Source of the DNA: Nocardioides marmoriginsengisoli
GTDB lineage: Bacteria > Actinomycetota > Actinomycetes > Propionibacteriales > Nocardioidaceae
NCBI RefSeq assembly: GCF_003725695.1
Contig: NZ_RJSE01000008.1
Span: 207,801 to 271,800, forward strand
Reading direction: 5' to 3'
DNA: 64,000 nt
Positions 1-64,000 of the stretch are shown piece after piece. Under the pieces are notes generated by a model that did not search any database, was not told where the DNA came from, and saw only the letters and a program-made list of their open reading frames with translations. The number at the start of each line of letters is the position of its first letter. Position 1 is the stretch's first letter. The position numbers and the translations under genes were made by a program.

Positions 1-705
1 TTGCGTCGGCTCAGCGCCACCGGGGTCAGGTCGACGGTCGTCGACAAGGTGACCTCGCCGGGCGGCATCGTGGTGGACGGACGGACCGCTTACTTCACCA
101 GCGGGAACGGACTGGTCTCCGGGTTCTTCAACAAGGCCGACGGGGCGATCAACGCGGTGGACCTCGACACCGGCCAGGTCAGCACGGTCGCGACCGGCCT
201 GGTGATGCCCAACGGCATGGTCCGGTTGCCGGGCGGCGACCTGGTGGTCAGCCGCGACCTCGGCAAGGGCTCGATGACCCGGGTGACGGCGGCCGGCGCG
301 AAGAGCCCGTTCGCCCCCGCAGCGACCTCGACGAACGGGATGGCCGTCGACGCCGCCCAGGGCGTGTTCTACGTCGACTCGACGTTCGACGCGAAGACGG
401 TCATCAGCGTGATCGACCTCGACGCCCCGCACGCAGTGCTGCGCACGATCGTGATCCCCGGGATCGGGCCGCTCAACGCGGCGGACGACCTGACCCTCGG
501 AGCAGACGGCAACCTGTACGTCGCGCTGAACGTCGCCGGCAAGGTGGTCCGGGTGACTCCGGCCACCGGGGCGATCTGCACGGTGGCCTCCGGGATCCCG
601 CTGGTCAGCTCGGTCCGCTTCGGCGCGGGCCCGGGCTGGGACCCGGCGTCGCTCTACGCGACCAGCTTCACCGGCACGGTGACCCGGCTGACGCCTCAGC
701 CCTGA
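1..705 (+). CDS. 3' part of an SMP-30/NHL-like (ScyD/ScyE-type) beta-propeller protein, truncated by the window edge
   Basis: The reading frame is open from base 1 to the TGA at 703-705, so the true start probably lies outside the window; the TTG at base 1 is unlikely to be the real start. The 234 visible residues repeat a propeller-blade pattern of the form GxVxxVDxxTG with short strand motifs such as MPNGM and GNLYVAL. That resembles the secreted ScyD/ScyE family and SMP-30/NHL propellers. I see no catalytic residues that define a reaction and no signal peptide, which would be in the missing part. The last 10 bases overlap the convergent TetR gene. Confidence 0.6.
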   Translation: MRRLSATGVRSTVVDKVTSPGGIVVDGRTAYFTSGNGLVSGFFNKADGAINAVDLDTGQVSTVATGLVMPNGMVRLPGGDLVVSRDLGKGSMTRVTAAGAKSPFAPAATSTNGMAVDAAQGVFYVDSTFDAKTVISVIDLDAPHAVLRTIVIPGIGPLNAADDLTLGADGNLYVALNVAGKVVRVTPATGAICTVASGIPLVSSVRFGAGPGWDPASLYATSFTGTVTRLTPQP

Positions 706-1253
706 GCCAGCGCCTCCGCGGCGCGGGCCAGGTCGTCGACACCGCGGGCCAGCTCGTCGGGGTCGTCGGTGATCAGGTCGAGGTGGAAGCCGTAGAGGGC
801 CGAGTCGACCAGGGTGACGATCCGCGCCACCCGGCGCTGGGGGGCGCCGCAGCGGATCAGGTAGCCGCGCAGCGCGCCGGCCCAGAGCTCGCCGCTGGCC
901 CGGGCGTCGGTCAGGTAGGGCTCCCGGCCGATCAGACCGGTCGCGGCGGCCTGGCAGTAGACGTCCAGGCAGGAGGAGAGCGGCGGCTCGCCGTACGCCG
1001 CCCAGAGCCGGTTGACCCCGGAGCGGATGCTCGGCGCACCGGGGAGCGCCGCCACGGCGGCCATCGCGCGCTCGTTGGTCCGGGCGACGACCGCGGAGAC
1101 CAGGGCGTCCCGGTTCGCGAAGTGGTAGATCAGCATCCGGTCGCTGGTGCCGATCGCGGCCGCCAGGGGCCGCAGCGACAACCCGATGAGCCCTTCGGCG
1201 TGGACGTAGTCGGTCGCCTTCTCCAGGAGCTCCTCGCGGTGGTGCTCGGCCAT
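696..1253 (-). CDS. TetR-family repressor of the adjacent SMR pump
   Basis: A 185-residue regulator with a typical N-terminal TetR helix-turn-helix (about residues 5-50, including LAAAIGTSDRMLIYHF) and a helical ligand-binding C-terminus. The ATG at 1251-1253 (MAEHHREELL) is chosen because the upstream in-frame extension runs through the operator region and has no TetR-like sequence. It is divergent from a small multidrug resistance transporter, and two identical-core palindromes lie between them. It most likely represses the transporter and itself until an inducer binds. The ligand cannot be read from the sequence. It overlaps the convergent upstream gene by 10 bases. Confidence 0.85.
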   Translation of the reverse strand: MAEHHREELLEKATDYVHAEGLIGLSLRPLAAAIGTSDRMLIYHFANRDALVSAVVARTNERAMAAVAALPGAPSIRSGVNRLWAAYGEPPLSSCLDVYCQAAATGLIGREPYLTDARASGELWAGALRGYLIRCGAPQRRVARIVTLVDSALYGFHLDLITDDPDELARGVDDLARAAEALAQG

Positions 1254-1275
1254 TCCCGGACGGTACCGCAGGAAC

Positions 1276-1320
1276 GTAGCATATGCTACATTTCTTGCCT
1301 GGATGTAGCACTCGCTACAT
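1276..1320. promoter_or_regulatory. Two palindromic operators between tetR and the SMR gene
   Basis: GTAGC-ATAT-GCTAC lies at 1276-1289 and ATGTAGC-ACTC-GCTACAT at 1303-1320. Both share the core GTAGC-N4-GCTAC, and their centres are 29 bp apart, roughly three helical turns. This is the usual arrangement for a TetR dimer pair controlling a divergent promoter; assignment to this TetR is inference from position. Confidence 0.8.
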
Positions 1321-1338
1321 GGATGAGGAGCGACGGAG

Positions 1339-1668
1339 ATGTGGGGCGCGACACTGCTGCTGGCAGGGGCGATCGGGATCGAGGTGGCGGCGACGTCCCT
1401 GCTTCCCCGGGCCGAGAGCTTCACCGACCCGTTCTGGACGGCGATCGTGGTCGGCGGCTACGTGGTCTCGCTGTGGATGCTGGCCGTCGTGGTCCGGTCG
1501 ATTCCGGTGAGCGTCGCCTACGCCGCCTGGGCCGGTGCCGGTACGGCGACGGTGGCGGTGATCGGGTTCGCCTTCCTGGGCGAGTCGATGACCTGGCTGA
1601 AGGGCGCGTCGCTCGGCCTGATCGTGGTCGGCGTCGTCGGACTCAACCTGGTCGCGTCGCACCCGTGA
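1339..1668 (+). CDS. Small multidrug resistance (SMR/EmrE-type) transporter
   Basis: A 109-residue, four-helix membrane protein of the usual SMR length. The family's essential membrane glutamate is present in helix 1 (E15, in AGAIGIEVAATSLLP). The Trp/Tyr-Gly-rich helix 2-3 region (IPVSVAYAAWAGAGTA) matches the family signature. SMR proteins work as dimers that exchange protons for cationic toxicants or guanidinium; which substrate applies here is not visible. The ATG at 1339 follows a purine-rich stretch (GAGGAG at 1325-1330 and CGGAG at 1333-1337). It is divergent from the TetR gene and shares its two operators. Confidence 0.9.
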   Translation: MWGATLLLAGAIGIEVAATSLLPRAESFTDPFWTAIVVGGYVVSLWMLAVVVRSIPVSVAYAAWAGAGTATVAVIGFAFLGESMTWLKGASLGLIVVGVVGLNLVASHP

Positions 1669-1674
1669 CCGGAC

Positions 1675-1692
1675 GCTGAGGCTTCCCTCAGC
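1675..1692. terminator. Short hairpin between convergent SMR and rmlA genes
   Basis: GCTGAGG-CTTC-CCTCAGC is a perfect 7-bp stem with a 4-base loop. It covers the rmlA stop codon (1688-1690) and sits between two convergent genes, so it could stop transcription from both sides. No U-tract follows on either strand. Confidence 0.55.
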
Positions 1693-2557
1693 CCTCGGAC
1701 CCGATCAGGGCGAGCAGGTAGTCGCCGTAGCCGCTCTTGACCAGCGGCTCGGCGCGCGCGACCAGCTCGCTGTCGGTGAGGAAGCCCTGGCGCCAGGCGA
1801 TCTCCTCGGGAACGCAGATCTTCTGGCCCTGCCGGGCCTCGATGGTCTGCACGTAGTTCGCGGCGGCGAGCAGGCTGTCGAAGGTGCCGGTGTCGAGCCA
1901 GGCGGTGCCGCGCGGCAGGACCTGGACACGGAGACGTCCCTGCTCGAGGTACATCCGGTTGATGTCGGTGATCTCGTACTCGCCACGGGGCGACGGGGCG
2001 AGCTCCTTGGCCATCCCGACGACGTCGTTGCTGTAGAAGTACAGCCCCGGGACGGCGTACGGGCTCCGCGGGTTCGCGGGCTTCTCCTCCAGCGAGACCG
2101 CGCGTCCCTCGGTGTCGAACTCGACCACGCCGTAGGCGCTCGGATCGGCCACCCGGTAGCCGAAGATGGCGCCGCCGTCGACGTCGACGAAGTTGTGCAG
2201 CTGGGTGCCCATCCCGGTGCCGTAGAAGATGTTGTCGCCCAGCACGAGCGCCACCGACTCGGAGCCGATGTGGTCCTCGCCGAGGACGAACGCCTGGGCC
2301 AGGCCGTCCGGGCTCGGTTGCTGCTGGTGGGTGATCGAGATGCCGAACTGGGAGCCGTCGCCGAGGAGTCGCTCGAACGCCGGCGCGTCGTCCGGGGTGG
2401 TGATCAGCAGGATGTCCCGGATGCCGGCCAGCATCAGCGTGGAGAGCGGGTAGTAGACCATCGGCTTGTCGTAGACCGAGACCAGCTGCTTGCTGGTGCC
2501 GAGGGTGATCGGGTGGAGCCGGCTCCCGGTGCCGCCGGCCAGAATGATTCCGCGCAT
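1688..2557 (-). CDS. rmlA: Glucose-1-phosphate thymidylyltransferase (RmlA)
   Basis: Makes dTDP-glucose from glucose-1-phosphate and dTTP, the first step of dTDP-L-rhamnose synthesis in the cytoplasm. The N-terminal nucleotide-binding loop [11 protein letters not shown] (residues 6-16), KPMVYYPL and [10 protein letters not shown] are classic RmlA signatures, and the 289-residue length is normal. A start nine bases upstream (2566) is possible. I prefer ATG 2557 because TACGAT lies 7 bases before it, giving a leaderless transcript, and MRGIILAGG is the usual family start. It is divergent from rmlB and rmlC-rmlD, which supply the remaining steps. Confidence 0.93.
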
Positions 2558-2564
2558 GGGGGCC

Positions 2565-2570
2565 ATCGTA
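2565..2570 (-). promoter_or_regulatory. Putative -10 element (TACGAT) of leaderless rmlA
   Basis: TACGAT on the minus strand ends 7 bases before the ATG at 2557, the spacing expected when transcription begins at the start codon. No Shine-Dalgarno sequence is present. Confidence 0.55.
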
Positions 2571-2655
2571 GGGTCTGGCCGGGTAGTCCGGTTTGAGGCT
2601 TACGCCGGATTCCCCGGATCGTGGGTCGGCGCGGTCCGGGTGCCCGCGGGACCGC

Positions 2656-5069
<2,414 letters not shown>

Positions 5070-5074
5070 TAACC

Positions 5075-5091
5075 AGGTGCATTCGGCACCT
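5075..5091 (+). terminator. Weak hairpin between rmlC-rmlD and the ABC-F gene
   Basis: AGGTGC-ATTCG-GCACCT forms a 6-bp stem just after the tandem stop codons. There is no U-tract, so it may equally be a leader hairpin of the ABC-F gene. Confidence 0.35.
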
Positions 5092-5113
5092 TCACCGGGA
5101 AGAATCGCACCTC

Positions 5114-6799
5114 GTGGGTCACGTGGATGTCAATGGAGTGCGCTACGAGCTGCCGGACGGCCGGGTGCTCCTGGACGACGTCGCCTTCCGGGTGGGTGAG
5201 GGTGCCAAGGCGGCCCTGGTCGGCGCGAACGGCGCCGGTAAGACGACGCTGCTCCGGATCATCACCGGTGAGCTGGTCCCGCACGCCGGCGCGGTGACCC
5301 GCACCGGCGGGCTCGGCGTGATGCGCCAGGCGGTCGGCGCCGGTCTCGGGCCGGACCCGACGGTCGCCGACCTGCTGCTCTCGGTGGCGCCGGACCGGGT
5401 CCGCGTCGCGGCGGCCGAGGTCGAACGGCTCGAGCTGCAGCTGATGGAGGTCGACGACGAACCGACCCAGATGAGCTACGCGACCGCGCTGGCCGAGTTC
5501 GCGGACGCCGGCGGGTACGAGATCGAGGTCGTCTGGGACGCCTGCTGCACCACGAGCCTCGGCATCGGCTACGACAAGGCGAAGTACCGCGCGCTCGCGA
5601 CCCTGAGCGGCGGCGAGCAGAAGCGGCTCGTCCTGGAGTACCTGCTCGCCGGCCCGGACGAGGTGCTGCTGCTCGACGAGCCGGACAACTACCTCGACGT
5701 CCCCGGGAAGATCTGGCTGGAGGAGCGGATCCGCTCGTCGGCGAAGACGATCCTGCTGATCAGCCACGACCGCGAGCTCCTCGACAACACCGCGACCCGG
5801 ATCGTCACCGTCGAGCTGGGTGCCGCCGGCAACACCGTCTGGACCCACCCCGGAGGCTTCAGCAGCTACCACGAGGCTCGTCGGGACCGGTTCCTGCGTT
5901 TCGAGGAGCTCCAGCGGCGCTGGGACGAGGAGCACGCGAAGCTCAAGGCGCTGGTGCTGCGCTACAAGATCAAGGCCGAGTACAACGACGGCCTGGCCGC
6001 GCAGTACAAGGCGGCCCAGACCCGGCTCCGCAAGTTCGAGGAGGCCGGTCCGCCGCAGGCGATCCCGCGGGAGCAGAAGGTGACGATGCGCCTGGTCGGC
6101 GGTCGCACCGGCAAGCGCGCGGTGGTCTGCGAGGGCGTCGAGCTGCTCGGCCTGATGAAGCCGTTCGACCTGGAGGTCTGGTACGGCGAGCGGGTCGCGG
6201 TGCTCGGCTCCAACGGCTCCGGCAAGTCGCACTTCCTCCGGCTGCTCGCGCTCGGCGGCAGCGATCCCGACGTTGAGCACCGTCCGGTCGGTGAGGGCGA
6301 GATCGCCCCGGTCCGGCACGCGGGCAAGGCGAAGCTCGGTGCCCGGGTCCGCCCGGGCTGGTTCGTGCAGACCCACGACCACCCCGAGCTGATCGGCCGG
6401 ACGCTGCTGGAGATCCTGCACCGCGGCGACGCGCACCGGGCCGGGATGGGGCGCGAGCAGGCGGCCCGGGTGCTGGACCGCTACGAGCTCGCGCACGCCT
6501 CGGAGCAGCGTTTCGAGTCGCTCTCGGGTGGTCAGCAGGCCCGTTTCCAGGTGCTGCTGCTCGAGCTCTCCGGTGCCACCCTGCTGCTGCTCGACGAGCC
6601 CACGGACAACCTCGACGTCGAGTCCGCCGAGGCGCTCGAGGAGGGCCTGGAGGCCTTCGAGGGCACGGTGCTCGCCGTCACCCACGACCGCTGGTTCGCG
6701 CGGGGGTTCGACCGCTACCTGGTCTTCGGTGAAGACGGCTCGGTCTACGAGTCCGACGAGCCGGTCTGGGACGAGGGCCGGGTGCAGCGCGCCCGCTGA
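5114..6799 (+). CDS. ABC-F family ATPase (EttA/Uup-like, ribosome-associated)
   Basis: A soluble protein of about 561 residues with two ABC domains and no membrane segments. Domain 1 has Walker A ALVGANGAGKTT (residues 34-45), signature LSGGEQKRL and Walker B LLLDEPDNYLD. Domain 2 has GSNGSGKSH (about 366), LSGGQQARF and LLLDEPTDNLD. A charged helical linker (KALVLRYKIKAEYNDG) lies between them. ABC-F proteins bind the ribosomal E site and regulate translation or give antibiotic protection; which role applies here is unknown. Starts at GTG 5114 or 5123 are both possible, with only a weak GGGAAG upstream. Confidence 0.87.
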   Translation: MGHVDVNGVRYELPDGRVLLDDVAFRVGEGAKAALVGANGAGKTTLLRIITGELVPHAGAVTRTGGLGVMRQAVGAGLGPDPTVADLLLSVAPDRVRVAAAEVERLELQLMEVDDEPTQMSYATALAEFADAGGYEIEVVWDACCTTSLGIGYDKAKYRALATLSGGEQKRLVLEYLLAGPDEVLLLDEPDNYLDVPGKIWLEERIRSSAKTILLISHDRELLDNTATRIVTVELGAAGNTVWTHPGGFSSYHEARRDRFLRFEELQRRWDEEHAKLKALVLRYKIKAEYNDGLAAQYKAAQTRLRKFEEAGPPQAIPREQKVTMRLVGGRTGKRAVVCEGVELLGLMKPFDLEVWYGERVAVLGSNGSGKSHFLRLLALGGSDPDVEHRPVGEGEIAPVRHAGKAKLGARVRPGWFVQTHDHPELIGRTLLEILHRGDAHRAGMGREQAARVLDRYELAHASEQRFESLSGGQQARFQVLLLELSGATLLLLDEPTDNLDVESAEALEEGLEAFEGTVLAVTHDRWFARGFDRYLVFGEDGSVYESDEPVWDEGRVQRAR

Positions 6800-6871
6800 G
6801 ATTCCGCCCAGAAGTTCCGCCCTGAGTGAACCGCCCTTGTGGTCGGGGTGCGGGGAGCGCAGTCTCGACGC

Positions 6872-7882
6872 ATGCGCGTTCTCGTCCTCGGAGGGACCCA
6901 CCACGTCGGCCGGGCGGCGGTCGAGACCGCGCTCGGCCGCGGCGACACCGTGACCACGGTGACCCGCGGTGTCAGCGGGACGGCGGTCGCCGGCGCCGAG
7001 GCCCGGTACGCCGACCGGCGTGACCCCGCGGCACTCGCCGGCGTGCTCGGCACCGACACCTGGGACCTGGTGCTCGACACCTGGTCGTCCGAGCCGGTCG
7101 CCGTACGGACCGCGGCGCGGCTGCTCGCCGACCGGGTCGAGCGCTACGCCTACGTCTCCAGCCGCTCGGTCTACACCTGGCCGCCGGCACCGGGAGCCGA
7201 TGAGAGCGCTCCCGTCGTCGAGGCGGATGCCGGAGCCGGCGGCGGGGCGTCGGAGTCCGCGGAGAGCTACGCGGCCGCCAAGCGCGGCGGCGAGCTCGCC
7301 GTGCTCGAGACCTTCGGGCCGGAACGCTCGCTGCTCGCCCGGGCCGGCCTGGTGCTGGGGCCGTACGAGGTCGTCGGCCGGCTGCCGTGGTGGCTCGACC
7401 GGATCGCCGCCGGCGGGCGGGTGCCGGCACCCGGTCCGGCCGACCGCCCCCTCCAGTACGTCGACGGCCGGGACCTGGTCGCCTGGATGCTGACCGGCGT
7501 CACCGGCACCTACAACGCCGTCAGCCGTCCCGGCCACACCACGATCGGCGCACTGCTCGACGCCTGCCTCGCGGCCACCGGGTCCGGGGCCGAGCTGGTC
7601 CCGGTCACGCCCGAGCAGGTCGAGGAAGCCGGCGTCTCGGGCTGGACCGACCTGCCGATCTGGGTGCCGCCGACCGGGGAGCTGGCCGGCCTGCACGACG
7701 CGGACACCTCGGCCGCCGCGGCTGCGGGCCTGCGGTGCCGCCCGGTCGAGGAGACGGTCACCGACACCTGGGCCTGGCTTCGGCGCGAGGGCACCCCGAC
7801 ACCTCCCTCCGGGCGCGGCGGCGATCCGGGGCTCACGCCCGAGCAGGAGGCGGCCCTGCTGGAGGCGGCCGGTCCCCGCTGA
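6872..7882 (+). CDS. NAD-dependent epimerase/dehydratase-like (extended SDR) protein
   Basis: 336 residues beginning MRVLVLGGTHHVGR, a Rossmann GGTxxxGR loop, followed by strand-helix repeats and SYAAAKRGGE (a YxxxK catalytic pair). It resembles reductases annotated as NAD-dependent epimerase/dehydratase, often acting on nucleotide sugars or quinones. No substrate can be assigned. The ATG at 6872 is chosen because the family fold begins there. The last 30 residues are Pro/Gly/Glu-rich and probably disordered. Its closeness to the rml genes suggests, but does not prove, a sugar-nucleotide role. Confidence 0.75.
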   Translation: MRVLVLGGTHHVGRAAVETALGRGDTVTTVTRGVSGTAVAGAEARYADRRDPAALAGVLGTDTWDLVLDTWSSEPVAVRTAARLLADRVERYAYVSSRSVYTWPPAPGADESAPVVEADAGAGGGASESAESYAAAKRGGELAVLETFGPERSLLARAGLVLGPYEVVGRLPWWLDRIAAGGRVPAPGPADRPLQYVDGRDLVAWMLTGVTGTYNAVSRPGHTTIGALLDACLAATGSGAELVPVTPEQVEEAGVSGWTDLPIWVPPTGELAGLHDADTSAAAAAGLRCRPVEETVTDTWAWLRREGTPTPPSGRGGDPGLTPEQEAALLEAAGPR

Positions 7883-7929
7883 CGGTTCCGCGCCGTTCGT
7901 CCGGAGCCACGGTCCGGGCACCCTGCCCC

Positions 7930-7935
7930 TAGACT
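7930..7935 (+). promoter_or_regulatory. Putative -10 element (TAGACT) upstream of the zinc-ribbon methyltransferase gene
   Basis: TAGACT lies 66 bases before the ATG at 8002, so this transcript would carry a 5' leader of about 60 bases, with a clear ribosome site AGGAG at 7989-7993. Confidence 0.4.
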
Positions 7936-8001
7936 GCCTGGCGCAGGTCGATGCCCGTTGCCCGATTCCGCGGCGCAACTCGCTCACCAGGAGAGGTGTA
8001 G

Positions 8002-8931
8002 ATGGAACCCGCCGCCGAGTATCCCGCACGATTCTGCCCGTGCTGTTCCTCCTTCGTCCCCGGTGAGTTCCGTCCAGGCCCGGGCGGACGCCCCGATGCG
8101 AGCTGCCCCAAGTGCGGCAGCCTGGAGCGCCAGCGGTTCCTGGCGCTGCTGCTGGCGGCGCTGCAGCCGGCGCTGAAGCCGATCGGGACCCTCCTCGACA
8201 TCGCGCCGACCGAGCTGGTCGGCCCGATGCTGGACGGCCTCGGAGCGGAACGGCGTCTGCGCGTCGACCTGGGCGCCGACCCGCGTGCTGTCGACTGCTT
8301 CGCGTCGCTCACGCAGCTGCCGCTGCCGGACGAGTCCGTCGACTTCCTGATCTGCTACCACGTGCTCGAGCACGTTCCGGACGACCGGACGGCGATGCGA
8401 GAGCTGGCTCGGGTGCTCTCGCCCGGTGCGATCGGTCTGATGCAGGTGCCGTGGAAGCCCGACGTCGATACCGACGAGGACCCGTCGGCACCGGAGAGCG
8501 AGCGCCTGCGCCGGTTCGGTCAGGCCGATCACGTGCGCTGGTACGGGCGCGACCTGGAGGCTCGGCTGATGGAATGCGGCCTCGGCGTGCGCCGGGTCGA
8601 CCCCCGGACGATGCTGGGCGACGCCGCGTGCACCCTGATGCGGCTGAACCCGGTCGAAGCCGTCTGGATCCTCACGGCCTCGGACGACCCGACCCTGCGG
8701 GTGAGCCTGGACAGCGACATCCCGAACCTGGTCCGCGCCTTCGACGCCCTGGTGGACCGGCTCGCCGCCGAGCGTGCCCAGCGAGACCGCGCTCGTGCGC
8801 GCGTGCAGCGGCTGAAGTCCCGGGTCGAGCGGCAGGCAGCCGAGCTGGAGCGCCTCCGAGGACGGCAGGGCGCAGGGATCCTGCGCGCCGGAGTACGGCG
8901 GGTGGGCGCTGCCGTGCGCCGTACGCGCTGA
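8002..8931 (+). CDS. SAM-dependent methyltransferase with N-terminal zinc ribbon and C-terminal coiled coil
   Basis: 309 residues. Residues 11-40 contain two CxxC pairs (CPCC and CPKC), a small zinc ribbon. The middle is a class I methyltransferase core ending in ICYHVLEHVPDD and LARVLSPGAIGLMQVPW, as in Methyltransf_11 proteins. After about residue 250 comes an Arg/Glu/Ala-rich coiled coil (RARVQRLKSRVERQAAELER) ending in a very basic tail. A strong AGGAG precedes the ATG by 8 bases. It heads a glycosyltransferase cluster, so its substrate may be a surface glycan; that is inference. Confidence 0.75.
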   Translation: MEPAAEYPARFCPCCSSFVPGEFRPGPGGRPDASCPKCGSLERQRFLALLLAALQPALKPIGTLLDIAPTELVGPMLDGLGAERRLRVDLGADPRAVDCFASLTQLPLPDESVDFLICYHVLEHVPDDRTAMRELARVLSPGAIGLMQVPWKPDVDTDEDPSAPESERLRRFGQADHVRWYGRDLEARLMECGLGVRRVDPRTMLGDAACTLMRLNPVEAVWILTASDDPTLRVSLDSDIPNLVRAFDALVDRLAAERAQRDRARARVQRLKSRVERQAAELERLRGRQGAGILRAGVRRVGAAVRRTR

Positions 8932-8986
8932 ACGCGCAGTATCCACAGGCTCGGAACGGAGCGGCATCGCGATCCGCTCAGCCCGG

Positions 8987-8992
8987 TATGAT
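8987..8992 (+). promoter_or_regulatory. Putative -10 element (TATGAT) driving a leaderless mini-ORF and the glycosyltransferase operon
   Basis: TATGAT is close to the sigma-A consensus and is followed by exactly 7 bases and an ATG at 9000. No convincing -35 is seen. Confidence 0.6.
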
Positions 8993-8999
8993 CCTCGCC

Positions 9000-9026
9000 A
9001 TGTCTCGTGTCTTGGACCGTAGCTAG
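9000..9026 (+). CDS. Putative 8-codon leaderless leader peptide coupled to the GT2 gene
   Basis: ATG at 9000 opens an 8-residue frame (MSRVLDRS) ending in TAG at 9024-9026. The G of that TAG is the first base of the GTG of the next gene (TAGTG), so ribosomes ending here could restart directly. The ATG is 7 bases after a strong TATGAT, so the transcript probably begins at this ATG and the main gene has no other ribosome site. It could serve only to load ribosomes or could sense translation speed; CGT-GTC and GAC-CGT-AGC are not an obvious amino-acid attenuator. Confidence 0.5.
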   Translation: MSRVLDRS

Positions 9027-10006
9027 TGGGGCCGGTTGTGACCCCGCGTACTACCGGTGTCGTCATCCTCAACTACGGCGATCCAGGAGACACGCTCCGT
9101 TGCCTGCGGTCCCTGGAGAACTCCACCGACCTCGACATGGACATCCTCGTCGTCAACAACGGGCCCGAGGATGCGCTCCACGAGGAGCTGGTGCGCGAGG
9201 TCGGCAGCCGGGCCTCGGTGATCTCGACGGGTGACAACCTCGGGTACGCCGCCGGCAACAACCTGGGCATCAGCTGGGTGATGGAGCGCGGGTGCGACCT
9301 CGTCTGGATCTTGAACCCGGACACGCTGGTGGCGCCGACGACGCTGGCGATCCTGCGCGAGCACCTGGACGCCACCCCGGACTGCGGCATGGTCGGTCCC
9401 CGCCTGGTTCTCCCCGGGAAGCCGCCCCGGATCTGGTTCGACGGAGGCCTGGTCGACCTGGCGACGGCGGTCACCGAGCACGTCAACCTCGGGGTCCCGG
9501 TCCGGAAGGCTCCCGCTCCGGTGGTCCGCGACGCGGACTACGTGACCGGCGCCTCGTTGCTGGTGCGTCGCCTGGTCGTCGAGCAGGTAGGTCCGATTCC
9601 GGACCAGTACTTCCTCTACTGCGAGGAGGTGGACTGGTGTCGGCGGGTCGCTGCGGCCGGATGGCGGGTGATGGTGGACCAGCGAGCCACGATGCACCAC
9701 CTCAAGCGGTCCAGCACGTCCTTGCCGAAGCCCTACTACCTCTACTACATGACCAGGAATCGCTACCTGTTCGCCGAGGACTCCCTCGGCTTGGACGGAG
9801 AGGTCGCCCTGGCCCACCTGGATCAGGTGTTCCTGGCGCCGTACCGCCGGAACGTCGAGCGGGACGCCCCCCACTGGCTCGCTGCCTTCGACGACCTGGT
9901 CGCACTCGCGAAGGCGGACGCACGCAACCGGGTCTACGGCCGCAACGACGTCATCACCCAGTACCCAAGCGCAGACGAGGAAGTTCATGTCACCCACGGA
10001 GCCTGA
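9026..10006 (+). CDS. Family 2 glycosyltransferase, rhamnosyltransferase-like
   Basis: 326 residues of the GT-A fold. GVVILNYGD opens the nucleotide-binding half, DILVVNNGPED and WILNPDTLV supply the aspartates that bind nucleotide-sugar and metal, and YFLYCEEVDWCRRV is typical of WbbL-like rhamnosyltransferases. No membrane helices are seen. Nearby dTDP-rhamnose genes make rhamnose a plausible donor, but this is inference. GTG 9026 overlaps the stop of the mini-ORF by one base; an alternative GTG is at 9038. The 3' end overlaps the coiled-coil gene by 20 bases. Confidence 0.85.
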   Translation: MGPVVTPRTTGVVILNYGDPGDTLRCLRSLENSTDLDMDILVVNNGPEDALHEELVREVGSRASVISTGDNLGYAAGNNLGISWVMERGCDLVWILNPDTLVAPTTLAILREHLDATPDCGMVGPRLVLPGKPPRIWFDGGLVDLATAVTEHVNLGVPVRKAPAPVVRDADYVTGASLLVRRLVVEQVGPIPDQYFLYCEEVDWCRRVAAAGWRVMVDQRATMHHLKRSSTSLPKPYYLYYMTRNRYLFAEDSLGLDGEVALAHLDQVFLAPYRRNVERDAPHWLAAFDDLVALAKADARNRVYGRNDVITQYPSADEEVHVTHGA

Positions 10007-10307
10007 CACTTTCGGGGCCGATCACGTTGCCGCCGAGCGGGAGATCCGCCTGCTGAAGGCACAGCTGCAGGACGCGAGGTCGCTCCTCCAGGCCGAGCGC
10101 GACCAGTTCGCCCGCGAGGTCGAGGCCGGTGCGCAGGAGCTCGCGATCCGTGACGAGCGGTTGGCCCGGATGACCCTGCGCCGCGATCGCCTCCTCGGCG
10201 AGCGCAACCGGGCGCGCGCGGAGCTGGAGGCCTACACGAGCTCCCGGTTCGTCCGGTTGACGGCTCGGATCATCCGTCGTGTTCGCCGGTTGCGGGGCCG
10301 CGGATGA
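9987..10307 (+). CDS. Small coiled-coil protein with basic C-terminal tail, in a glycosyltransferase operon
   Basis: 106 residues. Residues 12-85 are almost entirely charged heptad-like sequence (AEREIRLLKAQLQDAR, LAIRDERLARMTLRRDRLL), predicted as a continuous coiled coil. The end (SSRFVRLTARIIRRVRRLR) is an amphipathic, strongly basic helix. Such tails occur at the C-termini of many glycosyltransferases and methyltransferases in surface-glycan clusters. It overlaps the upstream GT by 20 bases and the downstream gene by 4 (ATGA), so it is made in step with both. I suggest a scaffold or membrane-docking subunit. No enzymatic motif is present. Confidence 0.7.
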   Translation: MSPTEPDTFGADHVAAEREIRLLKAQLQDARSLLQAERDQFAREVEAGAQELAIRDERLARMTLRRDRLLGERNRARAELEAYTSSRFVRLTARIIRRVRRLRGRG

Positions 10308-12406
10308 GTCGGTCGCGACTGGCGCTGCCGACCGACCCCGCCGAGAACCTCGAACGTCGTGCCGACTACCAGAGGCTGATCGACGGCCATCACAAGACCG
10401 GTCCCGGTGAACGCGTGGTCCTGGCGGTCTCGACCCTCGATCTCGACCTGGGCCGTGGTGACCTCTACGTCGCGGTAGGCCTCGGGCTCGAGCTGGTCGA
10501 GCGCGGCTACGGCGTCGAGCTGCTGCCCCGTGCGGACTGGCACCTGGCCGGGACCGCGGACATCTTCATCGCGATGATGCCGGATGCGGACGCCTCGATG
10601 GCGCCCGCCGGATCGTGGAAGGTCGCCTGGGTCCGCAACGAGACCGAGCGCTGGGCGGTCCAGGACCGTCTCCGGGCCTTCGACCAGGTCGTCGCGAGCT
10701 CGAACCTGTCCCTGCAACGACTCAAGCGCATCAGTCCGAGCAACACCGTGGGCGTGCTCCCGATCGGCGTCGACACGAAGCTCTTCTCGCCCCCGGAGCC
10801 GGGAACGACTCGCGTGCCGACCGCCGTGACGACTGCTCACTTCTGGGGCACCGAGCGGCGCGCGCACAAGGCGCTGATGCGGTTGCCCGCCGATGCCGAT
10901 GTCGCCATGTACGGGCATGCGAAGAAGGCGCCGAAGACCCTGCTGCGGTGGCACCGCGATCCGCTGCCCTACTTCGCGCTTCCGGAGATCTACCGGAGCT
11001 GCAGCTTCGTGATCGACGACATGAACGCCACGACCGTGGGTTACGGCAGTCTCAACAGCCGGCTCTTCGAGAGCGCGGCGTGCGAGAGCCTGCCGCTGAT
11101 CAACGGATCCCTCGGTGTGATCGAGCTCGGGTTCCCGGAGGTGCCGCACTACACCGGCGCGTCCTCACTGGCCCAGCTCCTGACGGAGCTCCGCGGTGAC
11201 CCGGCCGGAGTGCGCGCCCGAGCCGAGGAACTCGGCGACTTCGTGCGCAACGAGCACTCCTGGGGGCGCCGGGCCGACCAGTTCGTCGAGATCATCGCCG
11301 AGGGGCGGGCGACCACGTCCTCGCTCACCTACCCGATGCACTTCTTCCCGGACTACAGCGGGGGCAATCCCTACCAGGCGATGCTCCATGCGCGGCTGGA
11401 CACGGTCGACGCCTACGCCGTCCCGGTGGTCCACCTCATCGGGCACCTGCGGCGCAGCATCGAGGGCGGCCGGGATCCGGGCGTGCTCAGCCTGCACTGG
11501 ACCGCGCCCATCCTCCAGTGGGCCCGCGGGCCGTTCCGGGCGCGTCTCGCCCTGGACCGGCTCCAGGTGGCGCTCGACGACTTCCTCGACGCGGGCGGCC
11601 GGTTGATCTGGACCGTCCACAACGTCCTGCCCCACGACACCTCCCACCGGTGGGCGGAGCTGGAGCTCGCTCAGCTGCTCGCCGACCGCGCCGAGAAGAT
11701 CCAGGTGCTGTCGGCGGCGACGCTGGATGCTGTCGAGGGGCTGTACGACCTCGATCCGCGCAAGGTGGTCCTGATCGAGCACGCGAGCTATCGCGGCGAG
11801 TACCCGGACTGGATCACGCGTGAGGCGGCACGGAAGCGTCTGGGGCTCAAGGAGGGTGAGCGGGCGCTGATCGCGCTCGGCGGCATCCGCCCCTATAAGG
11901 GCCTCGACAACCTCGTCGACGTCTTCGACGACCTGGTCGCCGAGGACCCGACCCTGCGGCTGCTGGTCGCCGGCCAACCGGTCGACGTCGACGCGGCTGC
12001 GGACCTCGAGGCCCGGTGCTCGGACAATCCCCGGGTGATCGCCTTCTTCGAGGAGGTGCCCGGCGATCAGCTCCAGGTATGGATGAAAGCAGCCGACCTC
12101 GCCGTCCTCCCGTACCGCAACATCCTGAACTCGGGGGCGTTCCTCCTCGCGCAAACCTTCGGTCTTCCGGTGGTGGCACCGCGTTCCGGCGCGCTCCGTG
12201 CGTGGGAGGAAGAACCGCACGTCCAGCTCTTCGAGCCGCGGGACCCGTCCTCGCTCGCGGCCGTGATCAGGAGCGCGCTCGACGAGTGCGTGCTGCGTCC
12301 CGAGGAGCTGCGAGCGCGCGCCCTTGCCTGTGCCGAGGAGCGCTTGCCCGAGACGATGGCCGCTCGCTTCGCCGAGGAGATCCAGCCGCTGCTGCGTCCG
12401 CGGTGA
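10304..12406 (+). CDS. Two-domain glycosyltransferase (CgeB-like domain plus GT4-like domain)
   Basis: A 700-residue protein with two GT-B domains. Residues about 40-330 resemble the CgeB/Glyco_trans_1_2 group (VLPIGVDTKLFSP, YGSLNSRLFESAACESLPLI). Residues about 345-700 form a second GT-B enzyme starting with HFFPDYSGGNPYQ, with IWTVHNVLPHD in the acceptor half and ALGGIRPYKGLDNL and LPYRNILNSGAFLLAQTFGLPVV in the donor half. The fusion suggests that two sugars are added in sequence by one polypeptide. Linkage and sugar cannot be told. The ATG overlaps the coiled-coil gene by four bases. Confidence 0.8.
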   Translation: MSRSRLALPTDPAENLERRADYQRLIDGHHKTGPGERVVLAVSTLDLDLGRGDLYVAVGLGLELVERGYGVELLPRADWHLAGTADIFIAMMPDADASMAPAGSWKVAWVRNETERWAVQDRLRAFDQVVASSNLSLQRLKRISPSNTVGVLPIGVDTKLFSPPEPGTTRVPTAVTTAHFWGTERRAHKALMRLPADADVAMYGHAKKAPKTLLRWHRDPLPYFALPEIYRSCSFVIDDMNATTVGYGSLNSRLFESAACESLPLINGSLGVIELGFPEVPHYTGASSLAQLLTELRGDPAGVRARAEELGDFVRNEHSWGRRADQFVEIIAEGRATTSSLTYPMHFFPDYSGGNPYQAMLHARLDTVDAYAVPVVHLIGHLRRSIEGGRDPGVLSLHWTAPILQWARGPFRARLALDRLQVALDDFLDAGGRLIWTVHNVLPHDTSHRWAELELAQLLADRAEKIQVLSAATLDAVEGLYDLDPRKVVLIEHASYRGEYPDWITREAARKRLGLKEGERALIALGGIRPYKGLDNLVDVFDDLVAEDPTLRLLVAGQPVDVDAAADLEARCSDNPRVIAFFEEVPGDQLQVWMKAADLAVLPYRNILNSGAFLLAQTFGLPVVAPRSGALRAWEEEPHVQLFEPRDPSSLAAVIRSALDECVLRPEELRARALACAEERLPETMAARFAEEIQPLLRPR

Positions 12407-12421
12407 GCAGTCGTCAGCCGC

Positions 12422-12937
12422 TCAGCGCGGCTGGATCGTCCGATCGGTGGCCCGGGTCCTGAGGTGCTCCCGGAGGCGTCCGAGCCGACTCGTGGTTCGG
12501 GGCGGCGCCTGCGTGGCATCGCTCAGGGTGGCCAGCGCCCGTTCGGTGTCGGCTGCGTCGACCGCGGCCACGGGACCGAGGCGGACCAGGACGACGCCGT
12601 CCGCGGACACCACCTCGGCGGGCCGCAACGCGGGACTCGCCGTGACGGCGGTGAGCAGCGCATCGCGGCCGGCGGCCTCAGCGACCTCGTCGGCCATCCC
12701 CAGCAGCACCTGCTCGGGCAGCGCGCCTCCGGTCATGGCGGCGAGGAAGGCGGTTGTCTCCGGGCCTACGACCAGGCCCAGCGAAACCACGGTGGACAGG
12801 TCGACCTCGGCACCGAAGTCCTCGTACGACGTCACCCGCGCGTCGTCGACCAGGGCGCCGAACATCCGGGCTGCCTCGATGCGACGGGGCCCGACCACGA
12901 CGGCACGCTGCGGTCCGGATCCTGGGCCAGCCTGCAT
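12422..12937 (-). CDS. Hypothetical protein inside the glycosyltransferase cluster
   Basis: 171 residues, not recognised. It begins with a Gly/Pro-rich stretch, then VVVGPRRIEAARMFGALVDD and SADGVVLVRLGPVAAVDAADTERAL, an alpha/beta pattern without cysteines or clear catalytic residues. The C-terminus is Arg-rich (RLGRLREHLRTRATDR). The start is well supported: AAAGGAG sits 5 bases before the ATG at 12937. It runs against its neighbours and is divergent from the next glycosyltransferase with only 26 bases between start codons. Function unknown; location suggests a link to the glycan cluster. Confidence 0.6.
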   Translation of the reverse strand: MQAGPGSGPQRAVVVGPRRIEAARMFGALVDDARVTSYEDFGAEVDLSTVVSLGLVVGPETTAFLAAMTGGALPEQVLLGMADEVAEAAGRDALLTAVTASPALRPAEVVSADGVVLVRLGPVAAVDAADTERALATLSDATQAPPRTTSRLGRLREHLRTRATDRTIQPR

Positions 12938-12951
12938 CGGTGCTCCTTTGT

Positions 12952-12957
12952 TATCGT
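12952..12957 (+). promoter_or_regulatory. Putative -10 element (TATCGT) of the leaderless glycosyltransferase gene at 12964
   Basis: TATCGT plus 6 bases reaches the GTG at 12964. The same 26 bases also hold the Shine-Dalgarno of the divergent gene. Confidence 0.55.
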
Positions 12958-12963
12958 GACCGC

Positions 12964-14772
12964 GTGACAGACGCCGAGGCCGGGAAAACTGGTCGGCTCA
13001 TTGTGGCACCACCCGCCGGCGTCGAGCTCGAGCAGCCGCGGTTCTCGCTGGTCGTCGTGGTCCGCGCGGACGCCTCGACGGCCGGTTGCCTGGAGTCGAT
13101 CGGCGCCCAGGGCGTCACTGCCAGCACGGTCGAGGTCGTGGTGGTCGACGGGTCCGGTGACGACCCGGACCGGTACGCCGAGACGGAGTCCGCCTTCGCA
13201 GGCTCGTTGGCGGGTTGCCGCACGCGCCGCCTCACCGTCGACCGGCGCTACCTCCACGAGGCCCGCGAGATCGGACTCGCCGCCGCGCGCGGTGCGAACC
13301 GGCTGGTCCTGGATTCCTCGGTCCCCGTGGCTCCCGGCCTGCTGGCGCTGCTGGGCGGGGCGGAGCCCGCAGCCGACCTGGACCTCGGCGCCCGCCTCGA
13401 CCTGGCCCGGGGCCTGCTCGCGCTGGCGGACGGCGATCCGACGACGCTGCGCCGTCGCGACGAGGTACTCGCCGACCAGGTCAGCTGGATCCGGGAGCTG
13501 CTGGACGCCGACCCCGAGGCACACCCGCGGGTGGTCGCCGAGGCGCGGGCCCGGCGGGTCCACGAGCTGCCGTGGGCAGAGATCAACCGCGGTCGCGCGC
13601 GCGACCTGGCGATCCTGTTCTGCTTCGTCCCATTCATCGACACCAGCGGGCTGGTCGCGGCGCGCCGGCTCCGCGAGGCGGGCATCGTCACCGACGTGGT
13701 CTCGCAGGACATGTCCAACAGCCGGAGGACCGATCCCGTCTCCCTCCGGATCCCTGCCGAGGTCCTGGACGAGCTGCGGATGCTGCCCGGGAAGCGGCAC
13801 CTGGTGAAGTGGCAGGCCGGCCGCCGGTTCGCGGAGAGCGCCCTGGAGGAGGTCGCGAAGCTGGAGGGGGAGAAGGGCCCCTACCGCTCGGTCTACAGCC
13901 GGGCGATGAATCAGCACTCGCACTTCGCCGCCGCGATCCTGAAGCTCCGGCAGCCGGAGATCCGCTGGGTGGCGGAGTTCTCGGACCCGCTCGCCTACAA
14001 CGCGTACGGCGAGAGCCGGGTCGGCGACGTCGAGGACGACTGGCTCATCGAGGAGCTCACCGCGGGTTTCCGGCGGCACGGGCACGAGGTGCCGGCGATC
14101 CGGGACCAGTTCGCGTGGGCCGAGCTGGTCGCCTACGCCTTCGCCGACGAGATCATCTACACCAACGCCCACCAGCGGGACCTGATGCTCGGCTACTGCT
14201 CGGACCAGGCTCTCGCCGCACGCGCTCGCGGCATCACCCGGGTGCTGCACCACCCGGTCCCCGGTGCCGACCTGTACGACGTCGTGGCGCCGTCGTACCG
14301 GCTGGAGCGGGAGCGGGTGCACATCGGGTTCTTCGGCAACTTCTACCCGAACCGCGGGTTGTCCGAGGTGATGGACGCCCTCGGCCGGCTCGGTCCCGAG
14401 GAGCGCGACCGGGTCCAGCTGCACGTCTTCACCAGCAAGCCGCTGGGCCTCCGCCGGCTGGTGGAGGAAGCCGGTCTCACCGGCGTGATCGTCATCAACA
14501 CGATGCTCGGCTACCTGGAGTACCTGAACCTGAGCACCCGGTTCGACGTGCTGCTGATCAACGACTACGCGACCAGCCCGCACTTCGTGCCGAACCCCTA
14601 CCTGCCGGCGAAGCTGGCCGACTACCGGGGGAGCGGCGCCAGGATCTGGGCGCTCTACGAGGCCGGGAGCGTGCTCAGCTCGTCGGACGCGGACTTCGCG
14701 TCCCCGCTGGGCGACACCGACAGCGCCACCGCCGTCCTGCGCGACATGCTGAGCGACGTCGTGGGCGGCTGA
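12964..14772 (+). CDS. Glycosyltransferase with a degenerate GT2-like N-terminus and a GT-B C-terminus
   Basis: 602 residues. Residues 20-130 look like the beginning of a GT2 domain (FSLVVVVRADAS, VEVVVVDGSGDDPDRY) but I see no DxD metal site, so this part may be structural. From about residue 215 (ARDLAILFCFVPFIDTSG) a GT-B enzyme follows, with IRWVAEFSDPLAYN and HIGFFGNFYPNRGLSEVM typical of GT4 proteins. The start GTG 12964 is 6 bases after a TATCGT hexamer. It is separated from the other transferases by the reverse-oriented hypothetical gene and probably has its own promoter. The sugar is unknown. Confidence 0.75.
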   Translation: MTDAEAGKTGRLIVAPPAGVELEQPRFSLVVVVRADASTAGCLESIGAQGVTASTVEVVVVDGSGDDPDRYAETESAFAGSLAGCRTRRLTVDRRYLHEAREIGLAAARGANRLVLDSSVPVAPGLLALLGGAEPAADLDLGARLDLARGLLALADGDPTTLRRRDEVLADQVSWIRELLDADPEAHPRVVAEARARRVHELPWAEINRGRARDLAILFCFVPFIDTSGLVAARRLREAGIVTDVVSQDMSNSRRTDPVSLRIPAEVLDELRMLPGKRHLVKWQAGRRFAESALEEVAKLEGEKGPYRSVYSRAMNQHSHFAAAILKLRQPEIRWVAEFSDPLAYNAYGESRVGDVEDDWLIEELTAGFRRHGHEVPAIRDQFAWAELVAYAFADEIIYTNAHQRDLMLGYCSDQALAARARGITRVLHHPVPGADLYDVVAPSYRLERERVHIGFFGNFYPNRGLSEVMDALGRLGPEERDRVQLHVFTSKPLGLRRLVEEAGLTGVIVINTMLGYLEYLNLSTRFDVLLINDYATSPHFVPNPYLPAKLADYRGSGARIWALYEAGSVLSSSDADFASPLGDTDSATAVLRDMLSDVVGG

Positions 14773-14776
14773 CCGG

Positions 14777-15037
14777 TCAGCGGAACAGCTGCCAGAGGCT
14801 GAGCGCGACCGGAGTGATCACGAAGATCAGCAGCACCAGCGCGAACACCCGGTGCGAGGTCTTGCGCCCGTCCAGGGCCGCGGCCATGGCCAGGAAGGCT
14901 CCGTCGCCGCCGGTGTAGCGGTCGACGCCCATCCGCCGTGCGTCCGCCGGGAATGGCTGCGGCGGCAGGAAGTCCTCGGGCCTGATCAGCTCGAAGTCGG
15001 GGTCGTCGTCCCCGCCGGAACCCTCCTTGGTCTCCAT
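14777..15037 (-). CDS. Small single-pass membrane protein, function unknown
   Basis: 86 residues from the ATG at 15037. An acidic, proline-rich cytoplasmic-type head (GGDDDPDFELIRPEDFLPP) is followed by a C-terminal hydrophobic segment (VFALVLLIFVITPVALSLW) and only three more residues, so it is probably tail-anchored. TACGCT followed by 6 bases precedes this ATG, which favours it over an ATG six codons upstream. It lies downstream of gltA on the same strand but beyond a strong terminator. Confidence 0.6.
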   Translation of the reverse strand: METKEGSGGDDDPDFELIRPEDFLPPQPFPADARRMGVDRYTGGDGAFLAMAAALDGRKTSHRVFALVLLIFVITPVALSLWQLFR

Positions 15038-15043
15038 CGTTCG

Positions 15044-15049
15044 AGCGTA
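15044..15049 (-). promoter_or_regulatory. Putative -10 element (TACGCT) of the small membrane-protein gene
   Basis: TACGCT on the minus strand is followed by 6 bases and the ATG at 15037, giving a leaderless start. Confidence 0.5.
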
Positions 15050-15066
15050 GGGCATCCGCAGACGAA

Positions 15067-15108
15067 AGCAGCCGACGTCACCGCACGGATGCGGCGACGT
15101 CGGCTGCT
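15067..15108 (-). terminator. Strong terminator hairpin of gltA
   Basis: AGCAGCCGACGTC (15067-15079) and GACGTCGGCTGCT (15096-15108) pair perfectly over 13 bp. An inner CCGC/GCGG pair extends the stem. On the minus strand it begins 32 bases after the gltA stop and is followed by TTTCGTC. Confidence 0.85.
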
Positions 15109-15140
15109 GTCGAGAAGCTCGGATCAGCGTCCGGCGGGAA

Positions 15141-16439
<1,299 letters not shown>

Positions 16440-16531
16440 AAGGGCTCCTTCGCACTCGGTCGTTCTCTGCAGATCCATGGGCAGATTCCTGGGGTGCCGC
16501 CGGTGATGTCGGCGGCGCAGTTCCCACGGAC

Positions 16532-16562
16532 AACCTATTCCCTGGCCGAAGGCGGTCGCCAA
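16532..16562 (-). promoter_or_regulatory. Candidate gltA promoter
   Basis: On the minus strand TTGGCG (16562-16557) and TAGGTT (16537-16532) are separated by 19 bases, slightly longer than ideal. The resulting 5' leader would be about 85 bases. Confidence 0.45.
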
Positions 16563-16575
16563 CCCGTCTCTCGTT

Positions 16576-16605
16576 TTGACCCTTCGGGGCGTACGCCGGT
16601 AGTCT
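16576..16605 (+). promoter_or_regulatory. Sigma-A-type promoter of the rplM-rpsI operon
   Basis: TTGACC (16576-16581) and TAGTCT (16600-16605) are 18 bases apart, close to the housekeeping consensus. It is back to back with the gltA promoter. Confidence 0.7.
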
Positions 16606-16611
16606 TACCGG

Positions 16612-16760
16612 TCGCGACTCCTGCCGCGCCACGTCCCTCGCACGGGACGGGGTGCAGACCCGGACGCTCATGAGCCGGGCAGTGTTCGTCAGAAGCCGTA
16701 GCAGCACCGTCGAATCGGGGATTTCCCGGTCCGGCTACGAACGAGGATTAAGGCATACAC
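16612..16760 (+). promoter_or_regulatory. Structured 5' leader of rplM-rpsI
   Basis: About 150 untranslated bases lie between the promoter and the rplM GTG; they and the gltA leader make up the 321-base gene-free stretch 16440-16760. They hold a hairpin CGTCCC-TCGCAC-GGGACG (16632-16649) and a second one with arms CCCGG/CCGGG around the palindrome GCTCATGAGC (16659-16679). A leader of this length on a ribosomal-protein operon suggests feedback control, but I cannot match it to a known RNA family by eye. Confidence 0.45.
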
Positions 16761-17204
16761 GTGCGTACGTACAGCCCCAAGCCCGCGGACATCCAGCGCG
16801 AGTGGCTCATCATCGACGCCACCGACGTCGTCCTCGGACGGCTCGCCGTCCAGGCCGCCACGCTCCTGCGCGGCAAGCACAAGACCATCTTCGCCCCGCA
16901 CATGGACACCGGTGACTTCGTCATCATCGTGAACGCCTCCAAGGTGCACCTCTCGGGCGACAAGGCCACCAAGAAGCTGACCTACCGTCACTCCGGCTAC
17001 CCGGGCGGTCTGACCCAGACCCCGATCGGCGAGCTGCTGGAGAAGGACGCCCGCAAGGCCATCGAGAACGCGGTCTGGGGCATGCTCCCCAAGAACCGCC
17101 TCGGTCGTCAGATGCTCAAGAAGCTCAAGGTGTACTCCGGCCCGGAGCACCCGCACGCGGCCCAGCAGGCCAAGCCCTTCGAGATCTCCCAGATCTCCCA
17201 GTAG
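16761..17204 (+). CDS. rplM: 50S ribosomal protein L13
   Basis: 147 residues, the normal length. [15 protein letters not shown] near the start and HSGYPGGL and [12 protein letters not shown] are unmistakable L13 sequence. It binds 23S rRNA early in large-subunit assembly. The GTG at 16761 is preceded by GAGGATTAAGG, a usable ribosome site. It is followed after 25 bases by rpsI, the widely conserved L13-S9 pair, and the two are probably cotranscribed. Confidence 0.97.
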
Positions 17205-17229
17205 ACATTCGTAGATCGAGGATTCTGAC

Positions 17230-17745
17230 GTGACTGAGAACGTGAACGAGACTGCCGAGGTCGAGCTCGAGGAGACCTACGAGGTCAACGAGGACGGCGT
17301 CGCCTACTCCTCCGAGAGCGCCCCGAGCCTGGAGACGCCGGCCCGCCCGGCGACCATCGCGCCCGCCGGCGCCACCGGCCGCCGCAAGGAGGCCGTCGCC
17401 CGTGTCCGGATCGTCCCGGGCACCGGCCAGTGGACCGTCAACGGCCGCACCCTGGAGAGCTACTTCCCGAACAAGCTGCACCAGCAGGTCGTGAACGAGC
17501 CGTTCGCGAACCTTCAGCTGGAGGGCCGCTTCGACGTGATCGCCCGGATCCACGGCGGTGGCATCACCGGTCAGGCCGGCGCCCTGCGCCTCGGCGTGGC
17601 CCGCTGCCTCAACGAGGTCGACGTCGAGGCCAACCGCCCGTCGCTCAAGAAGGCCGGGCTGCTCACGCGTGACGCCCGCGTCATCGAGCGCAAGAAGGCC
17701 GGTCTCAAGAAGGCCCGCAAGGCACCGCAGTTCAGCAAGCGCTGA
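17230..17745 (+). CDS. rpsI: 30S ribosomal protein S9 with acidic N-terminal extension
   Basis: 171 residues; the conserved S9 body (about 50-171) includes [32 protein letters not shown] and the C-terminal [17 protein letters not shown], which reaches the decoding site tRNA. Residues 1-45 are an acidic, low-complexity extension seen in S9 of high-GC Gram-positives and absent from E. coli. The GTG at 17230 follows GAGGATT. Glutamates in the extension contrast with the basic tail. Confidence 0.96.
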
Positions 17746-17762
17746 TCGGGCTCCCTGCCTCT

Positions 17763-19109
17763 ATGGCAAAGCTCTTCGGCACGGACGGGGTCCGGGGTCT
17801 GGCCAACGGTGTTCTCACCGCTGAGCTGGCCCTGGACCTTTCCGTTTCCGCAGCGCACGTGCTCGCCGAGCGCGGTACCTTCTCCGGCCACCGGCCGTTC
17901 GCGGTCGTCGGCCGCGACACCCGGATCTCGGGCCAGTTCCTGGAGGCCGCCGTGGTGGCCGGGCTGGCCTCGGCCGGGGTCGACGTGATCCTGCTCGGCG
18001 AGCTGCCGACCCCGGGCGTCGCGTTCCTGACCGACGCCCTCGGCGCCGACCTGGGCGTGATGCTCTCGGCGTCGCACAACGCGATGCCGGACAACGGGAT
18101 CAAATTCCTCGCCCGCGGCGGCGTCAAGCTCGACGACGCCATCGAGGACGCCATCGAGAAGCGGCTCGAGGAGCCGTGGGAGCGTCCGACCGGCGGTGAC
18201 GTCGGCCGGGTCCGGACCCATCCGACGGCGATCGCGGAGTACGCCGCGCACCTGGACTCGACCCTGAAGAACCGGCTCGAGGGCCTCAAGGTGGTGCTGG
18301 ACTGCGCCCACGGGGCGGCGTCCGTCGCCGGTCCGACCGCGCTGCGCGAGGCCGGGGCCGAGGTGGTCGCCATCTGCGCCGAGCCGGACGGGCTGAACAT
18401 CAACGAGGGCTGCGGCTCGACCCACCTCGAGGTGCTCCAGGCAGCCGTCCTCGAGCACGGCGCCGATGTCGGGTTCGCTCTCGACGGCGACGCCGACCGC
18501 TGCCTGGCCGTGGACGCGTCCGGCCGGATCGTCGACGGCGACCAGATCCTGGCGATCCTGGCGATCGCGCTGCGCGAGCAGGGCCGGCTCGCCGCCGACA
18601 CCGTCGTCGCGACCGTGATGTCGAACCTGGGATTCGTGCAGGCGATGAAGACTGCCGGGATCACCGTCGAGCAGACGGCCGTCGGCGACCGCTACGTGCT
18701 GGAGGCGATGAAGGCCTCGGCGCACACCCTCGGCGGGGAGCAGTCCGGCCACGTCATCATGAGCGAGCACGCCACCACGGGCGACGGCATCCTGACCGCG
18801 CTCCAGGTCCTCGACCGGATGGTGGAGACCGGGTCCTCGATCGCCGACCTCGCTTCAGTGATGGTCCGGCTGCCGCAGGTCCTGGTCAACGTCCCCGGGG
18901 TCGACAAGGCCCGGACGCACGCCGACGAGGCGCTCGCCGCGGCGGTCGGTGAGGCCGAGTCCGAGCTGGGGGAGAGCGGCCGGGTGCTGCTGCGTCCCTC
19001 CGGCACCGAGCCCCTGGTCCGGGTGATGGTCGAGGCCGCCACCGCGGAGCAGGCGCAGGCGGTCGCCGAGCGGCTGGCTGACGTCGTACGGGAGCGGTTG
19101 AGCTTCTAG
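17763..19109 (+). CDS. glmM: Phosphoglucosamine mutase
   Basis: 448 residues; converts glucosamine-6-phosphate to glucosamine-1-phosphate for UDP-GlcNAc and peptidoglycan. FGTDGVRG (residues 5-12) opens the family, the active phosphoserine is Ser104 in [11 protein letters not shown], the metal loop is DGDADRC and the phosphate-binding end is [12 protein letters not shown]. It follows rpsI by 17 bases without a good Shine-Dalgarno and may be read through from the ribosomal operon. glmS, which makes its substrate, is 6 kb downstream. It converges on the MMPL gene with 6 bases between stops. Confidence 0.96.
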
Positions 19110-19115
19110 TCCGGG

Positions 19116-21254
19116 TCAGTGGTGTCCGACGCGAGCCTCGTGCTCTTCCTCGGTCTCGTCGCCGTGGCCGGGCCACCAGGCGGCGTGCCCGATCAGCGCG
19201 GTGAGGGCAGGTGTGAAGAACATCGCCATGACGAAGGCAGAGATCATGATGCCGAACGCGACGGAGAAGCCCATCATCACGAGGAACGAATTTCCGCCGA
19301 GCATCAGCGCAGCGAAGGTGCCCGCCAGGATCACGCCGGCGACGGCGATCGTCGGACCTGAGTGGCGCACGGCTTCCGCGGCAGCGGCCCTAGGTTCCTT
19401 GCCCGAGCGGGCCTCCTCGCGCAGGCGGCTGATCATCAGGATGTTGTAGTCGGTGCCTAGTGCGACGACGAAGAGGTAGATCAGCAACGGGAGCATGAAG
19501 ACGATCCCGTCATCGCCCTTCAGGTGCTGGAACACGATGACCGCTGCGCCCAGGGTTGCTCCGAAACCGAGGCCCACGGACAGCATCAGGTACCAAGGTG
19601 CGACGAGCGATCGGAGGACCAGGCCAAGGATCACCATGATGATCAAGGCTGCGATCGGGAACACGACGGAGTAGTCCCGGTTCATCGCGGCCTGGAAGTC
19701 GACGAACACCGAGGCGAGGCCGCCGACGTAGGCGTCAGCCCCGTCAGGTGCTGCATCCTGCACGGTGGGTCGCAGGTCGTCCTTGATCACTCGGAGCGCA
19801 GCATCGGTGGAGGGGTCGTCCTTCAGGGTGACCATCACTAGCGCGGTCTTCCCGTCCGCGGAGGGAACTGCCTGCTTGGCGACCTCGGCGACGCCGTGGA
19901 CGGACTCGAGCCTGGTGCGGAACGTGTCCAGCTCGCCACTGTCGAGCTTCTGGTTCGACTTGAGTACGACGGGTGTCGGCTGGGTGGCGCCTGCCGAGAA
20001 GCCACCCTTCTCCAGGGTGTCAGTTCCCTTTGCCGACTCCGTGCTCGACGAGGAGTTGCTGTCGCTCAGGTCGAAGGTCGGGTTGTACCCGGTGCCGACG
20101 AAGATGAAGAGCGTCAAGAAGACGAGAGCGCTGCCCGAGGCGAGGACGTAGCGAACCGGATGCCTTCCGACCGAGGAGCCGATGCTTCCGAACCGCGTTC
20201 CCGAGGACGGGAGATGCCACTTCTTCGACGGCCAGAACAATCCTCGGCCGAGCAAGGTCACGACTGCAGGGACCAGGGTCAGCGCTGCCAGCAGCATCAC
20301 GGTGACGGCGATGGCGAGGGCAGGGCCCATCGACTTGAACATGCCCAGGGACGAGAGCGTCAGCGTCATGAAGGCGACGATGACGGCGCCGCCGGCGGAG
20401 GCGATGGCCTCGCCAGCGCGCGCGACCGCGTAGGACGCGGAGTCGCGATGCTCGGAGCCTTCACGTCGGCGCTCGCGGAAGCGGAAGAGGTAGAAGAGGA
20501 AGTAGTCGGTGCCGATGCCGAAGAGGACCACCCCGAGGATGATGCTCAGAGAGGTGTCGACCTGGAGGTCGAATGCTTCTGCCGCCATCGCAATCAGGCC
20601 GCGCGAGATGATGTACACGACCACGACCACGAGAATCGGCGTGATCGCAGCGAGGACGCTTCTGAAGATGAAGCCGAGCAGCACGATGATCAGGATGATC
20701 GTCGCCATCATCACGATCGCCTCGGCGTTGGCGCCTGACTGGGTCTGGTCGTAGCCCTGGGCCAGGTTGCCTGTGGTTTGCGCGCGCAGGTCAGTGCCCC
20801 GGATCAAGTCCTTCAGGTCTTCGCGCATGGTCTCGACCTGGTCGAGGTCGGACTCGTTCTGGCCAGTCACGCCGTCTGCCAGGCCAATATTGACGATACC
20901 TACGGTCGGCTGGGCAACGGGTGGGTACTGCGGCGCGGCGGCCTCCGTGAACGCAGAACCCAGCTTCAGCTCAGCCTTGACCCGGTCGATGTCCTGCTTG
21001 TCATCCGCGGTCAGCGGCTTGCCATCGGTTCGGTCGAAGACGATCGTCGCGCCGTTGTCCCGTTGCTGGGGGAACGCGTCCGCCAGAATGTCGGTCGCCT
21101 TGATCGACTCGTAGTGCTTCGGCAGGAAGTCGGCTTGCTCCGTGGTGGACTTCAGCCCCGGAGCGAACGCGATGATGAGCACAGCGGCTACGGCCCATGC
21201 GCCGAGCACGTACCAGGGGAAACGAGTTACGAAACGACCGAGGGCAGCAAACAT
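19116..21254 (-). CDS. MMPL-family (RND superfamily) membrane transporter
   Basis: 712 residues in two similar halves, each with one N-terminal helix, a soluble domain and a five-helix bundle, as in actinobacterial MmpL-like lipid or drug exporters. TM-rich stretches include VMMATIILIIVLLGFIF and VVFPIAALIIMVILGL. The C-terminus is acidic and His-containing. ATG 21254 lies 6 bases after TAGGGT. Composition is unlike its neighbours: lines 19441-19500 and 20101-20160 count 53% and 60% G+C against 70% in 22081-22140. That suggests transfer from another source. No regulator is adjacent. Confidence 0.88.
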   Translation of the reverse strand: MFAALGRFVTRFPWYVLGAWAVAAVLIIAFAPGLKSTTEQADFLPKHYESIKATDILADAFPQQRDNGATIVFDRTDGKPLTADDKQDIDRVKAELKLGSAFTEAAAPQYPPVAQPTVGIVNIGLADGVTGQNESDLDQVETMREDLKDLIRGTDLRAQTTGNLAQGYDQTQSGANAEAIVMMATIILIIVLLGFIFRSVLAAITPILVVVVVYIISRGLIAMAAEAFDLQVDTSLSIILGVVLFGIGTDYFLFYLFRFRERRREGSEHRDSASYAVARAGEAIASAGGAVIVAFMTLTLSSLGMFKSMGPALAIAVTVMLLAALTLVPAVVTLLGRGLFWPSKKWHLPSSGTRFGSIGSSVGRHPVRYVLASGSALVFLTLFIFVGTGYNPTFDLSDSNSSSSTESAKGTDTLEKGGFSAGATQPTPVVLKSNQKLDSGELDTFRTRLESVHGVAEVAKQAVPSADGKTALVMVTLKDDPSTDAALRVIKDDLRPTVQDAAPDGADAYVGGLASVFVDFQAAMNRDYSVVFPIAALIIMVILGLVLRSLVAPWYLMLSVGLGFGATLGAAVIVFQHLKGDDGIVFMLPLLIYLFVVALGTDYNILMISRLREEARSGKEPRAAAAEAVRHSGPTIAVAGVILAGTFAALMLGGNSFLVMMGFSVAFGIMISAFVMAMFFTPALTALIGHAAWWPGHGDETEEEHEARVGHH

Positions 21255-21260
21255 GGATTC

Positions 21261-21287
21261 ACCCTAAATCCTGGACAGGTGTCCAGG
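21261..21287 (-). promoter_or_regulatory. Promoter and palindromic operator of the MMPL gene
   Basis: The palindrome CCTGGACA-GG-TGTCCAGG at 21270-21287 abuts TAGGGT (21266-21261), which is followed by 6 bases and the ATG. A repressor bound here would block the polymerase. The site has the look of a TetR-family operator, but no tetR gene is adjacent. Confidence 0.65.
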
Positions 21288-21330
21288 CGACATCAATAAA
21301 CATGGGGTGTGTCACAAGCCGGCCGCCGGC

Positions 21331-22710
21331 TCAGTGCCCCCGTACGGCGGCCGCGACCGCGCCGGGCACGTCGGGGTGGAAGACCGAGGGGATGATGAAG
21401 CTCGGATTGAGCTCGTCGTCCCGGACCACGTCCGCGATCGCCCGTGCCGCCCGGAGCAGCATCTCGACGGTGATCTCGGTGGCCCGCGCGTCGAGCAGCC
21501 CGCGGAAGACGCCGGGGAATGCGAGCACGTTGTTGATCTGGTTGGGGTAGTCGGACCGGCCGCTCGCCACCACCTCGGCGTACTTCGCCGCCTCGACCGG
21601 GTCGACCTCCGGGTCCGGGTTGGCGAGCGCGAACACGATCGAGCGGGCGGCCATGTCCTTGATCCACTCGGGGTCGAGGATACCGGGAGCGCTCACGCCG
21701 ACGAAGACGTCCGCGTCGCGCACCGCGTCGTGCAGGCCGCCGGTCACCCGGCGCGGGTTGGTGATCTCGGCGAGCTGCTGCTGCGCGGGGCCGAGCCCCT
21801 CAAGGCCGGGCACCAGGCAGCCGACCCGGTCGTAGACGACGACATCGGTGACCCCGGCCGCCAGCAGCAGGGTGACGATGGCGGTTCCGGCCGCGCCGGC
21901 TCCGGAGACGACGACGCGCGCCTCGGTGAGCTGCTTGTCGACGACCCGGAGCGCGTTGGTCAGCGCGGCGACGACGACGATCGCGGTGCCGTGCTGGTCG
22001 TCGTGGAAGACCGGGATGTCGAGGCGCTCCCGGAGGCGCTGCTCGATCTCGAAGCAGCGCGGCGCCGCGATGTCCTCCAGGTTGATCCCGCCGAAGCCCG
22101 GCGCGATCAGCTCGACGGCCCGGACGATCTCGTCGGTGTCCTGGGTGTCCAGGCAGATCGGCCACGCGTCGATGTTGGCGAACCGCTTGAACAGCGCTGC
22201 CTTGCCCTCCATCACCGGGAGCGCCGCCCCCGGCCCGATGTTGCCCAGGCCGAGCACCGCGGACCCGTCGGTGACCACCGCGACCGAGTTGCCCTTGATG
22301 GTCAGCCGGGACACGTCGTCCGGGTTCTCCGCGATCGCCATGCAGACCCGGCCCACCCCCGGGGTGTAGGCCATCGACAGGTCGTCGCGGGTCTTCAGCG
22401 GCACCTTCGAGGCGACCTCGATCTTGCCGCCGAGGTGCAGCAGGAAGGTCCGGTCGCTGACCTTGTGGACCTCGACGCCCGCCAGCGCGCCGACCGCGTC
22501 CTGGAGCTGGAGCGCGTGCTCGCCGTCCGCGGCCGAGCAGGTGACGTCGAGCCGGAGCCGGGTCGGGCTCGACTCCACGACGTCGATGCCGGTCACCACC
22601 CCGCCGGCTGCGGCGATCGCGGTCGCGGCCTCGCCGACGATGCCGTGGTCCGGAGGGGTGTGCAGCCGCATGGTGATCGAGTAGGAGGAGGTCGTCGCAG
22701 TCTTGGCCAT
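21331..22710 (-). CDS. NAD(P)-dependent malic enzyme with N-terminal ACT domain
   Basis: 459 residues; decarboxylates malate to pyruvate. Residues 1-85 form an ACT-like ligand-binding domain (MRLHTPPDHGIVGEAATAI), probably for allosteric control. The catalytic part has AYTPGVGRVC, TDGSAVLGLGNIGP, FHDDQHGTA for metal and malate, and the nucleotide loop VSGAGAAGTA. ATG 22710 (MAKTATT) is chosen over a longer in-frame start because GAGGGAG precedes it and the extension adds only unrelated residues. It is divergent from the enoyl-CoA hydratase gene. Confidence 0.92.
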   Translation of the reverse strand: MAKTATTSSYSITMRLHTPPDHGIVGEAATAIAAAGGVVTGIDVVESSPTRLRLDVTCSAADGEHALQLQDAVGALAGVEVHKVSDRTFLLHLGGKIEVASKVPLKTRDDLSMAYTPGVGRVCMAIAENPDDVSRLTIKGNSVAVVTDGSAVLGLGNIGPGAALPVMEGKAALFKRFANIDAWPICLDTQDTDEIVRAVELIAPGFGGINLEDIAAPRCFEIEQRLRERLDIPVFHDDQHGTAIVVVAALTNALRVVDKQLTEARVVVSGAGAAGTAIVTLLLAAGVTDVVVYDRVGCLVPGLEGLGPAQQQLAEITNPRRVTGGLHDAVRDADVFVGVSAPGILDPEWIKDMAARSIVFALANPDPEVDPVEAAKYAEVVASGRSDYPNQINNVLAFPGVFRGLLDARATEITVEMLLRAARAIADVVRDDELNPSFIIPSVFHPDVPGAVAAAVRGH

Positions 22711-22747
22711 CTCGCAACATTGACTCCCTCTCGGGGTTACGGGCAAG

Positions 22748-22753
22748 TACGGT
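22748..22753 (+). promoter_or_regulatory. Putative -10 element (TACGGT) of the leaderless enoyl-CoA hydratase gene
   Basis: TACGGT followed by 7 bases reaches the GTG at 22761; there is no Shine-Dalgarno. Confidence 0.5.
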
Positions 22754-22760
22754 TCCTCGG

Positions 22761-23564
22761 GTGAGCTTCGTCCTGGTGGATCGCCCCGTGCCCGAGGTCG
22801 CTGTGGTGACCCTCAACCGTCCTGAGCGGATGAACGCGATGGCGTTCGACGTGATGGTGCCGTTCGTCGAGCAGCTGCGGGAGCTCGGCCACGACAACAG
22901 CATCCGCGCGGTGGTCGTCACCGGCGCCGGCAAGGGCTTCTGCTCCGGGGCCGATCAGGAGTCCGCGGGGACCCCGCCGTACGTCGAGGGGCTGACCCGG
23001 CCGACGTACGCGCTGCGCTCGATGGAGATGCTCGAGGACATCACCCGGACCCTCCGCGGCCTGCACCAGCCGGTGATCGCCGCGATCAACGGCGCCGCGA
23101 TCGGGGGCGGGCTCTGCCTGAGCCTGGCCTGCGACATCCGGGTGGCGTCCCCGGCGGCGTACTTCCGGGCGGCCGGGATCAACAACGGCCTGACCGCCAG
23201 CGAGCTCGGCCTCTCCTACCTGCTGCCGCGGGCGATCGGCTCCTCGCGCGCCGCCGAGATCATGCTGACCGGCCGCGACGTCGGTGCCGAGGAGGCCGAG
23301 CGGATCGGCCTGGTCAGCGAGCTCGCCGACGACGTCGTCGGTCGTGCTGTCGAGATCGGCCAGCGGATCGCCGGCTTCTCCCAGCCCGGGATCGAGCTCA
23401 CCAAGCGGACCCTCGTCCACGGCCTGGACGCCTCCTCGCTGGACGGTCACATGCAGGCCGAGGGGCTGGGCCAGCTCTACCTGCGGATCCTCACCGACAA
23501 CTTCGAGGAGGCGACCCGCGCGCGGAAGGAAGGGCGTCCGGCGAAGTTCAGCGACTCCCGCTAG
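22761..23564 (+). CDS. Enoyl-CoA hydratase/isomerase (crotonase) family protein
   Basis: 267 residues of the crotonase fold. GAGKGFCSGADQ and INGAAIGGGLCLSLACDIRVAS form the oxyanion hole and CoA pocket. The usual first catalytic glutamate falls in NNGLTASELGLSYLLPR, so dehydration/hydration of an acyl-CoA is plausible. It stands alone between malic enzyme and a methyltransferase rather than in a beta-oxidation operon, so the exact substrate is unknown. The last 17 bases overlap the convergent methyltransferase gene. Confidence 0.88.
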   Translation: MSFVLVDRPVPEVAVVTLNRPERMNAMAFDVMVPFVEQLRELGHDNSIRAVVVTGAGKGFCSGADQESAGTPPYVEGLTRPTYALRSMEMLEDITRTLRGLHQPVIAAINGAAIGGGLCLSLACDIRVASPAAYFRAAGINNGLTASELGLSYLLPRAIGSSRAAEIMLTGRDVGAEEAERIGLVSELADDVVGRAVEIGQRIAGFSQPGIELTKRTLVHGLDASSLDGHMQAEGLGQLYLRILTDNFEEATRARKEGRPAKFSDSR

Positions 23565-24174
23565 GGGCGAGTACGGCGACGCAGTAGTCGTCGCTCGGCG
23601 CCCCGAGCTCGTAGGTGCCGAAGCGGTGCTGGACGACCAGGCCGGAGGCCTCGACGTCGGCGACGAACTCCTCGACCGGGTAGTCCCGGGCGCTCCCGTG
23701 GCCGCCCGCCGGGTGGAAGCCGACCAGGATCCGGCCGCCGTCGGCGAGCAAGCCGCGCAGCCCGGTGAGCAACCGCCGCTCGGTCTCGGGCGCGAGCAGC
23801 ACGATCACGTTGCCGACGAGCACGATCAGGTCGTACGACGCGGGGTGCCCGGCGGCGGTCATCGACTCCGGTGTCAGCGCCAGCAGGTCGGTCTCGACCA
23901 TCGCCAGGCCCGGGTAGCGGGCGGCCGCGTCGGCCACCAGGGCCGGATCCTTCTCGGCGGCGACGACGAGGTGCCCGCGGGCCTGCAGCGCAGCCCCGAT
24001 CCGGCCCATCCCGGCACCGGCGTCCAGGATCCTCGCGCCTCGGCCGACCAGCACGTCGGCCAGCCGGGCCTCGCCCTCGACGTCAGCGCCGTCGGCGATC
24101 AGCTTCGCGAACCGGGCGCCGTACCCGGCGGTCTCGCCGAGCTCCCAGCGGGTCGGCGGCAGCTCCTCGCTCAC
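23548..24174 (-). CDS. Class I SAM-dependent methyltransferase
   Basis: 208 residues. [15 protein letters not shown] is motif I, followed by [19 protein letters not shown] and [17 protein letters not shown], the normal order of a small-molecule methyltransferase. Substrate not identifiable. The GTG at 24174 overlaps the coaA stop (GTGA), so it is translated as the second gene of a coaA operon. The upstream extension of the frame is out-of-frame coaA sequence and was discarded. Confidence 0.82.
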
Positions 24175-25127
24175 AGCTTCCGCAACCTCACCCAGCGGAC
24201 CGAGTGGTCGTGGTCCTTGCGCAGCACCAGTGTCGCCCGCGACCGGGTCGGCGCCACGTTCTGCGCCAGGTTGGGACCGTTGATCTCGTCCCAGATCCGG
24301 CCGGACTCGGCGATCGCCTCCTCGGCCGACAGGCCGGCGTACTTCCCGAAGTACGACGCCGGGTCGCGGAACGCGGTCTCCCGCAGCCGCAGGAAGCGCT
24401 CGGTGTACCACTTGCGGATGTCCGTGGTCGCCGCGTCGACGTAGATGGTGAAGTCGAAGAAGTCGCTGACCGCGAGGCCGGTGCGGCCGTCCGGTCGGGT
24501 CTGCGGCGGCTGCAGCACGTTGAGCCCCTCGACGATGACGACGTCGGGCCGCTGGACGACCACCTTCTCGTCGGTGACGTCGTAGACCAGGTGGGAGTAG
24601 ACAGGGGCCTCGACCTCGTCACGGCCGGACTTGATGTCGATCACGAACTTGAGCAGCGCCTTGCGGTCGTAGGACTCCGGGAAGCCCTTGCGGTGCAGGA
24701 TGCCGCGCCGCTCCAGCTCGGCGTTGGGGTGGAGGAAGCCATCGGTGGTCACCAGCGCGACCTTGGGGTGCGCCGGCCAGTGCGCGAGCATCTGCTGCAG
24801 CACCCGGGCCGTCGTCGACTTGCCGACCGCCACCGAGCCGGCCAGGCCGATCACGAACGGGGTGCGCGGGGGAGTCGGGCGGTCCAGGAACTCCTCCTGG
24901 GCGCGGTGCAGGGTGCCGGCCGACTCGACGTACAGGCTGAGCAGGCGGGAGAGCGGCAGGTAGACCTGCTGGACCTCGTCGAGGTCCAGCTGCTCGCCGA
25001 GACCGCGGACCCGCTCGACCTCGTCCTCGCTCAGCGGCTGGTCTGTGTGCGCACCCAATTCGGCCCACGCCTCGCGATCGAGCTCCACGTACGGCGATGC
25101 CTCGCCGGGGTGCGTGCCGTTGGCCAT
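24171..25127 (-). CDS. coaA: Pantothenate kinase, type I
   Basis: 318 residues; phosphorylates pantothenate in the committed step of CoA synthesis. The P-loop GSVAVGKS is at residues 97-104, and [17 protein letters not shown] and [10 protein letters not shown] are characteristic of the CoaA type. ATG 25127 (MANGTH) fits the family length; an ATG nine bases upstream is possible. No obvious Shine-Dalgarno is seen. It is divergent from glmS, separated by 70 bases. Confidence 0.93.
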
Positions 25128-25184
25128 GGTGATCATTCTTTCAGTCCGAGCGTTCGGCCGCCCGAGGCGGGTGGGTTCGCGCCC

Positions 25185-25190
25185 TAGACT
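25185..25190 (+). promoter_or_regulatory. Putative -10 element (TAGACT) of leaderless glmS
   Basis: TAGACT plus 7 bases reaches the ATG at 25198. Leaderless initiation would mean no glmS ribozyme-type leader exists here. Confidence 0.6.
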
Positions 25191-25197
25191 TGCCCCC

Positions 25198-27042
25198 ATG
25201 TGTGGAATCGTCGGATACGTCGGGGAGCGGCAGGCTCGCGATGTCGTGATCGAGGGACTGCGGCGCCTGGAGTACCGCGGGTACGACTCCGCGGGCATCG
25301 CGCTGGTCCAGGACGGGGCGCTGTCCACGGACAAGCGGGCCGGGAAGCTCGCGAACCTGGAGAAGGCGATCGCCGAGCACCCGCTGCCGCCGTCGACGAC
25401 CGGGATCGGGCACACCCGCTGGGCCACCCACGGCGCGCCGAACGACGTCAACGCGCACCCGCACCAGGGACCGCAGCGCCGGGTGGCGGTCGTGCACAAC
25501 GGCATCCTGGAGAACTTCGCGCGGCTCCGCGACGAGCTGGAGCGCGCCGACCACGACCTGCTGTCGGAGACCGACACCGAGGTGGCCGCGCACCTGCTCG
25601 AGGCCGAGGTGCTCGCCGGGGCCGATCTGACGACCGCGATGCAGAACGTCTGCCGGCGGCTCGAGGGTGCCTTCACCCTGGTCGCGGTCGACGCGCACGA
25701 CCCGTCCCGCGTCGTCGCCGCTCGGCGCAACTCCCCGCTGGTGGTCGGCATCGGCGAGGGCGAGAACTTCATCGGCTCGGACGTCGCGGCGTTCATCGAG
25801 CACACCCGCGAGGCGCTCGAGCTCGGCCAGGACCAGGTCGTCACGATCACCCGCGAAGGTGTCGCGGTCAGCGACTTCGACGGCAACCCGGCCGAGGGCC
25901 GTCGCTACCACGTCGACTGGGACCTCGCCGCCGCGGAGAAGGACGGCTACGACTGGTTCATGCGCAAGGAGATCTTCGAGCAGCCGCGTGCGATCGGGGA
26001 CGGACTGCTCGGCCGCCACGACGAGGCCGGTCAGCTGCAGCTCGACGAGGTCCGGATCAGCGACGACGAGCTCCGCGAGATCGACAAGATCATCATCATC
26101 GGCTGCGGCACCGCCAACTACGCCGGCATGGTCGCCAAGTACGCGATCGAGCACTGGACCCGGATCCCGTGCGAGGTCGAGCTGGCCCACGAGTTCCGCT
26201 ACCGCGACCCGATCCTGACCCGGAACACCCTGGTCGTCGCGATCAGCCAGTCCGGGGAGACCGCCGACACCCTGATGGCGATCCGGCACGCGGTGAAGCA
26301 GAAGGCCCGGGTGCTGGCGATCTGCAACACCAACGGCTCGACGATCCCGCGGGAGTCCGACGCGGTCATCTACACCCACGCCGGCCCCGAGATCGGCGTC
26401 GCCTCGACCAAGGGCTTCTCGACCCAGCTGGTCGCCTGCTACCTGCTCGGCCTCTACCTCGCCCAGGTGCGGGGCAACAAGTTCGGCGACGAGATCGCGG
26501 CCGTCGTACGGGAGCTGGAGAAGATGCCGGCGCACGTGCAGCGGGTGCTGGACGACTCGGCGTCGGTCTACGAGCTGGCCCAGCGCTTCCTCGGTGCCCG
26601 GTCGGTCCTCTTCCTGGGCCGGCACGCGGGCTTCCCGGTGGCGCTCGAAGGCGCGCTGAAGCTGAAGGAGCTGGCCTACATCCACGCCGAGGGCTTCGCC
26701 GCCGGTGAGCTCAAGCACGGCCCGATCGCGCTGATCGAGGAGGGGCTGCCGGTGTTCTGCATCGTTCCGCCCCGCGGCCGGGACCAGCTGCACGACAAGA
26801 TGATCAGCGCGATCCAGGAGATCCGGGCGCGCGGGGCCCTGACGATCGTGCTCGCCGAGGAGGACGACGACGAGGTCGTCCCGTACGCCGACGTCTTCAT
26901 CCCGCTGCCGACGGTCCCGACCCTGCTGCAGCCGCTGGTGGCGACGATCCCGTTGCAGCTGTTCAGCTGCGAGCTGGCGACGCTGATGGGCCACGACGTG
27001 GACCAGCCGCGGAACCTGGCCAAGTCGGTCACGGTCGAGTGA
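25198..27042 (+). CDS. glmS: Glutamine-fructose-6-phosphate aminotransferase (isomerizing)
   Basis: 614 residues; makes glucosamine-6-phosphate from fructose-6-phosphate and glutamine. The start is fixed by MCGIVGYVG, where Cys2 becomes the N-terminal glutaminase nucleophile. Residues 1-220 are the Ntn amidotransferase, and the rest holds two SIS sugar-isomerase domains with [10 protein letters not shown] and [24 protein letters not shown] and the terminal NLAKSVTVE are standard. It works directly upstream of glmM in the pathway. acpS begins 7 bases after its stop. Confidence 0.96.
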
Positions 27043-27049
27043 GTCCGCG

Positions 27050-27397
27050 ATGACGGTCGCGGTCGGCGTGGATGTCGTCGACATCGCCCGCTTCGAGGCC
27101 ACCCTGGAACGGACGCCGGCGCTGCGGGACCGGCTGTTCACGCCCGCGGAGGCGGTCCTGCCGATCGCATCCCTCGCTGCCCGATTCGCCGCCAAGGAGG
27201 CCATCGCCAAGGCCCTGGGTGCCCCCGGGAACCTGGAGTGGCACGACGCCGAGGTGGTCTCGCTGCCGTCCGGACAGCCGACCCTGGAGATGCGCGGGAC
27301 GGTCCGGGCCCGGGCCGAGGAGCTGGGGGCCAGCACGGCCCATCTCTCCCTGACCCACGATGCCGGGGTCGCGATCGCCTTCGTCACCCTGGTCTGA
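27050..27397 (+). CDS. acpS: Holo-[acyl-carrier-protein] synthase
   Basis: 115 residues; transfers phosphopantetheine from CoA to acyl carrier protein. [11 protein letters not shown] carries the metal-binding Asp (Asp8), and [13 protein letters not shown] carries the conserved Glu of the second motif. [14 protein letters not shown] closes the fold. It sits seven bases after glmS and is probably cotranscribed. There is little room for a ribosome site, so translation may be coupled to glmS. Confidence 0.93.
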
Positions 27398-27425
27398 CGG
27401 CCGCGCACGGCGGCAGCCGACCCGC

Positions 27426-27431
27426 TAACTT
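27426..27431 (+). promoter_or_regulatory. Putative -10 element (TAACTT) before nnr
   Basis: TAACTT plus 6 bases reaches the GTG at 27438. The intervening GGAGCG could also act as a weak Shine-Dalgarno. Confidence 0.45.
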
Positions 27432-27437
27432 GGAGCG

Positions 27438-28823
27438 GTGAGGCGAGCACACACGGTGGCGCAGGTGCGGGCGGCCGAGGAGGTGGCGCTTGCGTCCCTG
27501 CCCGAGGGCGCACTGATGCAGCGGGCGGCAGCCGGGCTCGCGGTCGCGATCGCGGAGCTGCTCGGCGGGGTCTACGGACGCCGGGTGCTGCTGCTGGTCG
27601 GCTCGGGGGACAACGGCGGCGACGCCCTGTACGCCGGCGCGATGCTGGCGCGGCGCGGCGCCCGCGTGGAGGCGATCCTGCTCGGTGACCGGGTGCACCC
27701 CTCGGGCCTGGCCGCGCTGCGGGCGCTGGGCGGACGGGTGGTCGCACCGGAGGACGCCGGCGCCCCGGACCTGGTCGTGGACGGCATCGTCGGGATCGGC
27801 GGGAGGGCGGGCCTGACCCCGGCCGCGGCCGCGGCGGTCGGTCTCTTCCCGGAGGCGCTGGTCGTGGCCGTCGACGTGCCGTCGGGGGTGGCCGTCGACA
27901 CCGGCGAGCTGGCCGGGGCGCACGTCCGCGCGGACCTGACCGTGACGTTCGGGACCCACCAGGTGTGCCACTTGGTCGATCCGGCCGCCGAGGCCTGCGG
28001 CGTGGTCGCGCTGGTCGGGCTCGACCTCGACCTGCCCGCGGCTCCGGTGGCGGCGCTCCAGTCCGACGACGTCGCCGCCCTGCTGCCGCGCCCCGGCCGG
28101 TTCGCGCACAAGTACACCCGGGGAGTCGTCGGCGTCCGCGGCGGCTCGGCCGCCTATCCCGGAGCCGCGGTGCTCTGCACCTCCGGAGCCAGCGCCGGCC
28201 TCGCCGGGATGGTCCGGTACGTCGGCCCCGCCGCCGACGAGGTGCGCCGCCGGCACCCCGGCATCGTCGCCTCCCAGGACGAGGCATCGGGGCGCGTGCA
28301 GGCCTGGGTGGTCGGCCCGGGCGGCGATGCCGAGGCCGAGGCAGCGCTGGCGGCGGCGCTGGCCGACGAGGTCCCGACGGTCGTGGACGCCGATGCGCTG
28401 CGGCATGTCGCTCCCGGCCGAGCCGACCTCGTGCTGACTCCGCACGCCGGCGAGCTCGCCGCCCTGCTCGGCGTCCCGCGCGAGCAGGTCGAGGCCCGGC
28501 AGCTGGAGCACGCGCGGCTGGCGGCGACGACGTACGGGGCCGTGGTGCTGCTCAAGGGGCGGCACACGCTGATCGCGCACCCGGACGGCCGGGTCCGGGT
28601 CACCACCAGCGGAGTTCCGTGGCTCGCCGTCGCCGGAGCCGGCGATGTCCTGGCCGGGGTGATCGGCTCGCTGCTCGCGGCCGGGCTCGACACCTTCGAC
28701 GCCGCGTCCGTCGGCTCCTGGGTGCACGGCGCCGCGGCCGCGGTCGCCGGCGGGGGCGGTCCGGTGACCCCGGAAGGCGTCGCCGATGCCGTTGCCGGGG
28801 TCGTGCGCGACCTGCCGTTCTGA
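27438..28823 (+). CDS. nnr: Bifunctional NAD(P)H-hydrate epimerase / ADP-dependent dehydratase
   Basis: 461 residues; repairs damaged NADHX and NADPHX. Residues 1-205 are the YjeF_N epimerase with GSGDNGGDALYAG and VVDGIVGIGGRAGL. Residues 215-461 are the ribokinase-like dehydratase with KYTRGVVGVRGGSAAYPGA, LTPHAGELAALLG and WLAVAGAGDVLAGVIG. Both active sites look intact. It is followed by alr after 23 bases, the common actinobacterial order acpS-nnr-alr-tsaE. Confidence 0.93.
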   Translation: MRRAHTVAQVRAAEEVALASLPEGALMQRAAAGLAVAIAELLGGVYGRRVLLLVGSGDNGGDALYAGAMLARRGARVEAILLGDRVHPSGLAALRALGGRVVAPEDAGAPDLVVDGIVGIGGRAGLTPAAAAAVGLFPEALVVAVDVPSGVAVDTGELAGAHVRADLTVTFGTHQVCHLVDPAAEACGVVALVGLDLDLPAAPVAALQSDDVAALLPRPGRFAHKYTRGVVGVRGGSAAYPGAAVLCTSGASAGLAGMVRYVGPAADEVRRRHPGIVASQDEASGRVQAWVVGPGGDAEAEAALAAALADEVPTVVDADALRHVAPGRADLVLTPHAGELAALLGVPREQVEARQLEHARLAATTYGAVVLLKGRHTLIAHPDGRVRVTTSGVPWLAVAGAGDVLAGVIGSLLAAGLDTFDAASVGSWVHGAAAAVAGGGGPVTPEGVADAVAGVVRDLPF

Positions 28824-28846
28824 GGGAATGGGAGGATGGCAGGACT

Positions 28847-30010
28847 ATGAGCCCGTCCGCGACCCCCACGCCGCGCGCCGAGATCGTCGTCGACCTCGCC
28901 GCCTTCCGCCAGAACCTCGATCGCCTGGGCGAGCTCGTCGCCACTGACACCGACGGGCCGGCGGTGATGGTCGTCGTCAAGGCCGACGCCTACGGTCACG
29001 GGTTGGTGGAGTGCGCGCGCGCCGCCCGCGAGGCCGGAGTGCCGTGGCTCGGCGTCGCGACCCAGACCGAGGCGCTCGCCCTGCGCGCCGCGGGCGACGA
29101 GGGCCGGCTGCTCAGCTGGCTCGGGGTGCCGGGCGAGGACTACGGCGACGCCGTGGGCGCCGACATCGACGTGAGCGCGTCCTCGGTCCAGCAGCTGAAC
29201 GAGATCGCCGCCGGCACCGATTCCTCCGGGATGGTGGCGCGGGTGCACCTGAAGGTGGACACCGGTCTGTCCCGCAACGGCGCCCCGCGCTCCGAGTGGC
29301 GCGAGCTGTTCGAGGCCGGCGTCCGTCTCCAGGAGGAGGACCGCGTCGACATCGTCGGCATCTGGTCCCACTTCGCCTGCGCCGACCAGCCCGCGCACCA
29401 CGCCAACGACCAGCAGGTGGCGGCGTTCGACGAGGCTTTGGCGCTGGCCGAGGAGCTCGGCCTCGACCCGGAGGTGCGGCACCTGGCGAACTCGGCCGGA
29501 GCCCTGCTCCGCCCGGACGCCTGGTTCGACCTGGTGCGGTTCGGGATCGCGGCGTACGGCATCAACCCGGCGCCCGACGTCCTGGACGCCGACGAGCTGG
29601 GGCTGACCCCGATCATGACCGTGCGCGCGGACGTCGCGCTGACCAAGGAGATCGGTCGCGGGGACGGGGTCTCCTACGGGCACACCTACGTCAGCGACCG
29701 CCGGCAGCACGTGGCGCTGATCCCGCTCGGGTACGGCGACGGGGTCCCGCGGCACGCCTCCGGGCGCGCCGAGGTGCGGGTCGGCGACGCGCACTGCCGG
29801 ATCCTCGGCCGGGTCTGCATGGACCAGTTCGTGGTGGCGGTGCCGGACTCGGTCCAGGCCGGGGACGACGCGGTGCTGTTCGGTCCGGGGACCGCCGGTG
29901 AGCCGACGGTCGACGACTGGGCCGAGGCGTGCGGGACCATCTCCTACGAGATCGTCACCCGAATCGGCGGCGCGGCGGGTCGCGTCCACCGCCGGTGGGT
30001 CAACGGATGA
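28847..30010 (+). CDS. alr: Alanine racemase
   Basis: 387 residues; PLP enzyme giving D-alanine for peptidoglycan. The PLP lysine is Lys45 in VVVKADAYGHG. The second catalytic base is the Tyr of GDGVSYGHTY, and GRVCMDQFVV and PLGYGDGVPR are further signatures. ATG 28847 is chosen over upstream in-frame sequence, which overlaps nnr. A GGGAGG at 28829-28834 is rather distant, so coupling with upstream translation is possible. The stop overlaps the next start (ATGA). Confidence 0.95.
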   Translation: MSPSATPTPRAEIVVDLAAFRQNLDRLGELVATDTDGPAVMVVVKADAYGHGLVECARAAREAGVPWLGVATQTEALALRAAGDEGRLLSWLGVPGEDYGDAVGADIDVSASSVQQLNEIAAGTDSSGMVARVHLKVDTGLSRNGAPRSEWRELFEAGVRLQEEDRVDIVGIWSHFACADQPAHHANDQQVAAFDEALALAEELGLDPEVRHLANSAGALLRPDAWFDLVRFGIAAYGINPAPDVLDADELGLTPIMTVRADVALTKEIGRGDGVSYGHTYVSDRRQHVALIPLGYGDGVPRHASGRAEVRVGDAHCRILGRVCMDQFVVAVPDSVQAGDDAVLFGPGTAGEPTVDDWAEACGTISYEIVTRIGGAAGRVHRRWVNG

Positions 30011-30906
30011 CCGAACTGCTCGAGGTCGGGGCCGAGCGCGCCGAGGACGTCCTGTCCGTGATCCACCAGGCCTTCGCCAGCCGACCCGTCCTGGACCCGC
30101 CGGCCACGGCGCTGGACGAGACCCTGGAATCGGTCACCGCGGCGCTGGCGGCCCACGGCGGCCTGCTCGCGATCCACGACGGCCGGCCGGTCGGCACGCT
30201 GATCTTCGCCGAGCAGGGCGAGCTGCTCGGGCTGCGTCGGGTCGGAGTCCTCGTCGAGGCGCGCCGGCACGGGATCGCCAGCCTGCTCGCCGAGCGTGCC
30301 GAGTCGGTGGCACGGCAGCGCGACCTCGCCGGTCTGGCCCTGGAGGCACGTGCGGAGCTGCCCCGGACGGTCGGCTTCTGGGAGGGGCACGGGTACGTCG
30401 AGGTCGACCGCGACGGACCCCGGCTGCACCTGCGCCGACTGCTGCCGATCTCGACCAGGCTGCCGACCCCCGAGGACACCCAGGCGGTCGGACGGCGGCT
30501 GGGCGCCCAGCTCCGGGCCGGCGACCTGCTGATCCTCACCGGGGACCTCGGCGCCGGGAAGACGACCTTCACCCAGGGACTCGGGGAGGGGCTGGGGGTG
30601 CGCGGCCCGATCACCTCGCCGACCTTCGTGATCGCCAGGGTGCATCCTTCGGTGGCCGGCGGTCCGGCGCTCGTGCACGTCGACGCGTACCGGCTCGGTG
30701 ACGCGGCCGAGCTCGACGACCTGGACCTGGACACCGATCTCGACGAGGCCGTCACCGTCGTGGAGTGGGGCGCGGGACTCGCCGAGACGCTCAGCGCGGA
30801 CCGGCTCGAGCTGGCGCTGACCCGGGCCGCCGACGACGTCCGGACGCTGACGATCACCCCGATCGGCGCCAGGTGGGCCGACGCGCCGCTGGCGACCCTC
30901 GGCTAG
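30007..30906 (+). CDS. tsaE: GNAT acetyltransferase domain fused to TsaE, the tRNA t6A ATPase
   Basis: 299 residues. Residues 1-145 form a GNAT-like domain (LRRVGVLVEARRHGIASLLAERA for acyl-CoA binding, VGFWEGHGYVEVD near its end). Residues 150-299 are TsaE with Walker A TGDLGAGKTT (178-187), ITSPTFVI, VHVDAYRLGD and VVEWGAGL. TsaE alone is about 150 residues, so the N-terminal half is an addition. TsaE drives the TsaB-TsaD complex that makes N6-threonylcarbamoyladenosine in tRNA. It overlaps alr by 4 bases, and its TAG stop is part of the tsaB -10. Confidence 0.88.
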   Translation: MTELLEVGAERAEDVLSVIHQAFASRPVLDPPATALDETLESVTAALAAHGGLLAIHDGRPVGTLIFAEQGELLGLRRVGVLVEARRHGIASLLAERAESVARQRDLAGLALEARAELPRTVGFWEGHGYVEVDRDGPRLHLRRLLPISTRLPTPEDTQAVGRRLGAQLRAGDLLILTGDLGAGKTTFTQGLGEGLGVRGPITSPTFVIARVHPSVAGGPALVHVDAYRLGDAAELDDLDLDTDLDEAVTVVEWGAGLAETLSADRLELALTRAADDVRTLTITPIGARWADAPLATLG

Positions 30907-30909
30907 CCT
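30904..30909 (+). promoter_or_regulatory. Putative -10 element (TAGCCT) of leaderless tsaB, overlapping the tsaE stop
   Basis: The TAG stop of tsaE (30904-30906) is the first half of TAGCCT, which is followed by 6 bases and the tsaB GTG (30916). Confidence 0.55.
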
Positions 30910-30915
30910 CGTCTC

Positions 30916-31545
30916 GTGCTTCTCGCCTTCGACACCGCGACCCCGCACGTCACCGTCGCCCTGCACGACGGCGACCGCGTCGTCGCCGAGTACGTCTCCA
31001 CCGAGGCGATGAAGCACGGCGAGATGCTCGCCCCCGGGATCGCGGACGTGCTTGCGCAGGTGGGTGCCGCCAGTCGGGACGTCACCGCGGTGGCGGTCGG
31101 CGTCGGCCCCGGTCCGTTCACCGGGCTGCGGGTCGGCTTGGTGACCGCGCGGACGATGGCGCTGGCCCTGGAGATCCCGGTCTACGGGGTCTGCACCCTC
31201 GACATCCTCGCGGCCGAGGCGATGGACGCCGGCCACGACGAGTTCCAGATCGCGACCGACGCCCGGCGCAAAGAGGTCTACCTGGCGTCGTACGCGAGTC
31301 GGCAGCGGGTCTCCGGGCCGGAGGTCGTGAAGCCCGCGGTCGCCGCCACCGACAGCCTGGTCATCGGCCGCGGCGCGCTGCTCTACCCGGAGGCGTTCCC
31401 GAACGCGGCCGGCCCCGAGCACCCGGACGCGGCCGTGCTCTGCGACGTCGTCGTCCGGGAGCGGTTCGAGCTGCTCGACCCGGACCCGCTCTACCTGCGC
31501 CGCCCGGACGCGGTCGCCGCCCAGACCGCGAAGAAGGTCTCGTGA
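30916..31545 (+). CDS. tsaB: TsaB, tRNA threonylcarbamoyladenosine complex dimerization subunit
   Basis: 209 residues of the ASKHA fold; it partners TsaD and carries no activity by itself. [28 protein letters not shown] and [15 protein letters not shown] are diagnostic. It starts with GTG and overlaps rimI by four bases (GTGA). A local leaderless promoter may supplement read-through from alr-tsaE. Confidence 0.93.
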
Positions 31546-32003
31546 TCCGCGCCGCCGTCGAGGCAGACGTCGCCGCGGTCGTCGAGCTCGAGCAGGCCAC
31601 TCAGGGCGCCGATGCCTGGAGCGAGGGACTGGTCCTCGACGGCATCACCGGGGGACTACCGACGATCGACTACCTGGTCGCCGAGGTCGACGGTACGGCG
31701 GTCGGCTACGCGGTCGCGTCGTACGCCGGGGACATCGCCGAGCTCCAGCGCATCGGGGTCCGGGAGCAGCACCGGCGCTCCGGCATCGCCTCCGACCTGC
31801 TCGCGGCCGTCGTCGCGCACGCGCCGAGCACCGGTGCCGACCGGATGCTGCTCGAGGTCCGCGCCGACAACCGGGGTGCGCTGGCGTTCTACGCGGCGCG
31901 GGACTTCGTCGAGATCGACCGGCGTACCCGCTACTACCGCGACGGGACCGACGCCGTCGTGATGCGGCTGCCGCTGATCGCCGGCTGCGGAGGACGCCCG
32001 TGA
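31542..32003 (+). CDS. rimI: RimI-type ribosomal protein S18 alanine N-acetyltransferase
   Basis: 153 residues with a complete GNAT core: [20 protein letters not shown], the acetyl-CoA loop [14 protein letters not shown] and [19 protein letters not shown], as in RimI. Its place between tsaB and tsaD is the usual one for rimI in actinobacteria. Start GTG 31542 overlaps tsaB, and its stop overlaps tsaD, both by four bases. Confidence 0.88.
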
Positions 32004-33043
32004 ACGAGCCCCTGGTCCTCGGCATCGAGACCTCCTGCGACGAGACCGGGATCGGCATCGTCCGCGGGCACACCCTGCTCGCCGACGCGGTCGCGTCCTC
32101 GGTCGAGGAGCACGCCCGCTTCGGGGGCGTCGTCCCCGAGGTCGCGTCGCGGGCGCACCTGGAGGCGATGGTCCCGACGCTGCAGCGGGCCTGCGACGAC
32201 GCCGGCATCGTGCTGTCCGACGTCGATGCGATCGCTGTCACGGCAGGTCCGGGTCTGGCCGGAGCGCTGCTGGTCGGGGTGGCCGCCGCGAAGTCACTCT
32301 CGATCGCGCTGGAGAAGCCGCTGTACGGCGTGAACCACCTGGCCGCGCACGTCGCGGTCGACCAGCTCGAGCACGGCGCGTTGCCGGACCCGTGCCTGGC
32401 GATGCTCGTCTCCGGCGGCCACTCGTCGCTGCTCCGCGTCGACGACGTGACCACCTCGGTGACCCCGCTCGGCGCCACCATCGACGATGCCGCCGGTGAG
32501 GCGTTCGACAAGGTCGCCCGGCTGCTCGGGCTGCCGTTCCCCGGCGGCCCGCACATCGACCGGGTCGCGCGCGAGGGCAACTCGGTGGCGATCGACTTCC
32601 CGCGCGGTCTCACCTCCCGCAAGGACCTGGAGCGGCACCGCTTCGACTTCTCGTTCTCCGGGCTGAAGACCGCGGTCGCGCGCTGGGTCGAGGCCCGGGA
32701 GGCGAGCGGTGAGCCGGTCCCGGTCGCCGATGTCGCGGCGGCGTTCCAGGAGGCGGTCGTCGACGTACTCACCCGGAAGGCGATCGACGCGGCCGCCAGC
32801 GAGGGCATCGAGGACATCCTGATCGGCGGCGGGGTCGCGGCGAACTCGCGGCTGCGGTTCCTGGCCGAGGAGCGTGCCGCCGCCAAGGGCATCCGGGTCC
32901 GGGTGCCCCGCCCGGGGCTCTGCACCGACAACGGCGCCATGGTCGCCGTCCTCGGCTCCGAGATGGTCGCCCGCGGGCGGGTCCCCTCGCCGCTCGACCT
33001 CCCCGCCGATTCCTCGATGCCCGTGGACCTGATCCTGCGCTGA
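32000..33043 (+). CDS. tsaD: TsaD, tRNA N6-adenosine threonylcarbamoyltransferase
   Basis: 347 residues; transfers the threonylcarbamoyl group to A37 of ANN-reading tRNAs. [16 protein letters not shown] opens the family, the metal-binding histidines are in NHLAAHVAV, and [23 protein letters not shown] and [12 protein letters not shown] form the nucleotide site. Length is normal. The GTG overlaps rimI (GTGA). The TGA lies at the start of the 22-bp tandem repeat. Confidence 0.96.
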
Positions 33044-33107
33044 CCGGACGGGCCTACTCAACAGACCGAACGGGCCTACTCAACAGGCCGGACGGGCCTA
33101 CTCAACG
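33042..33107. repeat. Three tandem copies of a 22-bp repeat between tsaD and a convergent gene
   Basis: Units at 33042-33063, 33064-33085 and 33086-33107 share the core ACGGGCCTACTCAAC and differ at only one to three positions. The first begins inside the tsaD stop codon; the last contains the stop codon and final codons (GTT GAG TAG on the minus strand) of the convergent gene. Exactly two helical turns per unit would place any bound proteins on one face; simple slippage is the alternative. Confidence 0.9.
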
Positions 33108-34249
33108 GGGAGGGGGACCTGGAGGAAGTGCGGGCGGTAGAGGTCCGGGTCCTTCAGCAGGCGGCTGAGATCCGCGGTGTTGCGGCTGTAGGAGACGACC
33201 AGGGAGTCGGGGTCCGGGAGCAGGTCCGGGTGCGCGAGCGGCATGTACCGCAGCAGTCCCTCGTTCGACGGGATCTGGGCCAGCGCCGGGCCGGCGACGA
33301 ACGGTCCCGTCGGTGACGGCGCCTTCCAGATCACCAGGTCGGTGCCGAGCATCTCGTCGCGCTTGCTGACGGCGTACCAGTCGTTCCCGCGGTGGAAGAC
33401 CGAGAGCACCTCGGAGACGCCCTTGATCGCCGGGATCAGGACGGCGGCTCGGGACGGGTCGCGCTGCCAGCGGCGGCCGTCCCAGTAGCGCCACCGGCGC
33501 GGGTCGGTGACGGCGGTGATCGGCGCACGGGCGACCTGGAGCGACCAGCCGAACGCACTGCGATCGCCCGGCTGCGCGGTGCCGTAGATGTACGCCGTGC
33601 TTCCGACCGTCTCGACCGCCGCACCCCACATCGGCCGCTCGGAGTCGGGGTCGTCCCGACCGAGGTCACGGACCAGCTGCAGCTCCGGGGCGGCGCCGGG
33701 GGCGACCCTGAAGAGCGCGATCGCCGGCCCGAGGATCTCGAAGTCGAACGCCTCCGGCCCGGTCGACCGGACCCGCTGCAGGCTGACCCCGACCAGGTCG
33801 AAGCCGTCCTTGCGCACCACGCCCAGGTCCATCGGCCAGTAGCCGACCCCGTCACCCCGGTCCGGTACGACGGCCCCGCGGTCCTTCGGCATCACCACCG
33901 TCGCGCACCCCGGGGAGAACATCAGCATCGAGTTCCGGACGAAGCGCTGCCCGTCGAAGTTCGGCTGCCGCAGGGTGTCGCCGAAGACCCAGAGGGTGCG
34001 GCCGTCGCTCAGCGTCACGTCGGCCCCGACGTCGGCGCCGACGAACCCGGGCACCGACCGGTAGCCGGCGATCAGCCGGTTCAGCGCGGCGACGTCCGTC
34101 GGGGGAGTGAACGGCAGGCAGTCCAGCGAGAACGCCGGTTCGGGAGCAGGGTCGGCAGGCGTGCCGGGACGAGCGCCGAGCGCGGCCACCACCGCGACCA
34201 GAGCCACGGCCAGCACCAGCAAGCCGATCCGCCACCGTCGCTTCAACAC
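33098..34249 (-). CDS. Membrane-anchored or secreted DUF4185/DUF5005-like propeller protein
   Basis: About 383 residues. A basic N-terminus and one hydrophobic segment (IGLLVLAVALVAVVAALGA) suggest a signal peptide or anchor. The exported domain has DVTLSDGRTLWVFGDTL, SMLMFSPGC and a series of W-rich blades (WYAVSKRDEML, VIWKAPSPTGPFV), as in five-bladed propellers of the DUF4185/DUF5005 type, which resemble glycosidase folds. The substrate is unknown. Start GTG 34249 is chosen for the GGGAGG six bases upstream; GTG 34252 is possible. Its C-terminal codons lie in the tandem repeat. Confidence 0.65.
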   Translation of the reverse strand: MLKRRWRIGLLVLAVALVAVVAALGARPGTPADPAPEPAFSLDCLPFTPPTDVAALNRLIAGYRSVPGFVGADVGADVTLSDGRTLWVFGDTLRQPNFDGQRFVRNSMLMFSPGCATVVMPKDRGAVVPDRGDGVGYWPMDLGVVRKDGFDLVGVSLQRVRSTGPEAFDFEILGPAIALFRVAPGAAPELQLVRDLGRDDPDSERPMWGAAVETVGSTAYIYGTAQPGDRSAFGWSLQVARAPITAVTDPRRWRYWDGRRWQRDPSRAAVLIPAIKGVSEVLSVFHRGNDWYAVSKRDEMLGTDLVIWKAPSPTGPFVAGPALAQIPSNEGLLRYMPLAHPDLLPDPDSLVVSYSRNTADLSRLLKDPDLYRPHFLQVPLPVE

Positions 34250-34318
34250 CACAAGCCTCCCGGCGCCAGTCTCCCCCAAGAAGCGGAGACGGGTGTCGGG
34301 AGGCTCGGGCCGGGTGGG

Positions 34319-35536
34319 TCAGCCGAGGAGGAACGAGGTGAGGTACGGCTCGGGCTCGGTGACCTTCTTCGACGCGTACTCCCGGCTGCCGTTGGTCTCG
34401 AACCGGACGATCGCGGACTGGTTGCCTTCGATGACCGTCGCCACCACGTGGTTGTCGTCGTCCCAGCGCGTCGCCACCACGATGGCCTCGCGGGTGGTAC
34501 CCAGGTCGAGCACCAGGTCACCGGTGGCAGCGTCCAGGACGGCGAACTTGCCGTCGCCCGGACCGTCCCGGTACGCCGGGCCGGCGAGGACGTACCGCCC
34601 GTCGGGCGAGAACTCGTCGAGCGAGTAGTCGCAGGTCTTCCACAGCTGCTTGCCGTTCTCGCTGACCTCCGAGCACGACCCGGGCTCGGTGTCGTTGACC
34701 GAGATCATCCCGGCCAGCAACGTCCGGGATCCGTCGGTGCGCACGTCCGCAAGTCCGATGATCGGGGTGTCCACCTCCGCCGCCTCCTGGTGCGGGGAGA
34801 TCGTGTAGACCTTCGGCTTCTCGTCGTTGCTCTGCACGTACACGGTGCAGCCGGTCTCCTCGGAACGACCCGAGCAGTTCTCGCCGACGACAGCGCGGGC
34901 CGAGTAGTGGCCGGCGGCCGGCACCGAGCCGATCTCGAAGTAGCGGGATCCGCCGCCCTCGACCGCCATCACGGTGCCGTCGGGTTCGACGAACGCGCCG
35001 ACGTTCCCCTCGGGGGAGACGGCAATGCCACCGCCCTCGTAGGGCCAGGCCTCTCCCGTACTCTTGCCGTTGTCGCTGATGAAGCTGACCGCCATGCTCT
35101 GCTCGGTCGACCGCGCGACCAGGTAGCCGCCGTCGATCCGGACCAGCTCCATCGGGTCGCCGCCGGACCCGAGCGGTAGACGCTTCTTCCCGACGTACAA
35201 GGTGCCGTCGAGGAGGTACCCGTTCGTGGGGGCCTTGCCGGTCGGCATCGCCGTCAACCCGATCTTCGAGCCGTCCGGCTCGGTGGCCACCGACGGTGTC
35301 TTCTTGACAGGATCGCTTGCCAGCGTGGTGATCCCGATCGGGACCGCCACCGCGACCACCACGGCCGCCATCACCATCGACGCCCGCATCCGGCGTCCGC
35401 GGCGGATCTCGCCGGCCCGGGAGACCACCTGGGCGTAGTCGAGGTTGCCGCCGCCGCTGGCGGAGAAGTGGTCCGCCTGACGGCGCAGGGTCTTGGTGAG
35501 CTCGTTCTCGGGGGTGTTCTTGGCTGCCGGGTTCAT
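34319..35536 (-). CDS. Membrane protein with extracytoplasmic propeller-like domain, partner of the sigma factor
   Basis: 405 residues. A cytoplasmic head of about 60 residues (LDYAQVVSRAGEIRRGRRMR) precedes one membrane helix (ASMVMAAVVVAVAVPIGI) and a long outside domain with repeated blades (GGGIAVSPEGNVGAF, FSPDGRYVLAGPAY). Topology and gene order fit an anti-sigma factor or sensor, but no zinc-binding anti-sigma motif is visible. ATG 35536 overlaps the sigma-factor stop (ATGA), and GGAGG lies seven bases upstream. Confidence 0.65.
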   Translation of the reverse strand: MNPAAKNTPENELTKTLRRQADHFSASGGGNLDYAQVVSRAGEIRRGRRMRASMVMAAVVVAVAVPIGITTLASDPVKKTPSVATEPDGSKIGLTAMPTGKAPTNGYLLDGTLYVGKKRLPLGSGGDPMELVRIDGGYLVARSTEQSMAVSFISDNGKSTGEAWPYEGGGIAVSPEGNVGAFVEPDGTVMAVEGGGSRYFEIGSVPAAGHYSARAVVGENCSGRSEETGCTVYVQSNDEKPKVYTISPHQEAAEVDTPIIGLADVRTDGSRTLLAGMISVNDTEPGSCSEVSENGKQLWKTCDYSLDEFSPDGRYVLAGPAYRDGPGDGKFAVLDAATGDLVLDLGTTREAIVVATRWDDDNHVVATVIEGNQSAIVRFETNGSREYASKKVTEPEPYLTSFLLG

Positions 35537-36102
35537 GAGTGGGCCTCCCATCCGGCGAGATCGGTCTGCGCGCCGAGGCGGCTGCGCAAGGTGTCCAGCG
35601 CGCGGCTGGACTGGGACTTGATGGTTCCGGTGGAGACGCCGAGGGCCTCGGCTGCCTCCTTCTCGGAGAGCTGTTCGTAGTAGCGCAGCACGACCACCTC
35701 GCGCTGCCGCTCGGGAAGCGCCTTGACGGCCTCCCAGAGCGTCGCGCCGACGCCGTCGTACTCCTGGGCCGCGACGGGTACGTCGTGGGTGCTGGTGTCG
35801 CTGACGACCTCGCGGTGCCGCCAGAGCCGCCGCCACATCGAGGTGTGCTCGTTGACGAGGATCTTGCGGGCGTAGGCGTCGACGGACTCGGCCTTCGAGA
35901 CGCGGTCCCAGGCGAGGTACACCTTGGCGAGCGCGGTCTGGGTCAGGTCCTCGGCCGCGTGCACGTCCCCGGTGAGCAGGTACGCCGTGCGCAGCAGCCG
36001 GTGCTGCCGGGCGGCCATCCAGTCCTCGAAGTCGGAACGGGGGCCGGAGCCGTGCGGATCGGGGCCGTCGGGCAAGAGTGACTCCTTGGTCGTGGTGAGC
36101 AT
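35533..36102 (-). CDS. SigE-family (ECF-type) RNA polymerase sigma factor
   Basis: 189 residues with sigma region 2 (AYLLTGDVHAAEDLTQTALAKVYLAWDRV) and region 4 (LPERQREVVVLRYYEQLSEKEAAEALGVS, then GTIKSQSSRAL). This matches the actinobacterial SigE subfamily, whose genes are usually followed by a membrane protein as here. Two adjacent ATGs (36105 and 36102) are available; AGGAGG is 6 bases before the second. An ECF-like promoter directly upstream suggests autoregulation. Confidence 0.9.
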   Translation of the reverse strand: MLTTTKESLLPDGPDPHGSGPRSDFEDWMAARQHRLLRTAYLLTGDVHAAEDLTQTALAKVYLAWDRVSKAESVDAYARKILVNEHTSMWRRLWRHREVVSDTSTHDVPVAAQEYDGVGATLWEAVKALPERQREVVVLRYYEQLSEKEAAEALGVSTGTIKSQSSRALDTLRSRLGAQTDLAGWEAHS

Positions 36103-36124
36103 CATCCACCTCCTTCACCTGACC

Positions 36125-36151
36125 AGACGAGGCCTCCGAGGAAAAGGTTGC
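36125..36151 (-). promoter_or_regulatory. Putative autoregulated ECF sigma promoter
   Basis: On the minus strand GCAACC (36151-36146), 16 bases, then CGTCT (36129-36125). The AAC -35 motif with CGTC -10 at 16-base spacing is the classic ECF promoter form. It lies just upstream of the sigma gene, so the sigma factor probably transcribes itself. Confidence 0.7.
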
Positions 36152-36225
36152 ACCGGGCATGTCGGAAGTTTTCGCGGGAGTGAGAGGGTCGTTCCCAAGC
36201 ACTCGAAGAGCTAAGGAGACGATCG

Positions 36226-37311
36226 ATGCAGCAGGTCCAGGGAGTGATCGCCCGGAGCAAGGGCGCCCCCGTCGAGCTGGTCACCATCAACGTGCCGGGC
36301 CCCGGGCCGGGCGAGGCCGTCGTCCAGGTCCAGGCCTGCGGGGTCTGCCACACCGACCTGCACTACCGCGAGGGCGGGATCAACGACGAGTTCCCGTTCC
36401 TGCTCGGCCACGAGGCGGCGGGCGTCGTCGAGGCGGTCGGCCCGGGCGTGACCGAGGTGGCGCCGGGCGACTTCGTGATCCTGAACTGGCGCGCGGTCTG
36501 CGGTGACTGCCGGGCCTGCAACCGCGGCGAGCCCTGGTACTGCTTCGCGACCCACAACGCCACCCAGAAGATGACGCTGGAGGACGGCACCGAGCTGTCC
36601 CCGGCGCTCGGCGTCGGCGCGTTCATCGAGAAGACCCTGGTGGCTGCCGGGCAGTGCACCAAGGTCGACCCGGAAGCCCGTCCGGCCGCTGTCGGCCTGC
36701 TCGGCTGCGGCGTGATGGCCGGGCTCGGCGCGGCGATCAACACCGGCAGCGTGACCCGCGGCAAGTCGGTCGCGGTGATCGGCTGCGGCGGCGTCGGTGC
36801 CGCAGCGGTGGCCGGCTCGGCACTGGCCGGGGCGGGCACGATCATCGCCGTCGACCTGGACGACCGGAAGCTGGAGTGGGCCCAGGGGCTGGGCGCCACC
36901 CACACGGTGAACGCGGGCGCGGGCGACGTGGTCGAGGCGATCCAAGCGCTCACCGGCGGCTTCGGGGCGGACGTCGTGATCGACGCGGTCGGCCGGCCGG
37001 AGACCTGGAAGCAGGCGTTCTACGCCCGCGACCTGGCAGGCACCGTCGTCCTGGTCGGCGTCCCGACCCCGGACATGAAGGTCCCGGACCTCCCGCTGAT
37101 CGACGTCTTCGGACGCGGCGGCTCGCTGAAGTCCAGCTGGTACGGCGACTGCCTGCCCAGCCGCGACTTCCCGCTGCTGGTCGACCTCTACCGGCAGGGC
37201 CGGCTCGACCTGGACGCCTTCGTCTCCGAGGAGATCGGCATCGGCGACATCGAGGCGGCGTTCGAGAAGATGCACCACGGCGACGTGCTGCGAAGCGTCG
37301 TGGTCCTGTGA
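36226..37311 (+). CDS. mscR: S-(hydroxymethyl)mycothiol dehydrogenase
   Basis: 361 residues; oxidises the formaldehyde-mycothiol adduct using NAD+. It is a zinc alcohol dehydrogenase: catalytic zinc ligands in [15 protein letters not shown] and GHEAAG, four structural-zinc cysteines in [15 protein letters not shown], and the NAD loop [30 protein letters not shown] near the C-terminus fits the mycothiol-specific branch. AGGAG precedes the ATG. It is coupled to a metallo-beta-lactamase-fold hydrolase that probably completes detoxification. Mycothiol use ties the organism to Actinomycetota. Confidence 0.92.
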
Positions 37312-37919
37312 GCGCTCGGGTCGACTACGGCATCACCAGCGGCACCTTCAGCCTCGACGGCGAGACCTTCGAGGTCGACAACAACGTCTGGGTGGTCGGT
37401 GACGACCACGAGTGCGTGGTCATCGACGCCCCGCACGACGTCGACGCGATCCTGGCGGTCGTGGGGGAGCGGAAGGTCAAGGCGATCATCTGCACGCACG
37501 CGCACGACGACCACGTCCGGGTCGCGCCAGAGTTGCGGGTCGCCACGACCGCACCGATCATGCTGCACCCGGCGGACAAGGTCGTCTGGGAGCTCACCCA
37601 CACCGACGAGCTCTGGGACCTCGACCTCGCCGACGGCCTGGAGATCGCCGTCGGGGGCACCACCCTGAAGGTGCTGCACACGCCCGGCCACGCTCCCGGC
37701 GCCGTCTGCCTGTACGCCGCGGAGCTCGGCTGCGTCTTCACCGGCGACACCCTGTTCCACGGCGGGCCGGGGGCGACCGGTCGCTCCTTCAGCGATGCCG
37801 ACGAGATCGTGGAGTCGATCCGGAAACGGCTGTTCGCGCTGCCCAACGACACCGTCGTGCACACCGGGCACGGGGAGGACACCACGATCGGTGCGGAGCG
37901 TATTCAACTGAACGGTTGA
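37308..37919 (+). CDS. MBL-fold metallo-hydrolase coupled to mscR
   Basis: 203 residues of the metallo-beta-lactamase fold with the metal motif [15 protein letters not shown] (HxHxDH), HTPGHAPGA and [12 protein letters not shown], and a final His in [10 protein letters not shown]. The glyoxalase II-like pattern and its constant pairing with mscR in actinobacteria suggest hydrolysis of S-formylmycothiol or a related thioester. That is inference. The GTG overlaps the mscR stop (GTGA). Its stop lies inside an inverted repeat that probably controls the next operon. Confidence 0.85.
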
Positions 37920-37963
37920 CAAAGCCGGACGACGGGTGCACTCTTATTCAACCAAGAGGTTGA
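37904..37963. promoter_or_regulatory. Two operators and promoter of the ArsR/SRPBCC operon
   Basis: TCAAC-TGAACG-GTTGA (37904-37919) and TCAACC-AAGA-GGTTGA (37948-37963) share flanks and half-sites. A perfect -35 TTGACA (37916-37921) starts inside the first site; with a 17-base spacer the -10 would be CACTCT just before the second. Binding by the downstream ArsR-type protein would close the promoter. The first site includes the stop codon of the upstream gene. Confidence 0.7.
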
Positions 37964-37991
37964 TTTCGACAAGGCTTCAACGAGGATGCAG

Positions 37992-38342
37992 ATGGCTGAC
38001 CAGCTCTCCCGGGTCTTCAGCGCCCTGGCCGACCCGACCCGGCGTGACATCGTCGCCCGGCTGACGGACGGCGACGCGAACGTGAGCGAGCTCGCGTCGT
38101 CGTACGACGTGTCGCTGCAGGCGATCTCCAAGCACCTCAAGGTGCTCGAGGACGCGGGTCTGGTCAGCCGGAGCCGGGACGCCCAGCGGCGCCCGGTGCA
38201 CCTGGAGGCGGAGGTGTTCGACCTGATGACCAAGTGGATCGAGCGTTACCGCCAGCAGGCCGAGGAGCGCTACCGCCGCCTCGACCAGCTGCTTGCCGAG
38301 ACCGACGCCACCCGTTCGACCGAGCAACGAGGAGCATCATGA
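37992..38342 (+). CDS. ArsR-family winged-helix regulator (SdpR-like, no metal cysteines)
   Basis: 116 residues. FSALADPTRRDIVARL and the recognition helix VSLQAISKHLKVLEDAGLV are textbook ArsR. There is no cysteine, so it is unlikely to sense metals. Such regulators often precede SRPBCC genes, as here, and repress their own operon. ATG 37992 is preferred because GAGG lies six bases upstream; an ATG at 37986 directly abuts it. The stop overlaps the next start (ATGA). Confidence 0.87.
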   Translation: MADQLSRVFSALADPTRRDIVARLTDGDANVSELASSYDVSLQAISKHLKVLEDAGLVSRSRDAQRRPVHLEAEVFDLMTKWIERYRQQAEERYRRLDQLLAETDATRSTEQRGAS

Positions 38343-38824
38343 GCACCGTCGCCAAGCACGAGACCGAGATCATCGCCCCGGCCGGAGTTCCGTGGATCGA
38401 CATCATCCGTGAGTTCGACGCGACGCCGGACCGGGTCTTCCGGGCGCACGTGGACCCCGCGCTGTTCGCGCAGTGGATCGGCCCGCGGGACCTGAGCTTC
38501 AAGCTCGGCGAGTGGGACGCCCGGACCGGCGGGCGCTGGGCGTACTCGTCCGGCCGCGGCGAGGACGTCTTCTCCTTCTACGGCTCGTTCCACGAGATCC
38601 GCGAGAACGAGCGGATCGTGCAGACCTTCACCTATGCCGGCGTGCCGGATGCCGTCGCCCTGGAGATCGCCCGGTTCGAGGCGCTCCCCGGCGGTCGCAC
38701 CCGGTTGGTCAACCGGAGCATCGGCTCCAGCGTGGAGGAGCGCGACTCGATGGTGGCCAGCGGCATGGAGTCCGGGATCATCGAGGGGTACCAGCAGCTC
38801 GATGAGCTGTTGAATCAGGAGTAA
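38339..38824 (+). CDS. SRPBCC/AHSA1-family protein
   Basis: 161 residues of the START-like fold: IIREFDATPDRVFRAHVDPALFAQWIGP at the start, GGRWAYSSG in the middle, and SGMESGIIEGYQQLDELL as the long C-terminal helix that lines a hydrophobic pocket. These proteins bind or transform lipophilic small molecules; the ligand is unknown. It overlaps the ArsR-type gene by four bases and is under its likely control. Its TAA stop touches the AT-rich promoter of the next gene. Confidence 0.87.
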   Translation: MSTVAKHETEIIAPAGVPWIDIIREFDATPDRVFRAHVDPALFAQWIGPRDLSFKLGEWDARTGGRWAYSSGRGEDVFSFYGSFHEIRENERIVQTFTYAGVPDAVALEIARFEALPGGRTRLVNRSIGSSVEERDSMVASGMESGIIEGYQQLDELLNQE

Positions 38825-38853
38825 TGCCACAATAAAGACAAAACGGATATAAT
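38824..38853 (+). promoter_or_regulatory. Near-consensus promoter of the GH16 gene in an AT-rich patch
   Basis: TATAAT (38848-38853) is a perfect -10, with ATGCCA (38824-38829) 18 bases upstream as a 4/6 match to the -35. The 45 bases from 38822 are strikingly AT-rich for this genome. Transcription would begin near 38860, leaving a leader of about 60 bases. Confidence 0.7.
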
Positions 38854-38898
38854 GACCTAAACTCGACTCATCGACGGGGAGGGTCGTCGCTCGGACTG

Positions 38899-38912
38899 CC
38901 TCCCTCGGGAGG
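38899..38912 (+). promoter_or_regulatory. Shine-Dalgarno of the GH16 gene within a self-complementary hairpin
   Basis: CCTCCC-TC-GGGAGG can fold with five pairs around a CTCG loop and would hide the GGGAGG ribosome site that lies 8 bases before the ATG at 38921. It could lower or gate translation. Confidence 0.45.
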
Positions 38913-38920
38913 AGTCGAGC

Positions 38921-40039
38921 ATGAAGTACGTCATCGCACTCGTGGTGGGTCTGGCCGGGACGCTCGTCCTGAGCGCCCCCGCTGAGGCACAGCAGGTGCG
39001 TGGTCTCACCGTCGCCATGCACCACGTCGGCAAGTCCGTCGTGGTCAGCGGCAAGGTCAAGGGGCACGCCCGCAAGGTCCGGATCGAGCAGCGCAAGTCC
39101 GGCCGCTGGGTCGTCGTACGGAAGGTCGCGGTGCGCAAGGGCGCCTTCCGGGTCAGCCTACGCGCCCCGGCCCGGACCCAGCTCCGCGCGGCCGCCGCCG
39201 GCCGGGTCAGCAGGACCGTGGTCGTGAAGGCGACCGCGGCCAAGGTCGCTCCGGCCGCCAAGGTCGCCTTCGACGGCTGCGGTCCACTGCTGCGGAAGGC
39301 CGACGGGAGCACCTGGTCCTGCACGTTCAGCGACGAGTTCAACGGCTCGGACCTGGACCGCTCGGTCTGGACGCCGCAGACCGCCTTCGCGATGGGTACC
39401 CAGGCCTCGCACGCCTGCTACGCCGACGACCCGTCGACCGTGAACGTGTCCGGCGGCAGCCTGAACCTCAGCGTCCGCAAGGTCAGGACGCCGGTCAGCT
39501 GCACCTTCGCCGCGCTGAGCGGGCCGACCAGCTACGTCAGCGGCGGAGTGATGAGCTACCGCACCTTCGGCCAGCAGTACGGGCGCTACGAGGCCCGGAT
39601 CAAGAACACCGCGACCAAGTACCCGGGCCTGCACGAGGCCTTCTGGCTCTGGCCCGACGACCGGGTCGCGTCGAAGACGGTCTGGCCGTACGCCGGAGAG
39701 ATCGACATCAGCGAGACCTACTCGTCGTACCCGACGCTGTCGATCCCGTTCCTGCACTACAGCGCCGACGCCTACGGGCCGCTGCCCGGGATCAACACCG
39801 CCTGGAACTGCTACGCCCCGCGCGGTCAGTGGAACACCTATGCGATGGAGTGGACGGCGAAGAAGGTCCAGATCTTCGTCAACGGCAAGTCCTGCCTGAC
39901 CAACACGTCGGGGGACGCGGCGTTCGCGAAGCCGTACATCATGATGCTCACCCAGGGGCTCGGCGCCGCCGGCAACGTGTACGACGGCCGCGCGCCGCTG
40001 GGCACGATGAACGTCGACTACGTCCGCGTCTGGAAGTGA
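38921..40039 (+). CDS. Secreted glycoside hydrolase family 16 enzyme (beta-glucanase-like)
   Basis: 372 residues. A signal peptide (YVIALVVGLAGTLVLSAPAEA) is followed by a Lys/Arg-rich beta domain of about 90 residues of unknown role, then a GH16 domain from about residue 130. The catalytic GEIDISE is at residues 259-265 with Glu260 as nucleophile and Glu265 as acid/base. YGRYEARIKNT and WNTYAMEWTAKKVQIFVNG are usual GH16 strands. It probably cleaves beta-1,3- or mixed-linked glucans outside the cell. It has its own strong promoter. Its stop is one base from the convergent methyltransferase. Confidence 0.88.
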   Translation: MKYVIALVVGLAGTLVLSAPAEAQQVRGLTVAMHHVGKSVVVSGKVKGHARKVRIEQRKSGRWVVVRKVAVRKGAFRVSLRAPARTQLRAAAAGRVSRTVVVKATAAKVAPAAKVAFDGCGPLLRKADGSTWSCTFSDEFNGSDLDRSVWTPQTAFAMGTQASHACYADDPSTVNVSGGSLNLSVRKVRTPVSCTFAALSGPTSYVSGGVMSYRTFGQQYGRYEARIKNTATKYPGLHEAFWLWPDDRVASKTVWPYAGEIDISETYSSYPTLSIPFLHYSADAYGPLPGINTAWNCYAPRGQWNTYAMEWTAKKVQIFVNGKSCLTNTSGDAAFAKPYIMMLTQGLGAAGNVYDGRAPLGTMNVDYVRVWK

Positions 40040-40040
40040 G

Positions 40041-41198
40041 CTAGAACGGCTCCACCAGCAGGCAGACGCCCTTGCCGGCGACCCGGGTCAGCACGAGAGT
40101 GCCCTCGGCGTCGCCGGCGAGGGCGAGCCGCTTCCGGAGCTCCTCCGGGACGACGTCGACGCCGCGCTTCTTGATCGCGAGCCGGCCGATGCCGCGCTCG
40201 CGCAGTGCCGCCCGCAGCGGCTTCTCCCGGTAGGGGAGCTCCTCGACGACCCGGTACGACCGGGCGAACGGGGTCTTGAAGGGGGAGTCCGCGGTGACGT
40301 AGGCGATGTGCTCGTCGACCAGGCCGCCGCCCACCCCGGCCGCCACTGCGGTCACCAGGCCGGCCCGGATCACCGCGCCGTCCGGCTCGTAGAGGTAGTC
40401 GCCGACCGTCCGTACCGCGGCCGGGCTGTCGTCCTCGTCGGTCAGCGTCGCCAGCCCGCCGTCGCCGATCACGGTCGCCCGGCGTCGGGTCGACACCAGC
40501 GCGCCGGACCAGAGCGCGGCCTCCTTGACCTCGCCGTGGTCGCTGACCCACTCGGCCTCGACGTCGTCGGGGACCAGCGCGTGCGGGATGCCGGGTGCGA
40601 CCTTCACGCAGGCGGTCCGGGTCAGCAGCGACTGGACGAACGGCCACGGGGGAGTCCAGTCGTCGACGTCGAAGGTGCGGCCGCGGGCTCCCCGTCGGGC
40701 CGGGTCGGCGAAGGCGACCTCGAACCCGGTGTGGTCGACCGTGGTCGCGTCGGCGACGGTGACCGCGCCCGGCAGCCCGAGGGCGGCGAGGTTGGCCCGG
40801 GCCACCTCGACCCGGACCGGGTCGAGGTCGATACCGGCGACCGTGATGCCGGCGGCGGCGAGGGCGAGCAGGTCGCCACCGATGCCGCAGCCGAGGTCGA
40901 TCGCGGTCGCCGACTGCGCGGCCACCAGGCGGGCAGCCCGGTGGTTCGCCACCGGCCGCCGGGTGGACTGCTCCAGTCCGTCGGTGGTGAAGTACATCGC
41001 CGCGGCGTCGTCGCCGAACTTGGCGACCGCCTTCCGGCGCAGCTCGACCTGGGTGAGCGCCGCCGCGACGTGCTCGGCGGAGGCGTCCTTGCGCAGGGCG
41101 GCGCTGGCCCGCAGCGGATCGGCCGGAGCGGAGGCGGCGCGCTCGAGCAGCTGCTGGCCGGGAGCGGTGAGCAGCCAGCGGAACGCGTCGAGGTCCAT
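40041..41198 (-). CDS. Class I SAM-dependent methyltransferase with THUMP-like C-terminus
   Basis: 385 residues. The N-terminal helical part ([17 protein letters not shown]) and [20 protein letters not shown] precede motif [19 protein letters not shown], then [20 protein letters not shown], which holds a DPxR pair typical of nucleic-acid methyltransferases. The C-terminal [26 protein letters not shown] resembles the THUMP-like domain of a family of uncharacterised actinobacterial enzymes. RNA is a likely but unproved target. GATGAT lies 6 bases before the ATG. It is divergent from groES, 28 bases from the CIRCE element. Confidence 0.8.
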
Positions 41199-41226
41199 CC
41201 GGACATCATCGCGTGCCGCCCCGCCG

Positions 41227-41253
41227 TTGGCACTCCCTTGGGTCGAGTGCTAA
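41227..41253. promoter_or_regulatory. CIRCE element overlapping the groESL promoter
   Basis: TTGGCACTC-N9-GAGTGCTAA is a near-perfect HrcA operator. The -35 TTGGCA (41227-41232) and -10 TAAGTT (41251-41256) with an 18-base spacer are built into it, so HrcA binding excludes the polymerase. Confidence 0.92.
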
Positions 41254-41262
41254 GTTCGGAAC

Positions 41263-41287
41263 TGGCACTCTCCCTGTGAGTGTGCCA
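41263..41287. promoter_or_regulatory. Second, degenerate CIRCE-like element
   Basis: TGGCACTC-TCCCTGT-GAGTGTGCCA lies 10 bases after the first site. Its arms match, but the right arm carries a two-base insertion relative to the standard 9-base spacing. It would fall in the first transcribed bases. Confidence 0.65.
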
Positions 41288-41386
41288 GCGTCTGTGATCG
41301 ACGTGCGACCCCCGCGACGGCGTACGGAAACCACAGATGCCAAGCGTGTTCCACCCCAACGATGCGTGAAAGTGGAGGTCGACATC

Positions 41387-41683
41387 GTGTCGGTCAACAT
41401 CAAGCCCCTCGAGGACCGCGTCCTCGTCTCGCCGCTCGAAGCCGAGCAGACCACCGCCTCCGGCCTGGTCATCCCGGACACCGCCAAGGAGAAGCCGCAG
41501 GAGGGTCTGGTCGTCGCGACCGGTCCCGGCCGCTTCAACGAGGACGGCGACGAGCGGGTCCCGATGGACGTCGCCGTGGGCGACAAGGTCATCTACAGCA
41601 AGTACGGCGGTACCGAGGTGAAGTACGCCGGCGAGGAGTACCTGCTTCTCTCCGCCCGCGACATCCTCGCGATCGTTTCCTGA
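41387..41683 (+). CDS. groES: Co-chaperonin GroES
   Basis: 98 residues; caps the GroEL chamber. [36 protein letters not shown] contains the strand and mobile loop of the family, written here in two parts around TTASG, and [16 protein letters not shown] and [12 protein letters not shown] complete the fold. The GTG at 41387 is fixed by GGAGG eight bases upstream. It is under CIRCE control with groEL. Confidence 0.96.
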
Positions 41684-41695
41684 GGCACCTGGCAT

Positions 41696-41727
41696 CCCGG
41701 CTGGCGGCGTTCGCCTTGCCAGCCGGG
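41696..41727 (+). promoter_or_regulatory. Stable hairpin in the groES-groEL intergenic region
   Basis: CCCGGCTGGC (41696-41705) and GCCAGCCGGG (41718-41727) make a perfect 10-bp stem, itself flanked by GGCACC/GGCACC direct repeats. It has no U-tract. Partial termination or an mRNA-processing site that sets the groES to groEL ratio are the likely uses. Confidence 0.6.
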
Positions 41728-41751
41728 TGCCGGGCACCTCGGGATCTCTAA

Positions 41752-43386
<1,635 letters not shown>

Positions 43387-43401
43387 TCCTCCGTCGTCGA
43401 G

Positions 43402-43430
43402 CTGCCGCTTCCCGCACCGGGGAGCGGCAG
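43402..43430 (+). terminator. groEL terminator
   Basis: CTGCCGCTTCCC and GGGGAGCGGCAG form a 12-bp stem with one wobble pair and a 5-base loop, 15 bases after the groEL stop. Confidence 0.85.
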
Positions 43431-43487
43431 TTCGCAATTGTGGACCGCCCGGGTAGCCAAACCCCTGTCGGGTGCGCGGGCCGTTGC

Positions 43488-43493
43488 TATTGT
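43488..43493 (+). promoter_or_regulatory. Putative -10 element (TATTGT) of the first acyltransferase paralogue
   Basis: TATTGT plus 7 bases reaches the GTG at 43501; no Shine-Dalgarno is present. Confidence 0.5.
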
Positions 43494-43500
43494 CCGCGGC

Positions 43501-44331
43501 GTGGGGATGCAAACTGAGGTGATCCAACGCGTTCGCGGCCTGGTGCCGGCGGCCGCGCTGCCCGGAATCGTGCGCCGCCGGATCGACCGGCTCTGGGCGA
43601 ACGATGCCTACCGCGAGCTGCAGGAAGCGCAGATGCGGCACGTGGTCGAGTTCACCGACCGGGCCGAGGAGATCCCTGAGCTGGCCCGCGGGCACGCTGA
43701 GCAGATGATGCTCCGCGGCTACCTGCGCTGGCACCCGCGGCGGATCACCCGGCAGCCGGTCCGCGACGTCGAGTGGCTGACCACCCGCCGTGACCGGAGC
43801 CGCCCGGTGGTGATGAGCTTCATGCACCACCACCGGTACGACGGCATGTTCGGCTCGCTGGCCCGCGCCGGAGCGCCGTCGAACATCCTGACCCTGCCGG
43901 ACGCGCTGGAGCCGGACGCGCCGGTGCAGATCAAGCAGCACATCCGCGTCGTACGCCGCGGCGGGACGCTGGTGCCGACGACTGGCGGTACCGGCGTGAT
44001 CGTGGACGCGATGCTGCCGGGCTCGATCTGGTCGATCGCCTCCGACGTACCGGGCCGGACGCCGGTGGACTTCCTGGGACGCCGGGTGCTCGGCTCGTTC
44101 GGCGCGGCCCGGATCGCCACCATCACCGACAGCCCGGTGGTGCTGGTGACCTCGCACCGCGACGGCGCCGGCGGCAGCTACCTGCAGGTCCACGCGCCCC
44201 TGGAGCCGAAGGACTTCGCCGACCCGGCGGACCTGCTGAGCGAGATGCTGCGCCGCCACGGACAGGCGATCCTGGAGTGGCCGGAGGCGCTGGATGCGCC
44301 GTTGAGCCGGTGGGGTCGCGCGGACCTCTGA
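43501..44331 (+). CDS. LpxL/HtrB-like lysophospholipid acyltransferase family protein, paralogue 1
   Basis: 276 residues, not closely recognised. A His-x4-acid motif (His109 to Asp114 in MHHHRYDGMF) marks the catalytic pair of LPLAT acyltransferases. ASDVPGRTPVDFLGRRVLGSFG and ARIATITDSPVVLV occupy the places of the acyl-donor and acceptor motifs. No clear membrane span is present. Two paralogues lie at 44374 and 46816 with the same EFTDRAxEIPxLAR, LRWHPR and EWLTTxRD blocks. It probably acylates a lipid, glycolipid or lipoamino acid. GTG 43501 is supported by the -10 position; an ATG follows two codons later. Confidence 0.65.
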   Translation: MGMQTEVIQRVRGLVPAAALPGIVRRRIDRLWANDAYRELQEAQMRHVVEFTDRAEEIPELARGHAEQMMLRGYLRWHPRRITRQPVRDVEWLTTRRDRSRPVVMSFMHHHRYDGMFGSLARAGAPSNILTLPDALEPDAPVQIKQHIRVVRRGGTLVPTTGGTGVIVDAMLPGSIWSIASDVPGRTPVDFLGRRVLGSFGAARIATITDSPVVLVTSHRDGAGGSYLQVHAPLEPKDFADPADLLSEMLRRHGQAILEWPEALDAPLSRWGRADL

Positions 44332-44361
44332 GTTCGGCCTCGCGGTACCCCGCGGTCTTGA

Positions 44362-44367
44362 TAATGT
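44362..44367 (+). promoter_or_regulatory. Putative -10 element (TAATGT) of the second acyltransferase paralogue
   Basis: TAATGT plus 6 bases reaches the GTG at 44374. TTGATA directly before it is too close to be its -35. Confidence 0.5.
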
Positions 44368-44373
44368 CCAGCA

Positions 44374-45225
44374 GTGCCTGCCTCAGCGAAGACATCCCTG
44401 GTCAGCGCCGCGCACGAACTTCGTCGGCTGATTCCGCCGAGCGTCGCGCGGGCCTACGTGAACCGCCGGGTCGACCAGCTGATGGAGATCGACGCCTACC
44501 GCGAGCTCCAGGAGGCGCAGATGCGCCACCTCCTCGAGTTCACCGACCGGGCGCCGGAGATCCCGGTGCTGGCGCGCCAGTTCGCGATCGAGACGATGCT
44601 CAAGACGCACCTGCGCTGGCACCCGCGGCTGGTCACCAGCGAGCCGGTCCGCGGGATCGAGTGGCTGACCACGCAGCGAGACCCGAGCCGCTCGGTGGTC
44701 CTGAACTTCATGCACCACTACCGCTACGAAGGCATGTTCAAGGCGCTCAAGCGGCGGGGCGTCGAGCTCGACATCATCGCGCACGCCGAGCTGATGGGGA
44801 AGGACACCCCGAACCCGCTCAAGCACCACATGCGGCTGGTGGCCAGCGGCGGCCGGATGACTCCTGCCGGCGGCGGGATGGACTCCTACATCGCGATGGC
44901 CCGGCCCGGCATCACCATGGTGGTCGCCTCGGACCTCCCCGGCCACACGCCGGTCACCTTCCTCGGCCGTCGGGTGATGGGCTCGTTCGGCTCGGCGCGG
45001 ATCGCGACCGAGACCAACAGCCAGGTGGTGCTGATCACCGCGCACAAGGACGACGACGAGAGCACGTACCTCCAGCTGCACCCGCCGATCGAGCCGAGCG
45101 ACTTCGCCGACGCGCACGCGCTGCTGGCGGAGATCCTGAACCGGCACGGCGAGGCGGTGCTGGCCTGGCCCGAGGTGGTCGACATGCCGTTGTCGCGGTT
45201 CGGCAGGATCGAGGAACAGGCCTAG
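44374..45225 (+). CDS. LpxL/HtrB-like acyltransferase family protein, paralogue 2
   Basis: 283 residues and clearly homologous to paralogue 1 over the full length. The catalytic pair is His114-x4-Glu119 (FMHHYRYEGMF), with glutamate in place of aspartate, as in LpxL. ASDLPGHTPVTFLGRRVMG and ARIATETNSQVVLI follow in the same order. It starts 42 bases after paralogue 1, with its own leaderless-type promoter. The 3' end overlaps the convergent tetR stop by four bases. Sequence divergence from paralogue 1 in the middle (residues 130-175) suggests a different acceptor. Confidence 0.65.
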   Translation: MPASAKTSLVSAAHELRRLIPPSVARAYVNRRVDQLMEIDAYRELQEAQMRHLLEFTDRAPEIPVLARQFAIETMLKTHLRWHPRLVTSEPVRGIEWLTTQRDPSRSVVLNFMHHYRYEGMFKALKRRGVELDIIAHAELMGKDTPNPLKHHMRLVASGGRMTPAGGGMDSYIAMARPGITMVVASDLPGHTPVTFLGRRVMGSFGSARIATETNSQVVLITAHKDDDESTYLQLHPPIEPSDFADAHALLAEILNRHGEAVLAWPEVVDMPLSRFGRIEEQA

Positions 45226-45857
45226 CGCCCGACCGCTGCCCGCGCTGCCTCGTCGAGGTCGCCGAAGACGGTGCTGAACAACCGGATGCACCGGTCGGTC
45301 ATCGCGGCGGGGGAGACCTCCGGGTGGTCCAGCCACCAGGTCACCAGGGAGCGGAAGACGCTCTCCCAGACGGCATGCGTCGCCGAGGTGTCGCCGGCGT
45401 CGGTGTTGCCGGCCAGCCGCATCAGCTCGCCGACGCCGTCGGCGCCGAGGGTGAAGAGCCGGCGCTCGTAGTCGAGCAGCGCCTCGTGGCTGGCGCCGTC
45501 GCTCGGGGCGGTCGGGTCGAAGACCAGCCTCCACATCCACGGTTGCGGTGCCAGCGCCTGGAACATCCCGTCGAGGGTGACCACGGCCCGCGCCAGCCCG
45601 ACGGTGTCGGTCCGCGACGAACGCTCGAACTCGGCCCAGAGGGTCTCCGCGGCGTGCTGCACGCAGACCGCGTGCAGGCCCTCCTTGGAGCCGAAGTAGT
45701 TGTAGATCAGCGGCTTGGAGATGCCGGCGGCCTCGGCGATGTCGGCGACGGAGGTGGCGGCGTACCCGGCCTCGCCGAACGCGCGGCAGGCGACGTCGAG
45801 GATCTGCGCCTCGCGGTCGGCCCGGGCGACGCCCTTGGTGCCGGCGTTGGAAGTCAT
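45222..45857 (-). CDS. TetR-family regulator of the hydroxylase gene
   Basis: 211 residues. The helix-turn-helix is clear (AFGEAGYAATSVADIAEAAGISKPLIYNYFGSKEGL, quoted here as GYAATSVADIA and KPLIYNYFGSKEGL), and the C-terminal domain is helical with many tryptophans. Its ATG lies six bases after TAGGCT. It is divergent from the sterol-desaturase-like gene; a 10-bp palindrome between them is the likely operator. TetR proteins near lipid genes often sense acyl-CoA, so an acyl ligand is plausible. Confidence 0.86.
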   Translation of the reverse strand: MTSNAGTKGVARADREAQILDVACRAFGEAGYAATSVADIAEAAGISKPLIYNYFGSKEGLHAVCVQHAAETLWAEFERSSRTDTVGLARAVVTLDGMFQALAPQPWMWRLVFDPTAPSDGASHEALLDYERRLFTLGADGVGELMRLAGNTDAGDTSATHAVWESVFRSLVTWWLDHPEVSPAAMTDRCIRLFSTVFGDLDEAARAAVGR

Positions 45858-45863
45858 GGCGAA

Positions 45864-45869
45864 AGCCTA
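45864..45869 (-). promoter_or_regulatory. Putative -10 element (TAGGCT) of the leaderless tetR gene
   Basis: TAGGCT on the minus strand, 6 bases before the ATG at 45857, the same arrangement as at rmlB. Confidence 0.6.
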
Positions 45870-45890
45870 GCCGAGAATATGAACCTGTGG

Positions 45891-45906
45891 TAACTTACTC
45901 GCGAGT
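45891..45906 (+). promoter_or_regulatory. Operator and -10 region of the hydroxylase gene
   Basis: The perfect palindrome ACTCGCGAGT (45897-45906) follows directly on a candidate -10 TAACTT (45891-45896). A dimer bound here would cover the transcription start. The gene has a good GGAGG at 45916-45920. Confidence 0.65.
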
Positions 45907-45927
45907 CATATCCCTGGAGGATGTCTG

Positions 45928-46806
45928 ATGAACGACCTGCACGAGCTTCTCGACCCGATGAAGAACCCGGTGACCTACGCGGTCCCGTTCTTCCTGCTCA
46001 CGATCCTCATCGAGCTCGCCGCGCTCAAGTGGCTCGACCACGACGACGCGGCGACGGTGACCGGCTACAACGGCAAGGACGCCCGCACCAGCATGGGGAT
46101 GGGCGCGATCTCGCTGGTCTTCTCGCTCGCCCTCAAGGTGGGCTCGTTCCTGGTCTACATCGTGGTCTTCGAGCAGCTGGCGCCGTGGACGCTGCCCACC
46201 GATACCTGGTGGTACTGGGTGCTGCTCATCGCCGGGGTCGACCTGGCGTTCTACGCCTCGCACCGGTTCGTGCACCGGGTCAACATCGGCTGGGCCGCCC
46301 ACCAGGCGCACCACTCCAGCGAGTACATGAACTTCGCGACCGCGCTGCGGCAGAAGTGGAACCCGTGGTTCGAGTTCGTCTTCTGGCTGCCGCTGCCGTT
46401 CCTCGGGTTCGCGCCGTGGACGATCTACGTCGCGTTCGGCTTCAACCTGATCTACCAGTTCTTCACCCACACCGAGCTGATCGGCAAGCTCTGGCGGCCG
46501 ATCGAGTTCGTGATGAACACGCCGTCCCACCACCGGGTGCACCACGGCTCGGACCCGGAGTACCTGGACAAGAACTACGCCGGCATCCTGATCATCTGGG
46601 ACCGGATGTTCGGCACCTTCGTCGCCGAGAAGCAGCGGCCGACGTACGGGCTCACGAAGCCGGTGAACACCCACAACATGATCAAGCTCCAGTACGGCGA
46701 CTACGCCCAGATCGTCCGCAACGTGCGCGCCTCGCGGTCGTTCCGGGACCGGCTCGGCTACCTCTTCGGGCCGCCGGGCTGGGAGCCGTCCGCGAAGTCT
46801 CGCTAG
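45928..46806 (+). CDS. Sterol desaturase / fatty acid hydroxylase family membrane enzyme
   Basis: 292 residues with about four hydrophobic segments. The di-iron histidine boxes are complete: SHRFVHR, AAHQAHHSSE and PSHHRVHHGS. Members hydroxylate or desaturate fatty acids, sterols or carotenoids at the membrane face. No sterol genes are present here, so a fatty acyl substrate is more likely. ATG 45928 follows GGAGG by seven bases. Flanked by TetR and three LPLAT-like genes, it probably modifies the acyl chains they handle; this is inference. Its TAG stop is part of the next gene's -10. Confidence 0.85.
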   Translation: MNDLHELLDPMKNPVTYAVPFFLLTILIELAALKWLDHDDAATVTGYNGKDARTSMGMGAISLVFSLALKVGSFLVYIVVFEQLAPWTLPTDTWWYWVLLIAGVDLAFYASHRFVHRVNIGWAAHQAHHSSEYMNFATALRQKWNPWFEFVFWLPLPFLGFAPWTIYVAFGFNLIYQFFTHTELIGKLWRPIEFVMNTPSHHRVHHGSDPEYLDKNYAGILIIWDRMFGTFVAEKQRPTYGLTKPVNTHNMIKLQYGDYAQIVRNVRASRSFRDRLGYLFGPPGWEPSAKSR

Positions 46807-46809
46807 CCT
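46804..46809 (+). promoter_or_regulatory. Putative -10 element (TAGCCT) of the third acyltransferase paralogue, overlapping the hydroxylase stop
   Basis: The TAG stop at 46804-46806 starts TAGCCT, followed by 6 bases and the ATG at 46816. Confidence 0.55.
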
Positions 46810-46815
46810 TCGGGC

Positions 46816-47655
46816 ATGGGATTCATCGGTGACCAGGTCCAGCGCGTCCGGAGCCTCATTCCGTACGGCGCCCTCCCCGCACTAGCGCGTCGCCGGGTCG
46901 ACGGCCTCTGGCAGATCGAGGAGTACCGGTCCGCGCAGGAGGCCGAGATGCGCTACCTGCTCGAGCACACCGAGCGCGCCGCCGAGATCCCGGAGATCGC
47001 CCGCGGGTACACCGAGTTCGCGCTGCTGCGCGGCTACCGGCGGTGGCACCCGGGCAAGCTGTCCCGCCAGCCGGTCACCGGCATCGAGTGGCTGACCACG
47101 AAGCGCGACCCCGAGCGCGGCGTGCTGCTCAGCTTCGTCCACCATGCCCAGTACGAGGGCCTGTTCCCCTCGCTCGCCCGGCAGGGCGCGGCCGTGCACG
47201 CGGTCGTCGCGCCGGAAGCCTTCGACCCGGCCTCGCCGGTCCAGCTCCGCCAGCACTTCAAGGTGGCCGGGATGATGCCGAACACCACCCTGGTGCCGGC
47301 GACGATCGGTACCGCCGGGATGGTCGAGCTGCTGGAGGGCGGCGCGATCCTGGGCATCGCCTCGGACGTGGCCGGCCGGACCCCGGTGCAGTTCCTGGGC
47401 CGCGAGCTCCGCGGTGCCTTCGGTGCCGCCCGGATGGCGACCCAGACGAACTCGCCGGTGGTGCTGGTCACCTCGCACCAGGGCGCCGACGGCAACCCTT
47501 CGCTCCAGGTGCACGAGCCGCTGGAGCCCGGCGACTTCGCGGACCCCGGCGCGTTGCTGGCCGAGATCATGCGTCGCCACGAGCCCGCGGTGCTGGCCTG
47601 GCCGGAGGCGTTCGACAGTCCCTACACCCGGTTGGGCGTTCCGGCCGGGGAGTGA
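46816..47655 (+). CDS. LpxL/HtrB-like acyltransferase family protein, paralogue 3
   Basis: 279 residues, homologous to the genes at 43501 and 44374. The catalytic pair is His109-x4-Glu114 (FVHHAQYEGLF). ASDVAGRTPVQFLGREL, ARMATQTNSPVVLVTS and EPGDFADPGALLAEIMRRHEPAVLAWPEAFD align block by block. The N-terminus VRSLIPYGALPALARRRVDGLW matches paralogue 1 better than paralogue 2. It begins 9 bases after the hydroxylase stop, so it may be cotranscribed as well as driven by its own promoter. Confidence 0.65.
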   Translation: MGFIGDQVQRVRSLIPYGALPALARRRVDGLWQIEEYRSAQEAEMRYLLEHTERAAEIPEIARGYTEFALLRGYRRWHPGKLSRQPVTGIEWLTTKRDPERGVLLSFVHHAQYEGLFPSLARQGAAVHAVVAPEAFDPASPVQLRQHFKVAGMMPNTTLVPATIGTAGMVELLEGGAILGIASDVAGRTPVQFLGRELRGAFGAARMATQTNSPVVLVTSHQGADGNPSLQVHEPLEPGDFADPGALLAEIMRRHEPAVLAWPEAFDSPYTRLGVPAGE

Positions 47656-47746
47656 CGCCGGTCAGCCGTTTACTAGCGAGACTCCTCAGTCTTGCAGTAC
47701 GTTCTGGCCGTTCGGGGGACTCTTTCGTGGGGAAAGGTAGTTCTCA

Positions 47747-48370
47747 ATGTCCCGTCTCGTTCGCCTGCTCGTGATCGGCCTGGTCGCCGCCGTCGGATTC
47801 GTCGTACCCGCCATCGCGGTCGCGGCACCCGCGCCGCCGCAGATCACGACAGCCTCGCTGCCCTCGGTCATCCAGGGCACCAAGTACCCGACGACCACGC
47901 TCAAGGTCACCGGTGGCACCTGGCCGTACCGGTGGTCGGTTGTGGCCGGCGCCCTGCCCTACGGCCTGAAGCTCAGCGCCGGCGGCCAGCTCAGCGGCGC
48001 CACCGGCTACCCGTACGGCACCCCGATCCCGATCACCGTCCAGGTCAAGGACGCCAAGGGCGTCACCGCGGTCCGCGACTACCAGCTCGTGGTGACGCCG
48101 TTCACGGTCATCACCCCGTCGCTGAAGAACGCGAGGAAGGGCGCGTTCTACTCCGCGACCGTGAAGACCAACGGCGGCTGCATCAACGGCAAGCGGCTGC
48201 AGTGGGGGGTCTACAACGGCACCCTCCCCGCCGGCCTGAAGATGTCCACGAACGGCGTCATCTCCGGCATCCCGAAGGCCGCCGGTGCCTCGACGTTCGT
48301 GGCGTACGCCGAGTGCCCGGTCTTCAACAACGGTGCTGCCGGCAAGACGTTCACCCTGACGGTGAACTGA
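47747..48370 (+). CDS. Secreted protein with two putative Ig-like (He_PIG) domains
   Basis: 207 residues. A signal peptide (VRLLVIGLVAAVGFVVPAIAVAA) precedes two cadherin-like Ig repeats, each with a GTLPxGLKxSxxGxISG-type motif: GALPYGLKLSAGGQLSG and GTLPAGLKMSTNGVISG. Two cysteines in the second repeat (GGCING and AECPVF) could form a disulfide. Such domains mediate surface adhesion or carbohydrate binding. It carries no cell-wall anchor, so it is probably released. Weak AAAGG precedes the ATG. The 90 bases upstream hold no clear promoter. Confidence 0.78.
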   Translation: MSRLVRLLVIGLVAAVGFVVPAIAVAAPAPPQITTASLPSVIQGTKYPTTTLKVTGGTWPYRWSVVAGALPYGLKLSAGGQLSGATGYPYGTPIPITVQVKDAKGVTAVRDYQLVVTPFTVITPSLKNARKGAFYSATVKTNGGCINGKRLQWGVYNGTLPAGLKMSTNGVISGIPKAAGASTFVAYAECPVFNNGAAGKTFTLTVN

Positions 48371-48374
48371 GGTC

Positions 48375-50942
48375 TCAGCCGTCGAGCCGACGGAACGCCT
48401 GTGTCACCAGGACCAGCTCACCGAGCTCGTCGGTGACGTCGACGTCGACGAGAGCCTCGATGATCCAGTCGTGGTGACCGTCGGGGTCGGCGAGGGTCTG
48501 GGTGACCGGCCAGAACCGGCCTTCGCGGGAGATCCGCAGCAGGTCGGGGCCGCGCGCGTCACCGTCCAGCAGCACGTCGTCGTGCTCGGCGAAGTAGTCC
48601 TCGATCGCTGCGTCCCAGGCGGACCGGGTCATCACCACCTCACCGGGTGGGTCGGTCCGGTCCGCCGCCGCGCGTTCGAGGGCCATCAGCCCGTCGAGGT
48701 CGTCGCGGGCGACCAGCTGCACCCGGCGGAACATCGCGTTGCGGACCATCACCGTGAACGGCCGCTCCTGCTTCGAGATCGGCCGCGGGTTGACCGGCGT
48801 ACGGTGCTCGGCCAGCTCCAGGGCGTGCTGGTGCACGGCATCGGGATCGGTCAGCGACTCCCACTCGTCGAGCAGTGACGAGTCGGTCTGCCGGACGGTC
48901 TCGCCCAGCCACTCGGCGAGCTCGTCGAGCTCGGGGGTGCGGTGCTGGTCCGGGACCGTCTGCCGCAGGGTGCGGTAGGCGTCGGTGAGGTAGCGCAGCA
49001 CCAGGCCCTCGGAGCGGGCCAGCTGGTAGCGGGAGACGAAGTCGGTGAAGCTCATGCCCTGCTCGTACATCTCCCGGACGATCGACTTCGGTTCCAGTGC
49101 GTCCTCGGGCAGCCACGGGTGCCGCTCCCGGTAGATCGCGTAGGTCACCTCCAGCAGCTCGCGCAGCGGCATCGGCCAGGTGATCTCGTCGAGCAGCGCC
49201 ATCCGCTCGTCGTACTCGATCCCGTCGGCCTTCATCTCGTTCACCGCGATGCCGCGGGCGACGTACTGCTGCTGGGCCAGGATCTGCCGCGGCCCCTCGA
49301 GCACCGACTCCACCACCGAGAGCAGGTCCAGGGTGTGGTCCTCGGACTCCGGGTCGAGGACGTCGAACGCGGCGAGCGCGAAGTGCGCCAGCGGCTGGTT
49401 CAGCGCGAAGTCGGCCGGGAGGTCGACCGTCAGCACGTACCGCCGGCCGAACTCGTCGAGGTCGTCGAGCCGGGTGAGCACGCCCGAGTGCACCAGGCTG
49501 CGGGCCAGCCGGAGCGCGCGCCGGGCCAGCCGTCGCTGGTTGCCGACCGGCTCGTGGTTGTCGGTCAGCAGGCGGCGCAGCACCGGGAACGCGTCCTCCT
49601 CGCGGGAGACGACGTTGATCAGCATCGCGTTGTCGACCTTCATCCGCGAGGTCAGCTGCTCGGGCGGGCGCGCGACCAGCTTCTCGAAGGTCTCCTCCGA
49701 CCAGACCACCTCGCCGTCGGGCGGCTTCTTGCGCCGGACGCTCTTCTGCTTCTTCGGGTCGTCGGCGAACTTGGCCAGCGCCTTGGCGTTGTCGATCACG
49801 TGCTCGGGAGCCTGGACGACGACGAACCCGGCCGTGTCGAACCCGGCCCGGCCCGCGCGTCCGGCGATCTGCAGGAACTCCCGCGAGCGCAGGATCCGCT
49901 GCCGGGTCCCGTCGAACTTGGCCAGGCCGGTGAAGAGCACCGTCCGGATCGGCACGTTGATGCCGACGCCGAGGGTGTCGGTCCCGCAGATCACGACCAG
50001 CAGCCCGGACTGGGCGAGCTGCTCGACGAGGCGGCGGTAGCGCGGCAGCATCCCGGCGTGGTGGACGCCGATGCCGCGGCGTACCAGCTTCTGCAGGGTC
50101 TTCCCGAAGCCGGCGCCGAAGCGGAACCCGACCAGGCGCTCGGCGATCGCGTCGCGCGCCTCCCGGGTCGGCGCGATGCTCTTCGACGCCAGCAACCCGG
50201 TGGCGTGCTCGACGGCCGCCGCCTGGGTGAAGTGCACGACGTACACCGGTGCCTGGTGGGTCTCGACGAGCTCGGTGAGGGTGTCGGCGAGGTGCGTCAT
50301 CGCCCAGGAGAACGACAGCGGCACCGGTCGTTCGGCGTCGTCCACGATCGCCGTCTCCCGGCCGTTGCGGCGGGTCAGGTCGGCGGCCAGCTCGCTGACG
50401 TCGCCGAGCGTCGCCGACATCAGCACGAACTGGGTCCGGGTCAGCTCGAGCAGCGGGACCTGCCAGGCCCAGCCGCGGTCGGGCTCGGCGTAGAAGTGGA
50501 ACTCGTCCATCACCACCAGGCCGACATCGGCGCCCGGTCCCTCGCGCAGCGCGATGTTCGCCAGCACCTCGGCCGTGCAGCAGATGATCGGGGCGTCCGG
50601 GTTCACCGACGCATCGCCGGTCAGCATCCCGACGTTGGTCGCGCCGAAGACCTCGCAGAGGGCGAAGAACTTCTCGCTCACCAGCGCCTTGATCGGCGCC
50701 GTGTAGAAGCTGACCCGGTCGCCGGCGAGGGCAGCCGCGTGCGCCGCCACCGCCACCAGCGACTTCCCGGAACCGGTCGGGGTGGCCAGGACGACGTTGC
50801 TGCCGCCGAGCAGCTCGATGATCGCCTCGTCCTGGTGCGGGTAGAGGCTCAGCCCCTGCGTGCCGGTCCAGGTCGCCAGCGCCTCGTAGACGGCATCCGG
50901 GTCGTCGGTCCGGGGAACCCAGTCCGCTCCGTCTGCCTGCAC
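48375..50942 (-). CDS. Ski2-like DExH-box helicase with DUF3516-type C-terminus
   Basis: 855 residues. Helicase motifs are in order: ATPTGSGKS (I), MDEFHFYAE (II, DExH type), LMSATLGD (III), TDTLGVGINVP (V) and QIAGRAGRAG (VI). The second half (LEPKSIVREMYEQGMSFTDF and onward) matches the actinobacterial DUF3516 extension. RNA unwinding or processing is likely, by analogy with Ski2/Mtr4. GTG 50942 is preferred: TACTGT lies 6 bases upstream, and a longer frame would run through the 9-bp inverted repeat. Confidence 0.87.
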   Translation of the reverse strand: MQADGADWVPRTDDPDAVYEALATWTGTQGLSLYPHQDEAIIELLGGSNVVLATPTGSGKSLVAVAAHAAALAGDRVSFYTAPIKALVSEKFFALCEVFGATNVGMLTGDASVNPDAPIICCTAEVLANIALREGPGADVGLVVMDEFHFYAEPDRGWAWQVPLLELTRTQFVLMSATLGDVSELAADLTRRNGRETAIVDDAERPVPLSFSWAMTHLADTLTELVETHQAPVYVVHFTQAAAVEHATGLLASKSIAPTREARDAIAERLVGFRFGAGFGKTLQKLVRRGIGVHHAGMLPRYRRLVEQLAQSGLLVVICGTDTLGVGINVPIRTVLFTGLAKFDGTRQRILRSREFLQIAGRAGRAGFDTAGFVVVQAPEHVIDNAKALAKFADDPKKQKSVRRKKPPDGEVVWSEETFEKLVARPPEQLTSRMKVDNAMLINVVSREEDAFPVLRRLLTDNHEPVGNQRRLARRALRLARSLVHSGVLTRLDDLDEFGRRYVLTVDLPADFALNQPLAHFALAAFDVLDPESEDHTLDLLSVVESVLEGPRQILAQQQYVARGIAVNEMKADGIEYDERMALLDEITWPMPLRELLEVTYAIYRERHPWLPEDALEPKSIVREMYEQGMSFTDFVSRYQLARSEGLVLRYLTDAYRTLRQTVPDQHRTPELDELAEWLGETVRQTDSSLLDEWESLTDPDAVHQHALELAEHRTPVNPRPISKQERPFTVMVRNAMFRRVQLVARDDLDGLMALERAAADRTDPPGEVVMTRSAWDAAIEDYFAEHDDVLLDGDARGPDLLRISREGRFWPVTQTLADPDGHHDWIIEALVDVDVTDELGELVLVTQAFRRLDG

Positions 50943-50948
50943 GGTGCG

Positions 50949-50954
50949 ACAGTA
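50949..50954 (-). promoter_or_regulatory. Putative -10 element (TACTGT) of the leaderless helicase gene
   Basis: TACTGT on the minus strand is followed by 6 bases and the GTG at 50942. Confidence 0.5.
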
Positions 50955-50964
50955 CCGGTCCGCC

Positions 50965-50997
50965 GGGGGCGTCCTGTGAGCGCTTGTTGACGCCCCC
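50965..50997. repeat. Perfect 9-bp inverted repeat in the divergent helicase/ACT-GNAT promoter region
   Basis: GGGGGCGTC (50965-50973) and GACGCCCCC (50989-50997) flank 15 bases. With genes leaving on both sides it cannot be a terminator, so an operator or a 5'-leader hairpin is more likely. Confidence 0.6.
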
Positions 50998-51046
50998 GTA
51001 ACCAAGGCGCAGCCGACGCGCAACAACGCGACGGCACGCTGGGGTC

Positions 51047-53376
<2,330 letters not shown>

Positions 53377-53385
53377 ACTCCTGCG

Positions 53386-54492
53386 GTGACTGAGATCGAG
53401 ATCGGCCGCGCCAAGCGCGGCCGACGCGCCTATTCCTTCGACGACATCGCGATCGTCCCGAGCCGTCGTACCCGCGACCCCGAGGAGGTCTCGACGGCCT
53501 GGCAGATCGACGCCTACCGCTTCGACCTGCCGATCCTGGCGGCGCCGATGGACTCGGTGATGTCGCCGGCGACCGCGATCGCCTTCGGCCAGCACGGGGG
53601 CCTCGGTGTGCTCAACCTCGAGGGCCTCTGGACCCGGTACGAGGACCCGGCCTCGCTGCTCGACGAGATCGCCGCACTGGACCCGGCTGCCGCGGTCGTG
53701 CGGATGCAGGAGGTGTACGCCGAGCCGATCAAGGCCGAGCTGATCACCGAGCGGCTCCGCGAGGTCCGCGAGGCCGGAGTCACCGTCGCGGGCGCGCTGT
53801 CGCCGCAGCGGACCAAGGAGTTCGCCAAGGCGGTCGTCGACGCCGGCGTCGACATGTTCGTGATCCGCGGGACGACGGTCAGCGCCGAGCACGTCTCCGG
53901 TCAGGCCGAGCCGCTGAACCTCAAGGAGTTCATCTACGAGCTCGACGTCCCGGTGATCGTCGGCGGCTGCGCGACGTACCAGGCGGCCGTGCACCTGATG
54001 CGTACCGGTGCCGCCGGCGTCCTCGTCGGCTTCGGCGGGGGAGCGGCGCACACTACCCGCGCCGTGCTGGGCGTCTCGGTGCCGATGGCCAGTGCCGTCG
54101 CCGACGTCGCCGCTGCCCGTCGCGACTACATGGACGAGTCCGGTGGACGGTACGTGCACGTCATCGCGGACGGGTCGATCGGTCGCAGCGGCGACATCGC
54201 CAAGGCGATCGCCTGCGGTGCCGACGCGGTGATGATCGGCTCCCCGCTGGCCCGTGCCACCGACGCGCCCGGCAAGGGCTTCCACTGGGGAGCGGAGGCC
54301 CACCACGGCGAGCTCCCGCGCGGCGAGCGCGTCGAGATCGGCACTGTCGGCACGCTCCAGGAGATCCTGTTCGGCCCTTCCCGCGTCGCCGACGGCACGA
54401 TGAACCTGATCGGGGCCCTCCGCCGCTCGATGGCCACCACCGGCTACACCGAGCTCAAGGAGTTCCAGCGGATCGAGGTCGTCGTCCAGTAG
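53386..54492 (+). CDS. guaB3: GuaB3, IMP dehydrogenase family protein
   Basis: 368 residues, with the IMPDH barrel but without CBS domains. RRAYSFDDIAIVPSRRT replaces the usual start, and GRYVHVIADGSIGRSGDIAKAIACGADAVMIG is split phosphate-binding sequence (ADGSIGRSGD and GADAVMIG). At the catalytic loop GFGGGAAHTTR stands where GuaB has [11 protein letters not shown], so the nucleophilic cysteine is a histidine. This makes standard IMPDH chemistry unlikely; its role, perhaps regulatory or on another purine, is open. It converges on arsC with four bases between. Confidence 0.92.
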   Translation: MTEIEIGRAKRGRRAYSFDDIAIVPSRRTRDPEEVSTAWQIDAYRFDLPILAAPMDSVMSPATAIAFGQHGGLGVLNLEGLWTRYEDPASLLDEIAALDPAAAVVRMQEVYAEPIKAELITERLREVREAGVTVAGALSPQRTKEFAKAVVDAGVDMFVIRGTTVSAEHVSGQAEPLNLKEFIYELDVPVIVGGCATYQAAVHLMRTGAAGVLVGFGGGAAHTTRAVLGVSVPMASAVADVAAARRDYMDESGGRYVHVIADGSIGRSGDIAKAIACGADAVMIGSPLARATDAPGKGFHWGAEAHHGELPRGERVEIGTVGTLQEILFGPSRVADGTMNLIGALRRSMATTGYTELKEFQRIEVVVQ

Positions 54493-54496
54493 GGCG

Positions 54497-54889
54497 TCAG
54501 AGACTCGCGATCAGTGCCTCGACCCGACCGCGGATCTCGTCCCGGATCGCCCGTACGGCGTCCAGGTCCTGTCCGGCTGGGTCGTCCAGCTTCCAGTCCT
54601 CGTAGCGCTTGCCCGGGAAGAACGGGCAGGCGTCGCCGCAGCCCATCGTGATCACCACGTCGGAGTCCTGCACGGACTCGGTGGTCAGCACCTTCGGCTG
54701 CGCGCCGGCGAGGTCGATGCCGACCTCGGCCATCGCCGCGACCGCCATCGGGTTGATCGCGTCGGCCGGTGCGGATCCGGCCGAGAGCACCTCGATCCGG
54801 TCTCCGGCCAGGTGCTGCAGGAAGCCCGCCGCCATCTGGGAGCGGCCGGCGTTGTGGACGCAGACGAAGAGAACGGTGGGGCGGGTCAT
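54497..54889 (-). CDS. arsC: Arsenate reductase, low-molecular-weight phosphatase type
   Basis: 130 residues; reduces arsenate to arsenite. The phosphatase loop VCVHNAGRSQMAAG carries nucleophile Cys10 and Arg16 (CX5R); the resolving cysteines are Cys84 and Cys88 in TMGCGDACPFFPG. This three-cysteine arrangement fits the thioredoxin- or mycoredoxin-coupled type. It is last in the operon arsR, aquaglyceroporin, arsC and overlaps the porin gene by four bases (ATGA). Confidence 0.92.
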   Translation of the reverse strand: MTRPTVLFVCVHNAGRSQMAAGFLQHLAGDRIEVLSAGSAPADAINPMAVAAMAEVGIDLAGAQPKVLTTESVQDSDVVITMGCGDACPFFPGKRYEDWKLDDPAGQDLDAVRAIRDEIRGRVEALIASL

Positions 54890-55557
54890 CGGGACTCCTG
54901 GGCGGTGAGGGGGAACAGGTAGCGGACCAGGCCGAGCGCGAGCGCCCCGCCGACGAGCTGCATCAGCACGAACATCGCCACCGAGGACGGCGCGATCCCG
55001 GCGAAGGTGTCGCTGAACATCCGGGCGATCGTGACGGCCGGGTTGGCGAAGCTGGTCGAGGACGTGAACCAGTACGCCGCGGTGATGTAGCCCCCGACGG
55101 CGTACGCGATCGTCGCGGTCCGACCGGACCGTACGGCGCCGAAGATCACCACGACCAGGCCGAAGGTCGCCACGACCTCGCCGAGCCAGAGGTTGCTGCC
55201 GGTGCGCTCGTGACCGGACCAGCTCACGGCGTCGAGGTCGAACATCAGGTTCGCGACCACGGCGCCAGCAATGCCGCCGGCGACCTGAGCTGCGGCGAGC
55301 ACGGCCGCCTCCGACCAGCGGATCAGTCCGAGCGCCGCCTCGACCGCGCTGACCACCGGGTTGAAGGCAGCCGAGACGGGTTGGAAGGTGAGGATCAGGG
55401 CGATCAGCGCAGCTCCGGTGATCAGGCTGTTCTCCAGCAGCTGGAGGCCGACGTCGTCGGGGGAGAGCCGCGCGGCCGCGATCCCGGAGCCGACCACGGC
55501 CATCACCAGGAACGCCGTACCGGTCAGCTCGGCGACGACCTTGCGCCGAAGCGTCAC
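54886..55557 (-). CDS. Aquaglyceroporin-like channel of the arsenic operon (AqpS-like)
   Basis: 223 residues with six membrane helices and the two pore half-helices of the MIP family: the first NPA is altered to NPV (FNPVVSAVEA), and the second is intact (FANPAVTIAR). It takes the place of an Acr3 or ArsB pump. In the known rhizobial AqpS system arsenite made by ArsC leaves the cell passively through such a channel; the same logic is inferred here. GTG 55557 overlaps the arsR stop (GTGA). Confidence 0.85.
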   Translation of the reverse strand: MTLRRKVVAELTGTAFLVMAVVGSGIAAARLSPDDVGLQLLENSLITGAALIALILTFQPVSAAFNPVVSAVEAALGLIRWSEAAVLAAAQVAGGIAGAVVANLMFDLDAVSWSGHERTGSNLWLGEVVATFGLVVVIFGAVRSGRTATIAYAVGGYITAAYWFTSSTSFANPAVTIARMFSDTFAGIAPSSVAMFVLMQLVGGALALGLVRYLFPLTAQESR

Positions 55558-55910
55558 AGCCCCCCGCCGATCAACGCACCCAGGTCGCTGAGGGCTTCGC
55601 GGCGCACTCGGTAGTAGACCCAGACGCCGCGCTTGGAGCGGTCCAGCAGGCCGGACTCGTGCAGCACCTTGAGGTGGTGGCTGATCGTCGGCTGGGAGAG
55701 GTCGAAGGCGTCGTTCAGGTCGCAGACGCAGGCCTCGCCGCCGTCGTGGGCGGCGACCAGGGAGAGCAGCCGCAGCCGCACCGGGTCGGCGATCGCCTTG
55801 AGCAAGGGTGCGATCCGCTCGGCAGTCTCCTCGGAGAGCGGAGCGGCGACCAGGGGCGAGCAGCACGCGACCGTCTCGACGGGGGTGAGCGTCAGATGGG
55901 ACTTCGACAT
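55554..55910 (-). CDS. arsR: ArsR arsenite-responsive repressor
   Basis: 118 residues. The DNA-binding helix is LSQPTISHHLKVLHESGLL. Four cysteines are present: the N-terminal pair Cys16-Cys17 (ETVACCSPL) and Cys61/Cys63 (EACVCDL). An N-terminal CC pair working with one central Cys is the arsenite site described for Corynebacterium ArsR, so this type is likely. It heads the minus-strand operon and is divergent from arsI. Binding of As(III) should release both promoters. Confidence 0.93.
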   Translation of the reverse strand: MSKSHLTLTPVETVACCSPLVAAPLSEETAERIAPLLKAIADPVRLRLLSLVAAHDGGEACVCDLNDAFDLSQPTISHHLKVLHESGLLDRSKRGVWVYYRVRREALSDLGALIGGGL

Positions 55911-55975
55911 ATATCAATATTGACAGAAGTCGATGTCATGGAGCAACCTAGATATCGACAACCATCAATATCTAG
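55911..55975. promoter_or_regulatory. Divergent arsR/arsI control region
   Basis: The palindrome TCAATATTGA (55914-55923) touches the arsR start. CTAGATAT (55948-55955) and ATATCTAG (55968-55975) form a wider inverted repeat near arsI. ATCAATAT occurs in both places (55913-55920 and 55964-55971). TTGACA (55920-55925) is a perfect -35 facing arsI. The stretch is AT-rich against its surroundings, as expected for ArsR sites. Confidence 0.75.
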
Positions 55976-55988
55976 GAATGGAGACACC

Positions 55989-56399
55989 ATGTCCCGCGTC
56001 CAGCTCGCCCTCAACGTCGAGAACCTCGAGGAGTCGATCGCCTTCTACTCGACCCTGTTCGGCGCCGAGCCGTCCAAGACCAAGCCCGGGTACGCCAACT
56101 TCGCGATCGTCGAGCCGCCGCTCAAGCTCGTGCTGATCGAGAACCCGGGTGCGGGCGGTTCGATCAACCACCTCGGCGTCGAGGTCGCCGACACCGACGC
56201 GGTCGACGGCGAGCTCGCCCGCCTCGGTGCCGCCGGTTTCGCCTCGACCGAGGAGCGCGACACCACCTGCTGCTACGCCAAGCAGAACAAGTTCTGGGTC
56301 GAGAACGCCCCGAACGGCGAGCGTTGGGAGGTCTACACCGTCCTTGCCGACAGCGAGACCTTCGCAGAGGCGGAGTCCGACGTGAAGGGCTGCTGCTAG
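55989..56399 (+). CDS. arsI: ArsI/CadI-family VOC protein (organoarsenical lyase-like)
   Basis: 136 residues of the vicinal-oxygen-chelate fold. The start RVQLALNVENLEESIAFYSTLFG is typical, and the arsenic-binding pair is Cys94-Cys95 (TTCCYAKQNKFWV). Likely iron ligands are Gln5, His61 (NHLGVEV) and Glu114 (ERWEVYTV). ArsI cleaves the C-As bond of trivalent methyl- or aryl-arsenicals; CadI relatives share the fold, so cadmium induction is an alternative. The C-terminal GCC adds two cysteines. GGAG precedes the ATG, and it is divergent from arsR. Confidence 0.85.
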   Translation: MSRVQLALNVENLEESIAFYSTLFGAEPSKTKPGYANFAIVEPPLKLVLIENPGAGGSINHLGVEVADTDAVDGELARLGAAGFASTEERDTTCCYAKQNKFWVENAPNGERWEVYTVLADSETFAEAESDVKGCC

Positions 56400-56441
56400 A
56401 AGATCGGGCCCACTCGGCGGAAGGATTGGGCCCGTTCGGCG
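56399..56441. repeat. Two degenerate 21/22-bp direct repeats between arsI and glpD
   Basis: Units 56399-56419 and 56420-56441 share GAAG, then GGGCCC and TCGGCG. The core CGGGCCCACTCGGC of the first differs only by transitions from CGGGCCTACTCAAC of the triple repeat at 33042. As there, the first unit begins in the stop codon of the upstream gene. Confidence 0.6.
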
Positions 56442-56461
56442 GGGTGGGGGAGACTTGCCGC

Positions 56462-58171
56462 ATGGCGCTGACAGCAGACCTCGGTCCTGGCTCGCGGGCT
56501 GCCGCGCTGACCGGGATGTCCACCCAGGAGCTGGACGTCCTGGTCGTCGGCGGCGGGATCGTCGGCGCGGGCGTGGCGCTGGACGCGGTCTCCCGCGGCC
56601 TCTCCACCGCGATCGTCGAGCAGCGGGACTTCGCCAGCGGCACCAGCTCGCGCAGCTCCAAGCTGGTGCACGGCGGCCTGCGGTACCTGGAGATGTTCGA
56701 CTTCGGCCTGGTCCGCGAAGCGCTGGAGGAGCGCGGACTGCTCCTCACCCGGCTCGCCCCGCACCTGGTCCGGCCGGTGCCGTTCCTCTACCCGCTGCAC
56801 AAGACCTGGGAGCGCCCGTACGTCGGCGCCGGGCTCGCGCTCTACGACGGCATGGCGATGGCCGGCAAGTACGACATGGGCGTCCCCAAGCACAAGCACC
56901 TGTTCCGCCGCCAGGTCGCCCGGATGGCGCCCGACCTGCGCACCGACCAGCTCACCGGCGCGATCCGCTACTACGACTGCCAGGTCGACGACGCCCGGCT
57001 GGTGATGAACATCGCCCGCACCGCGGCGGCCTACGGGGCGCACGTGGCGTCGCGGACCAAGGTCACCGGGTTCCTGCGGGAGGGCGAGCGCGTCGTCGGC
57101 GCGACGATCCGCGACCTCGAGAACGACGTCGACCACGAGGTCCGCGCCAAGGTCGTCGTCAACTGCGCGGGAGTCTGGACCGACGGCATCCAGGAGCTGG
57201 TCGGCGGCCGGGGAGCGCTGCACGTCGAGGCGAGCAAGGGCGTGCACATCGTCGTCCCGAAGGACCGGATCCGTTCCGAGGCCGGCTTCATCACCAAGAC
57301 CGAGAAGTCGGTGCTGTTCGTGATCCCGTGGGGCCGGCACTGGATCATCGGCACCACCGACACCCCGTGGAGCCTGGACCTCGCGCACCCGGCCGCGTCC
57401 CGGGCGGACATCGACTACATCCTCGGCCACGTCAACACCCTGCTGAAGGACCCCCTGGACCACGAGGACGTCGAGGGCGTGTACGCCGGGCTGCGGCCGC
57501 TGCTCAAGGGCGAGAGCGACGCGACCTCGAAGATCTCCCGCGAGCACACCGTGGTCGCCCCGGTGCCCGGACTGGTGCTGATCGCCGGGGGCAAGCTGAC
57601 GACGTACCGGGTGATGGCGAAGGACGCCGTCGACGTCGCCGCACGGTCGCTGGAGAGCGGTGCCCGGGAGTCGATCACCGATCGGGTGCCGCTGCTCGGC
57701 GCGCACGGGTTCGAGACCCGGACCAACCAGCGCACCACCCTGGCCCGGACCTCCGGCCTGCACCTCGCCCGGATCGACCACCTCCTCGGCCGGTACGGCG
57801 GCATGATCGACGAGATCCTGGTCCTGATGGCGGAGCGGCCCGAGCTTGCCGAGCCGTTGATCCATGCCGAGGACTACCTCGCCGGCGAGGTCGTCTACGC
57901 CGTCACCCACGAGGGCGCCCGGCACCTCGACGACGTGCTCACCCGTCGTACCCGGATCTCGATCGAGGCGTTCGACCGCGGCGCCCTGGCCGCTCCGCAG
58001 GTCGCCGAGCTGATGGCGGGCGTGCTGGGCTGGGACCAGGACCGGATCGACGAGGAGGTCGACCACTACCTCCGTCGCGTGGAGGCCGAGCGCCAGTCGC
58101 AGCAGAAGCTGACCGACCAGGAGGCCGACGAGGCCCGGGTCAAGGCGCCGGAAGGTCCCTGGGCCGTATAA
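56462..58171 (+). CDS. glpD: Aerobic glycerol-3-phosphate dehydrogenase
   Basis: 569 residues; FAD enzyme that oxidises glycerol-3-phosphate to dihydroxyacetone phosphate at the membrane. The FAD loop is LVVGGGIVGAGVALDA, and SSRSSKLVHGGLRYLE and GGKLTTYRVMAKDA are GlpD signatures. A C-terminal helical domain (about 420-569) is present. ATG 56462 is chosen because the upstream frame runs into arsI and the repeat; GAGACT lies 6 bases before it, an imperfect leaderless -10. No other glp gene is adjacent. Confidence 0.94.
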   Translation: MALTADLGPGSRAAALTGMSTQELDVLVVGGGIVGAGVALDAVSRGLSTAIVEQRDFASGTSSRSSKLVHGGLRYLEMFDFGLVREALEERGLLLTRLAPHLVRPVPFLYPLHKTWERPYVGAGLALYDGMAMAGKYDMGVPKHKHLFRRQVARMAPDLRTDQLTGAIRYYDCQVDDARLVMNIARTAAAYGAHVASRTKVTGFLREGERVVGATIRDLENDVDHEVRAKVVVNCAGVWTDGIQELVGGRGALHVEASKGVHIVVPKDRIRSEAGFITKTEKSVLFVIPWGRHWIIGTTDTPWSLDLAHPAASRADIDYILGHVNTLLKDPLDHEDVEGVYAGLRPLLKGESDATSKISREHTVVAPVPGLVLIAGGKLTTYRVMAKDAVDVAARSLESGARESITDRVPLLGAHGFETRTNQRTTLARTSGLHLARIDHLLGRYGGMIDEILVLMAERPELAEPLIHAEDYLAGEVVYAVTHEGARHLDDVLTRRTRISIEAFDRGALAAPQVAELMAGVLGWDQDRIDEEVDHYLRRVEAERQSQQKLTDQEADEARVKAPEGPWAV

Positions 58172-58177
58172 AGGGAT

Positions 58178-58570
58178 ATGACCTGTTTCGTCTCGCACAC
58201 CACCGTCGACTGCACCAACGCCTACGAGCTCTCCGAGTGGTGGAAGCTACTGCTCGGGTACGTCGACCTCGACGGCGACCCGAACCTGCCCGGCCACGAG
58301 GAGTGCATGATCCAGCGCCCGGACGGCGGCCACCGGATCCTCTTCATCGAGACCCCCGACGAGCGTTCGGTGAAGAACCGGCTGCACTTCGACCTCCGGC
58401 CCACCGAGCGCGACCGGGACGAGGAGGTCGCCTGGGCGATCTCGCTGGGAGCCCGGATCGTCGACGACCAGGGCGACCACCACGCCCCGGGCATCGGCTG
58501 GATCGTGCTGGCGGACCCGGAGGGCAACGAGTTCTGCATCCTGCGCAGCCTCGCCCAGATCGAGTCCTGA
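58178..58570 (+). CDS. VOC-family (glyoxalase/bleomycin-resistance-like) protein
   Basis: 130 residues with two beta-alpha-beta units: CFVSHTTVDCTNAYELSEWW and VLADPEGNEFCIL, the latter a common end of VOC domains. A metal site may use His8, His74-region and the final Glu, but all ligands cannot be confirmed. Substrate unknown. It starts seven bases after glpD with AAAGGG as ribosome site and is probably cotranscribed. Confidence 0.8.
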   Translation: MTCFVSHTTVDCTNAYELSEWWKLLLGYVDLDGDPNLPGHEECMIQRPDGGHRILFIETPDERSVKNRLHFDLRPTERDRDEEVAWAISLGARIVDDQGDHHAPGIGWIVLADPEGNEFCILRSLAQIES

Positions 58571-58649
58571 GCACCGAAACCGGGCTTGTTCGCCATTCGT
58601 TCACCTGCTGACCCCTGATTGGACGCCCGGGTTCGTGAGATTGGACCCC

Positions 58650-59513
58650 ATGACGACGCTCGATGACCGTGCGACCACGCTGCTGCCGGCCCTGCCCGAC
58701 GTACGCGACCCGTTCGTCCCGCCGGGACCGGCGCCGACCCTGGCGGCGCTGGAGGCCCGGGAGATCTCGGCGTGGTTCGGTGACCGGCTGGTGCTCGACC
58801 GGGTCTCCCTGGAGATGCCCGCGGGCAGGATCACCGCGCTGATCGGCCCGTCCGGCTGCGGCAAGTCCACCTTCCTGCGGATCCTCAACCGGATGCACGA
58901 GATGATCCCGTCGGCCAAGCTCGCCGGCGAGGTGCTCCTCGACGGGGAGGACGTCTACGCGGTCGACCGCAAGCTCACCGACGCCCGTCGCAACATCGGG
59001 ATGGTGTTCCAGAAGCCGAACCCGTTCCCGGCGATGTCGATCGCCGACAACGTCCTGGCCGGCCTCCGGCTGACCGGCACCCGTGCCGACCGGGAGCAGC
59101 GCGAACACCTGGTCGAGTCCTGCCTGACCCGGGCCGGCCTCTGGAACGAGGTCCGCGACCGGCTCGACGCCCCCGGCGGCGGGCTCTCCGGCGGACAGCA
59201 GCAGCGGCTCTGCATCGCGCGCTCGCTGGCGATCAAGCCGAAGGTGCTGCTGATGGACGAGCCGTGCTCGGCGCTGGATCCCACCTCGACGCGAGTTATC
59301 GAAGAAACCATGATCGAGCTGGCCCGAGAGGTCACAATCGTCATCGTGACGCACAACATGCAGCAGGCCGCGCGGGTCTCCGACCAGTGCGCGTTCTTCC
59401 TCGCCTCGCACGGGACCCCGGGCGTGATCATCGAGCACGGGGACACCCGGGCGATGTTCGAGAGCCCGCAGGACGAACGCACCAGCAACTACGTCAACGG
59501 CCGCTTCGGGTGA
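58650..59513 (+). CDS. pstB: PstB-like phosphate ABC-transporter ATPase, without adjacent transporter genes
   Basis: 287 residues. Walker A is IGPSGCGKST, the signature LSGGQQQRL and Walker B VLLMDEPCSALDP, and LRILNRMHEM and FQKPNPFPAMSI are PstB-specific. About 35 residues (LPALPDVRDPFVPPG region) precede the normal PstB start. pstS, pstC and pstA are absent here, and the next gene, overlapping by four bases, is a lytic transglycosylase. It may serve a distant Pst system or another importer. GAGATT lies 7 bases before the ATG. Confidence 0.85.
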   Translation: MTTLDDRATTLLPALPDVRDPFVPPGPAPTLAALEAREISAWFGDRLVLDRVSLEMPAGRITALIGPSGCGKSTFLRILNRMHEMIPSAKLAGEVLLDGEDVYAVDRKLTDARRNIGMVFQKPNPFPAMSIADNVLAGLRLTGTRADREQREHLVESCLTRAGLWNEVRDRLDAPGGGLSGGQQQRLCIARSLAIKPKVLLMDEPCSALDPTSTRVIEETMIELAREVTIVIVTHNMQQAARVSDQCAFFLASHGTPGVIIEHGDTRAMFESPQDERTSNYVNGRFG

Positions 59514-60265
59514 TCGAGGGCCATCCCAAGCTCGGCTTCGCAGTCCTCGGCGGCGTGCTCGCCGCGCTCGTCACCCTGGTCGTGCTGATCGTGCTCACCG
59601 GCAGCCGCGGCGGCGAGATCCCGATCGAGGTCGTGCCGTCCTCCGCCGGTGCGCCGGCCCCGGTCGCCGCCACCGACACCCGGGTCTCCTCGAGGGCTGC
59701 TCCGTCCGTCGATCCGGCGTGGGCCGCGCGACTCGGTACGGCGGCCGGCATCCCGGCCCCCGCGATGCGTGCGTACGCCGGCGCCGAGCTGATCCTCAAG
59801 CGCGAGCAGCCCGGGTGCCACCTGTCCTGGAACACCTTGGCCGGGATCGGCTGGATCGAGTCCCAGCACGGCACCCTCGGCGACCGGACGATCGGCCCGG
59901 ACGGACGCTCGTCGACGCCGATCATCGGGCCCGCCCTGGACGGCGGGAAGTTCGCCGCCATCCGGTCGACGCCCGCGTCGGCGGAGTGGCACGGCGACGA
60001 CACCTGGGAGCACGCGGTCGGGCCGTTGCAGTTCATCTCCTCGACCTGGGGCAGGTGGGCCGCGGACGGCGACGGCGACGGCGTGGCCGATCCGCTCGAC
60101 CTGGACGACGCCGCGGTCGCGGCCGGTCGCTACCTCTGCGCCGACGCCCACGACCTGTCCACCGGGCCCGGGTGGAGCGCCGCGATCCACTCGTACAACC
60201 ACAGCAACGAGTACGTGCTCGACGTGCTGAGCGCGGCGAACACCTACGCGGAGCGCAGTCGCTGA
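59510..60265 (+). CDS. Membrane-anchored lytic transglycosylase (SLT/lysozyme-like)
   Basis: 251 residues. One membrane helix (FAVLGGVLAALVTLVVLIVL) is followed by a Pro/Ala linker and, from about residue 85, a lysozyme-like domain. Glu117 in LAGIGWIESQHG is the catalytic acid, and AVGPLQFISSTW is the matching second motif. DGDGDGVADPLDLDDA could bind calcium, and Cys103 with the Cys of RYLCADA may form a disulfide. It cleaves peptidoglycan glycan strands. GTG 59510 overlaps the pstB stop (GTGA), an unusual partnership. Confidence 0.85.
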   Translation: MIEGHPKLGFAVLGGVLAALVTLVVLIVLTGSRGGEIPIEVVPSSAGAPAPVAATDTRVSSRAAPSVDPAWAARLGTAAGIPAPAMRAYAGAELILKREQPGCHLSWNTLAGIGWIESQHGTLGDRTIGPDGRSSTPIIGPALDGGKFAAIRSTPASAEWHGDDTWEHAVGPLQFISSTWGRWAADGDGDGVADPLDLDDAAVAAGRYLCADAHDLSTGPGWSAAIHSYNHSNEYVLDVLSAANTYAERSR

Positions 60266-60283
60266 CCTGTCGGTCCGCCTCCG

Positions 60284-60289
60284 TAGACT
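60284..60289 (+). promoter_or_regulatory. Putative -10 element (TAGACT) upstream of mfd
   Basis: TAGACT lies 73 bases before the mfd start, giving a leader of about 65 bases with AGGAG at 60352-60356. Confidence 0.4.
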
Positions 60290-60361
60290 GAGAACCGGCA
60301 CCCCCTCTCCTTCCGGATCGGGGGCTGCCTGCGTTGCCCGTCCCGTCCTCCAGGAGTCCCG

Positions 60362-63300
60362 TTGCGCCTCGCCGGCCTCGCCGATGCCGTTCTGACCGAG
60401 CCAGTCCTGGCCGCCGCCCTCGGGGAGGCGTCCTCGGCCGCGGCCGCCACCCTCGACCTGACCGGTCCGCCGGCGCTGCGGCCGTTCGCGGTCGCCGGCC
60501 TGGCCCGCACCGGGCGGACCGTCCTCGTGGTCACCGCCACCGTCCGTGAGGCCGAGGACCTGGTGGCCGAGCTCGTCGACGTCGTCCCGGCCGAGACCCT
60601 GGTGCACTTCCCGGCGTGGGAGACGCTCCCGCACGAGCGGCTCAGCCCGCGCAGCGACACCGTCGGACGACGGCTGGCGATCCTGCGCCGGCTGGTGCAC
60701 CCCGGCTCCGCGACCGCGGACGCCGGTGCGGCTAACGGCCCGGTCCAGGTGATCGTGGCCCCGATCCGCTCGGTGCTCCAGCCCCAGGTCAAGGGCCTGG
60801 CCGACCTGGTCCCGGTCGAGCTGGTTCCTGGGCAGGAGGTCGACCTCGACGCCTTGGTCGCCGACCTCGTCGGGGCCGCGTACACCCGGGTCGACCTGGT
60901 CGAGAAGCGCGGCGAGTTCGCGGTCCGCGGCGGCATCGTCGACGTCTTCCCGCCGACCGAGGAGCACCCGGTCCGGGTCGAGTTCTTCGGCGACGAGGTC
61001 GACGAGATCCGCACCTTCGCGGTCGCCGACCAGCGCACGATCACCAAGCTGGACCGGCTCTGGGCGCCGCCGTGCCGCGAGCTGCTGCTCACCCCGGAGG
61101 TCCGGGCCCGGGCCGCCGAGCTCGGCGAGAAGCACCCCGAGCTGCGCGAGCTCACCGACAAGCTCGCCGAGGGGATCGCCGTCGAGGGGATGGAGTCGCT
61201 GACCCCGGCCCTGGTCGACGAGATGGAGCTGCTGATCGACCTGCTGCCCGAGCAGACGCACGTGCTGCTCCTGGATCCGGAGCGGATCCGTACCCGGGCC
61301 CACGACCTGGTGGCCACCAGCGAGGAGTTCCTCGGCGCCAGCTGGGCGGCGGCGGCCTCCGGCGGGACCGCCCCGATCGACCTGGGCGCGGCGTCGCTGC
61401 GGACCCTGGCCGACGTGCGCGCGGAGGTGCTGAGCAGCGGCAAGGCCTGGTGGGGACTCAGCCCGTTCGGAATCGACGGCGACGACGAGACCCGGACCGT
61501 GTCGGCGACGCCGGTCGAGCCCTACCGCGGCGACATCGAGACCGCGGTCAAGGACGTCGCCGAGCACCTCCGGCACGGTCGCCGGGTCGTGGTCGTCCAG
61601 CAGGGCAAGGGCCTGGCGGAGCGGATCGTCGAGGTGCTCGGGGAGCACGACGTACCGGCGCGCCTGGTCGAGGAGGTCGATGCCGGCGACGCCAGCGTCG
61701 TCCAGGTGGTCCGGGGCTCGCTGGCCCACGGACTGGTGATCACCGACCCCGGTCTCGTGGTGATCACCGGCGAGGACCTGTCCGGGCAGAAGGGCTCGAC
61801 CCGGGACATGCGGGCGATGCCGACCCGCCGCAAGAAGCAGATCGACCCGCTCGAGCTCAAGCCGGGTGACTTCGTGGTCCACGAGCAGCACGGCGTCGGG
61901 CGCTTCCTGGAGATGAAGCAGCGCGAGGTCCAGGGTGCGATGCGCGAGTACCTGGTCCTCGAGTACGGCGCCAGCAAGAAGGGCCACCCGCCCGACAAGC
62001 TCTACGTCCCCGCGGACGCCCTCGACCAGGTCACCCGGTACGTCGGCGGCGAGCAGCCGTCGCTGGACCGGCTGGGCGGTGCCGACTGGGCCAAGCGGAA
62101 GGGACGCGCGCGCAAGGCGGTCCGGCAGATCGCCGCCGAGCTGATCAAGCTGTACGCCGCCCGCCAGGCCACGAAGGGGCACGCCTTCGGCGAGGACACC
62201 CCGTGGCAGCGCGAGCTCGAGGACGCCTTCCCGTTCCACGAGACGCCCGACCAGCTGACCACCGTCGACGAGGTCAAGGCGGACATGCGCCGTACCGTGC
62301 CGATGGACCGGCTGGTCTGCGGCGACGTCGGCTACGGGAAGACCGAGATCGCCGTCCGGGCCGCGTTCAAGGCGGTCCAGGACGGCAAGCAGGTGGCCGT
62401 GCTGGTGCCGACTACGCTGCTGGTCACCCAGCACTTCTCGACCTTCGCCGAGCGGATGAGCGGTTTCCCGGTGGTGCTCAAGCAGCTCAGCCGGTTCCAG
62501 ACCGACAAGGAGGCCAAGGAGGTCATCGACGGTCTCGCCGAGGGCTCGGTCGACATCGTGATCGGCACCCACCGGCTGCTCAACCCGGACATCAGGATCA
62601 AGGACCTGGGCCTGATCATCGTCGACGAGGAGCAGCGCTTCGGTGTCGAGCACAAGGAGCTGATGAAGCGGATGCGGACCAGCGTCGACGTGCTGGCGAT
62701 GTCCGCGACGCCGATCCCGCGCACTCTGGAGATGGCGATCACCGGCATCCGGGAGATGTCCACGATCACCACGCCGCCGGAGGAGCGGCACCCGGTGCTG
62801 ACCTACGTCGGCGCCTACGAGGATCGCCAGGTGATCGCCGCGATCCGCCGCGAGCTGCTCCGCGAGGGACAGGTCTTCTTCATCCACAACCGGGTCGGCT
62901 CGATCGAGAAGGCCGCCGCGAAGATCAAGGAGCTGGTGCCGGAGGCCCGGGTCGCGACCGCGCACGGCCAGGTGGGGGAGCACCAGCTCGAGCAGGTGAT
63001 GCTGGACTTCTGGGAGCGCCGCTTCGACGTCCTGGTCTGCACCACGATCGTGGAGTCCGGCCTAGACGTCTCGAACGCCAACACGATGATCATCGAGCGC
63101 TCCGACACCCTCGGCCTCTCCCAGCTGCACCAGCTCCGCGGCCGGGTCGGCCGGAGCCGCGAGCGCGCCTACGCCTACTTCCTCTACCCGGGCGACAAGC
63201 CGCTGACCGAGACCGCGCACGAACGGCTGGCGACGCTGGCCCAGCACTCCGACCTCGGCGGCGGGATGGCGATCGCGATGAAGGACCTGGAGATCCGCGG

Positions 63301-63874
63301 CGCCGGCAACCTGCTCGGCGGCGAGCAGTCCGGACACATCGCCGACGTCGGCTTCGACCTGTACGTCCGGCTGGTCGGCGAGGCGGTCAGCGAGTTCCGC
63401 CAGGACGGCGGCGGGGTCGAGGAGCTCGCCGAGGTCCGGATCGAGCTGCCGATCGACGCCCACCTCCCGCACGACTACGTGCCCAGCGAGCGGCTGCGCC
63501 TGGAGATGTACAAGCGGCTCTCCGAGGTGCGCGCCGACGAGGACATCACGGTGCTCCGCGACGAGATGGTGGACCGGTACGGCGCGCCGCCGGCCCCGGT
63601 CGACCGGCTGCTGGAGGTGGCCCGGTTCCGGGCGCGCTGCCGGCGGGCGAAGATCGGCGAGGTCACCTCGCAGGGCAAGTTCCTGCGCTTCGCCCCGGTC
63701 GAGCTCCCCGACTCCAAGGTGGTCCGGCTCAACCGGATCTACCCGGGCAGCCTGGTCAAGGGGGCGATGCGTACGATGCTGGTGCCCCGTCCGCACGGCG
63801 TCCGGGACGAGGAATTGCTAGCGTGGGCCGGTCGAGTCATCGAAGCGATCGTCGACCCGCCGACGCAGGATTGA
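60362..63874 (+). CDS. mfd: Transcription-repair coupling factor Mfd
   Basis: 1170 residues; removes RNA polymerase stalled at DNA damage and recruits UvrA. The UvrB-like N-terminus is at about 1-330. The RNA polymerase-interaction domain begins at DPLELKPGDFVVHEQHGVGRF (quoted here as PGDFVVHEQHGVGRF, about residue 500). The motor has Walker A CGDVGYGKTE (about 655), DEEQRFG (about 757) and QLHQLRGRVGRS. The TRCF domain ends the protein (LPIDAHLPHDYV). The TTG start is supported by AGGAG five bases upstream. Confidence 0.95.
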   Translation: MRLAGLADAVLTEPVLAAALGEASSAAAATLDLTGPPALRPFAVAGLARTGRTVLVVTATVREAEDLVAELVDVVPAETLVHFPAWETLPHERLSPRSDTVGRRLAILRRLVHPGSATADAGAANGPVQVIVAPIRSVLQPQVKGLADLVPVELVPGQEVDLDALVADLVGAAYTRVDLVEKRGEFAVRGGIVDVFPPTEEHPVRVEFFGDEVDEIRTFAVADQRTITKLDRLWAPPCRELLLTPEVRARAAELGEKHPELRELTDKLAEGIAVEGMESLTPALVDEMELLIDLLPEQTHVLLLDPERIRTRAHDLVATSEEFLGASWAAAASGGTAPIDLGAASLRTLADVRAEVLSSGKAWWGLSPFGIDGDDETRTVSATPVEPYRGDIETAVKDVAEHLRHGRRVVVVQQGKGLAERIVEVLGEHDVPARLVEEVDAGDASVVQVVRGSLAHGLVITDPGLVVITGEDLSGQKGSTRDMRAMPTRRKKQIDPLELKPGDFVVHEQHGVGRFLEMKQREVQGAMREYLVLEYGASKKGHPPDKLYVPADALDQVTRYVGGEQPSLDRLGGADWAKRKGRARKAVRQIAAELIKLYAARQATKGHAFGEDTPWQRELEDAFPFHETPDQLTTVDEVKADMRRTVPMDRLVCGDVGYGKTEIAVRAAFKAVQDGKQVAVLVPTTLLVTQHFSTFAERMSGFPVVLKQLSRFQTDKEAKEVIDGLAEGSVDIVIGTHRLLNPDIRIKDLGLIIVDEEQRFGVEHKELMKRMRTSVDVLAMSATPIPRTLEMAITGIREMSTITTPPEERHPVLTYVGAYEDRQVIAAIRRELLREGQVFFIHNRVGSIEKAAAKIKELVPEARVATAHGQVGEHQLEQVMLDFWERRFDVLVCTTIVESGLDVSNANTMIIERSDTLGLSQLHQLRGRVGRSRERAYAYFLYPGDKPLTETAHERLATLAQHSDLGGGMAIAMKDLEIRGAGNLLGGEQSGHIADVGFDLYVRLVGEAVSEFRQDGGGVEELAEVRIELPIDAHLPHDYVPSERLRLEMYKRLSEVRADEDITVLRDEMVDRYGAPPAPVDRLLEVARFRARCRRAKIGEVTSQGKFLRFAPVELPDSKVVRLNRIYPGSLVKGAMRTMLVPRPHGVRDEELLAWAGRVIEAIVDPPTQD

Positions 63875-63901
63875 TCCGCGCAGATCAGGAGAAGAATTTC
63901 C

Positions 63902-64000
63902 GTGAAGGCCAACCGTCTGGTTCTCCTCGCCGCCGCGACCGCGTCCGCGATCGCCCTGACCGGCTGCACCCCCGCGGGCGACGTGGCCGTCGAGGTCGGC
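63902..64000 (+). CDS. Start of a lipoprotein gene, truncated by the window edge
   Basis: 33 codons are visible from GTG 63902. A basic start, hydrophobic core (LVLLAATASAIA) and lipobox LTGC with Cys21 indicate a lipid-anchored exported protein. AGGAG lies upstream. Lipoproteins with SurA-like or peptidyl-prolyl isomerase domains often follow mfd in related genomes, but the diagnostic part is outside the window. Confidence 0.75.
   Translation, partial: MKANRLVLLAAATASAIALTGCTPAGDVAVEVG

Follow-up and report, generated by a model that had tools for sequence, protein, structure and literature searches.

An acyltransferase domain of the LPLAT type within a surface-polysaccharide locus has been described in VexE, the C-6 beta-hydroxyacyltransferase for the lipid anchor of the Vi antigen capsule. 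According to the part of the VexE report drawn on here, the enzyme acylates UDP-GlcNAc at C-6 in an acyl-ACP-dependent manner, has a His466-Asp532 pair, does not require the HX4 acid and carries TPR repeats over residues 1-385, the structure in that paper being a predicted model (PMC9597891). The actinobacterial enzyme PatA acylates a sugar hydroxyl, and LpxL and LpxM share its fold. Among membrane hydroxylases, the part of the work on alkylglycerol monooxygenase used here gives as essential nine His together with Q162, D233, N235, Y236, W243 and D244 (PMC7911779).

The window, a 64,000-nucleotide stretch of the Nocardioides marmoriginsengisoli genome, holds three related acyltransferases (ATs), a TetR gene and a hydroxylase, as an earlier note on this DNA had described; all five reading frames are open and their Pfam matches bear the assignments out (G and L numbers below denote individual genomes and loci).

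43501..44331, + strand: AT1, LPLAT-type acyltransferase, 276 aa (PF03279, 20.0 bits, under the cut-off)
44374..45225, + strand: AT2, LPLAT-type acyltransferase, 283 aa (PF03279, 25.9 bits)
45222..45857, - strand: TetR-family regulator, divergent from the hydroxylase (PF00440, TetR_N, 2e-18)
45877..45912, no strand: conserved element in the TetR/hydroxylase intergenic region, holding a palindrome (block in 10/10 genomes)
45928..46806, + strand: membrane FA_hydroxylase (PF04116, 1.6e-25)
46816..47655, + strand: AT3, LPLAT-type acyltransferase of a separate clade, 279 aa (PF03279, 26.7 bits)

AT1 and AT2 are 42 bp apart. AT3 follows the stop of the hydroxylase after 9 bp, a gap that suggests the two are probably co-transcribed; a scan for sigma-70 promoters and terminators found none. 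Identity to AT1 is 53% for AT2 and 54% for AT3, and the sequence blocks said to be common to all three are strict in AT1 and AT2, with AT3 reading EHTERA, RRWHPG and ASDVAG. The gathering cut-off of PF03279 (22.3 bits) was passed by AT2 and AT3, with AT1 just short, and against the proteins themselves the profile gave values of 4e-4 to 4e-6. When the genome was translated in all six frames and searched with PF03279, nothing matched at 0.001, the three ATs included. Weak family members thus escape such screens, and absences from first-look genome profile screens, those of PatA among them, are only as good as that first look.

The AF2 model of AT2 (pLDDT 92.5), with an LPLAT domain and a short helical N-terminus, predicts that AT2 is of the LPLAT fold, in line with the LpxL likeness proposed earlier. 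Among solved structures it comes nearest to PatA (Z 20.4, rmsd 3.1 over 230 residues), albeit at 14% identity, followed by LpxM (Z 19.3) and then PlsC (Z 9.4). The window ATs share with LpxL and LpxM this fold and a weak PF03279 match; they differ in that the profile is matched at 0.01 by 19 of 25 AT family members and that lipid A, which high-GC Gram-positives are not known to have, is not expected in the host. Acylation of surface glycans would be a possible, testable role for LpxL-like enzymes in a lineage where the PatA screen found none and lipid A is not expected. The fold would also suit membrane phospholipid or phosphoglycolipid acyltransferases, engaged in lysophospholipid remodelling or in PatA-like acylation of PI-glycolipids, in which case nearness to glycan genes would reflect gene traffic. 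PatA as the top fold match and the LPLAT fold of PlsC speak for such a role, and a PatA substitute is conceivable since the PatA model NF005919 found no match in the genome of the window, nor in the genomes of its genus included in the order draw (11 among those listed). However, the ATs score only 14.7-17.5 bits with NF005919, far under its curated cut-off of 209.

All three window proteins carry HX4D/E. Across the family, the HH pair and the Asp of the ASD motif are invariant (33/33 domains), whereas the HX4 acid is kept in 28 and absent from 11 of 39 domains, a count in which near-identical pairs such as G004/G016 are kept apart, as they are among the 30 AT loci below, and fused proteins contribute two domains each. 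In the tandem pairs of G004 and G016, one copy of the two is without the acid. Judged from these alignments, the HX4D/E acid is dispensable within the family and the His-x4-acid pair is no family feature. The acid, a common mark by which LPLAT enzymes are recognized, may therefore be optional across a natural family, which agrees with the case of VexE. Because the acid is absent from 11/39 domains, the suggestion that its variation among the window copies points to different acceptors loses force. We propose that the invariant first His of HH would act as base, helped by the invariant ASD Asp, a pairing that would parallel His466-Asp532 of VexE and His126-Glu200 of PatA. The catalytic dyad is unsettled because the alignments place this Asp differently: in two profile alignments it falls on PatA D202 (by our own count) and not on E200, and in the LpxM alignment on the Asp of PDHT.

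In the tree, AT1 and AT2 fall in the clade that holds all ATs linked to FLIP1, a flippase-like gene (support 99/94), and AT3 groups with genes of G021 and G019 (support 100/99), which rules out for AT3 that the three ATs arose by one recent local triplication. ATs occur in 8/39 genomes, the window's own included, and in 17/391 genomes of the order draw. Where searched, clear members were confined to Nocardioides/Marmoricola and the bacterial family to which these belong; a search of the phylum gave weak matches in 20/395 genomes other than the window's (best 91 bits), and searches of the open-licence literature brought up no description of these proteins from Nocardioides. The patchy, accessory distribution of the ATs sets them apart from PatA and also speaks against phospholipid acylation. 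A PatA screen of the 391 genomes gave a match in 149 and none in 242, at most 17 of these 242 carry an AT, and G315 carries both. ATs were therefore rejected as a general substitute for PatA.

We compared the surroundings of 30 AT loci with those of 24 control loci, using 20 glycan-locus queries that were drawn from AT loci and dropping matches to queries taken from the locus in question. At least one glycan match was present in 24/30 AT loci (a set with near-copies such as G004/G016) versus 2/24 controls, two or more in 15/30 versus 0/24, and by gene the matches numbered 59/503 versus 2/411. One of 20 random control regions had been left out before fetching, as it overlapped an AT locus, and the hydroxylase locus of G019 (L080) was in neither set. 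FLIP1 was the sole match in 5 of the 24 positive loci (L013, L014, L015, L018 and L051), so 19/30 AT loci remain positive without it. The order AT, large membrane protein, flippase-like protein and PF04464-type glycerophosphotransferase is common to 10/30 loci; in L020, PF04464 was confirmed, and the flippase-like FLIP2 of this locus had no Pfam match. This genomic company supports surface-molecule acylation by the AT relatives, as the earlier note had supposed for the window proteins, and the glycan enrichment weighs against phospholipid acylation. That role is in turn favoured by the 6/30 AT loci at which the glycan queries found no match, both AT3-type loci (L019, L021) among them; on balance we regard it as rather unlikely. 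In the window itself, no glycan gene adjoins the ATs.

Our main reading, to which we give a probability of about 0.5, is that the ATs form a Nocardioidaceae family of PatA/LpxM fold and attach acyl chains to a sugar in a surface glycan that is exported. With acyl-ACP or acyl-CoA as donor, each AT would acylate a sugar hydroxyl on the cytoplasmic side of the membrane while a lipid-linked surface glycan is being made, and a MOP-type flippase would then export this glycan; the window copies may act like their relatives in glycan loci. In L051, an ACP (PF00550) and an AMP-binding enzyme (PF00501) are encoded 5-7 kb downstream of the AT. As far as the VexE description drawn on here goes, the two cases have in common an LPLAT domain in a surface-polysaccharide locus, a dispensable HX4 acid and a His with a later Asp as pair. 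They differ in the large N-terminal TPR domain of VexE, since the window ATs (276-283 aa) have no TPR, and in that the AT family is actinobacterial with relatives adjoining flippase-like genes, the likeness to VexE being by description only.

FLIP1 adjoins an AT in six of the 30 AT loci. It scores above 700 bits in 5/39 genomes, all five with an AT (Fisher 1e-4, kinship ignored), a line that was chosen after the scores were seen and with a profile to which four of these five had themselves contributed; a FLIP1-like gene of 457 bits is present in G015, a genome with no AT. PF01943 is matched in 2/6 FLIP1 members (best 3e-10), there was no PDB sequence match, and the structure model reached a pLDDT of 43.6, weak grounds on which FLIP1 may be called a putative MOP-type flippase. 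The profile search did not find FLIP1 in the window genome, where two PF01943 matches lie elsewhere, one of them above the cut-off. Such a genome without the partner flippase might carry two or more of its three ATs as decaying or structural, inactive copies, and the loss of the acid from one tandem copy in G004 and G016 would fit. However, all three window ATs have open frames and keep HX4D/E, HH and the ASD Asp, and at 93-95% GC3 they do not stand out from the scored neighbours (89-99%), so we consider inactivity improbable.

Tandem or fused AT pairs were found in the window (AT1-AT2) and in G004, G016, G319, G320 and G350. As an unlikely and speculative extension of the glycan reading, such pairs might put two chains on one sugar, giving a di-acylated, diderm-style glycan anchor that evolved separately in monoderm Nocardioidaceae. 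In G319, where the fused protein has 612 aa, its N-terminal half had no Pfam match and may resemble a sulfotransferase.

The earlier note had joined the ATs and the hydroxylase in one TetR-controlled system that sets hydroxylated acyl chains on a surface lipid. In such a system the hydroxylase would either supply hydroxy-acyl chains to the three ATs or act on what they have acylated. The groEL-guaB interval indeed holds both ATs and the TetR-hydroxylase pair in the window, G021, G016, G004 and G012 (with FLIP1 between in the latter four), AT3 lies directly behind the hydroxylase, and across all 39 genomes the two co-occur with a Fisher P of 0.01 (6 with both; kinship ignored). However, within the genus P is 0.21 (24 genomes, non-significant), and 26/30 other AT loci had no such hydroxylase in the stretch examined. 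TetR adjoins the hydroxylase in nine other genomes at the matching chromosomal place; in G018, G007, G008 and G001 (75% complete) this pair and its element are present and no AT was found in the genome, and G006 and G013 show the reverse, an AT without this hydroxylase. Co-location thus extends to AT1/AT2-like genes in four other genomes and not to AT3, which lies behind the hydroxylase only in this strain among ten genomes compared, its relatives in G021 and G019 not adjoining one. Because synteny separates the ATs from the TetR-hydroxylase pair, which appears to be a separately inherited unit at its chromosomal place, we reject a single system and hold the hydroxy-chain proposal to be very improbable.

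The proposed palindromic operator is present at 45895-45908 (TTACTCGCGAGTCA, symmetric at 12/14 positions and unique in the genome). As a conserved operator it was rejected, since a 12-of-14 palindrome occurs in only 2/10 orthologous intergenic regions (and in 12% of shuffled ones); its place is taken by a longer element, ATATGAAC-N2-GTGGTAACTTAC-(5-6 variable)-AGTCATATC, kept in 10/10 TetR/hydroxylase intergenic regions.

The hydroxylase, called complete in the earlier note for its three His boxes, has all nine His of the alkylglycerol monooxygenase list. It scored 44 bits with the ornithine lipid hydroxylase model OlsE (NF052566), whose cut-off is 475. Of the 15 residues that the alkylglycerol monooxygenase work gives as essential, none is missing from this bacterial protein: a script located 14 in two blocks of conserved spacing, and the ninth His (human H201) was read by hand as residue 181, with the spacing of the first block and one extra residue between it and the second. 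This likeness is one of residue spacing and possibly common to other hydroxylases. A hydroxylase paralogue at L064 is without the Gln and Trp of the alkylglycerol monooxygenase type.

The three acyltransferases (ATs), the TetR gene and the hydroxylase lie in the window sequence where an earlier note had placed them:

43501-44331, forward strand, acyltransferase AT1
44374-45225, forward strand, acyltransferase AT2
45222-45857, reverse strand, TetR gene
45928-46806, forward strand, PF04116 hydroxylase
46816-47655, forward strand, acyltransferase AT3

AT2 and AT3 show 53% and 54% identity to AT1, and a search of the window genome with AT2 (E 0.001) returned these three as the only members; PatA was not found there. 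Pfam matches of the ATs to PF03279 were weak, with AT1 marginally below the cut-off. An AlphaFold model of AT2, built with 23 family members, had a mean pLDDT of 92.5, and Foldseek ranked PatA and LpxM at the top. Using VIA-align, the model matched PatA with Z 20.4 (rmsd 3.1, 230 residues, 14% identity) and LpxM with Z 19.3, PlsC coming next as values fell to 9.4, which bears out the LPLAT fold that the note had claimed.

Across 33 aligned AT domains, both histidines of the HH pair, Arg81, Ala185, Asp187, Gly206, Ala211, Pro266 and Pro272 (AT2 numbering) were invariant. The acid of the HX4D/E motif is kept in 28 of 39 domains, the others carrying Ser (4), Tyr (2), Pro (2), Ala, Asn or Leu. According to passages of PMC9597891, VexE has Tyr at this position and tolerates Phe, and its working pair is His466 and Asp532, the latter equivalent to PatA Glu200. 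Asp187 aligned on PatA Asp202 (by our own count) in two profile alignments; unlike these, the LpxM alignment placed it on the Asp of PDHT. The residue pattern is suggestive of a parallel with VexE, in which the match of Asp187 to the VexE and PatA acids is tentative. At two loci, L059 and L060, two AT domains are fused in one protein of 579–581 aa (L059:7798-9537 and L060:8084-9829), and the HX4 acid is absent from all four domains.

We compared 30 AT loci besides the window, with genes called by a codon-usage script. Ten (L020, L022, L052, L053, L054, L058, L109, L110, L111 and L113) share the order AT, membrane protein of 724–821 aa, flippase-like protein and PF04464-type glycerophosphotransferase, checked with Pfam at L020, where the flippase-like protein had no Pfam match. 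The membrane protein at L020:6687-9092 matched DUF2206 and has homologues at the other nine loci. At six loci (L013, L014, L015, L018, L050 and L051) the AT adjoins FLIP1, a putative flippase. A 612-aa protein at L050:7531-9369 (genome G319) joins an N-terminal half to an AT domain (residues 330–604); searched as a whole, it had no Pfam match at 0.01. L059 encodes GDP-mannose dehydratase-like proteins, with homologues at L060, and a Wzz protein (Pfam); Wzz, sugar-transferase, glycosyltransferase, nucleotidyltransferase or epimerase genes surround L057, L061 and L114.

A common set of 20 glycan-locus queries was then scored on AT loci and on controls. The controls were 19 stretches picked at random in ten genomes with ATs, plus five hydroxylase loci from AT-less genomes; a match was dropped when its query came from the same locus. 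Glycan queries matched 59 of 503 genes at AT loci versus 2 of 411 in controls, and at least one match occurred at 24/30 versus 2/24 loci, a contrast inflated because the queries came from AT loci. FLIP1 was the sole match in five of the 24. None of the 20 queries matched at L016, L017, L019, L021, L056 and L063, which include both AT3-type loci.

The family occurred in 8 of 39 genomes (window genome counted). In a draw of 391 genomes from the order, 17 carried it, each of them belonging to the window's bacterial family. A scan of named genomes, its patterns biased toward close relatives, gave 18 AT loci, 10 in Nocardioides-labelled and 8 in Marmoricola-labelled records; a phylum draw gave weak matches only (20/395 genomes, window genome excluded). 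PatA was present in 149 of the 391 order genomes, none of the positives being of the same genus, from which at least 11 genomes were listed without it.

The hydroxylase matched PF04116 firmly and scored 44 bits with the OlsE profile, far short of the cut-off of 475; two more PF04116 genes are present elsewhere in the window genome. It has all 15 residues that a figure legend in PMC7911779 gives as essential in alkylglycerol monooxygenase, a likeness of residue spacing: a script found 14 in two exactly spaced blocks, separated by one additional residue, and the ninth His (residue 181), missed by the fixed offset, was read by hand. In a paralogue that this genome also encodes (L064), two of the 15 are missing.

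The interval between groEL and guaB also exists in relatives free of ATs. In G018 and G007, groEL is followed by TetR, hydroxylase, at most one gene, and ACT-GNAT with guaB; G008 has the pair there amid other genes, and in G001 the guaB side is unchanged, its contig stopping short of groEL. Between groEL and TetR, G019 carries FLIP1 alone, its AT lying elsewhere; G021, G016, G004 and G012 carry FLIP1 with one or two ATs, and AT1-AT2 occupy this position in the window, in whose genome FLIP1 was not found. In a midpoint-rooted tree, AT1 and AT2 fell in a clade (99/94) with all FLIP1-linked ATs and stand-alone genes of G004 and G016. AT3 fell in another (100/99), with G021 and G019 genes located elsewhere. 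It therefore did not arise by recent duplication of AT1 or AT2 at this locus, and it reached its place behind the hydroxylase separately. Three genes fill 46816-51026, between the hydroxylase and the ACT-GNAT/guaB genes: AT3, one for a protein with a He_PIG domain (47747-48370) and one that is helicase-like (48375-51026). Seven of nine relatives have at most one gene there, and the segment resembles an insertion in the present strain.

A conserved element occupies the TetR/hydroxylase intergenic region in 10/10 genomes, including four AT-less ones, and the palindrome proposed earlier falls partly in its variable stretch. AT3 starts 9 bp past the hydroxylase stop and so is probably on the hydroxylase transcript in this strain. 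Overall, the observation and fold in the earlier note stand, and its joining of ATs and hydroxylase into one lipid system is unsupported. The better reading is that the ATs are a putative accessory family of glycan-linked LPLAT enzymes, acting in the fashion of VexE and PatA, that adjoins an independent TetR-hydroxylase unit. Elsewhere in the window, the reverse strand at 54497-55910 carries genes that we take to resemble arsenate reductase, a channel and an ArsR-type regulator.
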